A stretch of DNA of 64,000 nucleotides from Aestuariivivens sediminicola (GTDB lineage Bacteria; Bacteroidota; Bacteroidia; Flavobacteriales; Flavobacteriaceae): contig NZ_JAKMCM010000001.1 of assembly GCF_022662015.1 (NCBI RefSeq), positions 620,001 to 684,000 on the forward strand. The letters are read 5' to 3'. How positions within the stretch are numbered: the stretch's first letter is position 1; each line of letters starts with the position of its first letter. The position numbers were made by a program, and so were the translations under genes. Positions 1 through 64,000 of this stretch are shown in pieces. Under the pieces are notes generated by a model, which saw only the letters and a list, made by a program, of their open reading frames with translations, did no database searches and was not told where the DNA came from.

Positions 1-464
1 GAGACATACGATATAATACTTATTTTGTCAAACTCGAGCCATCCAAAAGAGGCCAATGTAACCGTCATATAAGCTTGAAATGGAATTGGAAAAACATTTA
101 GTGCCGATAGAAACATACCATGAAAAAGTCTACTTTGATTACTCCTTATTTTGGGCGTCATATTTTGTTTTGGCTTTGATTTGGCGATAAATAGATAATA
201 AATGGTAATTAAGACAAAAACGACAAAGGCCACACGCTGTAAAATTTCGACGACTTCAACATGATTGCTTAGGTATCGTGCAAAAATGGCGGCAATATAA
301 GTTTGCGCAAAAACAGTCAAACACGCCCCAATAGAGAACATAATGCCCCTAATATGACCATCCTTCAGACTTATTTTCGCCGCAGTCATGTTGAGAAGTC
401 CCGGTGGGATAACTCCGATAAGAGCAATAATTAGCCCCAGAAAAAAAATAATAGTGAAATCCAA
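1..464 (-). CDS. LysE/RhtB-family exporter, N-terminal part (cut by window edge)
   Basis: About 154 residues are visible; the C-terminus lies beyond base 1. The N-terminus is hydrophobic and carries the family-like stretch ALIGVIPPGLLNMTAAK, followed by further membrane segments and a conserved-looking FPIPFQAYMTV region. LysE/RhtB proteins export amino acids or other small metabolites through the inner membrane; the substrate cannot be told here. The best start is TTG at 464-462, one base after the trmB stop, so the two are probably co-transcribed. Partial gene; family call fairly safe, substrate unknown. Confidence 0.75.
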   Translation of the reverse strand, partial: MDFTIIFFLGLIIALIGVIPPGLLNMTAAKISLKDGHIRGIMFSIGACLTVFAQTYIAAIFARYLSNHVEVVEILQRVAFVVFVLITIYYLFIAKSKPKQNMTPKIRSNQSRLFHGMFLSALNVFPIPFQAYMTVTLASFGWLEFDKISIISYV

Positions 465-465
465 A

Positions 466-1140
466 TTAAGTAATTTTAAAGCTAATATAAGTTATTGGTT
501 TATCTTGTTCTAAATATTGCAGCTCATAAAAGGTTTGAATACCAGTGACTTCCTCGGGACTTCCCTCTTGTCTGTATACATCGTGGTTCGCATAAAGCAC
601 CTCATGTCCCAAACCGTGCAAGAGGCCTAGCGTGTAACCATGCATAAATTCACTATCGGTTTTTAAATGAACTATCCCGTCTGGTTTCAGAATAGATTTG
701 TAACGATCCAGAAACTGGATATTGGTCAATCGATGTTTGGTACGTTTATATTTAATCTGAGGATCTGGAAAGGTAATCCAGATTTCATCTACTTCGTTTT
801 TTGAAAAGGCATATTCAATAAGTTCTATCTGGGTACGTAAAAAAGCCACATTTGTGATATTTTCCTCAACAGATGTTTTTGCGCCTCTCCAAAACCGGGC
901 GCCCTTTATGTCAATGCCAATAAAATTTCTATCAGGATATCGCTGTGCTAAGGCCAGTGAGTACTCCCCTTTACCACAACCCAATTCTAACACCAGGGGA
1001 TTTTCATTCTTGAAGACTTTGGTTCGCCATTGTCCCTTTAAAAAGTAATCGTTATTTACCAGTTCGTTACGATTAGGTTGAAAGACATTTGGAAAAGTTT
1101 CGTTTTCTTTAAATCGTTTTAACTTATTTTTACTACCCAC
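466..1140 (-). CDS. trmB: tRNA (guanine-N7-)-methyltransferase
   Basis: This enzyme methylates G46 in the variable loop of tRNAs using S-adenosylmethionine. The 224-residue length is normal. The SAM-binding motif LELGCGKGEY is at about 51-60, the second motif GIDIKG at 75-80, and the family signature ITFPDPQ near 122-128 is followed by the basic RTKHR (133-137) that contacts tRNA. The start is GTG, encoding the MGSKNKLKRF opening usual in flavobacterial TrmB. A LysE-type exporter follows after one base. Strong call. Confidence 0.95.
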   Translation of the reverse strand: MGSKNKLKRFKENETFPNVFQPNRNELVNNDYFLKGQWRTKVFKNENPLVLELGCGKGEYSLALAQRYPDRNFIGIDIKGARFWRGAKTSVEENITNVAFLRTQIELIEYAFSKNEVDEIWITFPDPQIKYKRTKHRLTNIQFLDRYKSILKPDGIVHLKTDSEFMHGYTLGLLHGLGHEVLYANHDVYRQEGSPEEVTGIQTFYELQYLEQDKPITYISFKIT

Positions 1141-1321
1141 AGGTTTTTCCTTTATTTAATTATTTGGTAAAATTAAGGAAATATGTGGGAGTATGAATAT
1201 CTCTAAATTTGAATGTTTTACATGGGAATTGAGTTATTTAAGAGACCTAATATAATAGCATTTTTTAGTGCCCAAAACCTCGTGTAGCATTTAATTTAAG
1301 CAGACTTTTAGTAAATCCAAG

Positions 1322-2368
1322 ATGAAACGTATTTTAGTCGCACCACTTAATTGGGGGTTAGGACATGCCACGCGAAGCATCCCAATTATTCAGGCGTTAA
1401 TAGAAGAAGGATACGAACCTGTTTTAGCGAGTGATGGTGCTGCCTTATTTCTTTTGCAGAAGGAATTTCCGAGTTTGACTTCAATTGAATTGCCTTCCTA
1501 TAATATTAGTTACTCAAAAAAAGGAAAAAACTTTAGGTACAAGCTTTTAAAGGTGTCTCCAAAATTAATCAAGGCTATTCGGTCTGAAAAAAATGCCACA
1601 CAAAGGATTGTAGAATCCATGGGGATAGATGGAATAATATCTGATAACCGCCTCGGCATATGCAGCAAAAAGTGCCCAACAGTTTTTATGACTCATCAAT
1701 TGAACGTCCTGAGTGGCAGCACCACATGGCTTACTACAAGAATACATCACTATTTTATTAAGAAATTTGACGCCTGCTGGGTACCTGACCTAAAAGAAGA
1801 CCATAATTTAAGCGGAAAACTAGGGCATTCCGATTCATTAGATTGTCCGATAACATATATAGGTCCATTAAGTAGGTTTTCAAAGGATTCAGTAGAAATT
1901 AAATATGATTTAATGGTTTTAATTTCTGGACCGGAACCTCAACGGACTTTACTGGAAGATAAATTGTTATCTGAATTGAAACATTACCCTGGTAAAATTG
2001 TTTTCGTTAGAGGTGTGTTAGAACAGGAAAAAACCATACAAATGAAAGGGCACATCACAATTTATAATTACATGACATCAAGCTTACTGGAACAGACCAT
2101 AAACGAAAGCGCCGTCATTCTTTCAAGGTCCGGATATACTACTATAATGGATTTGGCCAAGTTAAATAAAAAAGCGTATTTCATTCCTACCCCGGGTCAA
2201 TACGAACAAGAATATTTAGCGAAAAGATTAACAGATTTAAAACTGGTTCCAAGTTGCGATCAATCCGAATTCTCTCTAGATAAGCTTAACGAAATTCCTC
2301 AGTACAAAGGGCTCAGTTTAACAACTTCTGAAACCGATTTTAAAGCATTATTCGCCAGCTTTTTCTAA
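1322..2368 (+). CDS. MurG-like GT-B glycosyltransferase
   Basis: This is a 348-residue cytoplasmic protein with the GT-B layout. The N-terminal GLGHATRS (12-19) resembles the acceptor-side glycine-rich loop of MurG and MGT enzymes. The C-terminal SRSGYTTIMDLA followed by FIPTPGQYEQEYLA resembles the UDP-sugar donor site. Donor and acceptor are unknown, and it is shorter and more divergent than true MurG. Its last 21 bases overlap, tail to tail, the end of the histidine kinase on the other strand. The family call is solid; the substrate is open. Confidence 0.7.
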   Translation: MKRILVAPLNWGLGHATRSIPIIQALIEEGYEPVLASDGAALFLLQKEFPSLTSIELPSYNISYSKKGKNFRYKLLKVSPKLIKAIRSEKNATQRIVESMGIDGIISDNRLGICSKKCPTVFMTHQLNVLSGSTTWLTTRIHHYFIKKFDACWVPDLKEDHNLSGKLGHSDSLDCPITYIGPLSRFSKDSVEIKYDLMVLISGPEPQRTLLEDKLLSELKHYPGKIVFVRGVLEQEKTIQMKGHITIYNYMTSSLLEQTINESAVILSRSGYTTIMDLAKLNKKAYFIPTPGQYEQEYLAKRLTDLKLVPSCDQSEFSLDKLNEIPQYKGLSLTTSETDFKALFASFF

Positions 2369-3394
2369 GGTAAATGAAAATTCACTCCCTACACCAAGCT
2401 CACTTTCGACATAAATTTTTTCGTTGTGGGCCTCAATAATATGTTTAACTATGGATAGACCTAATCCAGATCCTCCTTCACTTCTTGAACCGCTTTTATC
2501 TACCCTGTAGAAACGTTCAAACAAACGTGGTAAATGGGTTTGTGCAATTCCTTCACCATTATCCGTAACGCGCACTATAACCTTGTTCTTTATCAGATTC
2601 TCTATACTGACTTCTGTTGTCCCTTTTTCATGTCCATATTTAATTGAATTGACAATAAGATTGGTCAACACCTGTTGTATTCGTTCCTTATCAGCCTTTA
2701 CCAAAATTGGTTTATTATAATCGATATCGAAGGTTAATGTTATCTTATTCTTATTGGCACGCATCTCAAACATCTCAAATACATTCTTAACCAATTCAAC
2801 AATATCAAATACTTCAATATTTAGACTAAGATCACCAATCTCTAACTTGGTAATCATATCTAAATCCTTTACAATATAGATCAATCGTTCCACACCTTTA
2901 CTAGCACGCTTCAGATATTTTTGACTTACTTTTTTATCATTAATGGCCCCGTCGAGCAAGGTTAAAATATAACCCTGAACTGTAAATAATGGCGTTTTAA
3001 GCTCGTGGGAAACGTTGCCAAAAAATTCCTTACGGTATTGCTCCCTCACTTTTAAGGTTTCAATTTCCAGCTTTTTATCCCGGGCAAATTTATCTATTTC
3101 CTTGGTTAAGGTCCCCATATCTGTAGTGATGGACTCTCTATTGATACTGGCGGACTCCAATAAGGTAAGATCATCGTAAATCTGTTTAACACGACGGTAA
3201 ATCAATCGCTCGATACGAAATTGAATCAGAACAAAACATATGGAATAACTCGTTATGAGTATGAAGCCTATTAACCCCCAGTTAATCTTAGAAAAATAAT
3301 ATAAAAAAACACTCGTTATGAGTGTTAATGACAGTGCTATATAAAGCGACGTTTTTGCTGAAAACCTGTACGGTTTTTTTAATTTAACTTGCAT
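2348..3394 (-). CDS. PhoR-like sensor histidine kinase
   Basis: This is a membrane sensor kinase of 348 residues. Two membrane segments (about 15-35 and 40-58) have almost no loop between them, so it has no real periplasmic sensor. The H-box FFGNVSHELKTPL carries His130. The ATP domain follows, with QVLTNLIVNSIKYG, DNGEGIA and GGSGLGLSIVKH. The start overlaps the regulator stop as TAATG, so the pair is translationally coupled. The organisation matches PhoR of PhoB/PhoR pairs, but no phosphate genes lie nearby, so the signal is inferred, not shown. Confidence 0.85.
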   Translation of the reverse strand: MQVKLKKPYRFSAKTSLYIALSLTLITSVFLYYFSKINWGLIGFILITSYSICFVLIQFRIERLIYRRVKQIYDDLTLLESASINRESITTDMGTLTKEIDKFARDKKLEIETLKVREQYRKEFFGNVSHELKTPLFTVQGYILTLLDGAINDKKVSQKYLKRASKGVERLIYIVKDLDMITKLEIGDLSLNIEVFDIVELVKNVFEMFEMRANKNKITLTFDIDYNKPILVKADKERIQQVLTNLIVNSIKYGHEKGTTEVSIENLIKNKVIVRVTDNGEGIAQTHLPRLFERFYRVDKSGSRSEGGSGLGLSIVKHIIEAHNEKIYVESELGVGSEFSFTLEKAGE

Positions 3395-4074
3395 TAATCT
3401 ACAAACTTATAACCTACTCCTTTAACGGTTTTAAAACTATCATCACCTATCTTTTCTCTTAGCTTTCTGATATGAACGTCGATGGTTCTACCTCCAACAA
3501 CAACTTCATTACCCCATACTTTGTCCAGTATTTCATCGCGTTTAAAAACCTTCCCCGGTTTAGAGGTTAACAAAGATAGTAATTCAAATTCTTTTCTCGG
3601 TAAAATAATTTCCTCTCCATTCAGGCTTATTTTATATTCCTCCCGATCAATTACTAAATTACCAATCTTAAGCGTTGTATCCCGCTCTTCGTGTTTAAAT
3701 CGTCTTAATAATGCTTTTACCTTACTAACTAAAACTTTAGGTTTTATGGGCTTCGTAATATAATCATCGGCACCCGCATCAAACCCGGCTACCTGAGAAT
3801 AATCTTCACCTCGCGCCGTTAAAAACGTAATAATGGTATCCTTTAAACTCGGGATTTTTCTAATCTGCTCACAGGCTTCAATACCATCCATTTCAGGCAT
3901 CATTACATCTAAAATAATCAAATGAGGTTGCTCTTTTTTAGCTTTTTTTACCGCTTCTAAACCGTTTTCTGCAGTAACAATCTGATAACCTTCATTGGAC
4001 AAATTATACCCAACAATTTCAAGAATATCTGGTTCATCGTCGACCAATAAAATTTTAGTGTCTTTTTTATCCAT
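3394..4074 (-). CDS. PhoB/OmpR-family response regulator
   Basis: This is a 226-residue two-component regulator. The receiver domain (about 6-120) has the acidic pair Asp12-Asp13, the phosphoacceptor Asp56 in LIILDVMMPEMDG, the switch Thr in TFLTARGED and the lysine in DYITKPIKP. A winged-helix DNA-binding domain follows, ending in GGRTIDVHIRKLREKIG and VKGVGYKF. It is first in an operon with the histidine kinase, which it overlaps by one base. It presumably binds DNA on phosphorylation by that kinase; its regulon cannot be read from the window. Confidence 0.9.
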   Translation of the reverse strand: MDKKDTKILLVDDEPDILEIVGYNLSNEGYQIVTAENGLEAVKKAKKEQPHLIILDVMMPEMDGIEACEQIRKIPSLKDTIITFLTARGEDYSQVAGFDAGADDYITKPIKPKVLVSKVKALLRRFKHEERDTTLKIGNLVIDREEYKISLNGEEIILPRKEFELLSLLTSKPGKVFKRDEILDKVWGNEVVVGGRTIDVHIRKLREKIGDDSFKTVKGVGYKFVD

Positions 4075-4278
4075 CCCGGAAATTATAAATTTTTTTATCT
4101 CTATGAATAAGTAAAGATAAAACTAATATAGCAACTTATAAAAAATTAAAAACATATAACGTTTTGGTAACATACGGGTTACGCGATATTAATCTTAAAT
4201 GACGTGATAAAATCTTTTACAATTAATTGGTATAACTTTTGATATTTATTATTAAATTTAACATATCAAAATCCTACT

Positions 4279-4605
4279 ATGGCGAAAAACTACATTGTTA
4301 CACTTATTGTATTACTATTTTTTGCATTTGCTCCCAAGGCATTTGCACAGGAGATTGCGCAACCTAAAATCGAAAATCTTTCAATTTATCCCAACCCTGT
4401 AAATAGTAATCGACAATTTATTTTTATAACCTCTAAGCATAATTTAGTCAAGCAGATAGAATTCTTTAACGCGATTGGTAAAAAAATATATGCGACTACG
4501 CTTACAGGAAAAGAGCTAAATATTTCGAGATTGGCAACAGGAGTTTACTTTTTAAAAATTACCGAAAACAATATTACTGAAACTCGAAAATTGGTGATTA
4601 AATAA
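4279..4605 (+). CDS. Minimal T9SS type A sorting-domain protein
   Basis: This protein has 108 residues. Residues 1-24 are a Sec signal peptide ending in FAQ. The rest is essentially one C-terminal sorting domain: LSIYPNPVNSN near 35, FFNAIGKKIY in the middle, and GVYFLKI plus KLVIK at the end. Such domains send proteins through the type IX secretion system across the outer membrane. There is no cargo domain, so this is either a tiny secreted protein or a remnant of a larger one. It is followed by a strong terminator and is probably a single-gene unit. Confidence 0.8.
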   Translation: MAKNYIVTLIVLLFFAFAPKAFAQEIAQPKIENLSIYPNPVNSNRQFIFITSKHNLVKQIEFFNAIGKKIYATTLTGKELNISRLATGVYFLKITENNITETRKLVIK

Positions 4606-4630
4606 AATAGCATTTTACCTTATTAAAATA

Positions 4631-4660
4631 AAAAAGCATGGCCAATGGCCATGCTTTTTT
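4631..4660 (+). terminator. Rho-independent terminator after the T9SS-tagged gene
   Basis: A 13-base inverted repeat (4631-4643 with 4647-4659) encloses a three-base loop. Its outer A/T part doubles as the U-tract. It ends the short secreted-protein gene just before the promoter-like box of the next gene. Confidence 0.85.
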
Positions 4661-4664
4661 TGTA

Positions 4665-4672
4665 TACTTTTG
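4665..4672 (+). promoter_or_regulatory. Bacteroidota -7 box for the LuxE-like gene
   Basis: TACTTTTG fits the TAnnTTTG consensus, just after the upstream terminator and 25 bases before the ATG. This supports the ATG at 4697 over the TTG at 4670, which falls inside the box. No clear -33 TTTG is seen. Confidence 0.5.
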
Positions 4673-4696
4673 TTTGACCGATTCCTAGCTTGTAAA

Positions 4697-5677
4697 ATGA
4701 TAGATGCCAATACCATCTTTAGTGTGAAGACCCGAACTGACTTTGAACACCTGGCTCTCAAAGTGTTTAAATTTCAGTTTGAAAAAAATCGGGTATATCG
4801 CTCCTTTTGTGATTTGTTGTATAAACATCCAAGTGAAGTAACATCGCTAAAAGACATTCCTTTTTTGCCCATTCAATTTTTCAAATCACATATCATTTTA
4901 AGCACGCAGAACCCCGTTTCAAAAACGTTTACAAGCTCTGGAACAACATCCGAAGGAATAAGTAAACATTGTGTCAGTAATTTAGAGATTTACAAACAGA
5001 GTTTCACGAAGGCTTTCCAAGGTTTTTATGGGACAATTGAAGACTATGTTATCCTGGCCCTGTTGCCTTCCTATCTCGAACGTACGGACTCTTCTTTAAT
5101 TTATATGGTAGATCACTTAATTAAGGCATCGAAGGAACCTGCCAGCGGATTTTACCTGGATAATTTAAAAGAATTAAAAACGGCCTTAACCAGTTTGGAT
5201 GCGAAGGGGAAGAAAATTTTACTTATAGGAGTTTCATTTGCTTTGCTCGATCTGGTCGAACAATACCAATTCAATTTAAAAAACACCGTTGTAATGGAAA
5301 CGGGCGGCATGAAAGGCAGACGAAAGGAGTTGATCAGATCTGAACTTCATGGCATTTTAAAAAAAGGGTTCGGGATAGAGCGTGTTCATAGCGAGTATGG
5401 AATGACCGAACTGCTCAGCCAGGCATATTCGACCGGAGATGGAATATTTAACTGTCCCCCATGGATGGGAGTTTTGACACGAGATCCAGAAGACGCCTTA
5501 ACTATTCAAAATTTTGGTAAGGTTGGCGGATTAAATATCATTGATTTGGCCAATATCAATTCCTGTTCTTTTATCGCAACACAAGATTTGGGGCGCGTAT
5601 TCTCAAATGGCAGTTTCGAGGTCATTGGTCGCTTTGACCATTCCGATATAAGGGGATGTAACCTGATGGTGCTCTAG
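4697..5677 (+). CDS. LuxE-like acyl-protein synthetase / acyl-activating enzyme
   Basis: This is a 326-residue protein of the LuxE / phenylacetate-CoA ligase-like adenylate-forming group. The ATP-binding signature TSSGTTSEG lies at about 79-87, and the later HSEYGMTELLSQAY matches the conserved YGxTE motif of acyl activators. LuxE proteins activate fatty acids and pass the acyl group to a cysteine. No luxCD or luciferase genes are near, so luminescence is not implied; a role in acyl transfer to an envelope or secondary metabolite is possible. The ATG at 4697 was chosen because the upstream TTG lies in the promoter box. Confidence 0.7.
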   Translation: MIDANTIFSVKTRTDFEHLALKVFKFQFEKNRVYRSFCDLLYKHPSEVTSLKDIPFLPIQFFKSHIILSTQNPVSKTFTSSGTTSEGISKHCVSNLEIYKQSFTKAFQGFYGTIEDYVILALLPSYLERTDSSLIYMVDHLIKASKEPASGFYLDNLKELKTALTSLDAKGKKILLIGVSFALLDLVEQYQFNLKNTVVMETGGMKGRRKELIRSELHGILKKGFGIERVHSEYGMTELLSQAYSTGDGIFNCPPWMGVLTRDPEDALTIQNFGKVGGLNIIDLANINSCSFIATQDLGRVFSNGSFEVIGRFDHSDIRGCNLMVL

Positions 5678-5983
5678 CCCAAGTTTATACAACACTGTAA
5701 TTCTGAATTTTCCGCACCAAGAACATTTAACGTAGGTGAATGCACATTTTACTTGATGTGTAATGCACGGAGTATAAATACCCTTGATCTATGGAATAAG
5801 GGGCTAGGAAGACATAATAGTTATGTGTAAACTAAACTGGGAAAAATAAAAATTAAAGATGAGGTGGAGCGCAATGAAAGGTTCGCACTTGCTCTACGTC
5901 AAACGTAATAACTAAGAAAAAGAAAAGTTTTTTAGTTATTTGGTTGGTTAAGGAAAGACCCGATTTTTCTAATTCGGGTCTTT
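5678..5983. other. 306-base intergenic stretch with RNA-like hairpins
   Basis: No credible reading frame. Three hairpins stack before tyrS: 5864-5870 with 5891-5897 (7 pairs including a G-U); 5907-5915 with 5932-5940 (9 perfect pairs, A/T-rich); and the terminator at 5954-5985. Such stacking before a terminator could be an untranslated RNA or just a long 3' UTR. No clear promoter was found. Confidence 0.4.
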
Positions 5984-5985
5984 TT
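5954..5985 (+). terminator. Rho-independent terminator
   Basis: A ten-base stem (5954-5963 with 5974-5983) has a ten-base loop and a T-run on the plus strand. It ends transcription from the LuxE-like gene or a possible RNA in the gap, and touches the tyrS stop codon on the other strand. Confidence 0.8.
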
Positions 5986-7282
5986 ATTCTTTCAGAGTTA
6001 GAATGAAGTAATTCTTCTTACCTCGTTGCAAAAGCACAAATTTGTTATTGATCAAATCGTTTGCAGAAATAATAAACCCTTCATTCACTTTTTCCTTATT
6101 CACTGAAATGGAATTTTCCTTTAATGCACGTCGCGCCTCTCCATTGGATTTTAAGAAACCTCCTTTTTCGGCCAAAGCCGCAATAATATCCAATCCATTT
6201 TCAATATCGGAAATTGAAATTTCGGTTTGAGGCACCCCATCAAATACATCTAAGAATGTTTGGGTATTTAATTCTTTAAGATCAGAGCTGGTAGATTTTC
6301 CAAACAAAATGCGACTTGCTTTAATGGCGTTGTTCAAATCGTCTTTCGAATGCACCATTGCCGTAATTTCTTCAGCCAACCGTTTTTGTAGTGTCCTTAA
6401 ATGAGGTGCTTGTTTATGTAACTCTGTCAAACTCTTGATTTCTTCTCTATTTAAGAAGGTAAAAATTTTAATATACTTCTCGGCATCCTCGTCACTCGTG
6501 TTTAACCAATACTGGTAGAATTTATAAGGCGAAGTTCTATTGGCATCGAGCCAAACGTTACCCCCTTCAGATTTACCAAATTTTGAACCATCCGATTTTG
6601 TTATCAAAGGACAGGTAATTGCGAAGCCCTTACCACTACCAATACGCCTTATTAATTCGGTTCCTGTTGTAATATTGCCCCATTGATCACTACCACCCAT
6701 CTGAAGTGTACAGTTATGCGAATTGTATAAATGAAGAAAATCATACCCTTGAACTAACTGGTAGGTAAACTCCGTAAAACTCATACCTTCGGCTGCGTCA
6801 TCGGAGGCTATTCTATTCTTAACAGAATCCTTGGCCATCATGTAATTTACGGTAATATGCTTTCCAATATCACGTATAAAATCCAAAAACGAAAAGTCCT
6901 TCATCCAGTCATAATTATTTACCATGACCGCTGCATTTTGAGCATCGCTATCGAAATCCAAAAAATGAGACAATTGTATTTTTATGGCCTCTTGATTACG
7001 ACGCAGGGTGACCTCATCCAACAGGTTACGCTCATTTGATTTGCCTGAGGGATCGCCTATCATTCCCGTGGCGCCACCAACCAGTGCAATAGGTTTATGT
7101 CCACAACGCTGATAATGCGCCAATAACATAATCGGCACCAAATTTCCAATATGTAAAGAATCTGCCGTCGGATCGAAACCAACATAAGCACTGCGCATAC
7201 CGCCCATTAAGTGCTCTTCCGCTCCAGGCATTACGGTATGGATCATACCGCGCCATGTTAATTCTTCAACAATATTCTTCAT
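5984..7282 (-). CDS. tyrS: Tyrosyl-tRNA synthetase
   Basis: This class I aminoacyl-tRNA synthetase charges tRNA-Tyr. It has 432 residues, a normal bacterial length. The HIGH-type motif is HIGN at 44-47 and the KMSKS-type loop is KFGKS at 234-238. Tyrosine-site features GGSDQWGN (196-203) and [10 protein letters not shown] are visible. The C-terminal RNA-binding S4-like domain carries [18 protein letters not shown] -7 box (TATATTTG, 7319-7312) lies upstream. Confident. Confidence 0.97.
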
Positions 7283-7311
7283 TATAATCCTGATTTATTT
7301 ATAATCTCTGG

Positions 7312-7319
7312 CAAATATA
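7312..7319 (-). promoter_or_regulatory. -7 box for tyrS
   Basis: TATATTTG on the minus strand is a perfect match to TAnnTTTG, 29 bases before the tyrS ATG. No convincing -33 element is found at 19-21 bases. Confidence 0.5.
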
Positions 7320-7372
7320 AAAATACGCTAATAATTACTCCGGCATTCTTAATATTTCTTTACATTAGTCAC

Positions 7373-8383
7373 ATGATTTTAGTAACTGGAGGTACCGGAT
7401 TGGTTGGAGCGCATTTACTATTCAATATTGTGAATAAAAATGAGCAGGTGAAGGCCATTTACAGACAGGAAGAATCACTTAAAAATGTCAAACAGGTCTT
7501 CTCAACATATACAGAAAATTACCAAACAGCATTCGATAAAATTGTTTGGGTGAGAGCCGATATCTTGGATATCCCCGCATTGGATAAAGCTTTCGAAGAT
7601 ATTACAATGGTATATCACTGTGCTGCATTTGTTTCCTTTGAAACAAGCAAATACCACCTTCTGAGACGCACAAATATTGAGGGCACAGCAAATATTGTAA
7701 ATCTTTGTATCGACAAAGGCATAAAAAAGCTGTGCCATGTGAGTTCAATATCAACATTGGGACAGCCAACCAATGGTGAAACCATAACTGAGAATGTGCA
7801 CTGGAACCCTGAAGGAGATAACAGTGTGTATGGCATCAGTAAGTACGGTGCAGAAATGCAGGTATGGAGAGGGGCTCAGGAAGGTTTAAATGTGGTCATT
7901 GTCAATCCCGGAGTTATTTTGGGAGCAGGGATTTGGCATTCCGGAACAGGGCAGTTATTTAAAAAAGCACATCGCGGACTGAGTTTCTACACCAGGGGAA
8001 CGGTGCCCTTAATAGATGTAAAGGATGTCGTAACCATAATGATACAATTGATGGAGAGGAACATTGAAAATGAACGTTTTATTTTGGTGGCCGAAAATTG
8101 GACATATAAGCGGTTTCTGGACAGTTTATCCAGATCCGTAAAGCAGGGACCCCCTCAAATATTGGCCACAGAATTTATGTTGAATATGGTTTGGAAACTG
8201 GATTGGATAAAACACGTCTTAACGGGTAAACCAAGAAAAATTACAAAACATATTGCAAAAGTGTTGCAAAAGGAAAAATATTACAGCAGTTTAAAAATCG
8301 AAAAGACCTTGGATTACACATTTGTACCCATTGACAAAACCGTTTCTGTTATTGGCCTACAGTATCTGAAACAGGCGCAATAA
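7373..8383 (+). CDS. NAD(P)-dependent epimerase/dehydratase (extended SDR)
   Basis: This is a 336-residue extended short-chain dehydrogenase/reductase. The Rossmann glycine motif TGGTGLVG is at 5-12 and the catalytic YxxxK is Tyr153/Lys157 in VYGISKYGAE, with the Ser region VSSIST at about 123-128. The closest functional classes are sugar-nucleotide epimerases and dihydroflavonol-reductase-like enzymes; the substrate cannot be read. Its last 35 bases overlap the end of the DUF4296 gene on the opposite strand, the longest tail-to-tail overlap in the window. Confidence 0.8.
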   Translation: MILVTGGTGLVGAHLLFNIVNKNEQVKAIYRQEESLKNVKQVFSTYTENYQTAFDKIVWVRADILDIPALDKAFEDITMVYHCAAFVSFETSKYHLLRRTNIEGTANIVNLCIDKGIKKLCHVSSISTLGQPTNGETITENVHWNPEGDNSVYGISKYGAEMQVWRGAQEGLNVVIVNPGVILGAGIWHSGTGQLFKKAHRGLSFYTRGTVPLIDVKDVVTIMIQLMERNIENERFILVAENWTYKRFLDSLSRSVKQGPPQILATEFMLNMVWKLDWIKHVLTGKPRKITKHIAKVLQKEKYYSSLKIEKTLDYTFVPIDKTVSVIGLQYLKQAQ

Positions 8384-8900
8384 GGCCTTTCTGTGAATCA
8401 AGGTCATTCCTATTCAGATCTAATTTCTTGGTCAATGAGTCATTTATTTTAATGGCGTCAATAAGATCCTTCCCTTTTTTCACACCCAAGGTATCCATTT
8501 TTAACAATGCATCTAAAGAGTCTTTTTCCCTTTTTTGTTCGAGTTCCTTCACTTCCAATTCTTGGTAGTACGATTTTAAAGCACTTAAACTGTCCTTCAC
8601 CTTTGCATAAATATCATCATACGTATCAATATGATACGTATAATAGGCGTTACTTTCGGCAAACTGTAAACTATCAATGTCGTATTTGTTGTAGATATAG
8701 TCTTCCTTATCAATAATATGATTATCCAATGTACGCTTATTAGTTCCTGTGGTGGAAGACATTAACCGGATATCTATTAAAATATTAACCATTTTATCTT
8801 CCGAAATCAAATTATCCGGTTTCTTCGGGTTTTTTAGTTTATAACAGCTAATCACCATTAGCGGCAACAACAAAACAACACATATTTGTTTTTTAATCAT
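8349..8900 (-). CDS. DUF4296 lipoprotein
   Basis: This is a 183-residue predicted lipoprotein. A short hydrophobic leader ends in the lipobox VISC with Cys19. The mature part is charged and helical (many K, D, L and S, coiled-coil-like between about 100 and 150). It matches the Bacteroidota family DUF4296, whose function is unknown. It is the last gene of an operon, overlapping the dihydroorotase stop by four bases (ATGA). It likely sits in the inner or outer membrane facing the periplasm. Confidence 0.75.
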
Positions 8901-10237
8901 CTGTTAAAAGTTAATCGTTTCGCAGCTCCGGAGTTAAAAAACTTAAAGTTATTATAAATTAAACTTCCATTTAGGAAGGTATGAGTGATTCGCGATTTAA
9001 AAGTTGTCCCTTCAAATGGAGACCATCCGCACTTATACAAAATATTATCCTTTGTAACCGTCCAAGGATTATTCAAGTCAACCAAAACCAAATCGGCAAA
9101 ATACCCCTCTTTAATAAACCCTCTCTTTTCTATTTGAAATAGGATAGCCGGATTATGACACATTTTTTCAACAATTTTGTCAATTGAAATTTTCTCCTGG
9201 TGGTACATTTCCAGAATTGCAGGCAAGGCATGCTGCACTAATGGGCCACCGGAAGGCGCCTTGGTATACGGATTTTGCTTTTCTTTTAAGGTATGAGGGG
9301 CATGGTCTGTAGCAATCACATCAATCCTGTCATCCAATAAGGCCTCCAATAATTTCTTTCGATCCATTTTTGTCTTTATGGCAGGATTCCACTTGATTAA
9401 AGTCCCTTTTTTATCGTATTCTTCATCGGAAAACCACAAATGATGCACACAGACTTCAGCGGTTATCTTTTTCTTTTTAAGAGGTATTTTATTCGTGAAT
9501 AAATTAGTTTCTTTACCGGTTGACAAATGAAATACATGCAATCTTGCCCCTGTTTTTTTAGCCAGTTCAATGGCTCGCGACGATGACAAATAGCAGGCTT
9601 CCTCACTTCTTATTATGGGATGTTTATGTATAGGAATGGCTTCACCGTATTTTTCGATGTGCTCCTGGAGATTCCGCTTTATAGTTTCTTCGTCTTCACA
9701 ATGTACAGAAATCAACAAGTTTGTACTTTTAAAAATCTTCTCCAGCACTTCAGGATCATCTACCAGCATGTTTCCTGTTGAAGAACCTAAAAACAACTTT
9801 AAGCCGGCAACTGTTTTCGGATCCACTTTAAGAATTTCATCTAAATTCGTATTGGTTCCTCCAAACATGAATGAATAATTGGCAAAGGAGGTTCTGGATG
9901 CGATGTCAAACTTCTCCTCAAGCTTTTCAATCGTTGTGGTTTGGGGGTTCGTGTTGGGCATTTCAATAAATGAGGTGATGCCTCCCGCAATAGCAGCTTT
10001 CGATTCGGAGGCGATATCGGCCTTATGTGTTAAACCCGGCTCCCTAAAATGCACCTGATCGTCTATTACACCGGGCATTAATAATTTTCCTTCGGCATCG
10101 ACAACGACCACATCGGCAGATTTAGCACTAATGGATGTGTCAATCGCTTCGATAAATTCACCTTTAATAAGAACATCACCTTCAAAAAGGGTTCCCTCAT
10201 TTACAATTTTTGCATTCTTAATTAATGTTGTCCTCAT
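8897..10237 (-). CDS. pyrC: Dihydroorotase (allantoinase-type, Bacteroidota form)
   Basis: This amidohydrolase makes dihydroorotate from carbamoyl-aspartate in pyrimidine synthesis. It has 446 residues. Metal-site motifs are visible: [10 protein letters not shown] (59-68), the lysine region GLKLFLGSS, a histidine in SVHCEDEE, a histidine in LHVFHLST and [11 protein letters not shown]. The usual first HxH histidine is Gln61 (QVH), which I recall as a feature of Bacteroidota dihydroorotases. It sits between the GT2 enzyme and DUF4296, the usual flavobacterial order. Hydantoinase or allantoinase are less likely alternatives. Confidence 0.88.
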
Positions 10238-10250
10238 ACCCCTATCATGT

Positions 10251-10976
10251 TTACTTGCGCAACAAACTTTTGACTTTCATTGAAATGACCCCAAAAATAG
10301 CTTCGGAAATAATCCCCGAACTCAATTTTGATTCACCCTTGGTCCGATCCGTAAAAATAACCGGTACTTCTATAATTTTAAAACCCTTTAAATAAGTTTT
10401 AAACTTCATTTCAATTTGAAAGGCATAACCTATAAATTTAATGGCATCCAAATTTAAAGTTTCCAGAACCGTTCTTTTGTAACAGACAAATCCAGCAGTG
10501 GTGTCATGAATTTTCATTCCCGTAATGACTCTAACATATTTGGAAGCTAAATAGGACATCAGCACGCGACTCATTGGCCAGTTAACCACATTAACGCCCC
10601 TTATATATCGCGATCCTATAGACATATCTGCACCTTCAACATGACATGCCTTATAAAGTCTAATTAAATCTTCCGGATTATGAGAAAAATCGGCATCCAT
10701 TTCAAATATGTAATTGTAATCCCGGGCTAGACACCATTTAAACCCATGAATATAAGCGGTCCCCAGGCCGGATTTCTCCTTTCGAGTTTCCAAAAACAAA
10801 CGATTCGGGAATTCAGTCTGTAACGATTCTACCTTCTGTGCAGTTAAGTCTGGAGAATTATCATCAACGACTAAAATATGGATCGCCGAAGACTGAGAAA
10901 AAACAGCCTTAATAATAGCATCTATATTTTCTATTTCATTGTATGTTGGAATAATGACAATTGCGCCCTGCATCAT
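10251..10976 (-). CDS. Polyprenol-phosphate mannosyltransferase-like GT2
   Basis: This is a 241-residue family 2 glycosyltransferase close to dolichyl/polyprenyl-phosphate mannose synthase. It shows [11 protein letters not shown] (8-18), VVDDNSPD (36-43), GLGTAY (70-75) and the metal-binding DAD at 94-96 in [12 protein letters not shown]. There are no long membrane segments, so it is a peripheral membrane enzyme of the DPM1 type. It would move a sugar from a nucleotide donor to a lipid carrier for envelope glycosylation. It is the first gene of the operon with pyrC and DUF4296; the start has tandem ATGs. Confidence 0.85.
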
Positions 10977-11082
10977 TATCTAGCTTGTAATTTTTAGCAA
11001 ATGTAAGGTATTAGGCTTTTATTTATTTTAAATATTCCTTAATAATTAATACGGAATTGAATAATTATAATAATTTTATTGC

Positions 11083-11730
11083 ATGATTCGTGAGGTGTCT
11101 TCAAATGAACTGTATACGTTGCTATTAGTGTGCTGTTTACTTATTGTGGCCGCTGCAAAACTTGTTTCTGAAAAGCGTTTCAATGATTTTATTTACATCT
11201 TTACAAATTGGAAATATCTCAAAATATACGCCCGGGATCAGAAGTTTTTCGATAAATTCGACGCCCTTTTATTTGTCAACCTCATTATTTCGGGTAGCTT
11301 ATTCATTATCATTGCCTATCAACATTTTAATTCAATAAGTGGTACAGTCATCAATGTATTATTTAAAATAACAGTTGGTCTGGGTTCATTTTTTTTAATA
11401 AAGGTTTTGTTAGAACGCCTTATTGGAAGTCTCTTCGAAATCGATAAAATAATAGATGATTATCTCTTTCAAAAAATAACTTACAAGAATTATCTTGGCA
11501 TGATATTACTACCTATTAATGCACTTTTAATCTATAGTATACGCCCAAACAACTTACTCTTTTATATGATATTCGGCATTTTATTAGTTGTCACTTTTAC
11601 CGGATTAATAACTTCATTTAAAAGGCATCAAAGTTTAATAAAAAACAATATTTTCTATTTTATTTTGTATCTTTGCGCTCTCGAAATAGCACCTTGTGTA
11701 ATTTTATACAAGGTTTTTATTTTAGATTAA
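11083..11730 (+). CDS. DUF4271 multi-pass membrane protein
   Basis: This is a 215-residue integral membrane protein with about five or six hydrophobic segments (near 10-25, 62-80, 90-108, 135-150, 158-178 and 190-210). It matches DUF4271, a Bacteroidota family of unknown function usually found directly before hemD, as here. A full -7 box for hemD lies in its 3' end. The neighbourhood makes a link to haem synthesis possible, but nothing in the sequence shows it. Confidence 0.75.
   Translation: MIREVSSNELYTLLLVCCLLIVAAAKLVSEKRFNDFIYIFTNWKYLKIYARDQKFFDKFDALLFVNLIISGSLFIIIAYQHFNSISGTVINVLFKITVGLGSFFLIKVLLERLIGSLFEIDKIIDDYLFQKITYKNYLGMILLPINALLIYSIRPNNLLFYMIFGILLVVTFTGLITSFKRHQSLIKNNIFYFILYLCALEIAPCVILYKVFILD
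11668..11675 (+). promoter_or_regulatory. -7 box for hemD inside the DUF4271 gene
   Basis: TATCTTTG followed by C fits TAnnTTTG perfectly and lies 77 bases before the hemD ATG. It could give hemD its own transcript. No -33 TTTG is evident. Confidence 0.4.
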
Positions 11731-11752
11731 AAAGAACAAACTGCTTGTGCCT

Positions 11753-12502
11753 ATGAAAGTGAAAACGATTTTGGTTTCTCAACCAGAACCTAAAATAGAG
11801 AATTCTCCTTACTTCGATTTAATAGAAAAGCAAAAGGTGAAGATCGATTTTCGACCCTTTATACATGTTGAAGGGGTATCAGCAAAAGAGGTAAGACAGC
11901 AAAAAGTAGATTTAAACAATTATACTGCAATTATTTTGACCAGCAGAAATGCTGTCGATCATTTTTTTAGGGTAGCTGAAGAAATGCGTTTTAAAGTACC
12001 CGATACCATGAAGTATTTTTGTCAGTCGGAAGCTGTAGCCTATTATCTTCAGAAATATGTGGTATACAGAAAGCGCAAGATTTACGTTGGAAAACGAACC
12101 TTCGCAGAATTGTCTCCCTTGATCAAAAAATATAAGGATGAGAAGTTTCTTTTACCAAATACGGATAAGATAAAACCCGAGGTTCCTCAAACTATGGATG
12201 CCCTGGGTGTTAATTGGAAACAAGCTACTTTTTACAAGACTGTAGTAAGTGACCTCTCTGATTTGGCCGATGTATATTATGATGTTCTCGTCTTTTTTAG
12301 TCCTTCGGGTATTGAATCCTTATTTCAAAATTTCCCGGATTTCAAGCAAAACAATACGCGTATTGCCGTCTTTGGTAATACGACCATAAAAGCGGTTGAG
12401 GACAAAGGTTTACGTGTAGATATTGCTGCACCGACACCCGAAACGCCTTCGATGACCATGGCATTAGAAAAATATATAGAAAAAGTGAATAAGGGAAGGT
12501 AA
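11753..12502 (+). CDS. hemD: Uroporphyrinogen-III synthase
   Basis: This enzyme closes and inverts ring D of hydroxymethylbilane to give uroporphyrinogen III for haem and sirohaem. It has 249 residues from the ATG at 11753; a GTG two codons earlier is a less likely start. Conservation in this family is low, but the layout fits: ILTSRNAVDHFF near 60, YFCQSEAVAYYL near 85, and FFSPSGIESLFQ near 180, followed by AVFGNTTIKAVEDKGL. It lies 16 bases or so after DUF4271 and before a bidirectional terminator. Confidence 0.85.
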   Translation: MKVKTILVSQPEPKIENSPYFDLIEKQKVKIDFRPFIHVEGVSAKEVRQQKVDLNNYTAIILTSRNAVDHFFRVAEEMRFKVPDTMKYFCQSEAVAYYLQKYVVYRKRKIYVGKRTFAELSPLIKKYKDEKFLLPNTDKIKPEVPQTMDALGVNWKQATFYKTVVSDLSDLADVYYDVLVFFSPSGIESLFQNFPDFKQNNTRIAVFGNTTIKAVEDKGLRVDIAAPTPETPSMTMALEKYIEKVNKGR

Positions 12503-12520
12503 ATTTTCCTAACGGAATAT

Positions 12521-12555
12521 AAAAGGGATGGTGTTACGTACCATCCCTTTTTTTT
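12521..12555. terminator. Bidirectional terminator between hemD and pckA
   Basis: A 12-base inverted repeat (12521-12532 with 12540-12551) with a seven-base loop is flanked by an A-run on one side and an eight-T run on the other. It can therefore serve hemD (plus) and pckA (minus), which converge here. Confidence 0.85.
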
Positions 12556-12558
12556 GTA

Positions 12559-14175
12559 CTAAAAGGCATACCGCTGAGGGCCTCCACGCCGAATTTCTTC
12601 ACTGCAGTGCATCTCAAACTTTTTAAAATTTTCACGAAAGGCATTCGTTAATTTAAATGCCGTTTTATAATAGGCTTCGTCATCATTCCAGGTTGCACGA
12701 GGACTCAATACACTTGTGGGAACCCCGGGACAGGTTCGGGGTTGTGCCACCCCAAATACCGAGTGAATATGGTAATCTTCATAATTGTACAATCCGAGAT
12801 CACCATTTAAAACGGCATTAATCATAGCGCGAGTGTATTTCAATTCCATTCGCTTTCCGACCCCGTATGGACCACCGGTCCATCCCGTATTTACCAACCA
12901 GACATTTACCCCCGCCTCAATCATTTTTTTACTTAACATTTCGGCATATTTGGCAGGATGTAATGGCATAAAGGGTGCTCCAAAGCAGGCTGAAAATGAG
13001 GGCTGAGGTTCTATTACACCGGCCTCGGTACCAGCCACCTTTGCCGTATAGCCAGAGATAAAATGATAGGCCGCCTGACTTGGTGTCAATTTGGATATCG
13101 GCGGGATCACACCAAACGCATCGGCGGTTAGAAAGAATATATGTTTAGGATTCTTACCAGTGGATGGCGTTTTGATATTGTCTATATGGTAAATAGGATA
13201 ACTTACCCTTGTGTTTTGGGTGATAGAAGTGTTACCAAATTCTACAAAACCATTTTCATCCAGAACAACATTTTCCAACAGAGCCCCTTTCTTAATGGCT
13301 TTAAAAATTTCAGGTTCATTTTCTTCCGACAGGTTGATAACTTTTGCATAACAACCGCCTTCAAAATTAAATATGGTATTCTCACTGGTCCAACCATGTT
13401 CATCGTCTCCAATAAGACTGCGGTTAGCGTCTGTGGACAAGGTGGTTTTACCGGTACCTGACAAACCAAAAAATATAGCTGTATCGCCGTCAGCTCCTAC
13501 ATTGGCACTACAGTGCATGGGTAAGGTGTTTTTAAATACGGGCAGTATAAAATTTAAGGCCGAAAAGATGCCCTTTTTAATCTCTCCAGTATAACCGGTA
13601 CCTCCTATTAGGGCAATTTTCTTCGAAAAATTTAAAATAGCAAAGTTATGTTGACGCGTGCCATCGGCTTCAGCATTGGCCATAAAACCGGGAGCATTAA
13701 TAACTGTCCATTCCGGAGAAAAATGATCTAATTCTTCTTCGGTGGGCCGTAAAAACATATTGTAGGCAAAAAGGTTACTCCAGGGGTATTCATTAATTAC
13801 CCGAATATGCATTCTGTAATTGTCATCTGCACAAGCATAGCAATCCCTTACAAAAAGGGACTTATGGCTTAAGTAATCTGTAACCTTTCGATAGAGTTTT
13901 TCAAATTTATCCGGATCAAATGGAATGTTAATTTCACTCCACCATACACGGTCCTTCGTGATAGCATCCCTAACGATAAATCGGTCTTTAGGTGAGCGTC
14001 CTGTGAACTCTCCGGTATTAACCGCCAAAGCCCCTGAAATGGCTTCTATACCCTGTCCCTCTTGAATAGTGATGTCATGCAGTTCTTCCGGTGAAAGCTG
14101 ATAATTAATCTCAGCACTCTCAATGCCATATTTGTCTAACGAAATAGCCTTCACAGGTGCACTATGATTTTCCAT
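12559..14175 (-). CDS. pckA: Phosphoenolpyruvate carboxykinase (ATP)
   Basis: This gluconeogenic enzyme converts oxaloacetate and ATP to phosphoenolpyruvate. It has 538 residues, the usual ATP-type length. The substrate-binding TGRSPKDRF is at 58-66, the P-loop GLSGTGKTTLS at 237-247, and the metal/kinase-2 motif DDEHGW at 257-262. It faces hemD across a shared terminator and is divergent from nothing closely regulated in the sequence. Expected when the cell grows on amino acids or organic acids. Confidence 0.97.
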   Translation of the reverse strand: MENHSAPVKAISLDKYGIESAEINYQLSPEELHDITIQEGQGIEAISGALAVNTGEFTGRSPKDRFIVRDAITKDRVWWSEINIPFDPDKFEKLYRKVTDYLSHKSLFVRDCYACADDNYRMHIRVINEYPWSNLFAYNMFLRPTEEELDHFSPEWTVINAPGFMANAEADGTRQHNFAILNFSKKIALIGGTGYTGEIKKGIFSALNFILPVFKNTLPMHCSANVGADGDTAIFFGLSGTGKTTLSTDANRSLIGDDEHGWTSENTIFNFEGGCYAKVINLSEENEPEIFKAIKKGALLENVVLDENGFVEFGNTSITQNTRVSYPIYHIDNIKTPSTGKNPKHIFFLTADAFGVIPPISKLTPSQAAYHFISGYTAKVAGTEAGVIEPQPSFSACFGAPFMPLHPAKYAEMLSKKMIEAGVNVWLVNTGWTGGPYGVGKRMELKYTRAMINAVLNGDLGLYNYEDYHIHSVFGVAQPRTCPGVPTSVLSPRATWNDDEAYYKTAFKLTNAFRENFKKFEMHCSEEIRRGGPQRYAF

Positions 14176-14233
14176 AAATAAAGAATATAATTAACTATTC
14201 CTCAAAATTAGAACAATTATTTTAATATATTCA

Positions 14234-14635
14234 TTATTTTAGACTGTTTTTAGACTGTTTTTTTAACAAATTAATAATTATCAAAAGCCAGCTGCTGATG
14301 AGTAGGAGCCCTCCAATGGGGGTAATGAAACCGATTGATTTAAAATTAAATGTAGTCAAAGGATTTGTAGACAGCCCATAGATTGAACCGGAAAATAGAA
14401 CAACACCCAACACCACAGCATACAAAACCCATTTTTTTATTCCTTGTGATATGGTAGTGGTATACCCCACAAATAATAAAAGTAAAGCATGGTACATTTG
14501 ATAACGTACACCTGTCTCAAAGCTCCTCAGACTCTCTTCAGGAATTAAGTCTTTAAGCCCATGGGCACCAAATGCTCCAAAAATAACACCTGTTACCCCC
14601 AAAAAGCAGCCTACAATTACTATTTTTCTATCCAT
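14234..14635 (-). CDS. DUF423 small membrane protein
   Basis: This is a 133-residue protein with four predicted membrane helices (about 5-22, 48-62, 68-86 and 98-122). It carries the family mark GAFGAHGLK at about 21-29 and SGSIYGLS in the third helix, typical of DUF423 (YgdD-like). The function of the family is unknown. It is separated by 58 bases from pckA on the same strand and may be read with it, though no shared role is known. Confidence 0.85.
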   Translation of the reverse strand: MDRKIVIVGCFLGVTGVIFGAFGAHGLKDLIPEESLRSFETGVRYQMYHALLLLFVGYTTTISQGIKKWVLYAVVLGVVLFSGSIYGLSTNPLTTFNFKSIGFITPIGGLLLISSWLLIIINLLKKQSKNSLK

Positions 14636-14741
14636 GTTTAAATATTCTTAAAACGCACATCTAATTTTGTTAAATTCGCAAAACATAAGTCTATGACTAA
14701 CTTAAATTTTGTAGACACAAAATTAATCATCCTAAAATAAT

Positions 14742-16106
14742 ATGCGAAAAATTTTAGTTATTGGTTCTGGTAAATCGTCATCTTATCTTTTAAAATATCT
14801 GCTGGATAAATCGGTTAAGGAAGAATTGTTTATTACCGTTGGAGATGTCCATATAGAACACGCAGAAAAGGTTATAAACGGCCATGTTAATGCCAGAACG
14901 ATACCCTTGAATGTTAATGATGACGCCTCAAGAATGAATGCTATAAAAGCTGCCGACATTGTGGTTTCGATGTTGCCGGCACGATTTCACATTCAAGTGG
15001 CCAAGGACTGCATTACATTTAAAAAGCATATGGTCACTGCCTCCTATGTCAGTCAGGAAATGCAGGATTTAGATGAAGTGGCGAAGCACAATAACATTAT
15101 ACTTCTGAATGAAATTGGGGTGGATCCCGGTATAGACCACATGAGTGCCATGCAAGTTTTAAATAACATTCGCGATAATGGCGGTAAAATTATTCTGTTT
15201 GAATCGTTTACAGGCGGATTAATTGCACCAGAAAGCGACACCAATTTATGGAATTATAAATTTACATGGAATCCAAGAAATGTAGTTCTGGCAGGACAGG
15301 GTGGTGCTGCAAAATTTCTTCAGGAAGGAACCTATAAATATATTCCCTATCACCGATTGTTCAGGCGAACTGAATTTCTGGACATCGATGGTTTTGGAAG
15401 ATTTGAGGCCTATGCAAATCGAGATTCACTAAAATACCAAAGTGCCTACGGATTGGATAACATTAAAACACTGTACCGTGGTACCATGCGACGTGTCGGA
15501 TTTAGTCGGGCATGGAACATTTTTGTAGTTCTCGGAATGACAGACGATAGCTATACTCTTGAGGATAGTGAAACCATGAGCTATCGCGATTTTATAAATG
15601 CATTCCTTCCCTACCACCATACCGATTCGGTAGAGTTAAAATTACGTCATGCCCTAAAAATTGATCAAGATGATATCGTTTGGGATAAGCTTGTAGAGCT
15701 CGATATTTTTAATGCAGATAAAAAAGTTGGATTAAAAAATGCCTCGCCGGCACAGATCCTGCAGAAAATACTAATGGATAAATGGACACTGGCCGAAGAC
15801 GACCGGGATATGATCGTTATGTATCATAAATTTGGCTATGAGCTCAACAGCAAAAAACACCAGATAGATGCAAATCTGGTGGTTCTTGGAGAAAACCAGA
15901 CTTACACTGCCATGGCCAAAACCGTTGGTTTACCCGTTGCAATGGCTACATTGGCCATTTTGAATGGTCATATTACCACCCCGGGGGTCCAGATTCCTAT
16001 TACCAAAGAAATATATGATCCTATCTTAAAAGAACTGCGAGAATTCGGTATCCGTTTTAAGGAAAAAGAAGTTCCCTATTTGGGGTATAATCCTCTAAAT
16101 AATTAA
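14742..16106 (+). CDS. Saccharopine dehydrogenase-family oxidoreductase
   Basis: This protein has 454 residues. The N-terminal Rossmann domain begins MRKILVIGSGKSSSYLL (glycine motif at 8-11). Family features follow: VVSMLPARFHIQVAKDC, LNEIGVDPGIDHMSA and FESFTGGLIAPE, the last two typical of Lys9-type saccharopine reductases. Saccharopine enzymes join or split lysine and 2-oxoglutarate or glutamate. An Lrp-type regulator follows 103 bases later on the same strand, consistent with an amino-acid role. Lysine catabolism is likely but unproven. Confidence 0.8.
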   Translation: MRKILVIGSGKSSSYLLKYLLDKSVKEELFITVGDVHIEHAEKVINGHVNARTIPLNVNDDASRMNAIKAADIVVSMLPARFHIQVAKDCITFKKHMVTASYVSQEMQDLDEVAKHNNIILLNEIGVDPGIDHMSAMQVLNNIRDNGGKIILFESFTGGLIAPESDTNLWNYKFTWNPRNVVLAGQGGAAKFLQEGTYKYIPYHRLFRRTEFLDIDGFGRFEAYANRDSLKYQSAYGLDNIKTLYRGTMRRVGFSRAWNIFVVLGMTDDSYTLEDSETMSYRDFINAFLPYHHTDSVELKLRHALKIDQDDIVWDKLVELDIFNADKKVGLKNASPAQILQKILMDKWTLAEDDRDMIVMYHKFGYELNSKKHQIDANLVVLGENQTYTAMAKTVGLPVAMATLAILNGHITTPGVQIPITKEIYDPILKELREFGIRFKEKEVPYLGYNPLNN

Positions 16107-16209
16107 GGAATATCGAAATCATTCCTCTCAAATGCTTTAATTTTCCTGGTCTGAATAATTTCAATTTAAAAGTAAATCCATATTTTTATCTTGAAATTAA
16201 TAGAGCTAT

Positions 16210-16677
16210 ATGCGACGAAAAACTAAAACTGTTACCATAGATGGTATTGATAAAAAAATACTTCGAATGCTCATGGAAGATGCCCGAACTCCAATTTTAG
16301 AAGTTGCAAGACAAGTTGGCATTTCCGGTGCAGCCATTCATCAGCGACTAAGAAAATTGGAAAAGGCAAATCTTATTTCCGGATCACAACTCATTGTTAA
16401 TCCAACTATTTTGGGATTTACAATGTGTGCCTTTGTTGGAATTTATTTTGATAAAGAAGCTGATGCACCGCTGGTAATAAAGTTATTAAAAAGGGTTCCC
16501 GAAGTCGTGGAATGCCATTACACCACTGGCCAATGGAATATCTTCTTAAAAGTACGCTGTAAGAATGGCGATCACCTTGTTCAAATTTTAAACACGTTGC
16601 AGGAGATACGTGGTGTTTCGAGAACAGAATCCTTTATTTCTCTCAATCAGGACATTGAAAGACAGGTAAAAATTTAG
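16210..16677 (+). CDS. Lrp/AsnC-family transcriptional regulator
   Basis: This is a 155-residue regulator. The N-terminal helix-turn-helix spans about 10-60 (IDKKILRMLMEDARTPILEV and ISGAAIHQRLRKLEKA). The C-terminal RAM ligand domain contains VPEVVECHYTTGQWNIFLKVRC. Lrp/AsnC proteins sense amino acids and assemble as dimers to octamers. It follows the saccharopine-dehydrogenase-like gene and is a natural candidate to control it. The ligand is not visible. Confidence 0.9.
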   Translation: MRRKTKTVTIDGIDKKILRMLMEDARTPILEVARQVGISGAAIHQRLRKLEKANLISGSQLIVNPTILGFTMCAFVGIYFDKEADAPLVIKLLKRVPEVVECHYTTGQWNIFLKVRCKNGDHLVQILNTLQEIRGVSRTESFISLNQDIERQVKI

Positions 16678-16843
16678 CCTATCGCATTTGTTGGTATAAA
16701 TTACATGATGTAAATGCCGACTTGCTCACGACATATCAGCTTCAGGCTAAAGCCCCTCGAATAAATACTATCTACGTCAACTTTCAAAAAAGGGATGTAG
16801 CGTATCTCGCAGTAAAAAGAAGAGGTCCTAAAATACTTTGGAG

Positions 16844-18385
16844 TTACATGCGCATCAACCAAGAACGCATATCTACGTCTTGCTTGATAACCCGTCGTAA
16901 ATCTTCTATTTTAACCCGTTGTTGCTCCATGGAATCCCTGTGGCGAATGGTAACCATACCGTCCTCCAAGCTGTCATGATCTACCGTAATACAAAATGGT
17001 GTCCCGACGGCATCCTGTCTCCTGTAACGTCGCCCAACCGCATCCTTTTCATCGTAGTCAACATTAAAATCCCACTTTAAATCTTCCACAATTTGTCGTG
17101 CGATTTCAGGCAGACCGTCTTTTTTTACCAAAGGCAGAACCGCAGCCTTAACGGGAGCCAAAACACTGGGTAACCGCAATACTGTTCGGGTTGTCCCATT
17201 CTCCAATTCCTCCTCTGTCAGTGCATTAGAAAATACAGCAAGAAACATGCGATCCAAACCAATAGAGGTTTCTAATACATAGGGGATATAACTTTTATTC
17301 TCTTCCGGATCGAAGTACTGGAGCTTTTTCCCCGAATATTTTTCATGCTGGCTTAAATCAAAATCGGTGCGGGAATGAATGCCCTCCAATTCCTTAAAAC
17401 CAAATGGAAACTTGAATTCAATATCACAAGCTGCATCGGCATAATGCGCTAATTTTTCATGATCATGAAAACGATAATTAGTTGCTCCCAAACCTAGGCT
17501 TAAATGCCATTTCAACCTGGTTTCTTTCCAGTGTTCATACCATTTGTGTTGTGTCCCCGGTTTGATAAAAAATTGCATCTCCATTTGTTCAAATTCACGC
17601 ATTCTAAATATAAATTGTCTCGCAACAATTTCATTCCTGAAGGCTTTACCAGTTTGTGCTATGCCAAATGGAATCTTCAATCGGCCTGTTTTCTGAACAT
17701 TCAAAAAGTTAACAAAAATACCTTGAGCCGTTTCAGGCCGCAAGTACAGATCCATGGCACTATCTGCAGAAGCACCTAACTTGGTAGCGAACATGAGATT
17801 GAACTGTTTAACGTCCGTCCAGTTTTTGCTGCCAGTTAAAGGATCGGCTATTTCCAATTCTTCAATAAGTGCCTTAACATCGGCTAAATCATCATTTTCT
17901 AAGGATCTGGCCATTCGGGATAAGGTCGTGTTAATTTTTTCCTGATATCCCAGAACTCTCGGATTTGTAGACACATACTGTTCTTTATCGAATGCATCAC
18001 CGAATCGTTTAGCAGCCTTAGACACTTCCTTCTCAATCTTTGCTTCAATTTTAGCGCAATAATCTTCAATTAAGACATCGGCGCGATAGCGTTTTTTAGA
18101 ATCCTTATTGTCAATTAAAGGGTCATTAAAGGCATCGACATGACCAGAGGCTTTCCAAGTCGTTGGATGCATAAAAATAGCGGCATCTATACCTACAATA
18201 TTCTCATGCATCTGCACCATGGCCTTCCACCAGTAATCACGAATGTTCTTCTTTAGTTCGGCCCCGTTCTGCGCATAATCATAAACTGCACTTAAGCCGT
18301 CATATATTTCACTGCTCTGGAATATATACCCGTATTCCTTCGCATGGGAGATTACCCTCTTAAAAGTATCATCTTGATTTGCCAT
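16844..18385 (-). CDS. glyS: Glycyl-tRNA synthetase (alpha2 type)
   Basis: This class II synthetase charges tRNA-Gly and is the single-chain dimer type used by many bacteria, archaea and eukaryotes. It has 513 residues from ATG 18385. Motif 2 is visible in GIAQTGKAFRNEI, then QFIFRMREFEQMEMQFF, and motif 3 in YVLETSIGLDRM. The C-terminal anticodon-binding domain begins near VLAPVKAAVLPLV. An upstream in-frame ATG/alternative start would add 73 residues of non-family sequence, so it was rejected. A -7 box lies only five bases before the ATG. Confidence 0.96.
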   Translation of the reverse strand: MANQDDTFKRVISHAKEYGYIFQSSEIYDGLSAVYDYAQNGAELKKNIRDYWWKAMVQMHENIVGIDAAIFMHPTTWKASGHVDAFNDPLIDNKDSKKRYRADVLIEDYCAKIEAKIEKEVSKAAKRFGDAFDKEQYVSTNPRVLGYQEKINTTLSRMARSLENDDLADVKALIEELEIADPLTGSKNWTDVKQFNLMFATKLGASADSAMDLYLRPETAQGIFVNFLNVQKTGRLKIPFGIAQTGKAFRNEIVARQFIFRMREFEQMEMQFFIKPGTQHKWYEHWKETRLKWHLSLGLGATNYRFHDHEKLAHYADAACDIEFKFPFGFKELEGIHSRTDFDLSQHEKYSGKKLQYFDPEENKSYIPYVLETSIGLDRMFLAVFSNALTEEELENGTTRTVLRLPSVLAPVKAAVLPLVKKDGLPEIARQIVEDLKWDFNVDYDEKDAVGRRYRRQDAVGTPFCITVDHDSLEDGMVTIRHRDSMEQQRVKIEDLRRVIKQDVDMRSWLMRM

Positions 18386-18390
18386 AGGTG

Positions 18391-18398
18391 CAAAAATA
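18391..18398 (-). promoter_or_regulatory. -7 box very close to the glyS start
   Basis: TATTTTTG on the minus strand fits TAnnTTTG and ends five bases before the glyS ATG. If used, the mRNA would be leaderless or nearly so. No -33 box was identified. Confidence 0.35.
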
Positions 18399-18515
18399 TA
18401 AAACCCTTTCAAACATAAAGCCTTCTCTATTGAATTTTGCATCATTTTCCTTGAGAAATAATTATATTCGTAACCCTGTGCATATGAATTACAGTTTTTT
18501 CCGAATTTTATCGAT

Positions 18516-19193
18516 ATGCTGAAGCCCCTAATCAATCTGTTTTTCCCTGAAGTATGTTGTGCTTGCCACAACCTTTTAAAGGATAACCAGGATACGATTT
18601 GCACTTCCTGCAGACATCAGTTACCGGTTACCAATTACCATTTTAACAATGACAACACTGTTGAAAAGGTTTTTTACGGACGGGTTAAAATTGAACAGGC
18701 TACGGCGCTTCTTAGATACGAGAAAAAGGGTCTGGTACAACAACTCGTCCATGGACTAAAATATAAAGGGTATGAAAGAATTGGTGTGCTGTTGGGTAAT
18801 TGGCTCGGTGGAGAACTAAAAACGCTGAATAGCTATAATTCCATTGATCTCGTGATACCTGTTCCTTTACATAAAAAGAAATTACGAACGAGAGGCTACA
18901 ATCAGGTAGCAAAATTTGGACAGCAAATAGCAAAAAAATTAGGCGCCTGTTATAGAGATGATATCCTGATCAAGACCACTCACACAGCATCTCAAGTCAC
19001 TAAAAAACGAATGGCACGCTGGCAAGGTGGAGTCTCTCTGTTTGGTGTTCGCCATTTGGATACCATCGCGAACAAGCACATTTTGCTCGTTGATGATATC
19101 ATTACCACTGGAGCTACGATAGAAGCTTGTGCCCAATTGTTGTCACAAGGCCATAATGTAAAAATTAGCGTTGCCAGTATGGCTATAGCCTAA
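18516..19193 (+). CDS. comF: ComF-family phosphoribosyltransferase-like protein
   Basis: This protein has 225 residues. The N-terminal zinc-ribbon-like cysteines are CCAC (14-17) and CTSC (29-32). The body is a type I phosphoribosyltransferase fold with the PRPP loop LLVDDIITTGATIEA near the C-terminus and the conserved VPVPLHKKKLRTRGYNQ. ComF is linked to DNA uptake in competent bacteria; homologues are widespread and the biochemical role is unsettled. It diverges from glyS with a 130-base gap. Confidence 0.85.
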   Translation: MLKPLINLFFPEVCCACHNLLKDNQDTICTSCRHQLPVTNYHFNNDNTVEKVFYGRVKIEQATALLRYEKKGLVQQLVHGLKYKGYERIGVLLGNWLGGELKTLNSYNSIDLVIPVPLHKKKLRTRGYNQVAKFGQQIAKKLGACYRDDILIKTTHTASQVTKKRMARWQGGVSLFGVRHLDTIANKHILLVDDIITTGATIEACAQLLSQGHNVKISVASMAIA

Positions 19194-19310
19194 GTCGTTT
19201 CGTCTTGTATTCGCGTTATAAAACACCCGATAATTAGGGATATTTAGGTCAGACTGGAAAACCTTCAAATGAAAAAATTCATGTACTTTTACCGAAATTT
19301 AAAACACTCC

Positions 19311-20921
19311 ATGCAGAAGTCAATTTGGAATATCGTTTTATTCATATCAATAAGCTTTCTATTTATTACATGTGCCAATAAAGGCACACCCGGAGGTGGT
19401 CCGAAGGATGAAACACCTCCGGAAATTGTAAAGTCAGAACCGGATAATTTCTCAGTACATTTCAATACCAATGAAATCAAAATATATTTTGATGAGTATA
19501 TAAAGTTAAAGGATATACAAAAACAGTTAATTATTTCGCCCCCAATGAAAACCCAGCCATTAATCAAACCACTGGGAGGGGCCAGTAAATTTATTACCAT
19601 TACGATTTTCGATACACTTCAACCCAACACAACCTATGCCTTTAACTTTGGAAATAGTATCCAGGATAACAATGAGGGTAATCCTTTTTCTTATTTTCGA
19701 TATGTCTTTTCTACGGGAGAATATATTGATTCCTTAACGGTAAGTGGTGCGATAAAGGACGCTTTCGATAAAGAAACAGAGTCTTTTGTGAATGTCGCCT
19801 TATATGAAGTCGATTCCACATTTAAGGATTCAATCATCTACAAGGAAGTTCCAAAATACATCACGAACACCTTAGACAGTCTAACTACTTTTACCATTGA
19901 AAATATAAAAGAGGGTAAGTATCTGCTGGTTGGTTTGAAGGATAATAACGGGGATAACAAATTTCAACAGAAGTCGGATAAAATTGCATTTCACGACAAG
20001 ATCATAAATGTTCCTTCCGATACGACTTATGTCCTGAGATTGTTCAAGGAAGATATTGATTTCAAATCGATTCGGCCTAAATTGCTGGCCGGAGAAAAGA
20101 TTGCCTTCGGATTTGAGGGCGATCACAAAAACATGAATATTACCCTTCTTTCGGAGGTTCCGGAAGATTTTGAATACAGAATTACCAAGGATGAAAAAAC
20201 AGATTCCCTGTATTATTGGTATAAACCGAGATTGGAATCCGATTCATTACATTTTAAGGTCACGCATTTGGATTTTGAAACGGAATACATGGTGAAGATT
20301 AGTGATCAAAAACGCGACAGTTTAGTGATCAGCGCCTCCCCTTCGGGAATCATAGGCTTCGATGAGGCTTTTAAACTTCGCGGTTCAACACCCTTCATGA
20401 GTTTTGACGAGGCCAAATTCAGTATTATGGATAAAGATTCGACTGATGTACCCTTTTCTGCCATTTTAGATAGCGTACAGAACATGTACCATATAAATTT
20501 TGACAAAACGGAGGGGAATAAATATCGCATTCAGATTTTACCGGAAGCATTATTTGATTTATTTGAAAACACCAACGATACCTTAAACTATACTGTAAAC
20601 ACGAAAAAAGTGTCTGATTATGGTTATGTTCGCATCAATATGGTCAACGCAAAATATCCGGCAATTGTGCAACTTACGGACAGCAAAGGTGAGGTAAAAG
20701 CAGAACACTATGCCTTGGAATCCAAACCTTTGGATTTTTTGAATCTCAGTCCCGGAATTTATTCCATTCGCGTTATTCACGATGCTAATGGAAACAAAAA
20801 ATATGACACGGGAAATTATCTCAAAAAGATTCAGCCCGAACACGTGAGTCATTTCGAAATGTCTGAAGAAGTACGTTCCGACTGGGGGCTTATAGAGACC
20901 CTTCAATTCAATCCAAACTAA
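19311..20921 (+). CDS. Lipoprotein with Ig-like (Big_5-type) domain
   Basis: A lipobox FITC follows a hydrophobic leader starting at the ATG at 19311; an ATG at 19269 would add 14 residues. The mature protein opens with NKGTPGGGPKDETPP and an Ig-like fold of the Big_5 type (about 30-140), seen in Bacteroidota surface or periplasmic lipoproteins. The remaining 400 residues are beta-rich and end in IYSIRVIHDANGNKKYDTG, a calcium-binding-like loop. Probably outer-membrane attached; function unknown. Its end overlaps the amidase gene by 14 bases, tail to tail. Confidence 0.7.
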   Translation: MQKSIWNIVLFISISFLFITCANKGTPGGGPKDETPPEIVKSEPDNFSVHFNTNEIKIYFDEYIKLKDIQKQLIISPPMKTQPLIKPLGGASKFITITIFDTLQPNTTYAFNFGNSIQDNNEGNPFSYFRYVFSTGEYIDSLTVSGAIKDAFDKETESFVNVALYEVDSTFKDSIIYKEVPKYITNTLDSLTTFTIENIKEGKYLLVGLKDNNGDNKFQQKSDKIAFHDKIINVPSDTTYVLRLFKEDIDFKSIRPKLLAGEKIAFGFEGDHKNMNITLLSEVPEDFEYRITKDEKTDSLYYWYKPRLESDSLHFKVTHLDFETEYMVKISDQKRDSLVISASPSGIIGFDEAFKLRGSTPFMSFDEAKFSIMDKDSTDVPFSAILDSVQNMYHINFDKTEGNKYRIQILPEALFDLFENTNDTLNYTVNTKKVSDYGYVRINMVNAKYPAIVQLTDSKGEVKAEHYALESKPLDFLNLSPGIYSIRVIHDANGNKKYDTGNYLKKIQPEHVSHFEMSEEVRSDWGLIETLQFNPN

Positions 20922-21687
20922 AGTGATCTCTATCACTTAAGAACTGCAATTTAGTTCTGTAAAAATGAATGTGTTTCTTCTCTAAAGTTACAATTTCGAT
21001 ATGTTCTCGGTTGGGTTTCAGGGGGGTGATGGCATTTCCCAAAATGTCATAAACAGCCGAGTGACCACAATATTCATTTTGTGCCTCGTCAGTTCCAACC
21101 CGGTTAACCCCAATACAATAACACATGTTTTCTATGGCTCGGGCCTTTAACAATATATCCCAGGCCTGAATTCTGGGTTTTGGCCAGTTAGCGACATACA
21201 ACAGAATGTCATACTCCTCAACATTCCTGGACCAAACAGGAAAACGCAAATCATAGCATATCAGCGGACATATTTTCCAACCCTTATAATCAATTATCAG
21301 TTTTTTATTTCCGGCTGTATACACCTTATGCTCATTTGCTAAAGTAAAGGTATGTCGCTTATCGTAATACAATAAAGCTCCGGATGGTTCGACAAAAATT
21401 AACCGGTTATAAAACCTGGTGTCTTCCGTAATTATAAGACTTCCAACAATTGCCGCTCTGGTTTTCATCGCTTTTTTCTGCATCCAACTCACCGTATCTC
21501 CATCCATTGGTTCTGCGACTTTCGAAGCATTCATGGTAAACCCGGTTGAAAACATTTCCGGAAGGACAATGACATCGACATCCTCCTTGATACTCTTTAT
21601 TTTCTCTGATAGCTGTTTTCTGTTTTTTTTGGGGTTTTCCCAAACCAAATCAGATTGTATACTCGCTACTTTTAGAGGCTCCTGCAT
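20908..21687 (-). CDS. Nitrilase-superfamily omega-amidase
   Basis: This is a 259-residue carbon-nitrogen hydrolase. The catalytic triad is visible: Glu44 in VLPEMFSTGF, Lys110 in YYDKRHTF and Cys144 in PLICYDLRFP. It resembles YafV/Nit2-type omega-amidases, which hydrolyse 2-oxoglutaramate or 2-oxosuccinamate left by glutamine transaminases. It begins two bases after a class I aminotransferase on the same strand, the expected partner. Together they would drive methionine salvage or glutamine-dependent transamination. Confidence 0.85.
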   Translation of the reverse strand: MQEPLKVASIQSDLVWENPKKNRKQLSEKIKSIKEDVDVIVLPEMFSTGFTMNASKVAEPMDGDTVSWMQKKAMKTRAAIVGSLIITEDTRFYNRLIFVEPSGALLYYDKRHTFTLANEHKVYTAGNKKLIIDYKGWKICPLICYDLRFPVWSRNVEEYDILLYVANWPKPRIQAWDILLKARAIENMCYCIGVNRVGTDEAQNEYCGHSAVYDILGNAITPLKPNREHIEIVTLEKKHIHFYRTKLQFLSDRDHFSLD

Positions 21688-21689
21688 GG

Positions 21690-22832
21690 TTAAATAGAAT
21701 TAATAATTTCTGCTGCCCGCTTCAGGGTATCATCCTTTTTCGCAAAGCAAAAACGCAATACCTTATGATCTAAATTATCTGTGTTAAAAACCGATAATGG
21801 AATCGAAGCAATACCAAAATCCCGGGTTAATCGTCTGGCAAAATCAACATCGTGTTCATCAGTGATAGCTGAATAATCAAGCACCTGAAAATAGGTGCCC
21901 CTGGACCGTTTGAAGCTAAATCTTGAATCCTTAATTAAATCCAGAAACAGATCCCTTTTCCTTTGATAGAATGCCGTTAAATTCAGATAATGTTCCGGGT
22001 TTTGCATAAAATCTGCAATCCCTTTTTGTGTGGGGTGATGCACACAAAAGACATTAAATTGATGCACCTGCATAAAGAGATCCATGAGTTCCTTTGGTGC
22101 GCAACAATAGCCAACACGCCACCCCGTATTATGAAAGGTTTTACTAAAAGAAAACACAACAAAACTCCGCGATTTTAACTCCGGATATAAGCACACACTC
22201 TGATGTTCTTCGCCATCGTAAATCATATGCTCATAGACCTCGTCACTCAGGACAATGATATTAGTGTTTTTAGTGAGATCCTGCAATTGAAGCATATCAG
22301 ACTTCGATAATACGGTCCCCGAAGGATTATGGGGTGTATTGATGATCATCATTTTAGTTCGAGAACTTATCTTTTCTTTCACCTCATTCCAGTTTACCCC
22401 ATAATCCACGGCTTCCAATTGTATGGATACGGGTACACCGCCGTTTAATGTCACTGCCGGTTCATAACTATCGTAAGCAGGTTTAAAAATAATGACTTCA
22501 TCACCAGGCTTGACAAAGGTGTTAATAATCGTAAATATAGCCTGTGTTGCTCCTGCTGTGATCGTTATTTCAGACTCCGGGTGATAATTGACCTGGTATA
22601 ACAAGTCCATTTTATTCGCAATGGCTTCCCGAAGCTCATGATTTCCATACATCGGAGCATATTGATTGTAACCCGAATTCATGGCCTTGCAGACTAAATC
22701 GGTGAGTTCCTGATCGCTTCCAAAATCAGGAAACCCTTGCGATAAATTAATCGCATTATACCTTTTGGCCAAGGTACTCATAATCGTAAAAATAGTAGTT
22801 CCTACTGCGGGGAGCTTGGAGGTATGCTGCAT
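21690..22832 (-). CDS. Methionine/glutamine aminotransferase (class I, YbdL-like)
   Basis: This is a 380-residue fold-type I PLP enzyme. The PLP lysine is Lys231 in FSFSKTFHNTGWRVGY; other marks are NLSQGFPDF (29-37), the TPHNPSGTV loop (167-174) and the SDEVY motif near 196. The NTGWRVGY version is typical of the YbdL / kynurenine aminotransferase / glutamine transaminase K group. An omega-amidase follows after two bases, supporting glutamine transamination, for example of the methionine-salvage 2-oxo acid. Confidence 0.85.
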   Translation of the reverse strand: MQHTSKLPAVGTTIFTIMSTLAKRYNAINLSQGFPDFGSDQELTDLVCKAMNSGYNQYAPMYGNHELREAIANKMDLLYQVNYHPESEITITAGATQAIFTIINTFVKPGDEVIIFKPAYDSYEPAVTLNGGVPVSIQLEAVDYGVNWNEVKEKISSRTKMMIINTPHNPSGTVLSKSDMLQLQDLTKNTNIIVLSDEVYEHMIYDGEEHQSVCLYPELKSRSFVVFSFSKTFHNTGWRVGYCCAPKELMDLFMQVHQFNVFCVHHPTQKGIADFMQNPEHYLNLTAFYQRKRDLFLDLIKDSRFSFKRSRGTYFQVLDYSAITDEHDVDFARRLTRDFGIASIPLSVFNTDNLDHKVLRFCFAKKDDTLKRAAEIINSI

Positions 22833-22850
22833 GGCATATGCATTAATGAT

Positions 22851-23540
22851 CTATACCCCTAATTTAGTAAGTAATTCTTGTTTATAGGTCCTTCCTATGG
22901 GAATTTTATTTGAATTTATAAACAGTGTGTTACCGGAAATTTTATCGACCATCTTTGCATTTACAATAAACGATTTATGTACCTGTATAAACTGATGTTC
23001 CGGCAATTTTTCTGCCCAATTTTTAAGGGAATCGATAAACGATAATTTCTTATTCTCAGTAACTATGGTAACATAATTTCTTTCAGACTCGATGTAACAT
23101 ATGTGGTTGAGAACCAATTTATGAAATGTTTTGTCTACATTTAAGTAAACCGTTTCCTCACTGTGTTCATTATTCACCTTACTCGCCTCCAGTCTGATTT
23201 TTGATTTGTTGACCGCTTTTAAAAACCTGTCAAACGAAAAAGGTTTTACCAAATAGTCTACAATGGTGTCCAATTCAAAACTTGGAACTGCAAATTCAGG
23301 ATAGGCAGTTGTAATGACAATTGCCGGAGGATCTTTAACCGTCCTAATAAAATCAATACCGGAAATATCGGGTAAATTGATATCCAGGAACACAAGGTCA
23401 ATGTTTTCAGCATTTAATACTGAGTTGGCCTCAATAGCCGCTTTAAAAACACCTATTAATTTTAAGCTAGGGATTTTACTTATAAAACGTTTTATAATAT
23501 TTTGGGCTGGAATTTCGTCTTCAATAATAATACAGGTCAT
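22851..23540 (-). CDS. LytTR-family response regulator
   Basis: This is a 229-residue regulator. The receiver domain has acidic residues at about 7-9 (IIIEDE), phosphoacceptor Asp53 in LVFLDINLPDISG, and the lysine in DYLVKPFSF. The C-terminal LytTR DNA-binding domain contains ICYIESERNYVTIVT and QVHKSFIVN. It lies just downstream of a LytS/YehU-type kinase on the same strand and is its likely partner. Target genes are unknown. Confidence 0.9.
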   Translation of the reverse strand: MTCIIIEDEIPAQNIIKRFISKIPSLKLIGVFKAAIEANSVLNAENIDLVFLDINLPDISGIDFIRTVKDPPAIVITTAYPEFAVPSFELDTIVDYLVKPFSFDRFLKAVNKSKIRLEASKVNNEHSEETVYLNVDKTFHKLVLNHICYIESERNYVTIVTENKKLSFIDSLKNWAEKLPEHQFIQVHKSFIVNAKMVDKISGNTLFINSNKIPIGRTYKQELLTKLGV

Positions 23541-23594
23541 AATTGGGTATACATGTATCCGATTAAAACATACTCTGATGTTCTGATGTCTAAT

Positions 23595-24563
23595 TTATAA
23601 ATTCATATTGAGTTGCACCTGAAACAAATCAGTTTTATCAATTTTTAAACTATAATTATCCTTATAGATTAATTCCAATCTTTTTTGCAGGTTTTTCAGA
23701 CCAATTTTCAATGCGTTTGTCGACACTTTTAAGGGGTCAAAACTGTTCTTACAAAGAAAGTGCAGCACAGCCTTATGAACTTCTATATGTATGGTAATAT
23801 CACTGTTCAGTGTGCTATGCTTAAAGGCATTTTCAATGATCGTTATTAAGAGTAACGGTGCGATCTCATAATCAAAAGAATCGATGGATTTGGTATACTT
23901 AATCTTCTTAACACCCTGAGTTCGCAACTCCTGAAACTTAATATAATTGTCTATAAATTCAATTTCCTTTTCCAGTGAAATGGTTTTTTCATTACTCTCA
24001 TAGAGCACATGTTTAAGATTATTGGACAGCATTAGAATAAGGTCCGGGGCTTCAGCGGGCTTTTCCAAAGCATAGGAATAAATCGTATTTAAATTATTAA
24101 ATAAGACATGAGGATTAATCTGCGATTTTAAAAATTTAAGTTCCATTTCAGCATGCTCCAGCTTTACAGCTTCAAATTCCTCCTGCTTATCTAAAAAACG
24201 GTAAAGCATCCAAACAAATGAGAAAAAGATGAGTGGCACCAGGCTTTGCCATAAATAGTCACTTAAACATTTAAAAACAGTACAGCCACATTGGGCAAAA
24301 CTGTAACAGTACACCAGAGTTGCAAAAAAAGCTATGGCAACAAATAGTAATACATAAAGCAAATGCCATTTCCTTTTCACAAAAAAAGGCAACAGTAAAA
24401 AATGATTGAGATAAACGATCACCACCAGGATGGATACATATTGAAGGAACGGGTTATCTCGCCAATGGTATTCCGGAAACAAGTACAAAGAGACGACCAC
24501 AAATAAAACCCAGAAGAGTAAATGCACCAATACTTGAGAAATATGTCTTCGATTCAGCACCAT
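23595..24563 (-). CDS. LytS/YehU-type sensor histidine kinase
   Basis: This is a membrane histidine kinase of about 322 residues from the ATG at 24563; another ATG at 24581 is possible and a TTG at 24692 seems unlikely. Four membrane helices fill the N-terminal 120 residues. The His_kinase box KSQINPHVLFNNLNTIYSYALE carries the phospho-histidine and the ATPase domain ends the protein (TIIENAFKHS). It is paired with the LytTR regulator 54 bases downstream. The stimulus is unknown; the helices may sense something in the membrane. Confidence 0.85.
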   Translation of the reverse strand: MVLNRRHISQVLVHLLFWVLFVVVSLYLFPEYHWRDNPFLQYVSILVVIVYLNHFLLLPFFVKRKWHLLYVLLFVAIAFFATLVYCYSFAQCGCTVFKCLSDYLWQSLVPLIFFSFVWMLYRFLDKQEEFEAVKLEHAEMELKFLKSQINPHVLFNNLNTIYSYALEKPAEAPDLILMLSNNLKHVLYESNEKTISLEKEIEFIDNYIKFQELRTQGVKKIKYTKSIDSFDYEIAPLLLITIIENAFKHSTLNSDITIHIEVHKAVLHFLCKNSFDPLKVSTNALKIGLKNLQKRLELIYKDNYSLKIDKTDLFQVQLNMNL

Positions 24564-24761
24564 TGAAAATTGAAAATACATAGAATTAGCCTTAGACTCA
24601 AAAAATGATGTACAAAATGACTTTTCAAAGATACCAACAACACATTTGTATTGATCTGTGAGACATTTAAAAGAAATTCCATGTTTCTCCAAATAATCAA
24701 GATCAAAAGCACATGCCTTTATTCTAAGATCCAGAGTGATTGATAAGATGTCTATTTTAGC

Positions 24762-25985
24762 CTAGCCCAAATTAAAATAGGTTGACGCCATATCACGTAT
24801 GCGATCACCAATAGCCAGGCAAGCGGTGGCGGCGGGTGATGGTGCATTAAGAACGTGAATACATCTTTGATTCCCAATAATTTTAAAATCATCCTCCATC
24901 GCTCCGTCCGCTCTCAAAAGCATGGCTCTTACACCAGACCTCCCTGGCTCAATATCCTCAAGTTTGAGTGAAGGAATCAAACGCTGCAAGGTTTTTAGAA
25001 ATCGCTTTTTTGAAAAAGCCCTGCGGTATTCATTAATGGCAAATCCCGTGTGATTGTATAACAACTTCCATGTTCCGGAGTAACTAAGTGCATCATATGC
25101 GTCCTTCATATTAAAATCGGTTTTCCCATAACCCTCCCTTTTAAAGGTTAATACCGCATTAGGACCACATTCTACATCACCGTCGACCATTCTGGTGAAG
25201 TGCACCCCTAAAAATGGAAAAGCAGGATTGGGTACGGGATAAATCAAATTTTTAACCTTATTTTTTGCCGATTCGGTCAAATTATAATAATCGCCTCTGA
25301 ATCCTACAATGCGCTCTCTCAAATGGAATCCGTCTTTTATGGCCAATCGATCTGATTGCAGGCCACCACAATAAATTATTTGATTCACCAGATAATTATT
25401 TTTCGAAGTCACTATGATTGATGTTTCAGAATTGTGATGAACTGTCAATACTTCCTCACCGAGGATAATTTTACTCTTCGGTTGCATGGTGGTTAGCAAT
25501 TCAGCAAGTTTATTGGTAATCCCGATAAAATCAATTATTCCTGTACATGGCACCCAGATGCCGCCAATGCTATTCACATAAGGTTCGATATCTCTTACCT
25601 GATTTCCTGATATTTTAGCAATACCTTCGGTTCCATTGGCTTTTCCGTTTTCATAAATATGGTCCAAGTGGGGTAATTCCTCATCATCAACAGCAACCAC
25701 AACTTTTCCACAGACATCGTGATTCACATTATAGGATTTTGCAAATTCAACTAATTGCCTTCGGCCACTCACACAATTCCTGGCCTTAGCAGATCCCGGC
25801 TTATAGTATAAACCCGAATGGATAACCCCGGAATTATGACCGGTCTGATGCGCCGCCAATTCCGATTCTTTCTCTATAAGCACCAATTTGAGATCCGGAT
25901 ATTTTAACTGGATCTTATAGGCGGTGGCCAGACCTATTATACCGCCTCCAACAATACCAATATCAAAGCTGTTTTCTAATTTCAA
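24762..25985 (-). CDS. lhgO: L-2-hydroxyglutarate oxidase
   Basis: This FAD-dependent oxidase of about 407 residues oxidises L-2-hydroxyglutarate to 2-oxoglutarate. The FAD motif GIVGGGIIGLATAYK is at 9-23. Also seen are HNSGVIHSGLYYKPGS and the C-terminal GRSGVRAMLLRADG, both typical of LhgO. The start is TTG; no ATG lies nearby in frame. It follows the MutS-like gene after 12 bases. Its role is repair of a dead-end metabolite or part of lysine or glutarate breakdown. Confidence 0.88.
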   Translation of the reverse strand: MKLENSFDIGIVGGGIIGLATAYKIQLKYPDLKLVLIEKESELAAHQTGHNSGVIHSGLYYKPGSAKARNCVSGRRQLVEFAKSYNVNHDVCGKVVVAVDDEELPHLDHIYENGKANGTEGIAKISGNQVRDIEPYVNSIGGIWVPCTGIIDFIGITNKLAELLTTMQPKSKIILGEEVLTVHHNSETSIIVTSKNNYLVNQIIYCGGLQSDRLAIKDGFHLRERIVGFRGDYYNLTESAKNKVKNLIYPVPNPAFPFLGVHFTRMVDGDVECGPNAVLTFKREGYGKTDFNMKDAYDALSYSGTWKLLYNHTGFAINEYRRAFSKKRFLKTLQRLIPSLKLEDIEPGRSGVRAMLLRADGAMEDDFKIIGNQRCIHVLNAPSPAATACLAIGDRIRDMASTYFNLG

Positions 25986-25997
25986 CGAACTGTCTTT

Positions 25998-27764
25998 TTA
26001 AACAATATTCATCTTTTTGAGCAAAAATGAGGCGTTCATATTTTTACATATGCCCTGTTTTAATTTGTAGTCAAAATAAAGTTCTCCATTGACAATCTCG
26101 GCTTCAAAGAAATAATTTCTTACTTCCGCAAACTCCTTTTCTAATTCACACAGGCTTAGGTCATGAGTTGCAATAATCCCAGTAGCGTTTGTTTCAACCA
26201 GTTTTTCAACAAACTTTCTCGATCCAATGGCCTTGTCGGTGCTGTTAGTTCCCTTCAATATTTCATCTAAAACAATAAAATAAGGCGCTTTGTCAATTGT
26301 GTCCACTATAAATTTTAAACGGGATAATTCCGAAAAAAAATAGGAGCTATCATCTGTTAGAGAATCCCTGGTGCGCATACTGGTAATGAGTTTTATAGGA
26401 CAATAAGTGCTCTTTTTTGCACATACGGGCAAGCCCATATTGGCCATCACGATATGTAAAGATACTGTTCTCAGAAAGGTGCTTTTACCAGCCATATTTG
26501 CCCCGGTAACAATAAAGAATTCCTCTCTGTCAATCCTAACATGACTGTCCACCCGTCTCGATGCATCCAACAGCGGGTGCCCTAGATCCTCTGCAACAAT
26601 TATTGGGCCTTCTTCCTTTATCTCCGGAAATACAAAGCCAGGATGATTAAAGGCATAATTCCCCAATGTGTTGTAGGCATCAAAAAAAGAGACCACCTTA
26701 AACCAGTCTTCCACTTTGTCCGCATATTGGACTATCCACTGTTCAATCTTATAACTATTCCTGATGTCGTTAAGAAAGTACCCATTACCAAATATAGCCC
26801 CGATAAGATTGTTTCTGTTGTCCAAAGCATTCAAGGATCCGGAAAGTACTTTAAAAATTTTCGATGCTTCAAGGCTTTCAGACTGTATTTGTTGCTGTTT
26901 TTGTATTAGGAATTCAGAAGAAAATGTTTCACTCTCAATATAATCCAGTAGTAGGGCATATTGTTTAAAGGTATTTCTAACCTTATCGGTATGATATGCC
27001 AATAGGTTGACTTTCTTCAAATACCCGCCTGAAATCAACAGTCCAATAAGAAGCCAATTTGCCAAAACAAGGGGACTCGTAATAATTTGAAACGCAGTAA
27101 GAGCAATGAAAATAATTGATAATATGGTGAAGACCAAAGGTATCCAACGCATCGTTTTAGGTAGAAATGGCCTATGATTTTTAAGCCAAGAAATAATGTC
27201 TTCAGCAGGTGTTTGAATGGTAACAACACTGGAAGTGGCCTGATAGTATTGACGCCATTTTGGTTTTTTACTCAATTCTTTCACGGCCTCCTGCTTCATC
27301 ATTATGTCCTCGACCGAATTTGCCTTTAAGGCCTTTACCAAGTGTTCCGTTCCCTCTTTCAAGGCAGTTCTGTTTATGAACTGAAAGAAGGAACCACGTC
27401 CGAACAAATCAATATCGGAACTGTAATAGTGACCGGGGTCCTGAAATTCCAATCCTTCATCACGATGGAGAAAACTTCCGGAGCCTATCTTTAGCTCTTC
27501 TTCATTTATTCCTGCCAGAGTGCTATTGAATTGATGCAAATGCTTCAGGTCCGTATATTTTAAAAGCAAGACCATAAAAACAGCAAGGCCTGTTCCTCCA
27601 ATAAGCAAGGCCAGATACAAATGTTCAAAGGCGAAATAAACACCAAAACCTGTGATCACAAAGGTGGCCACCCGGTAGAAACTAAAAACCGTCATTTTTT
27701 TATAAATGCGTTCGGCTTCCGCTGTATACATCTTAAAGTGATCTTGATAATAGCTTAATGGCAT
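25998..27764 (-). CDS. Membrane-anchored MutS-family ATPase
   Basis: This protein has 588 residues. Hydrophobic segments lie at about 30-48, 50-69, 207-229 and 231-247, so the N-terminal half is membrane-bound. The C-terminal part is a MutS-type ABC ATPase: Walker A GANMAGKST at 421-429, signature-like SYFFSELSRL near 474, Walker B FIVLDE near 496-501, then GTNSTDKA and the switch His534. There is no mismatch-binding domain, so classical mismatch repair is unlikely. Such MutS-like membrane proteins are common in Bacteroidota with no settled function. Confidence 0.8.
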   Translation of the reverse strand: MPLSYYQDHFKMYTAEAERIYKKMTVFSFYRVATFVITGFGVYFAFEHLYLALLIGGTGLAVFMVLLLKYTDLKHLHQFNSTLAGINEEELKIGSGSFLHRDEGLEFQDPGHYYSSDIDLFGRGSFFQFINRTALKEGTEHLVKALKANSVEDIMMKQEAVKELSKKPKWRQYYQATSSVVTIQTPAEDIISWLKNHRPFLPKTMRWIPLVFTILSIIFIALTAFQIITSPLVLANWLLIGLLISGGYLKKVNLLAYHTDKVRNTFKQYALLLDYIESETFSSEFLIQKQQQIQSESLEASKIFKVLSGSLNALDNRNNLIGAIFGNGYFLNDIRNSYKIEQWIVQYADKVEDWFKVVSFFDAYNTLGNYAFNHPGFVFPEIKEEGPIIVAEDLGHPLLDASRRVDSHVRIDREEFFIVTGANMAGKSTFLRTVSLHIVMANMGLPVCAKKSTYCPIKLITSMRTRDSLTDDSSYFFSELSRLKFIVDTIDKAPYFIVLDEILKGTNSTDKAIGSRKFVEKLVETNATGIIATHDLSLCELEKEFAEVRNYFFEAEIVNGELYFDYKLKQGICKNMNASFLLKKMNIV

Positions 27765-27800
27765 GTGGTATGTTTAATATAAGTAAACGGTAAAGAAACA

Positions 27801-27829
27801 AAAAAGCCCTGAAACATTTCAGGGCTTAT
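27801..27829 (-). terminator. Rho-independent terminator after the YugP-type protease gene
   Basis: An inverted repeat of about 11 bases (27804-27814 with 27816-27826) ends on the minus strand in a six-T run. It closes the gene at 27848-28543 and shields the MutS-like gene that follows on the same strand. Confidence 0.8.
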
Positions 27830-27847
27830 ATTATTTTTTAGGCCGAA

Positions 27848-28543
27848 CTAATCTCTACCTCCAAACACCTGGAATGCCCAGTACAGAAGGTTGGCCAATG
27901 CACCAATAGCAGCTACCAGATAGGTTCTGGCCGCCCATTTCAAGGCATCTTGTGAGCCTTGATACTCCTGCTGAGAGACCATGTTCTTGTTTTTTAACCA
28001 GGCCAAAGCACGGTTACTGGCGTCATATTCAACAGGTAGGGTAATAAAACTGAACAAGGTCGCAAAACCCATAAAGGCTACCCCCGCAGCAGCAACCCAC
28101 CAGCCAAGTCCCATACCGGCAGCACCACCAAGTATCAGTCCTCCAATAATCAACCATTGAGACATCCCTGAGGTAACACTGACCACAGGTACCAAGGTAG
28201 AACGCATTTGCAACCAACTGTAAGCTTTGGCATGTTGCACCGCATGACCACATTCGTGAGCAGCGACTGCGGCAGCCGCAGCGTTACGCTGATGATACAC
28301 CGATTCACTTAAATTCACCGTTTTGTTCTTAGGGTTGTAATGGTCGGTTAACTGACCAGGCGTCGAGATCACTTCAACGTCATAAATACCGTGATCCGCC
28401 AACATTTTTTCCGCAATCTCGCGACCACTCATTCCATTTCTCAAATGGACTTTCGAGTATTTTTCGAATTTTCTTTTTAAGGTATTACTTACTGCCCAAC
28501 TCACCAGGGCAATTCCACCAATAATTATATAATATCCTAACAT
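27848..28543 (-). CDS. YugP-type zinc metallopeptidase (membrane)
   Basis: This is a 231-residue membrane protein with the zinc motif HECGH at 96-100 (AAHECGHAVQH). One membrane segment is N-terminal (about 4-20) and more are at about 124-145, 150-170 and near the C-terminus. It matches the YugP / DUF2143-like zinc peptidase family, thought to be inner-membrane proteases. Substrate unknown. Single-gene unit with its own terminator. Confidence 0.85.
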   Translation of the reverse strand: MLGYYIIIGGIALVSWAVSNTLKRKFEKYSKVHLRNGMSGREIAEKMLADHGIYDVEVISTPGQLTDHYNPKNKTVNLSESVYHQRNAAAAAVAAHECGHAVQHAKAYSWLQMRSTLVPVVSVTSGMSQWLIIGGLILGGAAGMGLGWWVAAAGVAFMGFATLFSFITLPVEYDASNRALAWLKNKNMVSQQEYQGSQDALKWAARTYLVAAIGALANLLYWAFQVFGGRD

Positions 28544-28671
28544 ATGTTTTTAAATTTTATAATGAAGTAATATAGCAATAATCGCACCAATTAAAAAAAA
28601 TGAAAGTTTGTCAGTCCTTACGCATTAATATCTCAAAATTCAACATGGGTACTTGGTCCAAAACGGTGCTG

Positions 28672-31629
28672 TCACCCCACGATATTCACTATCTTTCCCG
28701 GTACGACGATTACTTTTTTTGGTGTACGCCCCTGTAGCTGCTCCTGGGTCTTCTGATGGGCCAGAACAGTGGCCTCTATGGCTTCCTTGCTCATATCCAG
28801 TGGTAATTCCAAAGTAAAGCGGAATTTTCCATTAAATGAAATAGGATAATTTTTAGTGCTTTCCACCAAATGTTTTTCCTCGAATATCGGGAAGGGTTCT
28901 GTTGAAATCGACTCCTGATGACCCAATGCCTCCCATAATTCTTCCGCAATATGAGGCGCATAAGGAGATACCAAAATTAAGAGCGGACTTAAAATTTCTC
29001 TGGAATTGCACTTTTGAGACGTAAATTCATTGACCGCAATCATAAAAGTCGAAACGGTGGTATTAAATGAAAAATTCTCAATGTCCTCCTGGACCTTTTT
29101 AATGGTCTTATGAAGGGTTTTCAAATTTGCTTTTGACGCTTCCGAATCTGTTACCCTGAAGCCACTATCATCGTAATACAATCTCCATAGCTTTTTTAAG
29201 AAACTATGAACCCCCGTAATTCCAGCCGTGTTCCATGGTTTGTACTGCTCTAATGGCCCCAGGAACATTTCATATAATCGCAGACTATCGGCACCATACT
29301 GAAGACAAATGTCGTCCGGGTTCACAACGTTATATTTCGACTTCGACATTTTTTCCACATCCCTGTTTACCCTGATAACACCTCTTTTCGACTCCTCCTC
29401 AGTACCTATAAATTGAACATGTTCATAATTATAGTCCTTCATCCATTGTTTAATACCTGAAGCGTCAACCTCATCAGAGGAATTTACAAACTTTACATCC
29501 ACATGAATAGGGTCTAACTGGATATCGGTCAAATCATCACCTGTAAATTGCCGTATCACTGCCAATGCCTCAGATTTACTTTCAGGGTTGTTGTAATCAT
29601 TGTATAACGCCCCCGAGATAAAAAAATCAGGTTTTTCATTAATCCGGTATACAAAGGCGCTTGTCCCCAATATCATGCCTTGATTAATGAGTTTTTTTGC
29701 ATATTCATCGTATGGTACCAGGCCTTTATCGAACATGAATTTTTGCCAAAAACGGGAATAAAGCAAATGTCCCGTAGCATGCTCACTGCCTCCTATGTAT
29801 AAATCGACCTGTTGCCAGTAATTAATAGCCTCCTGCGAAAAGATTTCCTCATCGTTATGCGGATCCATATAGCGATTGAAATATTGCGAGCTCCCTGCCC
29901 AACCTGGCATGGTGTTTAGTTCCAAAGGATAAACGCCATTATCAGCATCTTCCGCTGATCCACTGGAATCCGATTGACACAGCGCATTGGAAACAACTTT
30001 GTGGTTTATGGTATCCCAAGACCAAACCGTGGCATTTCCCAGTGGTGGTTCACCGGTTTCAGTAGGCAGGTATTTTTCAACCTCAGGCAAGGTTATGGGT
30101 AAGTATTGCGCGTCGATCATCTGCGGCATTCCATTAACGTAATACACCGGGAAGGGCTCACCCCAATACCGTTGGCGACTAAACACCGCATCGCGCAACC
30201 TGTAATTCGTTTTGCCTTCGCCCTGACCCAGATGTTCCAATGCTTCAATGACTTTTCGGGTTGCATTTTCATAGTTTAGACCGTTAAGGAAATCACTGTT
30301 GGCTATAATGGTGTTCTCTTTATCGACAAAGGCCTCTTTTGAAATATCAACGCCTTCAAAAATGTTCGGAATGGGAATATTAAAATGTTTTGCAAAATCA
30401 TAATCACGCTGATCACCACATGGTACGCTCATCACCGCACCGGTCCCATAACCTGCCAGCACATAATCTCCAATCCAAATAGGAATCGGTTTCCTGGTGA
30501 AAGGATGTTCAGCATAAGCTCCTGTAAACGCCCCCGTAACGGTCTTTACATCGGCCATGCGATCGCGTTCACTGCGCCTGGCTGTGGCGGCAATGTAGGC
30601 CTCAACTTCAGCCTTCTGTTCTGGCGTTGTAATCTGAGCTACGAGTTCATGCTCCGGCGCCAATGTCATAAAACTCACACCAAATATGGTGTCGGGTCGG
30701 GTAGTGAATACCGATATCACCAGAGATTCTTGGCCACCCTGCTCAGCCGGAAGGACGGGGAACACCACACGCGCTCCAACCGACTTACCAATCCAATTGC
30801 GCTGGCTTTCCTTGAGGGAATCGGTCCAGTCAATGGTTTCCAAGCCCTGAAGTAAGCGTTCTGCATAAGCAGAAATACGCATACTCCACTGGGTCATTTT
30901 TTTACGTATAACCGGGTGCCCTCCGCGTTCAGAAACCCCATTCACAATTTCATCATTTGCCAAAACAGTTCCCAGTGCCGGGCACCAGTTCACTTCGGTT
31001 TCAGCAAGATAAGTCAGCCGGTATTGCAATAAAATACGCTGCTGCTGTTCAGAGGAAAAGGCATTCCATTCATCTGCTGTAAACGTGGCAACAGCATCAT
31101 CGCAAGCCGCAGAAACACCGGCATTACCCTCAGCTTCGAAGCGTTTGATCAATTCCGAAATGTCTTCAGCTTTATCTTCTTTCTTGTTATACCATGAATT
31201 GAACAGTTGAATGAAAATCCATTGGGTCCATTTGTAGTATTTAGGGTCCGAAGTTCGGACTTCGCGTGACCAATCGAATGAAAAACCGATTTGATCCAGC
31301 TGACGCCTATAGGTCTTAATATTTTCTTCGGTGGTAATAGCAGGGTGCTGCCCCGTTTGAATGGCATACTGCTCTGCAGGTAAACCAAAGCTGTCATAGC
31401 CTTGCGGGTGCAATACATTAAAGCCCTGATGGCGCTTATAGCGGGCATAAATATCGGAGGCTATATAGCCCAGCGGATGTCCGACATGCAGCCCTGCGCC
31501 ACTCGGATATGGGAACATGTCCAACACATAGTACTTCGGCTTATCACTGTGATTTTCGGCCTTAAAGGTTTCATTCTTGGCCCAATACGCCTGCCATTTA
31601 GCTTCTATATCGTTGAAATTGTATCTCAT
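28672..31629 (-). CDS. leuS: Leucyl-tRNA synthetase
   Basis: This large class I synthetase of 985 residues from ATG 31629 charges tRNA-Leu and edits mischarged products. The HIGH motif is HVGH at 48-51 in GLHVGHPLGY; the KMSKS loop KMSKSKYN is near 756-760. The CP1 editing domain carries VFTTRPDTIFGVSF and the TGAVMSVP region. An insertion after the N-terminal catalytic part (about 160-215, acid-rich) is not in E. coli LeuRS and may be lineage-specific. A TTG 12 bases upstream was rejected in favour of the ATG. Confidence 0.97.
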   Translation of the reverse strand: MRYNFNDIEAKWQAYWAKNETFKAENHSDKPKYYVLDMFPYPSGAGLHVGHPLGYIASDIYARYKRHQGFNVLHPQGYDSFGLPAEQYAIQTGQHPAITTEENIKTYRRQLDQIGFSFDWSREVRTSDPKYYKWTQWIFIQLFNSWYNKKEDKAEDISELIKRFEAEGNAGVSAACDDAVATFTADEWNAFSSEQQQRILLQYRLTYLAETEVNWCPALGTVLANDEIVNGVSERGGHPVIRKKMTQWSMRISAYAERLLQGLETIDWTDSLKESQRNWIGKSVGARVVFPVLPAEQGGQESLVISVFTTRPDTIFGVSFMTLAPEHELVAQITTPEQKAEVEAYIAATARRSERDRMADVKTVTGAFTGAYAEHPFTRKPIPIWIGDYVLAGYGTGAVMSVPCGDQRDYDFAKHFNIPIPNIFEGVDISKEAFVDKENTIIANSDFLNGLNYENATRKVIEALEHLGQGEGKTNYRLRDAVFSRQRYWGEPFPVYYVNGMPQMIDAQYLPITLPEVEKYLPTETGEPPLGNATVWSWDTINHKVVSNALCQSDSSGSAEDADNGVYPLELNTMPGWAGSSQYFNRYMDPHNDEEIFSQEAINYWQQVDLYIGGSEHATGHLLYSRFWQKFMFDKGLVPYDEYAKKLINQGMILGTSAFVYRINEKPDFFISGALYNDYNNPESKSEALAVIRQFTGDDLTDIQLDPIHVDVKFVNSSDEVDASGIKQWMKDYNYEHVQFIGTEEESKRGVIRVNRDVEKMSKSKYNVVNPDDICLQYGADSLRLYEMFLGPLEQYKPWNTAGITGVHSFLKKLWRLYYDDSGFRVTDSEASKANLKTLHKTIKKVQEDIENFSFNTTVSTFMIAVNEFTSQKCNSREILSPLLILVSPYAPHIAEELWEALGHQESISTEPFPIFEEKHLVESTKNYPISFNGKFRFTLELPLDMSKEAIEATVLAHQKTQEQLQGRTPKKVIVVPGKIVNIVG

Positions 31630-31681
31630 AATTTTAGCCAACCGTTAACTCTTAAGCTTTTTAAAGGTTCATTCTTCGAAG

Positions 31682-31733
31682 GTGCAATCAAAATCCGCTT
31701 TTAATGGCCTTACCACTTGCGTAAAGATTGCAC
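31682..31733 (-). promoter_or_regulatory. Inverted repeat in the leuS leader
   Basis: GTGCAATC (31682-31689) and GATTGCAC (31726-31733) form an eight-base perfect pair around a 36-base loop in the leuS 5' leader. It may be a leader structure; no poly-T terminator follows. Confidence 0.3.
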
Positions 31734-31766
31734 ATGCCTCCCCGGGGAAGGACAATTTTAAAGTGG

Positions 31767-31774
31767 CAAATTTA
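31767..31774 (-). promoter_or_regulatory. -7 box for leuS
   Basis: TAAATTTG on the minus strand is a perfect TAnnTTTG match about 138 bases upstream of the leuS ATG, giving a leader of about 130 bases that holds the inverted repeat above. Confidence 0.4.
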
Positions 31775-31846
31775 CGCTTTAAAAACTAACTGGAAAACCT
31801 TTGGTTTTATTTAATACCGGGTTTATGAACCAAAAAGTCATTTTGT

Positions 31847-32809
31847 ATGATAATAGCCTTATTTTTACCCTGTTTTGAAAACCAAACCTCTGTGATCGCA
31901 AATACGCTTAAAGCTCATTTGGCCTTATTGGGTGCAAATCTCATTTACGGCTTCAATTATATTATTGCAAAGGGTATTATGCCGCATAAAATAAATGCCT
32001 CTGCATTTGTATTTATACGCCTTTTTTGTGGCACCATCCTGTTTTGGATAGTTAAGTCTGCCATAAAAGAAAAAGTGGCCAAAAAGGATATGCTTCGCTT
32101 AGTGCTTTGTGGTCTGTTGGGCGCTGCCGCCAATCAGTTGCTGTTTTTTAATGGCCTTAGCCTCACCTCACCCATAGATGCCTCTATTATAATGACCTCC
32201 ACGCCCATCTTGGTGCTGGCATTTAGCGCCCTTATTCTAGATGAAAGATTGACTTATTTCAAACTATTGGGTACAATGCTTGCAGGTGTCGGTGCCATAG
32301 TCTTAATTGTACATGGGAATCGATCGGCCGGTACAAGTTCACTCCTGGGGAATATGCTTGTTTTCTTGAATGCCACAGCTTATGCCCTGTATTTGATAAC
32401 GGTAAAACCACTAATGAAAAAATATAACCCACTCACCTTGATCAGCTGGGTATTTTTATATGGTTTTATTTTTATGCTGCCCTTTGGCCTGCCGGAAATT
32501 ATAACGACCTCTTTTAAGGACTTTACCATCAGCACCATTTTGGCCATTGGATTTGTTGTTGTTTTCACGACCTTTTTCGCGTACCTGTTCAACATATATG
32601 CACTTAAGTATGTGTCTCCATCCGTTAATAGCAGCTATATCTACCTGCAACCGGTTGTGAATTTTGTGATCGTGAGTGTATACGCTGCACTTATCACCAA
32701 CAGCGTGTATTCACAAGATATCGATATCGTAAAAATCATGAGCTGTATTTTGGTAATTACCGGCGTATATTTGGTCAGTAAAACGGGAAGACAGAAGTCC
32801 TTACTTTAG
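31847..32809 (+). CDS. EamA/DMT-family transporter
   Basis: This is a 320-residue permease with ten predicted membrane helices in two EamA repeats. The first repeat ends with the loop SPIDASIIMTSTPILVLAFSA, and the second contains TPSVNSSYI-like YVSPSVNSSYIYLQP. DMT-family members export or import amino acids, nucleotides or metabolites; substrate unknown. The ATG at 31847 puts 20-odd extra residues ahead of the first helix; the true start could be slightly downstream. Diverges from leuS. Confidence 0.85.
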   Translation: MIIALFLPCFENQTSVIANTLKAHLALLGANLIYGFNYIIAKGIMPHKINASAFVFIRLFCGTILFWIVKSAIKEKVAKKDMLRLVLCGLLGAAANQLLFFNGLSLTSPIDASIIMTSTPILVLAFSALILDERLTYFKLLGTMLAGVGAIVLIVHGNRSAGTSSLLGNMLVFLNATAYALYLITVKPLMKKYNPLTLISWVFLYGFIFMLPFGLPEIITTSFKDFTISTILAIGFVVVFTTFFAYLFNIYALKYVSPSVNSSYIYLQPVVNFVIVSVYAALITNSVYSQDIDIVKIMSCILVITGVYLVSKTGRQKSLL

Positions 32810-32846
32810 ATATTGACAACAAATCTAAAAGTTTAGACGTTGTACA

Positions 32847-32878
32847 TTGAAACACTTGAGAAACTTTATTACTTTTAC
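32847..32878 (+). promoter_or_regulatory. Promoter for ftsX
   Basis: TTG at 32847-32849 and TACTTTTA at 32870-32877 are separated by 20 bases, fitting the Bacteroidota TTG/TAnnTTTG pattern with one mismatch in the -7 box. The transcript would start about 15 bases before the chosen ATG. Confidence 0.45.
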
Positions 32879-32896
32879 GCGCAAACCCAATCTCTT

Positions 32897-33775
32897 ATGA
32901 GTTCTTCTTTTGAAAAACATCAAAGGCGTCGGCTTATCTCTTCCTATTTTTCGGTGGTACTGAGTATTGCTCTGGTCTTGTTTTTACTCGGATTATTGGG
33001 TATGCTGGTACTGAATGCGAAAAAAGTTTCTGATCATTTTAAGGAACAGGTGGTATTGACCATTTACTTGAAAGATTCTGCGAAGGAAGTGGAAACAAAT
33101 CAGCTTAAAACGAGTTTGGCCATGGCAGATTATGTAAAGTCCACCGAATATGTTTCAAAGGAGCAAGCCGCAGAATTTATGAAAGCTGAAAACGGTGAAG
33201 ACTTTATGGATTTTGTAGGCTATAATCCTTTACAAAATTCAATAGACGTTCATTTAAAAGCGGACTTTGTGACTTCGGAACAATTGGAAAAAATAGCCAT
33301 TGAGGCTATGAACAAGAATTTTGTCGATGAGGTGAGCTATGATAGCGATTTGGTGAATTTAATGAACAACAATGTTCAGAAAATAAGTTTTTGGGTTTTA
33401 ATAATAAGTGGCATTTTTACCGTTATCGCTGTTCTACTGATTAACAGTTCCATAAGACTGTCCGTGTATTCGAAACGCTTTACTATCAAAACCATGCAGA
33501 TGGTTGGGGCTACAAAACAGTTCATTCGCCGACCTTTTGTTTGGAAAAGTGTTCGATTGGGTATCATAGGTGCTGTCCTGGCATTGGCAGGGATGGCCGT
33601 GGTCCTGTATTATCTCAACAGAACATTCGTAGAACTAGGACTTTTAAATAACCCCTTATTGATAAGTTTGCTTTTTGTTCTGATTTTTTTGTTGGGTATT
33701 GTGATTACCTGGGTAAGCACCCATTTTGCCACGCAGCGATTTTTGAATTTAAAAACAGATGACCTTTACTATTGA
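32897..33775 (+). CDS. ftsX: Cell-division permease FtsX
   Basis: This is the integral-membrane partner of the FtsE ATPase, which activates septal peptidoglycan hydrolases. It has about 292 residues from ATG 32897; the TTG at 32840 was rejected because the promoter lies between. Four helices are seen (about 20-40, 168-190, 220-240 and 260-282), with a periplasmic domain between the first two, the usual FtsX order. FtsE is not in this window. DUF3098, uppP and truB follow, a set often linked in Bacteroidota. Confidence 0.9.
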   Translation: MSSSFEKHQRRRLISSYFSVVLSIALVLFLLGLLGMLVLNAKKVSDHFKEQVVLTIYLKDSAKEVETNQLKTSLAMADYVKSTEYVSKEQAAEFMKAENGEDFMDFVGYNPLQNSIDVHLKADFVTSEQLEKIAIEAMNKNFVDEVSYDSDLVNLMNNNVQKISFWVLIISGIFTVIAVLLINSSIRLSVYSKRFTIKTMQMVGATKQFIRRPFVWKSVRLGIIGAVLALAGMAVVLYYLNRTFVELGLLNNPLLISLLFVLIFLLGIVITWVSTHFATQRFLNLKTDDLYY

Positions 33776-33907
33776 TCTTACTATTGGTGTTGTAATGATC
33801 CCACGATCCTCCTGAACCAACAGCACCTCCTTTTTTTAATTTTAAAAGGCCATTAAGACATCTGTTTTAAATAAAACCGTTACTTTGCAATATGAGCATT
33901 AAAGATT

Positions 33908-34162
33908 ATGGGAGAAAAAAAACGTAAAGACAAGGTCAAACCAACCTTTGTTTTCGGTAAGAAAAACTACAAGTTTATGTTTATAGGTTTAGCCTGTATT
34001 GCACTGGGATTCATATTAATGTCCGGGGGCGGAAGCGACGATCCCAATGTGTTTAATCCTGAAATCTTCTCATGGCGACGTATACGGTTAGCGCCTACAT
34101 TGGTGCTCATCGGGTTTGGTATTCAGGTTTATGCGATACTATTAAATCCCGAAAAGGACTGA
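33908..34162 (+). CDS. DUF3098 small membrane protein
   Basis: This is an 84-residue protein with two membrane helices (about 23-40 and 60-75) separated by GGGSDDPNVFNPEIFSWRR, a DUF3098 hallmark. The N-terminus is very basic (MGEKKRKDKVK) and would stay in the cytoplasm. Function unknown; it sits beside ftsX and near uppP, so an envelope or division link is likely. A TTACTTTGC-type box is upstream. Confidence 0.8.
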   Translation: MGEKKRKDKVKPTFVFGKKNYKFMFIGLACIALGFILMSGGGSDDPNVFNPEIFSWRRIRLAPTLVLIGFGIQVYAILLNPEKD

Positions 34163-34184
34163 GTTTGTCCTTTTGGCTCAACGA

Positions 34185-35309
34185 TCAGATTAAATTTTTG
34201 GCAAACCGCTCTGCCATTTCCCTTAAGTAGTACGAACTGTTTGCCATGGCATCTTCGATATCCCTGGCGTAATTCATAACCGCATCTGTGTAATGTATTC
34301 CCAGCGTTTTTGCCTGATCCGGATCTAAATCGACGGCGCCGCATAAGGCGGCAATTTTAATGCCCTTCACCTCAGCCGAGGCCTTCACGCCTTGAATGGT
34401 TTTACCGGACAGCGTTTGTCCATCCAATCGTCCTTCACCTGTAATGATCCAACTGGCATCTTCTATTCCCGTATCAAATTGCGCCAGATCCTTAACAAGG
34501 TCAATCCCCGGTTGCAAGGTGCCATTCAAAAACAGCTTTGATGCAATTCCCATACCACCGGCGGCTCCGGCACCTTTTACAGACTGTGCATCGACTCCGA
34601 ACTGGCGTTTCAGAACAAGAGAAAAACATTTTAAACCCTTATCCAAAAGTTTGATATCATCTTCAGACGCCCCTTTTTGTCGGCCATATACCTGGGCTGC
34701 ACCATTTTCACCATACAAGGGATTTGTTACGTCACAGGCTATTTTAAATTCAACCTCGTTCAGTTTAGGATGTATTTGAGACATCTCTATTCTGGAAATA
34801 GCAGCTAATTGCGCCCCAATGGGTTTCACTTCCCTGTCATTGTTATCCAAAAAGCGATATCCCAAAGCCGTGGCCATACCAATACCGCAGTCATTGGTCG
34901 CACTTCCACCAATGCCCAAAAGGATGTGTTTGGCTCCTCTATTTACAGCATCCCTAATTAATTCGCCAGTTCCCAGGGTAGTGGCATTTTTACAATCAAA
35001 TGTTTCCGGCTTTAGAATCTTTAATCCCGATGCCTCGGCCATTTCAATGAATGCCGTCCTTGTTTTCTCAGAATAGAAGTAAGTCGCCTCAACAGGCTGA
35101 AAAAAAGGATTGCTCACCTGAATGTGAAATGTTTCACCATTCAAATAATAATTCACAACTTCAATAGTACCGTCGCCTCCATCCGCCAAAGGTAATTTTA
35201 TAATAGTAACATCTTCTTTTACCCTTTGTATCCCCTCCTCAACAGCATTGCAAAATTGTCCTGCAGTTAAAGACCCTTTAAACTTATCGGGCGCTATTAC
35301 AATTCTCAT
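34185..35309 (-). CDS. Glycerate kinase
   Basis: This kinase of 374 residues from ATG 35309 phosphorylates D-glycerate (GarK/GlxK type, making 2-phosphoglycerate). The N-terminus MRIVIAPDKFKGSLTA is the family signature; LADGGDGT, GGSATNDCGIGMA and GAAGGMGI also match. An upstream ATG-like extension was rejected. It is divergent from a GntP-type permease 43 bases away, forming a glycerate-use unit inserted in the ftsX-uppP region. No regulator gene is present. Confidence 0.93.
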   Translation of the reverse strand: MRIVIAPDKFKGSLTAGQFCNAVEEGIQRVKEDVTIIKLPLADGGDGTIEVVNYYLNGETFHIQVSNPFFQPVEATYFYSEKTRTAFIEMAEASGLKILKPETFDCKNATTLGTGELIRDAVNRGAKHILLGIGGSATNDCGIGMATALGYRFLDNNDREVKPIGAQLAAISRIEMSQIHPKLNEVEFKIACDVTNPLYGENGAAQVYGRQKGASEDDIKLLDKGLKCFSLVLKRQFGVDAQSVKGAGAAGGMGIASKLFLNGTLQPGIDLVKDLAQFDTGIEDASWIITGEGRLDGQTLSGKTIQGVKASAEVKGIKIAALCGAVDLDPDQAKTLGIHYTDAVMNYARDIEDAMANSSYYLREMAERFAKNLI

Positions 35310-35352
35310 AAATGTAATTTTAGTACTTTTAGTTCTATCAAATATACGTATT

Positions 35353-36687
35353 ATGGAAATTTTAGTAACCCTGGTCATTGTGGTTATCGCGATGGTTGTG
35401 GCCGCCTCAAAGTACAAATTCCATCCCTTTTTATCCTTGATTTTAGCTGCTCTTGTTATTGGATTCGTCGGCGGACTTAATGAAGAAGAACTGACCTATG
35501 CCCTGACAAGCGGGTTTGGTAAAACCCTGTCGAGCATTGGCATTATCATTGCCTTCGGATCGATTATAGGTGCTTATCTGGAAAAAAGTGGGAGCGCCAA
35601 AGCCATGGGTGACTGGGCTTTGAAAACCATCGGTAAAAGTCGGTCGGTACTGGCCATGAATATCACTGGATTTGTGGTTTCCATACCCGTGTATTGCGAT
35701 TCGGGATTCATTATCCTGTCCTCATTGAATAAAGCTATAAGCAAGCGCACCAAAATACCGATGGTCGTCCTGGCTGTGGCATTAGCAGCAGGATTGTATA
35801 CGGCTCATGTGTTCGTGCCTCCTACTCCGGGTCCGCTGGCGGCCACTGCGGCCTTAGATGCCGATTTGGGCATGGTTATTATCCTGGGGCTTGCCGTTGC
35901 CTTTCCCGTTTCCTTGGTCGGATATTTCTGGTCAAAATTTTTACAACGACGTTACAGTTACAGCCCTGACAACGATAGCCAAAAAACGAAGATAACCGCA
36001 TCTGAAAATGAAAAACCACCCAAAACCAGGTCTACCTTTATGCCTATAATTATCCCCATTATTTTAATTGCCCTGAAATCGGTTTCCAACTATCCCACCC
36101 ATCCGTTTGGTGAAGGCCTGGTTTCTAAGATTATTAATTTTATCGGTAACCCGGTAATCGCTCTGTTGGTTGGTGTTTTTCTTGCCTTTACCTTAAAAAA
36201 GAAGGTCAAGGAGGCGACGCATTACGACTGGGTGACCAGTGGCTTAAAAGAAGCGGGAATCATTATTCTTATAACCGGAGCGGGAGGTGCTTTCGGTGCT
36301 GTTTTACAAGCCACAGGAATTGGCGACATTATCGGGAACACCTTTTCTGATATCAACCTCGGCCTATTTTTACCCTTTTTAATTGCGGCCATTTTAAAAA
36401 CAGCTCAAGGATCTTCAACGGTATCCATCATTACAACCGCTGCCATTATGGCCCCAGTATTAGAATCTTTCGAGCTGGCTTCACCATTGGGAAGAACATT
36501 AACTGTGCTTGCCATAGGTTCAGGAGCCATGACCGTATCGCATCTAAATGATAGTTTTTTCTGGGTCGTAGCTCAATTTTCTGGAATGAATACAGCAACC
36601 GCCTTAAAAACCCAAACGGTCTCTACTATGCTTCAAGGGTTTTTTGGAATACTTTTAATCATGACCATTGGTTGGCTATTTATTTGA
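35353..36687 (+). CDS. GntP-family permease (probable glycerate uptake)
   Basis: This is a 444-residue permease of the gluconate:H+ symporter family with about 12-14 helices. Motifs include GFGKTLSSIGIIIAFGSIIG, SIPVYCDSGFIIL and FVPPTPGPLAATAAL, all characteristic of GntP. Its divergent neighbour is glycerate kinase, so glycerate is the best substrate guess, with gluconate the alternative. The ATG at 35353 was chosen because the upstream frame runs through the start of the kinase gene. Confidence 0.88.
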   Translation: MEILVTLVIVVIAMVVAASKYKFHPFLSLILAALVIGFVGGLNEEELTYALTSGFGKTLSSIGIIIAFGSIIGAYLEKSGSAKAMGDWALKTIGKSRSVLAMNITGFVVSIPVYCDSGFIILSSLNKAISKRTKIPMVVLAVALAAGLYTAHVFVPPTPGPLAATAALDADLGMVIILGLAVAFPVSLVGYFWSKFLQRRYSYSPDNDSQKTKITASENEKPPKTRSTFMPIIIPIILIALKSVSNYPTHPFGEGLVSKIINFIGNPVIALLVGVFLAFTLKKKVKEATHYDWVTSGLKEAGIIILITGAGGAFGAVLQATGIGDIIGNTFSDINLGLFLPFLIAAILKTAQGSSTVSIITTAAIMAPVLESFELASPLGRTLTVLAIGSGAMTVSHLNDSFFWVVAQFSGMNTATALKTQTVSTMLQGFFGILLIMTIGWLFI

Positions 36688-36744
36688 TTCGATTTTTATG
36701 CGCCCTGATTATGTTTAGACATCATGATTAGCTATTTTTACCCC

Positions 36745-37539
36745 ATGGATATAATTGATTCGATCATTCTTGGAATCGTTCAGGGGCTCACTGAATTTCT
36801 ACCGGTTTCGTCCAGTGGACATTTAGAGCTGGGAAAAGCCATTTTAGGTGACCAAACGGTCCCCGAAGAACGTTTACTCTTTACGGTAGTTTTACACTTT
36901 GCAACGGCCTTAAGCACCATTGTTGTTTTCAGAAAGGATATCGTTATGCTTTTAAAAGGAGCCTTGAAGTTTAAATGGAATGATGATTTACAGTTCATTA
37001 TGAAGATCGCAGTTTCCATGATTCCGGCAGTTGTTATTGGTGTTTATTTTGAAACGGAACTGGAACAGCTTTTTGGCGGTCAGATCCTGTTGGTGGGCTT
37101 CATGCTCATAGTTACGGCTCTGCTCTTGTTTTTAGCTGATAAATCGAAAAACACCACGAAATCCGTTTCATTTAAAAATGCCTTTGTAATTGGAATTTCA
37201 CAGGCCATAGCCATGCTTCCCGGCATTTCAAGATCGGGTGCAACCATTTCGACTTCGGTACTGTTGGGAAATGACAAAACCAAGGCAGCTCGATTTTCGT
37301 TCTTAATGGTGGTGCCTCTTATATTTGGTAAGATTGCCAAGGATGTTTTGAGTGGTGAAATTTCCGCTGCGAACCAAAACTTTACGGTCTTAAGCATTGG
37401 GTTCATCGCTGCTTTCGTCTCAGGACTGTTTGCCTGCACCTGGATGATTGCCTTAGTTAAAAAAAGCAAATTAACGTATTTTGCCGTGTACTGTTTCATT
37501 GTAGGCTTAATTGCCATTGGAATTTCCATTTTTAAATAG
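36745..37539 (+). CDS. uppP: Undecaprenyl-diphosphatase
   Basis: This inner-membrane enzyme recycles undecaprenyl pyrophosphate for cell-wall synthesis and confers bacitracin tolerance. It has 264 residues from the ATG at 36745; an ATG at 36724 would add seven. The family motifs GLTEFLPVSSSGHLEL (about 14-29) and PGISRSGATISTSVLLG (C-terminal half) carry the catalytic residues. It is followed 10 bases later by truB. Confident. Confidence 0.95.
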   Translation: MDIIDSIILGIVQGLTEFLPVSSSGHLELGKAILGDQTVPEERLLFTVVLHFATALSTIVVFRKDIVMLLKGALKFKWNDDLQFIMKIAVSMIPAVVIGVYFETELEQLFGGQILLVGFMLIVTALLLFLADKSKNTTKSVSFKNAFVIGISQAIAMLPGISRSGATISTSVLLGNDKTKAARFSFLMVVPLIFGKIAKDVLSGEISAANQNFTVLSIGFIAAFVSGLFACTWMIALVKKSKLTYFAVYCFIVGLIAIGISIFK

Positions 37540-37549
37540 AACTTAAACT

Positions 37550-38269
37550 GTGAAGTACAGCGAGGACCATTTCCTATCCGGACACGTATTGCTTATTGAT
37601 AAGCCTTTAGAATGGACCTCGTTTCAGGTGGTCAACAAAATTCGCTGGGAAATCAGACACCAGTTCAACTTGAAAAAAATTAAGGTTGGACATGCAGGGA
37701 CCTTAGATCCTTTGGCCACTGGACTCCTCCTGATATGTACTGGAAAAATGACAAAAAACATCAATACCTATCAGGCACAAACGAAGGAATATACCGGCAC
37801 GATTACTATAGGACATACGACACCATCTTTCGATTTGGAAACAGCCATCACTAAAAGCTTTCCCATCTCCCATATTGATGAGCAACTCATTCATGCCACT
37901 GCCAAGACCTTTTTAGGCGACATCGAACAATACCCTCCGTTGTTTTCAGCGGTAAAAAAAGACGGCAAGCGATTGTACGAATTCGCACGAGCGGGCGAGG
38001 CCGTGTCTGTTGAAGCCCGGAAGGTAACCATTTCGGAATTCGAAATTCTTAAAATTGATATGCCATCTGAGGCCGATAATGCTTCCATAAATGTTGATTT
38101 TAGAGTGGTCTGCAGTAAAGGGACCTACATTCGATCTCTAGCCAATGACTTTGGCAAGGCCTTGGATTCAGGCGCCTATTTATCGGCTCTGAGGCGCACG
38201 AAAATTGGAGACTTCACAGTAGATGATGCCATAACGATCGAGGCCTTCGTAGATGCCCTAAAAGACTAA
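37550..38269 (+). CDS. truB: tRNA pseudouridine-55 synthase
   Basis: This enzyme makes pseudouridine 55 in the T-loop of tRNAs. It has 239 residues, starting at GTG 37550 (no ATG is in frame upstream). The catalytic motif KVGHAGTLDPLATG is at about 45-58 with nucleophile Asp53; LLLIDKPLEWTS and KGTYIRSLANDFG are also present. It lies 10 bases after uppP. Confidence 0.94.
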   Translation: MKYSEDHFLSGHVLLIDKPLEWTSFQVVNKIRWEIRHQFNLKKIKVGHAGTLDPLATGLLLICTGKMTKNINTYQAQTKEYTGTITIGHTTPSFDLETAITKSFPISHIDEQLIHATAKTFLGDIEQYPPLFSAVKKDGKRLYEFARAGEAVSVEARKVTISEFEILKIDMPSEADNASINVDFRVVCSKGTYIRSLANDFGKALDSGAYLSALRRTKIGDFTVDDAITIEAFVDALKD

Positions 38270-38322
38270 ACTGCATTATTTTACGTATATTGGCTTACCA
38301 AACCAAATCAAAATAAGACGAT

Positions 38323-39039
38323 TTGCACCTAACAGATCAACATAAAGCCCTACTTATAACGTTTCTTCTTTCCGGAACCGTTGTCCTTTCCGTATTTAAT
38401 TTGAGCCTGAGAAAACAAAGTGCACGTGTTGCTGAAAGTTATTACATGCTTGAACCGGAAGAAGAGCTTACGGAAGAGGAAATTAAAATTCTGGAAGCCC
38501 TTGAACGACTCAATGCCTCGAAAGCAGAAACAAATCAGGCCTTCAATGAATCCCAACAAAGCAAACAATTTGCACAGGCCTATAAACCCATAGCTCCACC
38601 TGAAGATTATGTTCCTAAAACCACCGGGTATGTGGATGGTCCCAATACAGCGGCTAAACATTATGAGGAAACCGAGGTCGAAAAAATAAATGATGATGAC
38701 ATTTCTAAATTCAGCAAGGTAAACGAGCTTTTAAAACAGCAGCAAGATGAAGGAAACAATGCGAAAAGCACCATAAGTTTTTCATTAAAAGGCCGCAGTA
38801 AGGTCTATATTCCCATACCGGTTTATTTATGTGAAGTCGATGGAAAAATTGTAATTAACATAACCGTGAACGCCGAAGGGAATGTTACGGATACCTATGT
38901 TAATTCATCCTCAAATTCGAGTAACCAGTGTTTAATAGAACACGCTTTGGAGTATGCCAGGGAATCGATGTTCAGCCCCGATCCGAGTACACCTTCCCAG
39001 ATCGGTTCAATTACGTTCTATTTTATTGGCAAAAACTAG
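38323..39039 (+). CDS. TonB-like energy-transducer protein (TTG start)
   Basis: This is a 238-residue protein anchored by one N-terminal helix (about 9-26), then an acidic, coiled-coil-prone stalk (EEELTEEEIKILEALERL at about 47-63), a proline-rich stretch, and a C-terminal TonB-like domain (about 155-238: PVYLCEVDGKIVINITVNAEG then IGSITFYF). The start is TTG at 38323, with an in-frame stop three codons upstream. It probably couples to an outer-membrane transporter, but no ExbBD is nearby. Ends overlap the thioredoxin-like gene by 17 bases. Confidence 0.6.
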   Translation: MHLTDQHKALLITFLLSGTVVLSVFNLSLRKQSARVAESYYMLEPEEELTEEEIKILEALERLNASKAETNQAFNESQQSKQFAQAYKPIAPPEDYVPKTTGYVDGPNTAAKHYEETEVEKINDDDISKFSKVNELLKQQQDEGNNAKSTISFSLKGRSKVYIPIPVYLCEVDGKIVINITVNAEGNVTDTYVNSSSNSSNQCLIEHALEYARESMFSPDPSTPSQIGSITFYFIGKN

Positions 39040-39640
39040 GTGTTGAATCACAGAGCATCTGGGTAATATCCTCGATAATATTTTGACCCTTATTATTGTT
39101 ATACCAGTGCTGTAAATCCGCTTTAAATTCAGGAGTTAACTCCCCATTTTCAGATATAAACCTGTTCACATAGTAGGACGCTTCACTCGGCCTTGGTCCA
39201 AAGGTATTTAACACTTCACCTGACAGATCATCGATCATAATGAGTTTAGGGATTGCGCGCTTACCATAGGTCAGAAAGGCATCCATAAGTTCAGGATTTT
39301 CATCTCTTAAAACGAGTCGTAAATCAATAGTGTCGCTTAAATCGGCAATGGCATTCAGAACGGGGATGACGTGGGCAGAATCCGGACACCAGCTTTCAGC
39401 GATAACCAGCCAGGTCACTTTTTCTCTGAACGATTGGATACGTTTCGCAGTTTTCCCTGAAAGTTTAATTTTCTTATCCCAACGTTTCATTCGGCTATAG
39501 TTCAGCTTGGTTTGTTGGATATTGATCTCGGTTTTCTCATCTCCCGTCGTTGACTGTTCATCTGCTAATTGACCGACTAACTCGCGGTACGCCTTATAAG
39601 ACATACTCTTGCTTAAACTTTTTGCTAATAGCGTATCCAT
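39023..39640 (-). CDS. Thioredoxin-family protein with CPDS motif
   Basis: This is a 205-residue cytosolic thioredoxin-fold protein with no signal peptide. The active-site region is SWCPDS (Trp84-Cys85-Pro-Asp-Ser88): the second cysteine is serine. It may therefore form mixed disulfides or trap glutathione rather than reduce disulfides fully. The start is a clear ATG. Close relatives in Bacteroidota are annotated only as thioredoxin family. Confidence 0.7.
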   Translation of the reverse strand: MDTLLAKSLSKSMSYKAYRELVGQLADEQSTTGDEKTEINIQQTKLNYSRMKRWDKKIKLSGKTAKRIQSFREKVTWLVIAESWCPDSAHVIPVLNAIADLSDTIDLRLVLRDENPELMDAFLTYGKRAIPKLIMIDDLSGEVLNTFGPRPSEASYYVNRFISENGELTPEFKADLQHWYNNNKGQNIIEDITQMLCDSTPSFCQ

Positions 39641-39734
39641 TTTTCTGTTTTATCAATATGGACAAATTTAATATCTTGCCCTAACGAATAAGATGATATT
39701 TGTCATGCTTTAGACATTTACCTTGCGAGATACT

Positions 39735-40307
39735 ATGAATACAAAACACAAATGTGCCTGGTGCATTGGAGATCCCTTGTATGAAACCTACCATGACACA
39801 GAATGGGGCGTTCCGCTCTATGATGATAGGAAGTTATTTGAATTTTTAACGTTGGAGACCTTTCAGGCTGGTTTGAGTTGGATAACCGTATTGCGAAAAC
39901 GCGATAATTTCAGAAAGGCTTTTGATGCGTTCAATTATAAAAAAATAGCCGAATACGAGCAGCCCAAAATAGATGCTTTATTACAAAATGCCGATATAAT
40001 AAGGAATAAACTAAAAATAAATGCGGCTATAACCAATGCGAGAGCCTTTATGAAAATTCAGGAGGATTTCGGTAGTTTTAGTACCTATATTTGGGGGTTC
40101 GTTGATGGTAAGCCTATTAAAAATGAATTTAAAAGTCATAAAGAGATACCGGCCAACACCCCTTTAAGCGATACCATAAGTAAGGATTTAAAACAACGCG
40201 GATTTAAATTTGTAGGTACGACAGTAGTTTATGCCCACATGCAGGCAACGGGTATGGTGAACGATCATGAAATTGACTGCTTTAGATATCATGAAGTACA
40301 GGTATAA
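39735..40307 (+). CDS. tag: DNA-3-methyladenine glycosylase I
   Basis: This base-excision-repair glycosylase removes 3-methyladenine. It has 190 residues from ATG 39735; a TTG 12 bases earlier is less likely. The N-terminal KCAWCIGDPLYETYHDTEWG and the LTLETFQAGLSW stretch match TagI, including the zinc-site cysteine and histidine and the conserved glutamate and tryptophan. The C-terminal GTTVVYAHMQATGMVNDH closes the zinc site. Confidence 0.92.
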   Translation: MNTKHKCAWCIGDPLYETYHDTEWGVPLYDDRKLFEFLTLETFQAGLSWITVLRKRDNFRKAFDAFNYKKIAEYEQPKIDALLQNADIIRNKLKINAAITNARAFMKIQEDFGSFSTYIWGFVDGKPIKNEFKSHKEIPANTPLSDTISKDLKQRGFKFVGTTVVYAHMQATGMVNDHEIDCFRYHEVQV

Positions 40308-40878
40308 AATTTTTATCGTCCTGCTGCTCTGGTTCCAATACAGCGTGCAGGCACAGACCAAAAGAGAATATGAAGTTCGGATAGATGCAACAGCATTTCC
40401 TGATACTGCCATGGCCTTATTGAGAGCAATACCTCTAAAGGAGAAACGCCTAAAATATTTTAAAGAAACCAATCATGATAAGGTAAGTTACGAAGCCAAG
40501 TTTAAATTTAATAGAAAACGATACAGTGTTGAGTTTAATGAAGCCGGTCAATTGGAAGACATAGAAATCACCATAAAAAAATCAGAGATTCCCGAGACTG
40601 CCTTAACTGCCATTGAACAGTATTTGAATGCGCACTGCGATTCGCACCATTTTATCAAAATACAAAAGCAATACCCCCAAAAAGAACCTTTTACGGCACA
40701 ACAAGTCCTGAAAAACGCATTGCAGAATAACAATAATGGGACTGTAAATTTTGAGATTGAAGTTGATATGATGACCAGAAAGAAACACACGGCCATGGAA
40801 TATTTATTTAACGCTAAGGGAAGTTTACTTTCTCAACGCATAATTGAGCCCGCTTCATATCAACATGTTCTATATTAA
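40291..40878 (+). CDS. Small secreted or periplasmic protein of unknown function
   Basis: This is a 195-residue protein with a Sec signal peptide (about 1-23: hydrophobic IFIVLLLWF then VQAQ). The mature part is basic, mixed alpha/beta, with no family I can name. The start is ATG 40291, overlapping the tag stop by 17 bases. The next gene overlaps this one by 14 bases, so the three genes look co-transcribed. Confidence 0.45.
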   Translation: MKYRYKIFIVLLLWFQYSVQAQTKREYEVRIDATAFPDTAMALLRAIPLKEKRLKYFKETNHDKVSYEAKFKFNRKRYSVEFNEAGQLEDIEITIKKSEIPETALTAIEQYLNAHCDSHHFIKIQKQYPQKEPFTAQQVLKNALQNNNNGTVNFEIEVDMMTRKKHTAMEYLFNAKGSLLSQRIIEPASYQHVLY

Positions 40879-41542
40879 ATTTTATCCCTTCCTAATCCTG
40901 TTTCTTTATTCTTGTTTAGGCTTTTCACAAGACAACTTTTCACTCTTTTCAGAGCCATCAGTAGCGCTTAATTACGGGGCTTCAAACCGCTACAAGGGTC
41001 ATTTCTCCTTTAAAGGAAGGGAATACTTATATAATGAGTCTCAGTTTTTTTTAAAGCAGCGCCAATTAGAAATTAATCATTTCTCAACATGGTCATTCCC
41101 CAGGGGGCAGAACATAAGTGTTGGTGTTCTTTTTAGGAATAGATCTTGGTTTGAGGCGTCGAGCAATGAGGTACGATTAACTGGACAATTCGGTACCAAG
41201 AGCATGCTGAATCATCTGAGAATAGGGCATCGGTTTCGTTTTGAAACGCGGTTTTTTGACACCATTACCATCTTGCGATTGCGTCATCGATTTGCCATTG
41301 ATTTCGCACTGAACGGAGAAAAACTCGATATTGGTGAAGCCTATTTAATAGCCACAACCGAATTTTTATGGAGCCTGTCGCCCGAAGCTCCTCTTGTTGA
41401 CAATCGTACGGGTGTTTATTTGGGATGGTACAAAACCATACAAATGAAACTGCAAATAGGACTTGAACATCAATTAAATGGCCTGAACCAACAGCTCACG
41501 CATAGCTTATATGTTTTGCCAATGGTTATATTTAATCTGTAA
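40865..41542 (+). CDS. DUF2490-like outer-membrane beta-barrel
   Basis: This protein of about 225 residues has a signal peptide (MFYIKFYPFLILFLYSCLGFSQ), then repeated amphipathic beta-strands: FSTWSFPRGQNISVGVLF, HRFRFETRFF, LRLRHRFAIDFAL and VYLGWYK. It ends in a hydrophobic FNL-type C-terminus. It looks like the DUF2490 family of small outer-membrane barrels, whose function is unknown. Start ATG 40865; overlaps the preceding secreted-protein gene by 14 bases. Confidence 0.55.
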   Translation: MFYIKFYPFLILFLYSCLGFSQDNFSLFSEPSVALNYGASNRYKGHFSFKGREYLYNESQFFLKQRQLEINHFSTWSFPRGQNISVGVLFRNRSWFEASSNEVRLTGQFGTKSMLNHLRIGHRFRFETRFFDTITILRLRHRFAIDFALNGEKLDIGEAYLIATTEFLWSLSPEAPLVDNRTGVYLGWYKTIQMKLQIGLEHQLNGLNQQLTHSLYVLPMVIFNL

Positions 41543-41614
41543 TAAACGCTCTGAAATCCTGGTCTCGAGAGCGTAATGTTAGTCTCCTAAACCATCTTTC
41601 AGCACGGGATACCC

Positions 41615-42730
41615 CTATTTTATCACAACTGTTTTGTTCGAGGAGGCACTTTTAATGGCGGCGTCCAAAATTTCCATGACGATCATATTATTTTCAAGTG
41701 AGGACAAATCATATGGCGGGAGTTGCATGTCGTCTCGTATGACCGCCTTTAAAAATGAGAAGGGATCATGGTATGGCTTTGGGCGGTCCTCCAGTCTATG
41801 GGACTCCTGTTCGAATCCGTCATAACCTTTTGAGTACCGCACTCGAAGATCGTATTTATTATCGGCATATATCACACCTTCCACCCCGTAAATTTCCATA
41901 TCCTTCCGTCCGATTGGCCAATTCCATGAGGGCTGGATGATCGCATTACCATGATCGTAGGTCAACAGGATAATGGCCTCGTCATCAACCTTGGGATTGT
42001 TTTCAGCCTGCAGTTGCTGGGTTATCGCTGTAACTGTATTTGGCTTGGCCCCGTCCATCAACCAGGTGAGCAGATTGGCTCCATAACATCCAAAATCGGT
42101 AATCGCCCCGCCGCCATTCAGAGTCGGATCGGTTAACCAGTTCAGAAATTCCTTATTTACACCAATCTTTTTTGGCCCCTTATGTCCATCCCTAACAATA
42201 ACTTTGCGCAATTCCCCTATGGTATTCTCCTTCAATAGTTGATACGCCTTATGGTTGGTCGGGTACCAGGTGGTTTCATAATTGGTAAGTAATTTAATTT
42301 GATGCTTCTTCGCCAGTTTTTCCATGCTTTCGGCATGTTTTAAGCTTACCGCCAATGGTTTTTCAACCATGACATGCACACCCTTCGGAGCACATACTTC
42401 AACGATCTGTTTGTGGTCGAATATGGAACCAAAAGCCGTCACAACTTCGGGTTTTACCTCCAAAATCATCTGCTCCAAGGTGTCATAGACCAAAGTCATA
42501 GGGTAGCCATAGTGTTCGGAGTACCGTTTGGCCAGGGCTTTATCGGTTTCGACAATACCCACAATTTCAATGTCTTTTCGTTCCATTCCCGAAAGCAGGC
42601 CGTGCACATGTGAGTGACTCAGCCCTGCTATTCCTATTTTCAAAGGAGAATCCTGAGCATATCCATGGAAACAGAAAAGTAGCATGTAGCATAACATGCC
42701 CGCATTTTTTATCATCTTTGAAAGTGTCAT
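41615..42730 (-). CDS. Periplasmic Gfo/Idh/MocA-family oxidoreductase
   Basis: This is a 371-residue dehydrogenase with a Sec signal peptide (about 1-25, ending YAQ), so it is probably exported. The Rossmann opening LKIGIAGLSHSHVHGL and the family motif EKPLAVSLKHAE near 140 are clear. Gfo/Idh enzymes oxidise or reduce sugars and inositols with NAD(P). Secreted versions occur in polysaccharide loci, and the GH16 gene next to it suggests a carbohydrate role. Substrate unknown. Confidence 0.82.
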   Translation of the reverse strand: MTLSKMIKNAGMLCYMLLFCFHGYAQDSPLKIGIAGLSHSHVHGLLSGMERKDIEIVGIVETDKALAKRYSEHYGYPMTLVYDTLEQMILEVKPEVVTAFGSIFDHKQIVEVCAPKGVHVMVEKPLAVSLKHAESMEKLAKKHQIKLLTNYETTWYPTNHKAYQLLKENTIGELRKVIVRDGHKGPKKIGVNKEFLNWLTDPTLNGGGAITDFGCYGANLLTWLMDGAKPNTVTAITQQLQAENNPKVDDEAIILLTYDHGNAIIQPSWNWPIGRKDMEIYGVEGVIYADNKYDLRVRYSKGYDGFEQESHRLEDRPKPYHDPFSFLKAVIRDDMQLPPYDLSSLENNMIVMEILDAAIKSASSNKTVVIK

Positions 42731-42799
42731 TGGTCAGTACTTTAAATTAAAAACAAGATCCCATTCTTCATGGTTTACGTCCGAGGTATTCAACCGATG

Positions 42800-43675
42800 T
42801 TATCCGTTTGAAAAAAGTCTGATATAGTCGATCTTCAAATAATTTGGCCATTTGGTATCGCCTTCCGGTGCCTCGGTACGCGTTCCATTGTTGAGCACAA
42901 TATACATGTTTTTTTGAGGCCATCCCGCTATTCCCTTTGCTTCCAGTCGGCGTACTTCTTTACCATCAATATACCAAATGGCATATTCCGAAGTCCATAA
43001 AAATCCATATACATGCCATTTATCGGCCTTAAATTTTTTATCAAATTCAGTTATAAAATAGGATGCCCATTTTTGATTCGGCCACGAATCATAGCATAAA
43101 TGCATCCCCATAAGGTCCGGACCGCGATCATTGCGGTGACCAAAATATTCAAACAGGTCCCACTCCGGACACCAGGACAGGTCTTCGGGAATTAACCATA
43201 CAGCCGGCCATACCTTTGTTCCCGTCGGAAATTGAGCCTTAAGTTCAAGATATCCCGTATTGAAAAACACTTTATGCATAGACATGACCCACCCCGAACT
43301 GTAAGCGAATGATCCTTCCGGACTGCTCCCCTTAATGTTTCGTTTTTGATTGCGTAATACTAAAAGACCATCTTCAATATAAACATCTTCAGGAGTGTAA
43401 TAGGCGTCATATTTCTCATTCAACAGATAGCGTCCATGAGCTCCGGGGACCATATCGCCGGAAAGCGTATCCTTCAGACCAATAGTCCAAAAGGTCTTAT
43501 CTAATTCTTGAAATGCATCTTCCCATTGTAAGCTGTAGCCAAGCTCACGGGCCTGATCAGGCAGGGCACCATCTGACCAATGAGCACCGGAAGGTTTAGC
43601 CTTACACCCCAATACCAGGCAAAGGCAATATATCGCGAGGAATGGTTTCAATGCCCCTAATCCTTGGCTACACAT
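42800..43675 (-). CDS. Glycoside hydrolase family 16 lipoprotein
   Basis: This is a 291-residue predicted surface lipoprotein (lipobox LVLGC with Cys24). The GH16 catalytic motif ExDxxE is Glu171, Asp173 and Glu176 in PEWDLFEYFG, with GYLELKAQFP just before and VYGFLWTSEYAIWYIDGKEV after, as in the jelly-roll fold. GH16 enzymes cleave beta-1,3/1,4-glucans, agar, porphyran or carrageenan; the substrate is not readable. Same strand as the Gfo/Idh gene, 69 bases apart, suggesting a mini carbohydrate locus. Confidence 0.85.
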   Translation of the reverse strand: MCSQGLGALKPFLAIYCLCLVLGCKAKPSGAHWSDGALPDQARELGYSLQWEDAFQELDKTFWTIGLKDTLSGDMVPGAHGRYLLNEKYDAYYTPEDVYIEDGLLVLRNQKRNIKGSSPEGSFAYSSGWVMSMHKVFFNTGYLELKAQFPTGTKVWPAVWLIPEDLSWCPEWDLFEYFGHRNDRGPDLMGMHLCYDSWPNQKWASYFITEFDKKFKADKWHVYGFLWTSEYAIWYIDGKEVRRLEAKGIAGWPQKNMYIVLNNGTRTEAPEGDTKWPNYLKIDYIRLFSNG

Positions 43676-43740
43676 GTCAAATGCATTTAATTATTTTGTA
43701 ACACGCCATAGTATTTATACCAAACACCCTATAACACCGC

Positions 43741-44364
43741 TTAAAGATATTCTAAAAAGGCCGCTCTCGAAATGTCTTCCGCACCCAAACGCTTAAGATG
43801 ACCGGTGTACACCTGACAATCAATCAGGTTATAATTCGAATTTCGAATAAAAGTAATAAAACCTACCTTACTGGCATTGTTTTCTAAAGCAAACATACTC
43901 TCACCACAAAACACCCCGTTGTTCAAATCGATACCATATAGTCCCCCGACCAGTGCGCTGTCTCTCCAGACCTCTATCGATTTGGCATAGCCTAAATCAT
44001 GGAGCCTGATGTAAGCCGCTATCATCTCGTTTGTAATCCAAGTCCCTTTCTGACCGCTGCGTTCGACTTTGGCACATTGCATGATAACCGCCCTGAAGGC
44101 TTTATTAACCGTTACCACCAGATCGGTTTGATTCAGAATTCGTCTCATACTCTTAGAGACCTTCAGATGTTCAGGGAACAGCACAAACCTTGGATCCGGA
44201 GACCACCATAATATAGGCTGTCGCGAATCGAACCAGGGAAATATGCCGGATTTGTAAGCCAGTAGTAATCGCTCCGTCGATAAATCGCCCCCTACAGCCA
44301 ATAAACCCTCGGAAGTCGCCTGATCAACCGGGGGAAACCATATGTCGTCGGTTAAATAATACAT
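43741..44364 (-). CDS. aat: Leucyl/phenylalanyl-tRNA-protein transferase
   Basis: This is an N-end-rule transferase of about 207 residues that adds Leu or Phe from tRNA to proteins with N-terminal basic residues for ClpS/ClpAP degradation. Family motifs: WFPPVDQATSEGLLAVGGDLSTERLLLAY, GIFPWFD and PILWWSPDPRF. ATG at 44364; a TTG at 44388 is a worse fit. The 30 bases before it hold a hairpin that may end the DUF3127 gene. Confidence 0.93.
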   Translation of the reverse strand: MYYLTDDIWFPPVDQATSEGLLAVGGDLSTERLLLAYKSGIFPWFDSRQPILWWSPDPRFVLFPEHLKVSKSMRRILNQTDLVVTVNKAFRAVIMQCAKVERSGQKGTWITNEMIAAYIRLHDLGYAKSIEVWRDSALVGGLYGIDLNNGVFCGESMFALENNASKVGFITFIRNSNYNLIDCQVYTGHLKRLGAEDISRAAFLEYL

Positions 44365-44376
44365 GGTATAAACATA

Positions 44377-44407
44377 AAAACCTCTCAATAGGTAATGAAA
44401 GGTTTTT
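44377..44407 (-). terminator. Possible terminator between DUF3127 and aat
   Basis: A seven-base A/T-rich inverted repeat with a loop of about 17 bases and T-runs on both strands. On the minus strand it follows the DUF3127 gene. Weak because the loop is long. Confidence 0.4.
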
Positions 44408-44487
44408 AAGCAAACCCTTCATCAACCCTCCCATTCCTGTTTTTGGAAAAGGATTTATGTGGCTCAGGGTATGCTATTTCTATGGGA

Positions 44488-44865
44488 TTAAAAAGGTAAA
44501 TCGTCGTGATCGTCCTCGTTTAGGTCACCGGCGGGTTCAAAGGCATCTGCCGGTGGAACGGGTGGTATATCATTCCCTAGGGCTTCCGGTTGTAAAGATT
44601 CTATTCTCCAGCCTTGAATACTGTTAAAATATTTCGTCTCGCCCTGAGGATTTACCCATTCCCTTCCTCTTAAATTAATACTGATCTTAACCTGTTGACC
44701 AACCTGATAGTTGTTTAAGAGTTCCGTTTTATCCTGTATGAATTCAACCAATACATGCTGAGGATATTGCTCTTCGGTCGTAACAACTATTTCTCTTTTT
44801 CTAAACCCATTTGAACCAAAGGTCTGGGTTTCACCAATCATTTTAATGCGTCCTTGAACTTCCAT
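44488..44865 (-). CDS. DUF3127 protein with an SSB-like acidic tip
   Basis: This is a 125-residue protein in the DUF3127 family with an OB-fold-like N-terminal part (about 1-90, basic, INLRGREWVNPQG). The C-terminus ends DHDDLPF, essentially the acidic tip that SSB proteins use to dock repair and replication partners; the true SSB in this window ends DDDLPF. This suggests a DNA-binding protein recruited to SSB partners. The match of the tip is seen; the role is inferred. Confidence 0.75.
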   Translation of the reverse strand: MEVQGRIKMIGETQTFGSNGFRKREIVVTTEEQYPQHVLVEFIQDKTELLNNYQVGQQVKISINLRGREWVNPQGETKYFNSIQGWRIESLQPEALGNDIPPVPPADAFEPAGDLNEDDHDDLPF

Positions 44866-44892
44866 TGTTTCTTATTTATATCTGTTATTTAA

Positions 44893-45768
44893 TTACTCAC
44901 TTAATAAAATATGCCAGGCACTCTTTACATCCCCGTAGCTTAAATACTTTTGTGCCAGTTTGTGCTTTTCCATGCGTGATGCTTGCCTGAGATGAGGATA
45001 ACGCTTTACTCTGTCATCAATAAAAGCGGCTACCTCGGCCTTAGTCGGTAAAGACTCGACATTGGCCAACATACCCAAATCGTTCCCCGTTAAAACGGTA
45101 CTGTGTTTAATATCTTCTGGCAAATTATCGACACCTATCCCTAATGTCGACAGCGGTTTGGGTACCTCAAAAAAGCCCATTTTTGCGCGGCTGTAATAAC
45201 TTCCCCCTGCTCTGGATACCAAATCCAGTTTTTCCTGGTTAATGGTTAAATCAGAGTTTAAAACCGTATTGTTTATATGAAACTTCAGCACTTCACAAAT
45301 AATTAAATTTCCAGCACCTCCCTCAGCCCCTAAATGAATGATATCATTAACTTTACACTCAAATTGCACGGGAGATTCTGCAACTCTGAAGGGTTTTACC
45401 ATTTCAGATGCCAGCATGGTAAATCCTGCTTTTTCAAATTCATTGACACCGCGGGGATATTCGGTACTGCTCAATGACATCTGCTGTACCATATCATAAC
45501 TAACCACATTGATAACGACCTCTCTAACAGCCTCGACATTGACAAGGGTGTGTTTCACCGTATTATCTCTCACACGGCGTGAAGGCGAAAAGACCAGCAC
45601 CGGCGGATTCGCACTAAAGACATTAAAAAAACTGAATGGGGAGAGGTTTGGATTACCCTCTTCATCCATAGTACTAGCAAAGGCTATAGGTCTTGGTGCA
45701 ACAGCACTTAACAAATAACTATGCACTTTTCTCGTTTCTAAAGTATTGGGATCGAATGATGTGATCAA
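44893..45768 (-). CDS. Flavin reductase / FMN-binding family protein
   Basis: This is a 291-residue flavoprotein of the flavin reductase-like (FMN-binding split barrel) family. The N-terminal HSYLLSAVAPRPIAFAST and FSFFNVFSANPPVLVFSPSRR are typical. The start is TTG, with an in-frame TGA just upstream, so no longer start exists; the encoded first residues MITSFDPN fit the family. Substrates are unknown. A TACTTTTG -7 box lies 17 bases upstream. Confidence 0.85.
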   Translation of the reverse strand: MITSFDPNTLETRKVHSYLLSAVAPRPIAFASTMDEEGNPNLSPFSFFNVFSANPPVLVFSPSRRVRDNTVKHTLVNVEAVREVVINVVSYDMVQQMSLSSTEYPRGVNEFEKAGFTMLASEMVKPFRVAESPVQFECKVNDIIHLGAEGGAGNLIICEVLKFHINNTVLNSDLTINQEKLDLVSRAGGSYYSRAKMGFFEVPKPLSTLGIGVDNLPEDIKHSTVLTGNDLGMLANVESLPTKAEVAAFIDDRVKRYPHLRQASRMEKHKLAQKYLSYGDVKSAWHILLSE

Positions 45769-45784
45769 CGGCTCTGAATTTCAA

Positions 45785-45792
45785 CAAAAGTA
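45785..45792 (-). promoter_or_regulatory. -7 box for the flavin reductase gene
   Basis: TACTTTTG on the minus strand fits TAnnTTTG perfectly, 16 bases before the TTG start. No clear -33 box. Confidence 0.45.
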
Positions 45793-45887
45793 ACCAATCT
45801 CCTATGGAACTAAAAACCGATTTACTAACATCTTGCACAATAATATTAACAGAATTGCATTATATTACAGGTTTATAATTCGTGTCC

Positions 45888-47039
45888 ATGATTTTTACCA
45901 CATACAAAAACACATTACGCTGGATTATGATCGTGGCGTCCTTTGTTATTGTTTCCCTAATTCTATGGAACACCTATGTGTTTTTTCAAAACTTCAAGGC
46001 AGAAGAACGCAGTAAAATGGCCATTTGGGCCCAGGCTCAAAAAGAACTGAGCAAAAGTACGGACCTGAACCAGGATATTGGTGAACTTTCTATTGAAATT
46101 CTGCAAAGCAATAAAACCACGCCAATGATTATTGTTAATCAGGATGGCAGTTTCGATTCGAATAACATAACAGAAGAAAAAAGCAGGGACACCCTTTATA
46201 TCAATAAACTTATTTCAAGGTTTCAGAGTGAATATGAACCCATTGAGGTAATCTATAACAATGAAGTACTCTCAACGATTTACTATGGCAATTCGGCCCT
46301 TTTAAACAAGTTAAAATATTATCCCCTGGCCCTATTGCTCATTATCATCTTGTTCAGTGCGGTGGTCTATTTCTTCTACCGAAGTAATAAAAATGCGAGT
46401 CAGAACAAATTATGGTCCGGGATGGCCAAAGAAACGGCGCATCAGATTGGTACCCCGCTTTCCTCATTGATCGGATGGGCCGAAATCTTAAAGGCGGAGG
46501 ACGTTAATCCGAGTTATATCGTTGAAATAGAAAAGGATGTTGACCGGCTAAAGACGATTACTGAACGTTTTAGTAAAATAGGATCGGTTCCATCGCTTGA
46601 AATTGCCGATATTGTTGAGGAAACGACAGATTCTTTTGACTATCTGAAAGTGCGTTCTTCATCTCTTGTACATTTTGAAATGAATACGCCGGATCAAAAA
46701 ATACCCGTATATCTGAACAGGCAACTTTACAGTTGGGCCATTGAAAACCTGGTAAAAAATGCAATTGATGCCATGAAAGGCAGAGGAAAACTGATCATAG
46801 ATATCGTCGAACTTGAAAACACGGTTAAAGTAAGGGTAAAAGATAGTGGCAAAGGCATTTTAAAAAAGGACTACACAAAAATATTTGAACCGGGTTATAC
46901 GACAAAGCAGCGCGGTTGGGGCCTGGGTTTATCTCTTACCAAACGTATCATTGAGGACTTCCACAACGGAAAAATAAAGGTTCTACATTCTGAAATGGGT
47001 AAAGGAACCACCATTCAGATTTCCTTAAAAAGAGCTTGA
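45888..47039 (+). CDS. Sensor histidine kinase with an HQIGTP box
   Basis: This is a 383-residue membrane kinase from ATG 45888 (GTG 45882 also possible). Two helices (about 12-32 and 143-163) flank a periplasmic loop of about 110 residues. The phospho-site is His185 in AKETAHQIGTPLSSLIGW, with G-T-P in place of the usual E-L-K-T-P, a form known in some Bacteroidota kinases. The ATPase domain has LVKNAIDAM, KDSGKGI and GWGLGLSL. No response regulator is adjacent. Confidence 0.82.
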   Translation: MIFTTYKNTLRWIMIVASFVIVSLILWNTYVFFQNFKAEERSKMAIWAQAQKELSKSTDLNQDIGELSIEILQSNKTTPMIIVNQDGSFDSNNITEEKSRDTLYINKLISRFQSEYEPIEVIYNNEVLSTIYYGNSALLNKLKYYPLALLLIIILFSAVVYFFYRSNKNASQNKLWSGMAKETAHQIGTPLSSLIGWAEILKAEDVNPSYIVEIEKDVDRLKTITERFSKIGSVPSLEIADIVEETTDSFDYLKVRSSSLVHFEMNTPDQKIPVYLNRQLYSWAIENLVKNAIDAMKGRGKLIIDIVELENTVKVRVKDSGKGILKKDYTKIFEPGYTTKQRGWGLGLSLTKRIIEDFHNGKIKVLHSEMGKGTTIQISLKRA

Positions 47040-47040
47040 T

Positions 47041-47397
47041 ATGCAGGACCGATACATTCATATTAAAGACGTTGCCCTAAAAAACAATTGCCCGGTCTGC
47101 TATAACAATGAAGGGTTGTATTTAACATTTAAGCAACGCATCATCGATACAAAATTCTTTGAACGGGTCACCTCCGAAATAAGACATGAGCTTCATTGTA
47201 AAACATGTAACAGTCCGATATATCCTGTACAGTGGACTGATGATATCGAGCAGGTTTTTGAATATCTCCAAAGGTCATTTACACCCAAAAAAACCGCAAC
47301 AACCTTAAAGCGACCCTCATGGATACTTCTATCAGGACTATTGATAGTCCTTGTTTCAGGGCTGTCACTGCTCCTTTACTATACTTTACAGGAATGA
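47041..47397 (+). CDS. Small zinc-ribbon-like membrane protein
   Basis: This is a 118-residue protein immediately after the kinase gene (one base gap). Two CxxC pairs, NCPVC (16-20) and CKTC (53-56), could bind zinc; one hydrophobic helix lies at about 93-114 near the C-terminus. No family recognised. The tail-to-tail overlap with the HIT gene is 12 bases. Its tight position after the kinase suggests it works with it. Confidence 0.5.
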   Translation: MQDRYIHIKDVALKNNCPVCYNNEGLYLTFKQRIIDTKFFERVTSEIRHELHCKTCNSPIYPVQWTDDIEQVFEYLQRSFTPKKTATTLKRPSWILLSGLLIVLVSGLSLLLYYTLQE

Positions 47398-47775
47398 TTT
47401 TATAGCCTTTGCCGTAGCTTCGAACGCTTCCGGTGTTAAAACCGCCTTTTCAATAAAACGGGCATCTTCCATACTGTGGAGCGGAATCAAATGGACGTGA
47501 ACATGAGGTACTTCTAAACCAATGACCGTCATGCCAACGCGCTTACAGGGAACGGCCTTTTCGATAGCAAGGGCGACGCGACGTGAAAACGACATCAATC
47601 CGTTATAGGTGGCCTCGTCTAAATCAAAAATCTTATCTACCTCTTGCTTTGGGACACATAAGGTATGCCCCTTACTGTTCGGATTTATATCCAGAAAAGC
47701 GAAAAACCGGTCGGTTTCCGCAATCTTATAACAGGGTATTTCACCATTGATGATTTTGGTAAAAATAGAAGCCAT
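47386..47775 (-). CDS. HIT-family nucleotide hydrolase
   Basis: This is a 129-residue histidine-triad protein. The triad HVHVHLIPL is at 91-99 and the N-terminus MASIFTKIINGEIPCYKIAE is typical of the HINT/YcfF branch. Such enzymes remove AMP or other groups from nucleotide conjugates. It lies directly downstream of greA on the same strand, with a 75-base gap, and they may share a transcript. Confidence 0.92.
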   Translation of the reverse strand: MASIFTKIINGEIPCYKIAETDRFFAFLDINPNSKGHTLCVPKQEVDKIFDLDEATYNGLMSFSRRVALAIEKAVPCKRVGMTVIGLEVPHVHVHLIPLHSMEDARFIEKAVLTPEAFEATAKAIKSFL

Positions 47776-47850
47776 GGGTATTGCTGTTTTAAGGTTGAAT
47801 GTTTTTTTAAATCTTTTCCGGAACTTACTGGCATTTCACCTCCCCAATCG

Positions 47851-48327
47851 TTATGATCTCGAAATTTCCAGAATATCAAATTTGACAACGCCATTCGGGA
47901 CTTGAATTTCGGCTACATCACCAACCGATTTTCCCAGCAGGCCTTTTCCTATGGGTGAATTAACGGATATTTTTCCAGCTGCCAAATCGGCCTCGCTTTC
48001 CGCTACCAGGGTATATATCATTTCAGCACCATTCGTTTGGTTTTTAATCTTTACTTTCGACAATACCAGTACTTTTGAGGTATCCAGTTGCGACTCATCA
48101 ATCAGACGGGCATTGGCGAGCGTATCCTCCAACTTAGAAATCTTCATTTCCAAAAGACCTTGTGCTTCCTTTGCTGCATCGTATTCGGCATTTTCACTTA
48201 AATCGCCTTTATCTCTGGCATCAGCAATGGCCTGCGATGCCTTTGGTCGTTCTACATCCTTAAGTTGGCTTAATTCGTTCCTTAATTTTTTTAATCCTTC
48301 AGCTGTGTAATATGATACTTTACTCAT
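47851..48327 (-). CDS. greA: Transcription elongation factor GreA
   Basis: This is a 158-residue factor that rescues stalled RNA polymerase by stimulating RNA cleavage. The N-terminal coiled coil begins MSKVSYYTAEGLKKLRNELS and includes ARDKGDLSENAEYDAAKEAQ, the GreA tip with its acidic residues; the C-terminal domain has VNSPIGKGLLGKSVGD. ATG at 48327; the upstream ATG at 48399 would add 24 residues lying in the leader hairpins. Two hairpins precede the start (see findings). Confidence 0.96.
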   Translation of the reverse strand: MSKVSYYTAEGLKKLRNELSQLKDVERPKASQAIADARDKGDLSENAEYDAAKEAQGLLEMKISKLEDTLANARLIDESQLDTSKVLVLSKVKIKNQTNGAEMIYTLVAESEADLAAGKISVNSPIGKGLLGKSVGDVAEIQVPNGVVKFDILEISRS

Positions 48328-48353
48328 AACATCATGGTTTTCTTTAATAAAAG

Positions 48354-48423
48354 ATGCTGAATCCTCTGTCAACTCTATCAGTTGGGGTTCAGCATACAAA
48401 AAAAATCCCGCTTACACGAGATT
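48354..48423 (-). promoter_or_regulatory. Tandem hairpins in the greA leader (possible attenuator)
   Basis: The distal hairpin (48404-48410 with 48417-48423, six-base loop) ends in eight T on the minus strand and has all features of an intrinsic terminator, yet no gene precedes it on this strand. The proximal hairpin is 11 pairs (48354-48364 with 48385-48395), with an inner five-base stem (48370-48374 with 48380-48384), and is followed by TTTTATT before the start. Confidence 0.6.
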
Positions 48424-48570
48424 GTACTACAAAACTACAAAAATTTAGGGACATTTGGTACAGGACTCTCAAAGTACTTTACTTGGGGGCGCTGTGAAAA
48501 AGTAAAACAGGATAAGGGAATAAACAAAATAATTACGGTAATTTGCGTTGTATAATAAAGCTGTTCTGTC

Positions 48571-48996
48571 ATGAGATTTTTGATTTCCCTTGTTGTGGTT
48601 TTTGTGATTTTGGGTTGCAGTAGTTCCGACGAAAATGAAAATTGCAACTTTCTACTACCTATAAGTGTTAATGAAACAATTAACCTAAGTCTCCCCTTTT
48701 ACAGTCAGTTGCAATTTGCAGGAAATTCGGTCTACATTCCCAACCTGGGCAACGGCGGCATTATAGTGGCAAGTACCGGAGCGGACTTTTATGCCTGGGA
48801 TGCCAGCGATCCGAATCATGCGCAAACCAGTTGTTCTGTTCTGGTTAATTCAGGATTAAACGCTACCTGTGGCTGCGATGACAAAAACGAATACAGTTTG
48901 GTTAATGGGCAACCATTGAACAACGGGGCCTTACCATGTGGTTTGCGAAATTACCGGGTTGAACAAACCGGTACTACACTTAGAATTTATAATTAA
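48571..48996 (+). CDS. Small cysteine-rich lipoprotein, Rieske-like pattern
   Basis: This is a 141-residue lipoprotein (lipobox VILGC with Cys16). Cysteines at 25, 88, 100, 102 and 123 and the segment EYSLVNGQPLNNGALPCGLRNYRVE resemble the C-terminal half of Rieske domains, but the CxH / CxxH ligand pairs are not present, so iron-sulfur binding is unlikely. Could be a degenerate Rieske-fold surface protein. A short leader with TAATTTGC-type box precedes it. Function unknown. Confidence 0.5.
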   Translation: MRFLISLVVVFVILGCSSSDENENCNFLLPISVNETINLSLPFYSQLQFAGNSVYIPNLGNGGIIVASTGADFYAWDASDPNHAQTSCSVLVNSGLNATCGCDDKNEYSLVNGQPLNNGALPCGLRNYRVEQTGTTLRIYN

Positions 48997-49331
48997 TATT
49001 GCCTTTATTGGGATTACCGCATTACATTTTTTAGATGTAGGCCAAACATCCTCATGCCCCGCTCATTCCTTTGAAATTTCATAAGCAGGGGAATGCAAAA
49101 TTGTCCTGTGAATTTTTTAAATTGTCCTGTGAATTTTCAAAATTCACAGGACAATTTGGATGAATTGCAGTTACAAAATGAAAATACCTTAGTCAGGACT
49201 TTTACCAGCGGTGCCCATGATTGTCCTTTTTACAGGCCTTGAACCCTGAACTGCAATGTAAGAAGGCATCATGCATTCCTGCCAATTACGCAAGATACAA
49301 GGGTTATTGTGACAAACATTATACATTTTCA
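48997..49331. other. 335-base intergenic region between convergent genes
   Basis: Non-coding gap between the small lipoprotein (plus) and the TonB receptor (minus). Its only clear structure is the three-copy repeat at 49097-49157; the remaining bases show no frame, promoter or known RNA that I can recognise. Confidence 0.5.
49097..49157. repeat. Three-copy direct/inverted repeat
   Basis: A 17-19-base unit occurs twice in direct order (49097-49116 and 49119-49137) and once inverted (49139-49157). The last two form a 17-pair perfect hairpin (49119-49135 with 49141-49157) around a five-base loop. There is no T-run, so simple termination is not obvious. It sits between convergent genes. Confidence 0.75.
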
Positions 49332-51464
49332 CTAAAACTGTAATGTTATCCCAATCAAAAAATTGGTTGTGGCCTGAGGGTAATATCCCGCCCCCTCAAT
49401 GGTCATGATTTCATTCGGATTGGACCATGTATCCTCATAGGTATAATAATACCCGTTGGATACGTACTTCTTATTAAAAATATTATTAACCAGCCCGGAA
49501 AGGACAACAGATTTAAACATCTTTTTAGGATCAATGCGATAGGACAGATTAAAATCATTTATAAAATAACTGTCTAATTTTGAAGCAGGCGAATCGACAT
49601 TGCCCATATACTGCTCACCCACATATTTACTCAACAAAGCCAATTGTACATTTTTTACCGGTACAAAGCTGATGGTGTTTCCGAAGACTATTCCAGGAGA
49701 AAAGGAGATATTGGTATCGCCTAAATCTACCAGTGAACCATCAACTGAAGCTCTGTAATTTTTATTCTTGTTCGTACTTAATGCAAGATTGGTAGTTATA
49801 GAGATCGCATCGGTCAACTTAATATTGGCATCCAGTTCAAGTCCAAGGCGATAACTCTTTCCGCTTGTAGCCCTAACAGGGCTTCCAACATCATCAAGTG
49901 CTCCGGTTAATACCAATTGATTCTGATAAAACATGTAATACAGGTTAGTATTAACCGTCACTCCTTCAGTGCGATACCGCCATCCCAATTCGATATCGTT
50001 AAGGGTTTCATTCTCGGTGACACCGGCTTTAAAATCATCGCGATTAGGTTCTCTGTTGGCCCGGGCAAAAGAAGTATAAAAACTATGGTTTACCAATGGC
50101 TTGTAGGTTAATCCAATCTTTGGATTAAAAAACTCAAATTTGGCATCCGTTATAAAAACCGCCCTATCGGAGTTGATGCCATTTGTTTTATAGCTAACAA
50201 AACGTCCCTGTAAATCGATAAAGCCCGTTAACTTGTCCGTTACCCTGATGTTCATCTTCGAAAACACACTAAAATCATTTTTATTGGCATCCCCATCGTA
50301 ATAACGGTCTCTGATCCTCGTATTTGGCGCCAGGTCGGATCCCCAAATCACCTCACCAAAATGATCGCCGATATAGTTGCTGAAAGAGATTCCCGAAATG
50401 ACTTCAACTCCAGGGCGCTTATAGGTGATGTCGGCATTGGCCACATAGAAGTGGTTATCCAACCAGCGGCGAACAATGACATCGGACCCATCCTGAATTA
50501 AATTATCAAAATCTACAGCCGTTTCTTCTGCCTTGTACTGCTCGAAATACCCTTTACCTCTGGTGTAGTTCAGACCGATATGTGTAGACCAATTTGCATC
50601 CAGCTGTTCATTCCAATGGAGCTGGTAATGGTCCTGCCAATAGTTATCGGTTTCATTCTCGTAGGTGTACGGATTCTGACGACGATCTTCCTCCAGCTGT
50701 TCTGCCGTCAGCCCAAACCAGGCCTGATAGGTCTGTTCTTTGTTTCCAAAGGTCAATGCTTTAATAAGGGTATTGGCATCCTTATAGACCCCTTGGAGGA
50801 AATAGGATTTTAAATCGGTAAAGGCGCGATCGACATAACCATCGGAATAAATTTTGGAGAAACGCCCCGAGAATTCAAAATGCTCATTCAACAGACCGGT
50901 ACTCATTTTTACGGTATGCTTGCGGGTATTATAGCTGCCGAAGCTATTCGAAATTTCGGCAAAGGCGGTTTCAGAAAAGGCATCGGTCAGTACATTTAAA
51001 CTTGCACCAAAAGCTCCGGAACCGTTGGTTGAGGTCCCTACACCACGTTGCAGCTGCAAACTTTCCGTAGATGATGCGAAATCACCTAAATTTACCCAAA
51101 AGGTGCCCTGACTTTCCGGATCGTTGTATGGAATACCATTGATGGTTACGTTAACTCGTGTTGCATCGGTACCACGGACTCGAATTCCGGTATAACCCAC
51201 TCCTGCTCCGGCATCGCTGGTGGTTACAACAGACGGCAAATAATTTAACAAGATGGGCATGTCCTGCCCTAAGTTACGCTTTGCCAAAGCCTCTTTAGAA
51301 ATATTGGAATGGGTAATCGGCGATTGATCCTTCACACGGACGGCCTTAACCAATACCTCATCCAGACGTTCCGTCTGTGTTGAATCCTGCTCAGCCTGAT
51401 ACTGTTGCGCCATACTGGGACCGGATAGTACGAAAAGCGTTAGAAAAAGAAAGACGTTTTTCAT
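49332..51464 (-). CDS. TonB-dependent receptor, probable thiamine uptake
   Basis: This is an outer-membrane receptor of about 710 residues from ATG 51464 (the longer frame starts within the riboswitch region and was rejected). A signal peptide ends in SMAQ. The plug domain has VRVKDQSPITHSNIS, TGIRVRGTDATRVNVTINGIPYNDPE and LQRGVGTSTNGSGAFG; the barrel ends in aromatic F (IGITLQF). The TPP riboswitch directly upstream implies control by thiamine pyrophosphate, so the likely ligand is thiamine or a precursor, as known for Bacteroidota THI-box receptors. Iron complexes are less likely. Confidence 0.85.
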   Translation of the reverse strand: MKNVFLFLTLFVLSGPSMAQQYQAEQDSTQTERLDEVLVKAVRVKDQSPITHSNISKEALAKRNLGQDMPILLNYLPSVVTTSDAGAGVGYTGIRVRGTDATRVNVTINGIPYNDPESQGTFWVNLGDFASSTESLQLQRGVGTSTNGSGAFGASLNVLTDAFSETAFAEISNSFGSYNTRKHTVKMSTGLLNEHFEFSGRFSKIYSDGYVDRAFTDLKSYFLQGVYKDANTLIKALTFGNKEQTYQAWFGLTAEQLEEDRRQNPYTYENETDNYWQDHYQLHWNEQLDANWSTHIGLNYTRGKGYFEQYKAEETAVDFDNLIQDGSDVIVRRWLDNHFYVANADITYKRPGVEVISGISFSNYIGDHFGEVIWGSDLAPNTRIRDRYYDGDANKNDFSVFSKMNIRVTDKLTGFIDLQGRFVSYKTNGINSDRAVFITDAKFEFFNPKIGLTYKPLVNHSFYTSFARANREPNRDDFKAGVTENETLNDIELGWRYRTEGVTVNTNLYYMFYQNQLVLTGALDDVGSPVRATSGKSYRLGLELDANIKLTDAISITTNLALSTNKNKNYRASVDGSLVDLGDTNISFSPGIVFGNTISFVPVKNVQLALLSKYVGEQYMGNVDSPASKLDSYFINDFNLSYRIDPKKMFKSVVLSGLVNNIFNKKYVSNGYYYTYEDTWSNPNEIMTIEGAGYYPQATTNFLIGITLQF

Positions 51465-51541
51465 CTCGATATAAATTACATTTAAACCGAATAAAAAGAG
51501 GTAATTATTCTTTCCAATTAAAAAATGTGTCACGTAAATCG

Positions 51542-51580
51542 CTAAAGTCATGTGGCACCTATGCCACAAATAGCCTTTAG
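51542..51580 (-). promoter_or_regulatory. Hairpin downstream of the TPP aptamer (expression platform)
   Basis: A nested stem lies between the aptamer and the start codon: an inner stem of six pairs (51552-51557 with 51562-51567, four-base loop) and an outer CTAAAG/CTTTAG pair (51575-51580 with 51542-51547). Ends without an immediate T-run; the T-rich stretch comes about 20 bases later. Confidence 0.5.
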
Positions 51581-51589
51581 ATGCCTTCT

Positions 51590-51672
51590 TTACGCTATTC
51601 CCTAAACAGCATTACCTGTTCTAGGTTCAATGGGTCTGATCTCAGCCGATTTCTGGCACCCCTTTAGAGAAC
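51590..51672 (-). promoter_or_regulatory. TPP (THI-box) riboswitch
   Basis: Read on the minus strand the core motifs are in order: GGGGTGCC (51662-51655), a small P3 hairpin GCC/GGC, CTGAGA, ACCC, GAACCT, AGGTAATGC and TAGGGAA (51604-51598). This is the classical thiamine-pyrophosphate aptamer. A TACATTTG -7 box (51684-51677) places the transcript start at its edge. TPP binding is expected to turn the receptor gene off. Confidence 0.93.
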
Positions 51673-51676
51673 GGAG

Positions 51677-51684
51677 CAAATGTA
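51677..51684 (-). promoter_or_regulatory. -7 box for the riboswitch-receptor transcript
   Basis: TACATTTG on the minus strand matches TAnnTTTG perfectly. It lies directly upstream of the TPP aptamer, so the aptamer begins close to the mRNA 5' end. No clear -33 box. Confidence 0.6.
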
Positions 51685-51726
51685 ATGAACAATGGACAAT
51701 AAACCATGAATTAAAGGACAATAATT

Positions 51727-52113
51727 CTATGGAAGTTCAGGTGGCTTTCTGAATTCCTTTTTGTCGGATTGTTTTTGTTTGTTTTTGAGTCGCTTTGTAA
51801 TCGCCGATTTAGGGACTTTTGTAGAAATTCTTTTTTTTGGTTTTTCCAGAGCTGACTCTAATAAGGCCATAAAACGCCTTGTAACAATGGTTTTATTTTT
51901 GTGTTGGCTTCGGCTCTCATCGCTCTGCAGGATCAATAGTCCGTCCTTTGATATTCTTTTTTTCAGTTTCTTGAGCAGCAGCAGCTTCTGTTCGTCATTA
52001 AAGGCGGCCGAGGCATTTAAATCGAAAACCAACGCCACCTTTGTTGATGTTTTATTGACATGTTGCCCACCGCTACCTGAACTTCTAACCGCTTTAAAAG
52101 TTAGCTCTTGCAT
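51727..52113 (-). CDS. arfB: Peptidyl-tRNA hydrolase ArfB (ribosome rescue)
   Basis: This is a 128-residue RF-like hydrolase from ATG 52113 (TTG 52137 would add eight residues). It carries the catalytic GGQ at 15-17 in SSGSGGQHVNKT, as in ArfB/YaeJ. The C-terminal tail is strongly basic (KKRISTKVPKSAITKRLKNKQKQ), which enters the empty mRNA channel of stalled ribosomes. It is the last gene before the riboswitch. Confidence 0.93.
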   Translation of the reverse strand: MQELTFKAVRSSGSGGQHVNKTSTKVALVFDLNASAAFNDEQKLLLLKKLKKRISKDGLLILQSDESRSQHKNKTIVTRRFMALLESALEKPKKRISTKVPKSAITKRLKNKQKQSDKKEFRKPPELP

Positions 52114-52213
52114 GACCTTATGTTCCCATGTGCTCAATTTCCAGAATTTTGTAATTAGGTAAGGTCAGGGTAAACCATTACAGGATTACTGACATGTTGT
52201 GAAATTTCCATTT

Positions 52214-53767
52214 TCAGAGGTGTTGATGGGGTGCTTTCAGTAAATCATTAACCGTTTTAACCGGGTTAAAGGTGATTATAGGCACTTCTACAAACACCGA
52301 ATTCCAATGTGCCATACCCCCATTCCAGAGACCGGGTCGTTCTAACACCTTAATATCAGTATCGAATCTGGACTTCACCGTTACAAAATAGGCCTCTTCA
52401 TCAACAAAGTCTTTAAGGTTAAACACCTCTCCTTTATAATTCTTTATGCCACATACAAAATCGGTAGGGTTAAAATGTGTCGCATTCTTAACAATCGTGT
52501 TCTGTGTATCATCCTTTAAATTGATTTGAGCAAACTCAACAATCTGCAAAGAGCGGTTTCCATTGTTATCCTGCACCCAAAACGGACCTCCACCAGGCTC
52601 TTTCTCATTCTTTACAATTCCGCCTACACGTATGGGTCGGTCGAGTCGATTTTTCAAAAACGCAATTTTATCCTTTAAAGGCAGCCCTGAAAGCGCATCA
52701 CCAATATCCAGGTTGAAGGTGTCTTTTAAAAATTCAAGTATGCGTTCTGCACTTTCTTCGTTGACATCACCCTGATCAATGGCCTTCAAAAAATCGAAGG
52801 CTTTCCCTTGTATCTCAATTAAAACCCCACCCAACACTTTTTTATACCAGGCTAATTCTTCATGATGCTTCGAAACGGTAACATTATCAATATTTTTAAT
52901 AAAAATAATATCGTAGTCAAGGGCATTTAAATTTTCCAATAAGGCCCCATGTCCGGATGCCCTGAACAACAATTTACCATCAGGTTCCCTGTATAAGGCG
53001 TTATCCAATGTAAGGGTAATGGTATCTGTAAACTTTTTTTGATTTGAAAAGGACACACTGAATTTTGTTTTCGTCTGCTTTTCAACATCTTCTTCAATAT
53101 ATTTAAATTCGTCGTCGAATATCTTGTTATGATCCGGTGAAATGGTGAAATGCAAATGCGCCGTCTTATTCGACATGGCGTAGAGAGCGGCTTCAAACAG
53201 ATGTTCTTCGAATGCGGTAGCCACATGCTGTTTATACCTGTGAAACGGCAGGAGCCCTTTGGGGAAGGAGCTGTAATTCAAACGGTTTTCATCGAGCATG
53301 GTTTTAATGAACTCTAACCGTTTCTTATCGTAGGAAAACGCGTTAAAATCGGAAAAAATCTCATGCAATCGGTGCACCACATCCTCGAAAAAAGGCAGTT
53401 TCTCCAAACCTGCAAAAAAAATGGCAAGCCCGGAATGCTTGTGCTTATTGATATAAGCATTGATCGTATCCCTTTCCGGATCGAAAGTCTTTAAAAACTG
53501 AAATAAGAATTTGAACATTCTGGTGGCAGCACCCGAGGCAGGTACAAATTTTACCATGGATAAGCGGTTACGATGGTCTTCAAAAACAGACACATAGCGG
53601 TTTTGGGTTTCCTCAGACAGCCTTAGAATACCATCGCCAACAGTTGCCGCCTTTACCAAATTGGTATATGAAACACCCTTTTTTATCATGTCGATCTGCC
53701 CTGTTACCGCTTCGGGTGTTAATCCAATTTCTCGAATTTGAGTACTATCTTTATCTGTGAATTTCAA
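52214..53767 (-). CDS. DUF4301 protein
   Basis: This is a 517-residue cytosolic protein of Bacteroidota family DUF4301 with no membrane helix or signal peptide. Motif-like regions are FVPASGAATRMFKFL (about 87-101) and FWVQDNNGNRSLQIVEFAQ, both reminiscent of nucleotidyltransferases acting on sugar or nucleotide substrates; function is unknown. Starts at TTG 53767 (no other start fits), overlapping the kinase end by 17 bases. Its place next to the kinase and PnuC-like transporter suggests vitamin or nucleotide metabolism. Confidence 0.75.
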   Translation of the reverse strand: MKFTDKDSTQIREIGLTPEAVTGQIDMIKKGVSYTNLVKAATVGDGILRLSEETQNRYVSVFEDHRNRLSMVKFVPASGAATRMFKFLFQFLKTFDPERDTINAYINKHKHSGLAIFFAGLEKLPFFEDVVHRLHEIFSDFNAFSYDKKRLEFIKTMLDENRLNYSSFPKGLLPFHRYKQHVATAFEEHLFEAALYAMSNKTAHLHFTISPDHNKIFDDEFKYIEEDVEKQTKTKFSVSFSNQKKFTDTITLTLDNALYREPDGKLLFRASGHGALLENLNALDYDIIFIKNIDNVTVSKHHEELAWYKKVLGGVLIEIQGKAFDFLKAIDQGDVNEESAERILEFLKDTFNLDIGDALSGLPLKDKIAFLKNRLDRPIRVGGIVKNEKEPGGGPFWVQDNNGNRSLQIVEFAQINLKDDTQNTIVKNATHFNPTDFVCGIKNYKGEVFNLKDFVDEEAYFVTVKSRFDTDIKVLERPGLWNGGMAHWNSVFVEVPIITFNPVKTVNDLLKAPHQHL

Positions 53768-54344
53768 TACCTTTTTTCTTTAATAACGCATCAACATGTT
53801 TTACAGCAGTATCTAAACGCTCCTTCTTACTGCCTTTCAATAATACGTATGGTCTGTTTTGCTTAATTAACTCATTTTGAAATGCCCTAAACATTTCCAT
53901 CCTATGGTTGGGCTTATCCCTCAAGTCGTCAGCTTCCCACGGGGTATCAATATATGTTAAAAAATATAAATCATAGGTATTTTCCAAGGCATATTTTTCA
54001 AGTATCGGATCACAACTACCCAAATAATAGGCCTCCGAATACACTTTGGTTTCCAACAGATCGGTGTCACAAATCAAGACCGTATCTGTTTTTTTGGCCA
54101 GTTCGTTTTCCAATCGCATTTGGCCTCTTGCTATCGGCAATAAATCCTCCGCCTCACAGGTCTTGCGCTCGTTATTCCATTTGTTCTGAAGGTATTCACG
54201 GGCATATTCCGGCACCCATATGGAATTGTAATGTCTTGCCAGTTGTCTTGATAATGTTGTTTTGCCCGTCGATTCGGGACCAAATAAAACAACCTTGATA
54301 CAGTTTATCCCGATGTCCCGGGATTGTTTAAGTTCTTCTTCCAT
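53751..54344 (-). CDS. NadR-like P-loop kinase (possible vitamin kinase)
   Basis: This is a 197-residue P-loop ATPase from ATG 54344. Walker A is GPESTGKT at 22-29 and WVPEYAREYLQ (43-53) is the NadR-type segment of ribosylnicotinamide kinases. It overlaps the end of the PnuC-like gene by 40 bases. PnuC substrates need phosphorylation to be trapped, so this is the trapping kinase: nicotinamide riboside by homology, or thiamine by context (YkoF-like protein and TPP-controlled receptor alongside). Which one is open. Confidence 0.75.
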   Translation of the reverse strand: MEEELKQSRDIGINCIKVVLFGPESTGKTTLSRQLARHYNSIWVPEYAREYLQNKWNNERKTCEAEDLLPIARGQMRLENELAKKTDTVLICDTDLLETKVYSEAYYLGSCDPILEKYALENTYDLYFLTYIDTPWEADDLRDKPNHRMEMFRAFQNELIKQNRPYVLLKGSKKERLDTAVKHVDALLKKKGIEIHR

Positions 54345-54937
54345 GCTAAATACCCTTGTATTGCCAATACTGTAAAGATAAGATACTGTAACGATAACAT
54401 CCCCCAACCCCTGTATGCATAGAGTGGTACGGTAATTATATCTGCAAGTATCCACAGCGTCCAGTTTTCGAGTTTTTTATTCGCCATAAACCACATGGCC
54501 GTGAAAAATACACCTGATGTAAAAATATCGATGTAATTTGATGAATTGATCTCGGTACCATAGGCCCTGTAGACGATATAGGTTACAACCATAGTGAGTA
54601 TGAACATCCCAAAACCAATTATTTTCTCTTTTGTGTTTGTCCTGGAAATGGGAACGACATAGGTGTCTTCCTTTTTTCGAGACCAGTTCCACCAACCATA
54701 TATACTCATTACCGAGTAATAAAAATTCATCATCATGTCGCCCATTAATTCATCTTTCAAAAAGATGTAAACAGTTATTACAGTGGCAACAAGGCCTGTT
54801 GGATAGACCAAAATATTTGCTTTTTTTGCATAGACCACGCTCGCAATGCCAAAGAAAAAGGCAATGGCCTCCAACACGATTAAATAGCCTGGTCTGTTGT
54901 AATATGGTTCTAAAAAGAAATCAAAAATGGGGTTCAT
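54305..54937 (-). CDS. PnuC-family transporter (possible PnuT)
   Basis: This is a 210-residue membrane protein with about seven helices and the PnuC-family tryptophan motif WWNW at 82-85. PnuC carries nicotinamide riboside and PnuT carries thiamine; both are facilitators that rely on intracellular phosphorylation. The gene lies between a YkoF-like thiamine-binding protein (17-base overlap) and a P-loop kinase (40-base overlap). Context favours thiamine; the sequence alone cannot decide. Confidence 0.8.
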   Translation of the reverse strand: MNPIFDFFLEPYYNRPGYLIVLEAIAFFFGIASVVYAKKANILVYPTGLVATVITVYIFLKDELMGDMMMNFYYSVMSIYGWWNWSRKKEDTYVVPISRTNTKEKIIGFGMFILTMVVTYIVYRAYGTEINSSNYIDIFTSGVFFTAMWFMANKKLENWTLWILADIITVPLYAYRGWGMLSLQYLIFTVLAIQGYLAWKKNLNNPGTSG

Positions 54938-55181
54938 AATTATGTCGGTCCGATTTCACAATTTTCATATATAACAACCCGCGTTCTATTAGTTCGAACG
55001 CCTCTTTAATTTCTTGAGTAAGCAGTTGCATGACAACATCATAATCGCCATAGACCTGGGTGCTTAAAGGGTTTTCCAACACCTTCAAGCCGGAGTTTCT
55101 CAATTTTTTAATGAAATGGATTATGGCCGGTTCAAAATCGTCCTGCAAAGGGGTTAAAGTTAATTCTACTGATATCTTCAT
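54921..55181 (-). CDS. YkoF/MTH1187-like thiamine-binding protein
   Basis: This is an 86-residue protein of the thiamine/hydroxymethylpyrimidine-binding (YkoF, DUF77) type. The opening MKISVELTLTPLQDDFEPAI and the paired helix/strand pattern ending in ERGLLYMKIVKSDR match the fold. From the ATG at 55181; earlier ATGs at 55196 and 55199 are possible. It is followed by the PnuC-like gene with a 17-base overlap. It may buffer or deliver thiamine or HMP in the cytosol. Confidence 0.7.
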   Translation of the reverse strand: MKISVELTLTPLQDDFEPAIIHFIKKLRNSGLKVLENPLSTQVYGDYDVVMQLLTQEIKEAFELIERGLLYMKIVKSDRHNYEPHF

Positions 55182-55227
55182 ATGCTTTTTATTCATCATG
55201 TTGGTCAGATTTGTAAAGCTGAGCAAC

Positions 55228-55962
55228 CTATTTTTTCAATTGGTTAAAAAACGCTTCGTTTTCTTCGAATGCCGTCCCTATAACCACCATATCCGCTCCA
55301 GCATTATAAGCGTCTTCCAACTGCTCTTTATTGCGAATCCCACCACCTGTAATAAGCGGAATCGAAATCGCTTTTCGCGTTGCGGAAATAATGGCCGGTG
55401 GAATCGGTTCCGGGGCACCGCTGCCGGCCTCCAGATAGATCATCTTCATGCCTAACAATTCTCCGGCTGTTGCCGTATTGACAATGGTTTCAAGATCATG
55501 TCGCGATAAGGGTCGTGTGTTGGTAACCTTTTCAACAGCTGTTGTTTTTCCACTTTCAATCAAGATATAACCCGTTGAAATAATTTCCAGTGTCGTACGA
55601 GGTATTCTCGACACCGCATCTACATGTTTACCTATTAAATAGTCGGGGTTTCTGCCTGAAATTAAAGACAAGAACAGTAATGCATCTGCATTGTCGGTGA
55701 GTTGGGTCACATCACCGGGAAATAATACTACAGGCAAATCCGTATGTGACTTAACGGCCTTAATAACAGGGGCTGTTCTATGGTCCTCGACAGTACTTCC
55801 TCCGACAAAAATATGAGTCGCAACCGATGCATTTACCTTTTCAAAAAAACCATTGCTATTTTGGACACAAAACTTATCAGGATCGATTAACACCGCCAAA
55901 AGTCTTTTTCCGGCTGTAATTGAATTTAACAGATTGTCATGAATGGCGTTCTTTTGAGTCAC
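55228..55962 (-). CDS. GGGP synthase / PcrB-family prenyltransferase
   Basis: This is a 244-residue TIM-barrel enzyme of the geranylgeranylglyceryl-phosphate synthase (PcrB-like) family. The phosphate-binding region GGGIRNKEQLEDAYNAGADMVVIGTAFE is clear, as is LLAVLIDPDKF near the N-terminus and YLEAGSGAPEPIPP. Bacteroidota members make heptaprenyl- or geranylgeranyl-glyceryl phosphate lipids. The start is GTG. It lies 14 bases after the PPTase gene. Confidence 0.85.
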   Translation of the reverse strand: MTQKNAIHDNLLNSITAGKRLLAVLIDPDKFCVQNSNGFFEKVNASVATHIFVGGSTVEDHRTAPVIKAVKSHTDLPVVLFPGDVTQLTDNADALLFLSLISGRNPDYLIGKHVDAVSRIPRTTLEIISTGYILIESGKTTAVEKVTNTRPLSRHDLETIVNTATAGELLGMKMIYLEAGSGAPEPIPPAIISATRKAISIPLITGGGIRNKEQLEDAYNAGADMVVIGTAFEENEAFFNQLKK

Positions 55963-55976
55963 AAAAATCGACTATT

Positions 55977-56609
55977 TTAATTATGCTGTAAGGCATAGGC
56001 ACAAGTAAAGCCCTCAAACTCCAATCGATGTGCCCTATATTTACGTTTACTATTCTCAAAATCGATCCATGCCGTGGTATCATCCTCGTCATAAGAAAAT
56101 GGAATCACCAGACAATGGTTTTTAAAACTTAACCCCGGTGTAGCATAAAGCTTGTAAAGGGCTTCCTTGATACACCACAGAACGGTTAAATTTTTGATGT
56201 AATCTGAATCGTTCTCCTTGAGATAATCGAATTCATAATCAATAAACTTATGGGCGATCAATGCTATTTTGGGACGTTGCTTTTCCAGATCAATCCCCAC
56301 CGGTTCATTGCTTAAAATGACCGCTGAAAACTGAAAAGAATGGGTTACAGATATATAAGTACCATCCTTAAGGTGGGGTTTCCCGAAATTGTCATAATAG
56401 AGATCGGCATCAGAATAGTCGAAAGACTGGAGTAAACACCTTACACTTAGGAAGCCCCGTTGATGGATCTCACTTTTCATACCCGAAACCCGTTGTTCGT
56501 TTTCCGGATTAAGACGCACCTTTCGTTTTAAATCCTCAAATGATTCTGTGATCTTCCAGATTTTAACAGTAGTTTGTGAATTAACAGCAATAGTTTTAAA
56601 CAGAGGCAT
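55977..56609 (-). CDS. Sfp-type 4'-phosphopantetheinyl transferase
   Basis: This is a 210-residue transferase that puts phosphopantetheine on carrier proteins. Motifs: GIDLE at 105-109 (metal-binding) and WCIKEALYK at 145-153, both diagnostic. It diverges from ahcY, with whose promoter it shares about 130 bases. Downstream are the GGGP-like and vitamin-related genes on the same strand. Confidence 0.92.
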   Translation of the reverse strand: MPLFKTIAVNSQTTVKIWKITESFEDLKRKVRLNPENEQRVSGMKSEIHQRGFLSVRCLLQSFDYSDADLYYDNFGKPHLKDGTYISVTHSFQFSAVILSNEPVGIDLEKQRPKIALIAHKFIDYEFDYLKENDSDYIKNLTVLWCIKEALYKLYATPGLSFKNHCLVIPFSYDEDDTTAWIDFENSKRKYRAHRLEFEGFTCAYALQHN

Positions 56610-56632
56610 TTAATAATCTGAAAGTTATTGGT

Positions 56633-56640
56633 TATCTTTG
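56633..56640 (+). promoter_or_regulatory. -7 box for ahcY
   Basis: TATCTTTG (then C) fits TAnnTTTG perfectly; TTTA sits at 56609-56612, 20 bases upstream, as an imperfect -33. It begins a leader of about 95 bases before ahcY. Confidence 0.5.
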
Positions 56641-56740
56641 CACCGCCTTAGGCACAATTGGTATTTTTGACTTTGCGAAGTTAACTATTTACCCCTTAAA
56701 CCCAAAGGCTAGTAACATTTTAAAATAGAGAAAGAAAAAT

Positions 56741-58057
56741 ATGAATACGAAAACAATTCCATATGTACAGTACAAGGTAAAGGATATCTCCTTGGCAGAT
56801 TGGGGCAGGAAAGAGATTGAATTAGCTGAAGCTGAAATGCCGGGACTTATGAGCTTGCGAAAAGAATATGGCGAGGAAAAACCCTTAAAAGGCGCTCGGA
56901 TTGCCGGATGTTTACACATGACCATTCAAACTGCGGTATTGATAGAAACCTTGCAGGCCCTGGGGGCCGAGGTGACCTGGAGCTCCTGTAACATCTTCTC
57001 GACTCAGGATCATGCAGCAGCTGCCATTGCGGCCGCCGGAACATCGGTATACGCATGGAAAGATATGACCGAAAAGGAATTTGACTGGTGTATAGAACAA
57101 ACCTTGTTTTTTGGTGAAGACAGAAAACCTCTGAACATGATTCTGGATGATGGCGGGGATTTAACCAATATGGTGTTGGACCATTACCCTGAGCTGGCAT
57201 CAGGGATCAAAGGTTTGAGTGAGGAAACCACTACGGGCGTTCACAGACTGTATGAGCGTGTAAAACACGGAACCTTACCAATGCCGGCAATAAATGTTAA
57301 TGACAGTGTCACCAAAAGTAAGTTCGACAACAAATACGGGTGCAGGGAGAGTGCTGTAGACGCCATTCGACGTGCTACCGATGTCATGCTCGCCGGAAAA
57401 CGCGTGGTTGTTTGTGGTTATGGTGATGTTGGTAAAGGGACAGCGGCTTCATTCAGGGGAGCAGGGAGTATTGTAACGGTTACTGAAATTGATCCCATTT
57501 GTGCACTTCAGGCCGCAATGGATGGCTTTGAAGTTAAAAAACTGGAAACAGTTGCGCCAAAAGCCGATATCGTAATTACGACAACAGGTAATAAGGATAT
57601 CGTTACAGGTGCTCATTTCAAGGCCTTGAAAGATAAAGCCATAGTTTGCAATATTGGGCATTTCGACAATGAAATTGATATCGCCTGGTTGAACAAAAAT
57701 TATGGCCACACCAAGAATACCATTAAGCCTCAGGTCGATAAATATACCATTGATGGTAAAGACGTTATCATTCTTGCCGAAGGCAGGCTGGTCAATCTGG
57801 GTTGTGCGACGGGACATCCGAGTTTTGTAATGAGTAATTCCTTTACAAACCAGACCCTGGCTCAAATTGAACTTTGGAACCATAGTGACCGATACGAGAA
57901 TAAGGTGTATATGTTACCCAAGCATTTGGATGAAAAAGTGGCCAAATTGCATCTTGCAAAAATTGGTGTTGAATTGACCGAGCTTCGTGAGGACCAGGCC
58001 GAATACATTGGCGTTAAGGTTGAAGGACCGTTCAAACCGGATTATTACAGATACTAA
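56741..58057 (+). CDS. ahcY: Adenosylhomocysteinase
   Basis: This enzyme hydrolyses S-adenosylhomocysteine to adenosine and homocysteine and thereby keeps methylation running. It has 438 residues. NAD-binding motif [12 protein letters not shown] lies near 222-233; substrate motifs include [14 protein letters not shown] and the C-terminal KPDYYRY that is invariant in the family. Followed by a strong terminator. Confidence 0.97.
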
Positions 58058-58109
58058 ATAGGCTTCATGTTCTGATCGCTGTCAGGATGTTAGCATAACA
58101 GCATAGTAG

Positions 58110-58138
58110 AAACCCATACCCAATGTATGGGTTTTTTT
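58110..58138 (+). terminator. Rho-independent terminator after ahcY
   Basis: A ten-base stem (58110-58119 with 58125-58134) with a five-base loop and an eight-T run on the plus strand. Confidence 0.88.
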
Positions 58139-58179
58139 TATTAATTTAAATGACTCCCCTTTCTAAAACCCATAGGACA

Positions 58180-58665
58180 ATGAACAGTGAATTTAAACGG
58201 ATACATATCTTAAATCAGCTCCTTACCACTATAGAGGCCTACATCCCTCTAAAGGACAAGAAAGCGACCAGCGTCTCTAAAGCCACAGTGGGCTGGCAGT
58301 TGGATCATTCGCTAAAAGTGTTTAATGCCGTAAGTGATTCCATTGCGAATTCAGATCCAAAAGCATATAGACATCAATTTAATTTCTGGCGTACTGTACT
58401 ATTCCCCATATGTTACATACCGAGAGGCAGGGCCAGAGCCCCTAAATTCGTATTACCACCAGAAGTTATTACCAGCGGGGACCTAAAAGATCAGATAACT
58501 ATGGCAAAGCGGCATATTGAAATACTAAAGTCCCTTCCTAAAAGAGCCTATTTTAAACATTTTGTCTTCGGCATGTTATCAAAACATCAAACGCTCCGAT
58601 TCTTGGAAATGCATACCAAACATCATTTGAAAATTGTGAAGGACATTCTCAGCGTACAGGATTAA
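58180..58665 (+). CDS. DUF1569 (DinB-like) protein
   Basis: This is a protein of about 161 residues from the ATG at 58180 (an ATG at 58150 would add ten residues). It is a four-helix DinB-like bundle: TVGWQLDHSLKV, PRGRARAPKFVLPPE and HTKHHLKIVKD, whose histidines could bind a metal. Family members are often thiol-dependent metalloenzymes of unknown role. Comes right after the ahcY terminator. Confidence 0.75.
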   Translation: MNSEFKRIHILNQLLTTIEAYIPLKDKKATSVSKATVGWQLDHSLKVFNAVSDSIANSDPKAYRHQFNFWRTVLFPICYIPRGRARAPKFVLPPEVITSGDLKDQITMAKRHIEILKSLPKRAYFKHFVFGMLSKHQTLRFLEMHTKHHLKIVKDILSVQD

Positions 58666-58829
58666 TGCATCGATTTTCCAATGCCTTTCCATGACATGCC
58701 CTAAGGATATGGTTGATCTGTCAGTTGGTTGTGCATGCCATCGGACCAGCTAAATAGCCCGCCATTGATCTATTGAAGTCGCATCTCATTCCCATGCTTT
58801 ATCAATCCAATTTCCCGTGCCAAAACAAA

Positions 58830-58857
58830 AAACCCTTTCTGAGTTCAGAAAGGGTTT
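58830..58857 (-). terminator. Terminator after rpmA
   Basis: A 13-base perfect stem (58830-58842 with 58845-58857) has a two-base nominal loop that opens to about six in practice, and a six-T run on the minus strand. Ends the rplU-rpmA operon. Confidence 0.85.
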
Positions 58858-58880
58858 AATCGATTGTAATAAAGCGGTTC

Positions 58881-59141
58881 TTAAGCTTCAAATGGATCTA
58901 TTGAAACATAAGACTTGTTGTCTTTTTTCTTGGTAAACTTTACAATACCATCGACTTGGGCATGTAAGGTATGATCTTTACCGGCATATACATTATCACC
59001 CGCATGGTGCGTATTACCTCTTTGTCTAACGATAATATTTCCTGCTACTGCAGCCTGACCTCCAAAAATCTTAACCCCTAGGCGTTTCGATTCTGATTCT
59101 CTACCGTTTTTCGAACTTCCAACTCCTTTTTTATGTGCCAT
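58881..59141 (-). CDS. rpmA: 50S ribosomal protein L27
   Basis: This is an 86-residue ribosomal protein that lies near the peptidyl-transferase centre. It has the invariant start [16 protein letters not shown] and [16 protein letters not shown]. It directly follows rplU (25-base gap), the universal order. Confidence 0.98.
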
Positions 59142-59166
59142 TGTATTTCGATTTTATGTTTTTGTA

Positions 59167-59697
59167 TTAACTTAATGCGGCAATTAACTCGGCTTTCTTC
59201 ATGGAAGAATACCCTGTTAGTCCTTTAGCTTTTGCCATTTCTCTCAATTCAGCAACAGTTAGTTTGCTTAAATCCTGAGTTGTTTCTTCCTTTTTAGGTC
59301 CCTCTGCTTTTGGCGCTGCTTTCTTCTCAACAGGCGCAGTTGAAACATCTGCTTTTGTTGTCTTACTTGCAGAAGGTTTGGCTCCGGAGGCTGCAATACC
59401 TTCAATTATAATTTCTGTTAGAGCCTGACGATGGCCATTTTTTACCCGATACCCTTTTCGTCTTTTCTTTTTGAAAACTATAACCTTATCACCTTTAAGG
59501 TGCTTTAAGACTTTCGCACTTACCTGTGCTCCGTCTATAGCCGGGGCGCCAATAGTTACCTTGTCACCATCGCCAACCAAAAGAACATTGTCAAAATCTA
59601 CTTTCTTACCTTCTTCAGCCTGCAAACGATTAACAAAAACTTTTTGGTCTTTTTTAACTTTAAATTGTTGCCCTGCTATCTCTACAATTGCGTACAT
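59167..59697 (-). CDS. rplU: 50S ribosomal protein L21 with C-terminal extension
   Basis: Residues 1-103 are normal L21 (YRVKNGHRQALTEIIIEGI is near the end). Then comes a lysine/alanine/proline linker (about 104-142) and a 34-residue tail LSKLTVAELREMAKAKGL with a second helix ending KKAELIAAL (143-176), which resembles the Rho N-terminal or SAP/HeH nucleic-acid-binding fold. L21 is usually 100-ish residues; the extra tail is a feature of some Bacteroidota. A full promoter precedes it. Confidence 0.95.
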   Translation of the reverse strand: MYAIVEIAGQQFKVKKDQKVFVNRLQAEEGKKVDFDNVLLVGDGDKVTIGAPAIDGAQVSAKVLKHLKGDKVIVFKKKRRKGYRVKNGHRQALTEIIIEGIAASGAKPSASKTTKADVSTAPVEKKAAPKAEGPKKEETTQDLSKLTVAELREMAKAKGLTGYSSMKKAELIAALS

Positions 59698-59758
59698 AGC
59701 GTAACGTTTTTATTAATAAGTTTATGAAATATTGTGCCTGCCTGTCGGAAGGCGGGTG

Positions 59759-59789
59759 CAAATATACTGCTAATTAATTAAACTACAAA
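59759..59789 (-). promoter_or_regulatory. Complete Bacteroidota promoter for rplU-rpmA
   Basis: On the minus strand TTTG (59789-59786), a 19-base spacer, then TATATTTG (59766-59759): a perfect TTTG-N19-TAnnTTTG promoter. It is the clearest promoter in the window. The leader holds a GC-rich hairpin-like segment (59735-59758). Confidence 0.8.
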
Positions 59790-59797
59790 CGTTTTGG

Positions 59798-60247
59798 CTA
59801 TTTTGAGCGCATGTTTTTGCTGTTTTTAAATAATTGCATTACGGTAAGTGTGCATACGACCGTTGTTGCGAAACCCATAATAGCAACAACTGCAGTGATC
59901 ATCCCCACGTTGGTGTCAAAACCGCCTTTAATAGTTGCCAGCAATTCAGGAATGAATTCGGCATTAATTTCGGTGGCATATAAAAGAAAAAAAACTGTAA
60001 ATAAGATGGTCGCTACTCCTCCTGTAATCAGACCCGTTTTAAAGCCATCGGCATATGTAAAGGTTTCCCCGTTTTGTAATTTATAAACCCTAATGGCCTC
60101 AAAAATTCCGAAGGCGGTAATTACAGCATTAAAAAAACTGAAAACAGGATTTGTATGCCTATGAAACAAGGCCAGTACTAAAAAATAAGCTATCAATACA
60201 GCGCTTGTAACCAAACCAAAGCGCAAGGGAAGGGATAATTCTTTCAT
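59798..60247 (-). CDS. DUF4199 membrane protein
   Basis: This is a 149-residue protein with four membrane helices (about 9-28, 33-50, 72-92 and 113-138) and the DUF4199 hallmark FTYADGFKTGLITGG in the middle. Function unknown; common in Bacteroidota. It lies on the same strand as rplU but upstream of that operon's promoter. Confidence 0.82.
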   Translation of the reverse strand: MKELSLPLRFGLVTSAVLIAYFLVLALFHRHTNPVFSFFNAVITAFGIFEAIRVYKLQNGETFTYADGFKTGLITGGVATILFTVFFLLYATEINAEFIPELLATIKGGFDTNVGMITAVVAIMGFATTVVCTLTVMQLFKNSKNMRSK

Positions 60248-60432
60248 CTAATTCTGTTTTTTTGTTAGCAAAATATTTTTTTGAACACCACTTTTTATTC
60301 GGCTAAATTCGATTTATTCTATCCCGATACGTTTATATTTAAACTGGAATGATCCTTTTAAATGTCGTGAAAAATACCGAATAAAACAATTTTTAAAAAG
60401 GCTAAAACATTTTCCGTTAAGTTATAAATCCT

Positions 60433-60440
60433 TAATTTTG
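60433..60440 (+). promoter_or_regulatory. -7 box for the HMA lipoprotein gene
   Basis: TAATTTTG is a perfect TAnnTTTG match, giving a leader of about 50 bases before the ATG at 60497. A TTTC at 60411-60414 could be a poor -33. Confidence 0.4.
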
Positions 60441-60496
60441 TGTTTGAAATCATACGAAAAAGATAGCATTACATTGTCTAATCTTTAATTGAACTT

Positions 60497-60877
60497 ATGA
60501 ATTATTTTAAGCATATACTGACCTGCACGTTACTGGTTTTACTACTGGCAAGTTGTAAAAATGAGGTGCAACCCGAAGTTAAAACGGTACAGGCAACTCC
60601 CGTCGTCACAAAAGATCCCAATGCGTCCTATGCCAAGGCCGAATTCACTGTTGAAGGTATGACCTGTGCGATTGGCTGTGCTGCAACTATTGAGAAAAAA
60701 ATTGCTAAAATGGAAGGGGTTACCTATGCCAAAGTTGATTTTGATAAGAAATTGGCCATGGTCGAATATAATGATGCCCTTGTCAATCCAGATGCATTGA
60801 TCAAAACGGTAACTGATGTTGCCGATCTGTACACCGTCAAGGATATGAAAACGGTTGACGCTTTTTCATCACAATAA
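60497..60877 (+). CDS. Heavy-metal-domain lipoprotein with CxxxC motif
   Basis: This is a 126-residue lipoprotein (lipobox LASC, Cys20). A heavy-metal-associated domain follows (about 48-115). The metal motif is GMTCAIGC with Cys57 and Cys61, i.e. CxxxC rather than the usual CxxC, so metal geometry or preference may differ. Likely periplasmic copper or zinc handling or a chaperone-like sink; no transporter gene is adjacent. Confidence 0.8.
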   Translation: MNYFKHILTCTLLVLLLASCKNEVQPEVKTVQATPVVTKDPNASYAKAEFTVEGMTCAIGCAATIEKKIAKMEGVTYAKVDFDKKLAMVEYNDALVNPDALIKTVTDVADLYTVKDMKTVDAFSSQ

Positions 60878-60943
60878 TTACTGACCCATTGTATTGATAG
60901 GGACCGATCGGCTTAAACGCGAATTTGGCTGAAGCGTTCTGTA

Positions 60944-61588
60944 TTATTCGATGGATTGCCATTGCACCGTTTCCATGATGTGCTTTATATCCTGTTGTAA
61001 ATAGTGTGCTGCCGGTAATATGGAGTCGTAGTTCGGTTTCGCATAGAAATAGAGTGACCCGGTTAAAAAATGACGCATGCTGTCTGTAACGTAAAACTGG
61101 GACTGGGAGGCTGCATTACCCCCTACCTCGTAAAACATCCCGTACAGTTTTTTCTTATCATAAATAAAGGCCTGTTCCCGTATTTCATCCGCTTTTATGG
61201 TATGCTTCTGGGTGAAATTTTGTGCATCCTTTAAAAAAGCAATTAGATTTTCCCTGCGTCCTTCAATGGCCTTGTAGGTCAGGTAAATGGTTCCCTTCAT
61301 ATTCGGATACGACAAATCTATTCCATAACTCCGGGTCGTGCCTTCCACCTCCCTAACCGACAATTTGGTGGCCCAATTGTTTTTTTCAAATGTAAAGGGC
61401 AGGTCAATGTCCACCCTGGTATAGTCAGCCTGAGGGTATTCCAGTCTCAAAAACGCTCTTGGTTTGGGTACAGGATTATCTTTACAGGACAACATCCCAA
61501 AACTTTGCATCAGAATAAGGGCTATCACTAAATTAGCAACACGTCTGTTGTAGTTCATAGGTATAGCATGTTCAGTTTTAGTTGTCAT
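60944..61588 (-). CDS. gldD: Gliding-motility lipoprotein GldD
   Basis: This is a 214-residue lipoprotein (Cys35 in GMLSC after a hydrophobic leader; ATG at 61558 would also fit). The mature start PVPKPRAFLRLEYP is the GldD signature. GldD is needed for type IX secretion-dependent gliding in flavobacteria. It lies 11 bases after gldE in the order gldE-gldD. Confidence 0.92.
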   Translation of the reverse strand: MTTKTEHAIPMNYNRRVANLVIALILMQSFGMLSCKDNPVPKPRAFLRLEYPQADYTRVDIDLPFTFEKNNWATKLSVREVEGTTRSYGIDLSYPNMKGTIYLTYKAIEGRRENLIAFLKDAQNFTQKHTIKADEIREQAFIYDKKKLYGMFYEVGGNAASQSQFYVTDSMRHFLTGSLYFYAKPNYDSILPAAHYLQQDIKHIMETVQWQSIE

Positions 61589-61599
61589 TTGGCCTTCTT

Positions 61600-62928
61600 C
61601 TATTTTATGGTAAACTTTAAGAGCTTGATACGCTTTTTGTCCAGAGCCTCGATGGTAAAAACGTAATCTTCAAAATGTATTTTACTGTTCAATTTTGGGA
61701 AACTCCCTGAAATTTCAAGCACAAAACCGGCTATTGTTTCTGCTTCACCTTTATTGGCTTCAAACAGCGATTCGTCCTCAATTTTCGTAATCTTATAAAA
61801 ATCCTTCAATGCGGTCTTCCCTTCAAAAACAAAGTTTTTATCATCGAGTTTGGAATACATCAGATCTTCATCGTCGAACTCATCACTGATATCACCAACG
61901 ATTTCTTCGATAATATCCTCCAAACTAATTAAACCGGAAGTGCCCCCATATTCGTCGACCACCACGGCTAAATGCACTTTCTTTTCCTGAAACTCCGCCA
62001 TGAGATCATCCAGTTTCTTATTCTCCGGAACAAAAAAGGGTTCTCTTATGAGTTTGGTCCAATCGAACTGCTTTCTGTCGATATAGGGTAATAAGTCCTT
62101 CACATAGAGTATGCCCTTGATGTTGTCTATGTTGTCGTGATAAATAGGTATCCTGGAATAGCCATTAGCGATGATCTCGGGCATTATTTCGGTGTATTTT
62201 GAATCTATGCTCAAGGCAAATATATCAATGCGTGGTCGCATAACCTGTTTGGTGTCGGTATTGCCAAACGATACGATCCCCTTTAAAATCTTTTGTTCTT
62301 CCTTGGTGGTGTCCTCCTCACTGGTGAGTTCAAGTGCCTGGGATAACTGATCGACACTCAGATTTGATTTCTTTTTCCCGAACCTATTGTGTATCGCCAG
62401 TGTAGCGCTGCGCATAGGCAAACTAATCGGAGAAAAAAAGAGGTCTAAAAAGCGTAGCGGATAGGCCATGAAACTAGCAAATTTAAGCTTATTCCGACTG
62501 GCATATATCTTGGGCAGGATCTCACCAAACAATAAAATAAGAAACGTCACTAAGATAACCTCCAGAAGAAATTTCAAACTTATCTTGAACACATACAGAT
62601 CGAAGACTAAATCGACATGACTGAATAGGGTCTCCCCAAGAAATGCAAATAATATAACGATAGCGATGTTAATGAAATTATTAGCCACCAATATCGTAGC
62701 CAGTAGTTTTTTAGGCCGGTCCAACAGTTGGGAAATGATCTGAATACGTTTTGGATTCTGTTCCAGTCCATCCTCAATATCGGTTCGATTAAGAGAGAAC
62801 AGGGCCACCTCGGCTCCAGATATCAGGGCCGAACATATTAATAGCAGAATTAACAAGACAAAACCGAAGGTCATTGAAAAATCAATGGCCAGAAACAATG
62901 AGGTGCAACTCGAAGGGTCGGGATCCAA
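61600..62928 (-). CDS. gldE: Gliding-motility protein GldE (CorC/HlyC-type)
   Basis: This is a 442-residue membrane protein: DUF21-like helices (about 15-200), two CBS domains (about 225-345, with MRPRIDIFALS and YGGTSGLISLEDIIEEIVGDI), and a C-terminal CorC_HlyC domain. The start is TTG (62928), with an in-frame stop upstream, giving the opening MDPDPSS expected for GldE. Helps GldD in gliding and T9SS function. Confidence 0.93.
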   Translation of the reverse strand: MDPDPSSCTSLFLAIDFSMTFGFVLLILLLICSALISGAEVALFSLNRTDIEDGLEQNPKRIQIISQLLDRPKKLLATILVANNFINIAIVILFAFLGETLFSHVDLVFDLYVFKISLKFLLEVILVTFLILLFGEILPKIYASRNKLKFASFMAYPLRFLDLFFSPISLPMRSATLAIHNRFGKKKSNLSVDQLSQALELTSEEDTTKEEQKILKGIVSFGNTDTKQVMRPRIDIFALSIDSKYTEIMPEIIANGYSRIPIYHDNIDNIKGILYVKDLLPYIDRKQFDWTKLIREPFFVPENKKLDDLMAEFQEKKVHLAVVVDEYGGTSGLISLEDIIEEIVGDISDEFDDEDLMYSKLDDKNFVFEGKTALKDFYKITKIEDESLFEANKGEAETIAGFVLEISGSFPKLNSKIHFEDYVFTIEALDKKRIKLLKFTIK

Positions 62929-62965
62929 ACAATTAGAAATTGGTTAAACAAAAAATGATCATTTC

Positions 62966-63412
62966 CTAAAATGGAAGATCATCATCTTCATCACTTATCG
63001 GCTCAATACTGGGCTCCTGAACGCTTTTCTCCTGAGACGGAGATGCCGGACCAACGGCATTGGCTTCGCTCTCGGCTTTTGTTGTTAGAAACGTAAAATC
63101 GGTACATTGAATTTCTGTCGAGTATCTGTCATTGCCCTTTTCGTCTTGCCATTTTCTTGTTTTAAGACGTCCTTCAATGTAGACTTTATCGCCTTTGCTC
63201 AAATACTTCTCACAAATTTCCGCACCTTTATTACGTACCACAATATTATGCCATTCGGTATTGGTAATGCGCTCGTTGGTTTGCCTGTTTGTATAGGTTT
63301 CGTTGGTAGCTAAAGGAAAACGTCCAACACAACCACCCCCTTCAAAATAATGCATTTTCACTTCATCTCCTAAATGCCCAATCAGCATGACTTTATTCAA
63401 TGTCCCAGACAT
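62966..63412 (-). CDS. ssb: Single-stranded DNA-binding protein
   Basis: This is a 148-residue OB-fold protein that coats single-stranded DNA. N-terminal MSGTLNKVMLIGHLGDEVKM and NTEWHNIVV are typical; the acidic tip DEDDDLPF (141-148) binds partner proteins. Part of the flavobacterial order mutY-ssb-gldE-gldD. Confidence 0.97.
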   Translation of the reverse strand: MSGTLNKVMLIGHLGDEVKMHYFEGGGCVGRFPLATNETYTNRQTNERITNTEWHNIVVRNKGAEICEKYLSKGDKVYIEGRLKTRKWQDEKGNDRYSTEIQCTDFTFLTTKAESEANAVGPASPSQEKSVQEPSIEPISDEDDDLPF

Positions 63413-63434
63413 AACTTTTTTAATTTTTAGAAAG

Positions 63435-63442
63435 CAAAATTA
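63435..63442 (-). promoter_or_regulatory. -7 box for ssb
   Basis: TAATTTTG on the minus strand fits TAnnTTTG perfectly, 22 bases before the ssb ATG. No clear -33 box. Confidence 0.45.
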
Positions 63443-63502
63443 GTTATTTGCTTTGCATTTTTTTAAAATTAATAAAAAAATATGATTGCCTTTACGATTC
63501 GA

Positions 63503-64000
63503 TTAAAAATTAAAGGCCTCTATAAAATTTCCTATTAAGACCGGAACGGCAAAATTATGAATATTCCGAATCAAAATCGCCTGATCCTCCAAATTATCGA
63601 CCCTCAGAATCCAGAATTTTGTATATAAATGTTGATGAGACAGTTTATGAATCACCATTTGATCATTGAATAAATGCAGTTCAAATTTTTTATCCTTTAA
63701 CATCTTATGATCCTTCAGCAGGGCCTTCAAGGTCTTATAGCCTGTTTCCTTTTTGGTTTCTATGAGCGGAAATTGATATAAATTCTGCCAAATGCCTTTG
63801 TCGGTTCGCTTCTCAAGAACGGTTTTCCCGTCATTCGATAAAAACACCAAAAAATTAAAATACCGTTTCTTTATTCTCGTTTTTTTGAGCTTAATGGGTA
63901 ATACATCCACTTTGTTTTGGTGGTAGGCCACGCAATGCGCGTTAAGCGGACAATCCTTACAATCCGGGTTTTTGGGTCGACATTGTATGGCTCCAAACTC
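63503..64000 (-). CDS. mutY: A/G-specific adenine glycosylase, C-terminal part (cut by window edge)
   Basis: The C-terminal 165 or so residues of MutY, which removes adenine mispaired with 8-oxoguanine. Reading in from the edge, the four cysteines of the iron-sulfur cluster are in CRPKNPDCKDCPLNAHC (C-x6-C-x2-C-x5-C), followed by the NUDIX-like 8-oxoG recognition domain. The N-terminal catalytic half lies beyond base 64000. Followed by ssb. Confidence 0.93.
   Translation of the reverse strand, partial: EFGAIQCRPKNPDCKDCPLNAHCVAYHQNKVDVLPIKLKKTRIKKRYFNFLVFLSNDGKTVLEKRTDKGIWQNLYQFPLIETKKETGYKTLKALLKDHKMLKDKKFELHLFNDQMVIHKLSHQHLYTKFWILRVDNLEDQAILIRNIHNFAVPVLIGNFIEAFNF

Follow-up and report, generated by a model that had tools for sequence, protein, structure and literature searches.

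Organization of the locus

The window, that is the whole 64,000-nucleotide stretch of DNA analysed here, comes from Aestuariivivens sediminicola, a member of the Flavobacteriaceae. Within it lie four overlapping genes that encode a small Thiamine_BP protein, a PnuC-family channel, a NadR-like P-loop kinase (KIN) and a DUF4301 protein (Table 1). All four are on the minus strand at the coordinates given in a preliminary description of this DNA, profile matches bear out their Pfam families, and the overlaps reported there were exact: 17 nt (54921-54937), 40 nt (54305-54344) and 17 nt (53751-53767). The four genes, which end in DUF4301, are followed on the same strand by ArfB, a TPP riboswitch aptamer and then a TonB-dependent receptor.

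Table 1. Features of the locus and the profile matches on which their names are based
Feature	Coordinates	Strand	Profile match
Thiamine_BP (PF01910, YkoF-type) small protein, 86 aa	54921..55181	-	Pfam 29.4 bits (cut-off 24.9)
PnuC-family channel, probably PnuT (thiamine), 210 aa	54305..54937	-	PF04973 176.4 bits
KIN, NadR-like P-loop kinase, 197 aa, proposed thiamine kinase	53751..54344	-	PF13521 144.1 bits (gathering cut-off 27)
DUF4301, 517 aa, TTG start, UDP-sugar-pyrophosphorylase-like predicted fold	52214..53767	-	PF14134 652.6 bits
ArfB ribosome-rescue hydrolase, probable bystander	51727..52137	-	NCBIfam PRK09256 123.5 bits (cut-off 100)
TPP riboswitch aptamer ahead of TonB receptor	51582..51673	-	46.9 bits (RF00059 gathering score 54.3)
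TonB-dependent receptor, probable OMthi counterpart, ATG start chosen	49332..51464	-	PF00593 and PF07715 over cut-off

The order of the genes is kept across Flavobacteriaceae relatives. The overlaps were followed in 14 related loci (L038-L050 and L090). Here, Thiamine_BP and the channel overlap by 17 nt in 7 of the 8 loci in which both were found, and channel and kinase by 37-49 nt in 13 of the 14, the exception being L050, in which the match begins inside the kinase. The overlap between KIN and DUF4301 is not kept: in 11 of the 14 loci the end of the kinase falls anywhere from 9 nt ahead of the point at which the DUF4301 match starts to 4 nt past it, and in the other three KIN and DUF4301 form a single open frame.

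The TPP element and the receptor

The TPP aptamer scores below the Rfam gathering threshold (Table 1), has a genome-wide E-value of 6.5e-8, is the genome's sole TPP match at E <= 0.001 and is found in the corresponding position in relatives. A covariance model of our own, to be built from an alignment of TPP-element DNA (A3), was dropped as the alignment was poor. The claim of a TPP-headed receptor downstream on the same strand stands; a TPP element at the head of the four genes does not, because the aptamer is positioned after DUF4301 and ArfB and before the receptor. TPP control of the four genes was rejected for the window genome on this ground.

In an 80-genome panel of the class, KIN is present in 45 genomes, and in 18 of these a TPP aptamer lies within 9 kb of it, always on the same strand and downstream of KIN. 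A homologue of the receptor follows the TPP element within 0.6 kb in 32 of the 32 KIN genomes examined for this (of the 45). No TPP element was found at L041 and L045 or at five KIN loci of Salinivirgaceae, Prolixibacteraceae and their relatives. The possibility that the genes come apart from the receptor or the TPP elements in relatives, raised at the outset, was tested and did not materialize.

The channel and the kinase

The channel is the only PF04973 match in the genome. It passes the NCBIfam equivalog model for PnuC (TIGR01528, 85.3 against a cut-off of 42.45), a model that may not separate PnuC from PnuT, and it is homologous to the PnuT that adjoins thiamine pyrophosphokinase (TPK) in loci L119 and L120. 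In the channel tree, the PnuT proteins linked to TPK nest, with support of 100/99, together with PnuC-family proteins linked to KIN from Salinivirgaceae, Prolixibacteraceae and two other Bacteroidia. The order in L119 and L120 is TPP element, receptor, PnuT and TPK, and a Burkholderiales contig (L082) has TPP element, receptor, PnuT and KIN in that order, with KIN in the place of TPK. The TPP element is thus upstream of PnuT in these three loci and downstream of it in the window.

The score of KIN against PF13521 (AAA_28) places it within this superfamily. PF13521 is the sole Pfam family in its sequence, with the NMN adenylyltransferase domain absent. Residues G22, E24, K28, E46, D93, R142 and G171 are invariant across 46 sequences. 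KIN falls under both NadR equivalog cut-offs (TIGR01526, 108.6 against 341.15; PRK08099, 73.5 against 201 bits), as does a panel protein of NadR type with two domains (219.6 and 184.3). The predicted structure has a pLDDT of 94.8 and NadR as its best fold match, with 21-27% identity in the fold alignments; its fold neighbours are NadR and thymidylate kinases. A look-up of defence families gave only weak matches for KIN (E 0.006 and 0.009) and none for DUF4301. The genome's other AAA_28 protein (L003) was considered as a paralogous NadR and set aside: it is 20% identical to KIN and belongs to another subfamily.

As a counterpoint to the thiamine reading developed below, KIN is nearest to NadR by sequence and by fold, and the kinase domain of NadR acts on nicotinamide riboside. 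Set beside NadR (PDB 1lw7, 8x7f and 6gye; PMC7221760), KIN is like the ribosylnicotinamide kinase domain in having a P-loop kinase fold and a Pnu channel as partner, and unlike NadR in that it is stand-alone, lacks the adenylyltransferase domain and sits among thiamine genes.

In the KIN tree, which is unrooted and has bootstrap values that have not settled, the Flavobacteriaceae branch is grouped with NadR and proteobacterial kinases (split 99/96) and separated from most of the KIN of Bacteroidota. A thiamine-only clade was not obtained. Alignment A2 comprises the window and 15 of 18 KIN-like loci (L012, with a stop in range, L020 and L021 being out) and also picks up the NadR-type proteins G013:C3 and G051:C22, whose genomes each own a stand-alone KIN too. 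Many loci were left out of alignment A5, among them L073 and L084, which have a stop in range, and sequences of less than 120 residues were excluded from the trees.

Thiamine genes in the window genome and in the class

The window genome has no ThiC, no PF02581 protein and no TPK (PF04263, none at E <= 0.001). As there is no PF02581 protein, there is therefore no ThiE. ThiL is present over its cut-off. On this gene content, the organism is a probable thiamine auxotroph.

ThiC and ThiE are both absent from 53 of the 80 panel genomes, ThiE being counted at 100 bits or above and weaker PF02581 matches being called TenI-like. Among these 53, KIN alone is found in 41, TPK alone in 11 and neither in one, and no genome has both. 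By family the pattern is the same, with 25 KIN families, eight TPK families and one with neither (34 in all, none mixed). The one genome with neither, G030, is an apparent auxotroph and as such a counterpoint to the salvage reading. KIN and TPK occur together in G058 and in two named Flavobacterium genomes; one check behind this co-occurrence covered 30 of 52 loci, less L047 and L063.

A PnuC-family gene over the cut-off is present in 59 of the 60 genomes with KIN or TPK versus 1 of the 20 with neither (a sub-cut-off PF04973 match in G062 being uncounted), and 19 of these 20 have ThiC. In 36 of the 45 KIN genomes, a stand-alone KIN and a PnuC-family gene are no more than 2 kb apart; proximity gave 37, from which G013 was subtracted because its neighbour there is a two-domain NadR-type protein. 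In eight panel genomes, a TenI-like gene is found directly upstream of PnuT-KIN.

A candidate pathway for thiamine salvage

From the observed gene content, linkage, distribution and predicted folds, we infer with good confidence that the locus is an operon for thiamine salvage in a probable auxotroph and that KIN is a thiamine kinase of NadR type, by which the thiamine coming from PnuT is trapped. Thiamine would cross the outer membrane via the TonB receptor that follows the TPP riboswitch and would be passed through the inner membrane by the PnuC-family channel (PnuT). KIN would then phosphorylate it, so that it is trapped, probably as thiamine monophosphate (TMP), which ThiL would convert to TPP. 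The proposed reaction from thiamine to TMP is that of ThiK, the thiamine kinase of E. coli, which has a choline-kinase/APH-type fold unrelated to the P-loop fold of NadR.

In this pathway KIN would take the place that thiamine pyrophosphokinase (Tnr3/TPK) has in the OMthi-pnuT-tnr3 operon of Bacteroides. By the published account of that operon (PMC5613172), the two systems share a TPP riboswitch, a TonB receptor, PnuT and a thiamine-phosphorylating enzyme, predicted in the case of KIN. Unlike that operon, the window has a NadR-like kinase in place of Tnr3, carries Thiamine_BP and DUF4301 in addition, has a TPP element that heads the receptor only and belongs to a host without ThiC and ThiE.

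The standard annotation would make the channel a PnuC and KIN a kinase of nicotinamide riboside, the two being an NAD salvage pair that lies near a thiamine receptor by chance. This is unlikely, even though NadR proteins are the closest solved relatives of KIN and the channel exceeds the PnuC equivalog cut-off. Two genomes also speak for it. In G013, the sole PnuC-family gene pairs with the two-domain NadR-type protein and not with the stand-alone KIN, and therefore the PnuC of a KIN genome need not be PnuT. In G035, which has ThiC, no TPP element lies within 9 kb of a PnuC-KIN pair, and the genome also has a TPP-PnuC unit apart from that pair. An NAD salvage pair, however, would not lead one to expect KIN and TPK to be mutually exclusive in the 53 genomes that lack ThiC and ThiE, or the transporter to be absent from 19 of the 20 genomes with neither KIN nor TPK. 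KIN also does not track nadC (44 of 45 KIN genomes and 34 of 35 others), lacks the adenylyltransferase domain and stands behind a TPP-headed receptor and PnuT in L082. The thiamine rather than NAD role proposed earlier for the channel and KIN thus gains support from the KIN/TPK exclusion, the PnuC-family distribution and the linkage to TPP-receptor units, with thiamine as the presumed substrate.

It is quite improbable that KIN is instead itself a thiamine pyrophosphokinase, making TPP directly and rendering ThiL dispensable. KIN does occupy the place of TPK. Retention of ThiL was considered as proof of a TMP intermediate and rejected: ThiL is found in 80 of 80 genomes, including all 11 that lack ThiC and ThiE and have TPK only, and because of this it does not fix the product of KIN. 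Against direct TPP formation, the fold neighbours of KIN, NadR and thymidylate kinases, transfer one phosphate. That KIN is specific for another compound, its link to auxotrophy reflecting shared loss in related lineages, is very improbable: presence and absence are not independent across species and three genomes (G058, L048 and L049) retain KIN beside TPK, fused to DUF4301, but the pattern holds over 34 families and TenI-like genes, Thiamine_BP, the receptor and TPP elements recur near KIN.

Thiamine_BP and DUF4301

The small Thiamine_BP protein exceeds the PF01910 cut-off and is a probable thiamine binder. The preliminary description had also proposed DUF4301 as a new member of the thiamine module, which found no support, as DUF4301 adjoins KIN in just 2 of the 11 panel genomes that have it, both of the window's family, and the neighbours examined elsewhere have no thiamine link. 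As a general thiamine gene it was rejected as well: eight of nine loci outside the window's family were scanned (L110 and L112-L118, leaving out L111) and no thiamine neighbour was found. The neighbours there are RelA/SpoT, PagL, Nfu, RecQ, radical SAM, dihydroorotate dehydrogenase, TonB-like and MarR-type regulator proteins, others, or proteins of no family.

The DUF4301 model (pLDDT 91.6) resembles UDP-GlcNAc and UDP-glucose pyrophosphorylases, with TM scores of 0.39-0.52 by query length and 9-15% identity among the matches listed. The best Foldseek match is the UDP-GlcNAc pyrophosphorylase 6tn3 (E 2.8e-11, probability 1.00, TM only ~0.5). Sequence profiles of UDP-sugar pyrophosphorylases gave E-values of 0.23-0.27 and none at E <= 0.001. 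DUF4301 is thus modelled as a nucleotidyltransferase-like protein recruited in Flavobacteriaceae. A highly doubtful extension is that KIN and DUF4301, one polypeptide in some Flavobacterium, act as a two-step kinase-nucleotidyltransferase, by which thiamine in Flavobacteriaceae would be phosphorylated and then nucleotidylated as a storage form or signal.

Implications

The predicted fold provides a lead for DUF4301, a name that a single paper in the literature searched carries. If the salvage reading is true, a kinase that has only NAD enzymes as named relatives would be the thiamine kinase of 41 of the 53 panel genomes without ThiC and ThiE. A missing step of vitamin B1 salvage would be filled and PnuC and NadR annotations would be corrected in many genomes. 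As thiamine exchange shapes microbial communities, knowing which organisms trap thiamine matters for predictions made from genomes.

Organization and conservation of the locus

The locus comprises genes for a Thiamine_BP protein, a PnuC-family channel, a NadR-like P-loop kinase (KIN) and a DUF4301 protein, together with a thiamine pyrophosphate (TPP) aptamer and a TonB receptor. The preliminary description had the four genes overlapping end to start and the receptor lying downstream on the same strand, and the coordinates agree with both: the overlaps are 17 (Thiamine_BP/PnuC-family), 40 (PnuC-family/KIN) and 17 bases (KIN/DUF4301). Ahead of the four genes are those for a phosphopantetheinyl transferase and a PcrB-family geranylgeranylglyceryl phosphate synthase. 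Downstream of the receptor, positions 49092-49176 (+) give weak matches to microRNA families and are probably a chance hairpin or a terminator.

Features of the locus in the window
Feature	Position	Strand	Remark
Thiamine_BP	54921-55181	minus	
PnuC-family channel	54305-54937	minus	
NadR-like kinase (KIN)	53751-54344	minus	
DUF4301	52214-53767	minus	
TPP aptamer	51582-51673	minus	46.9 bits vs gathering score 54.3
TonB receptor	49332-51464	minus	after the aptamer
ArfB		minus	downstream of the four genes, same strand as aptamer and receptor

The closest named KIN proteins are from Flavobacteriaceae, e.g. Algibacter and Winogradskyella, and on this basis the host was assigned to the class Bacteroidia. 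A scan of named genomes for KIN-like loci gave at least 52, of which the 13 closest, with that of genome G058, form a close-relative set of 14 (L038-L050, L090). Conservation of gene order, a check proposed at the outset, was examined in this set: the PnuC-family gene is ahead of KIN and DUF4301 after it in 14/14. Thiamine_BP was found in 8/14. All 12 loci with sequence long enough to show one have a downstream receptor homologue, in L043 and L044 only some 6 kb further on. A TPP aptamer is found in 8 of the 10 close loci scanned (L039, L040, L043, L046-L049, L090) and not in L041 or L045. The first two gene overlaps are kept among the close loci and the third (KIN/DUF4301) is not.

Distribution of KIN and thiamine pyrophosphokinase

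Whole-genome searches of the host, whose stated completeness is 100%, found no ThiC, no PF02581 (ThiE/TenI family) protein and no thiamine pyrophosphokinase (TPK); ThiL, which converts thiamine monophosphate (TMP) to TPP, is present above cut-off. The host should therefore need to import thiamine or thiamine phosphates, and the imported compound, if thiamine, should need phosphorylation by the host. YjbQ is able to replace ThiE, according to PMC5613172.

The relationship between the two kinases was followed in a panel of 80 genomes of the class, evenly drawn, at least 95% complete and including the host. KIN was called by matches at E <= 1e-8 to an alignment (A2) of the window protein and 15 KIN-like loci, and ThiE at 100 bits or more; KIN occurs in 45 genomes, TPK in 16, ThiC in 25 and ThiE in 27. 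Neither ThiC nor ThiE is encoded by 53 genomes, which have KIN only (41), TPK only (11), neither (one, G030) or both (0), for a Fisher p of 1.6e-10 that assumes an independence genomes do not have. By family, the same 53 give KIN only 25, TPK only 8, neither 1 and mixed 0. Across all 80, the two kinases occur together only in G058, and among named genomes picked for KIN, 2 of the 28 searched have TPK, both Flavobacterium. A PnuC-family gene above cut-off is found in 59/60 genomes with KIN or TPK versus 1/20 with neither, and ThiC is present in 19 of those 20. The gene nadC occurs in 44/45 KIN and 34/35 non-KIN genomes.

G030 (L147, L148), an apparent thiamine auxotroph, has a TPP element with a receptor and a PnuC-family gene, and neither KIN nor TPK. 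ThiL is kept in 80/80 genomes; in the 11 that have TPK but neither ThiC nor ThiE, it might be dispensable.

Alignment A2 also caught two NadR-type proteins, G013:C3 (323 aa, L012) and G051:C22 (352 aa, L150), in which an adenylyltransferase part precedes the kinase part (confirmed by NCBIfam in the former, read from sequence in the latter). As both genomes also have a stand-alone KIN, the count of 45 is unchanged. Apart from these two, matching open frames above 276 aa are limited to G058, with its DUF4301 fusion, and to G051:C28, with a longer frame. In G013 the sole PnuC-family gene adjoins the NadR-type protein, plausibly a true NAD pair within the panel; this case does not alter the panel pattern or, in consequence, the weight given to the thiamine reading.

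Linkage to PnuT, TPP elements and receptors

In 36/45 genomes stand-alone KIN has a PnuC-family gene upstream of it on the same strand, at most 2 kb away. In 18/45 a TPP aptamer lies downstream of KIN on the same strand, at most 9 kb away, by a search with stricter filters that may miss weak aptamers. In all 32 KIN genomes inspected of the 45 (14 of the 18 with KIN-linked TPP elements and 18 with one elsewhere), a homologue of the window receptor starts within 0.6 kb after a TPP element on the same strand. A TenI-like gene (PF02581, 35-61 bits; e.g. L094:5807-6517) is directly upstream of PnuT-KIN in eight panel genomes, G006, G018, G032, G036, G037, G057, G067 and G071, which are without ThiC. 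At L129 (G035:C1:3017454) and G070:C10:36569, a TPP element immediately precedes a second PnuC-family gene, and both genomes also have PnuC-KIN away from it.

A scan at gathering thresholds of ten loci with weaker KIN matches (six from Proteobacteria, two from Bacteroidota, one from Verrucomicrobiota, one from Actinomycetota) gave a TPP element in two Burkholderiales loci: directly after KIN in L079, and followed by receptor-PnuT-KIN in L082. In L119 and L120 the order is TPP-receptor-PnuT-TPK, an arrangement that PMC5613172 describes for Bacteroides, with TPK where L082 has KIN. KIN therefore occupies the position of TPK.

In the PnuC-family tree, the TPK-linked PnuT of L119 and L120 nest (support 100/99) with five KIN-linked proteins from Salinivirgaceae, Prolixibacteraceae and two Bacteroidia named less precisely, as if one kinase beside PnuT had been swapped for the other. 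No TPP element was found at those five loci at E <= 0.05. In the KIN tree, a supported split puts Flavobacteriaceae with NadR, proteobacterial kinases and a few Bacteroidota; this tree is unrooted and alone does not decide the substrate.

Predicted structures and function

The KIN model (pLDDT 94.8) matches the NadR fold first and then thymidylate kinases. Since kinases of both types transfer one phosphate, TMP would be the likelier product.

The DUF4301 model (pLDDT 91.6) matches UDP-GlcNAc and UDP-glucose pyrophosphorylases (62 structure matches at E <= 0.001, TM about 0.5), whereas in sequence these match only at E 0.23-0.27. KIN and DUF4301 form one continuous open frame in L048, L049 and L090 (G058); because all three genomes also encode TPK, the fusion may serve another purpose. 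The proposal that DUF4301 would be a new member of the module has support in Flavobacteriaceae, where it follows KIN in every close locus, but does not extend to other panel loci: it is found in 11/80 genomes, adjoining KIN in two, and its examined neighbours elsewhere have no thiamine link.

Among the open-licence papers listed in literature searches, titles and opening abstract lines contain no proposal of a NadR-like thiamine kinase; Rodionov and others 2002 is a likely place for earlier predictions. DUF4301's place in the module is supported for Flavobacteriaceae only. Substrate, product and transport are inferred, while distribution and context give good support to a thiamine role for PnuT and KIN.
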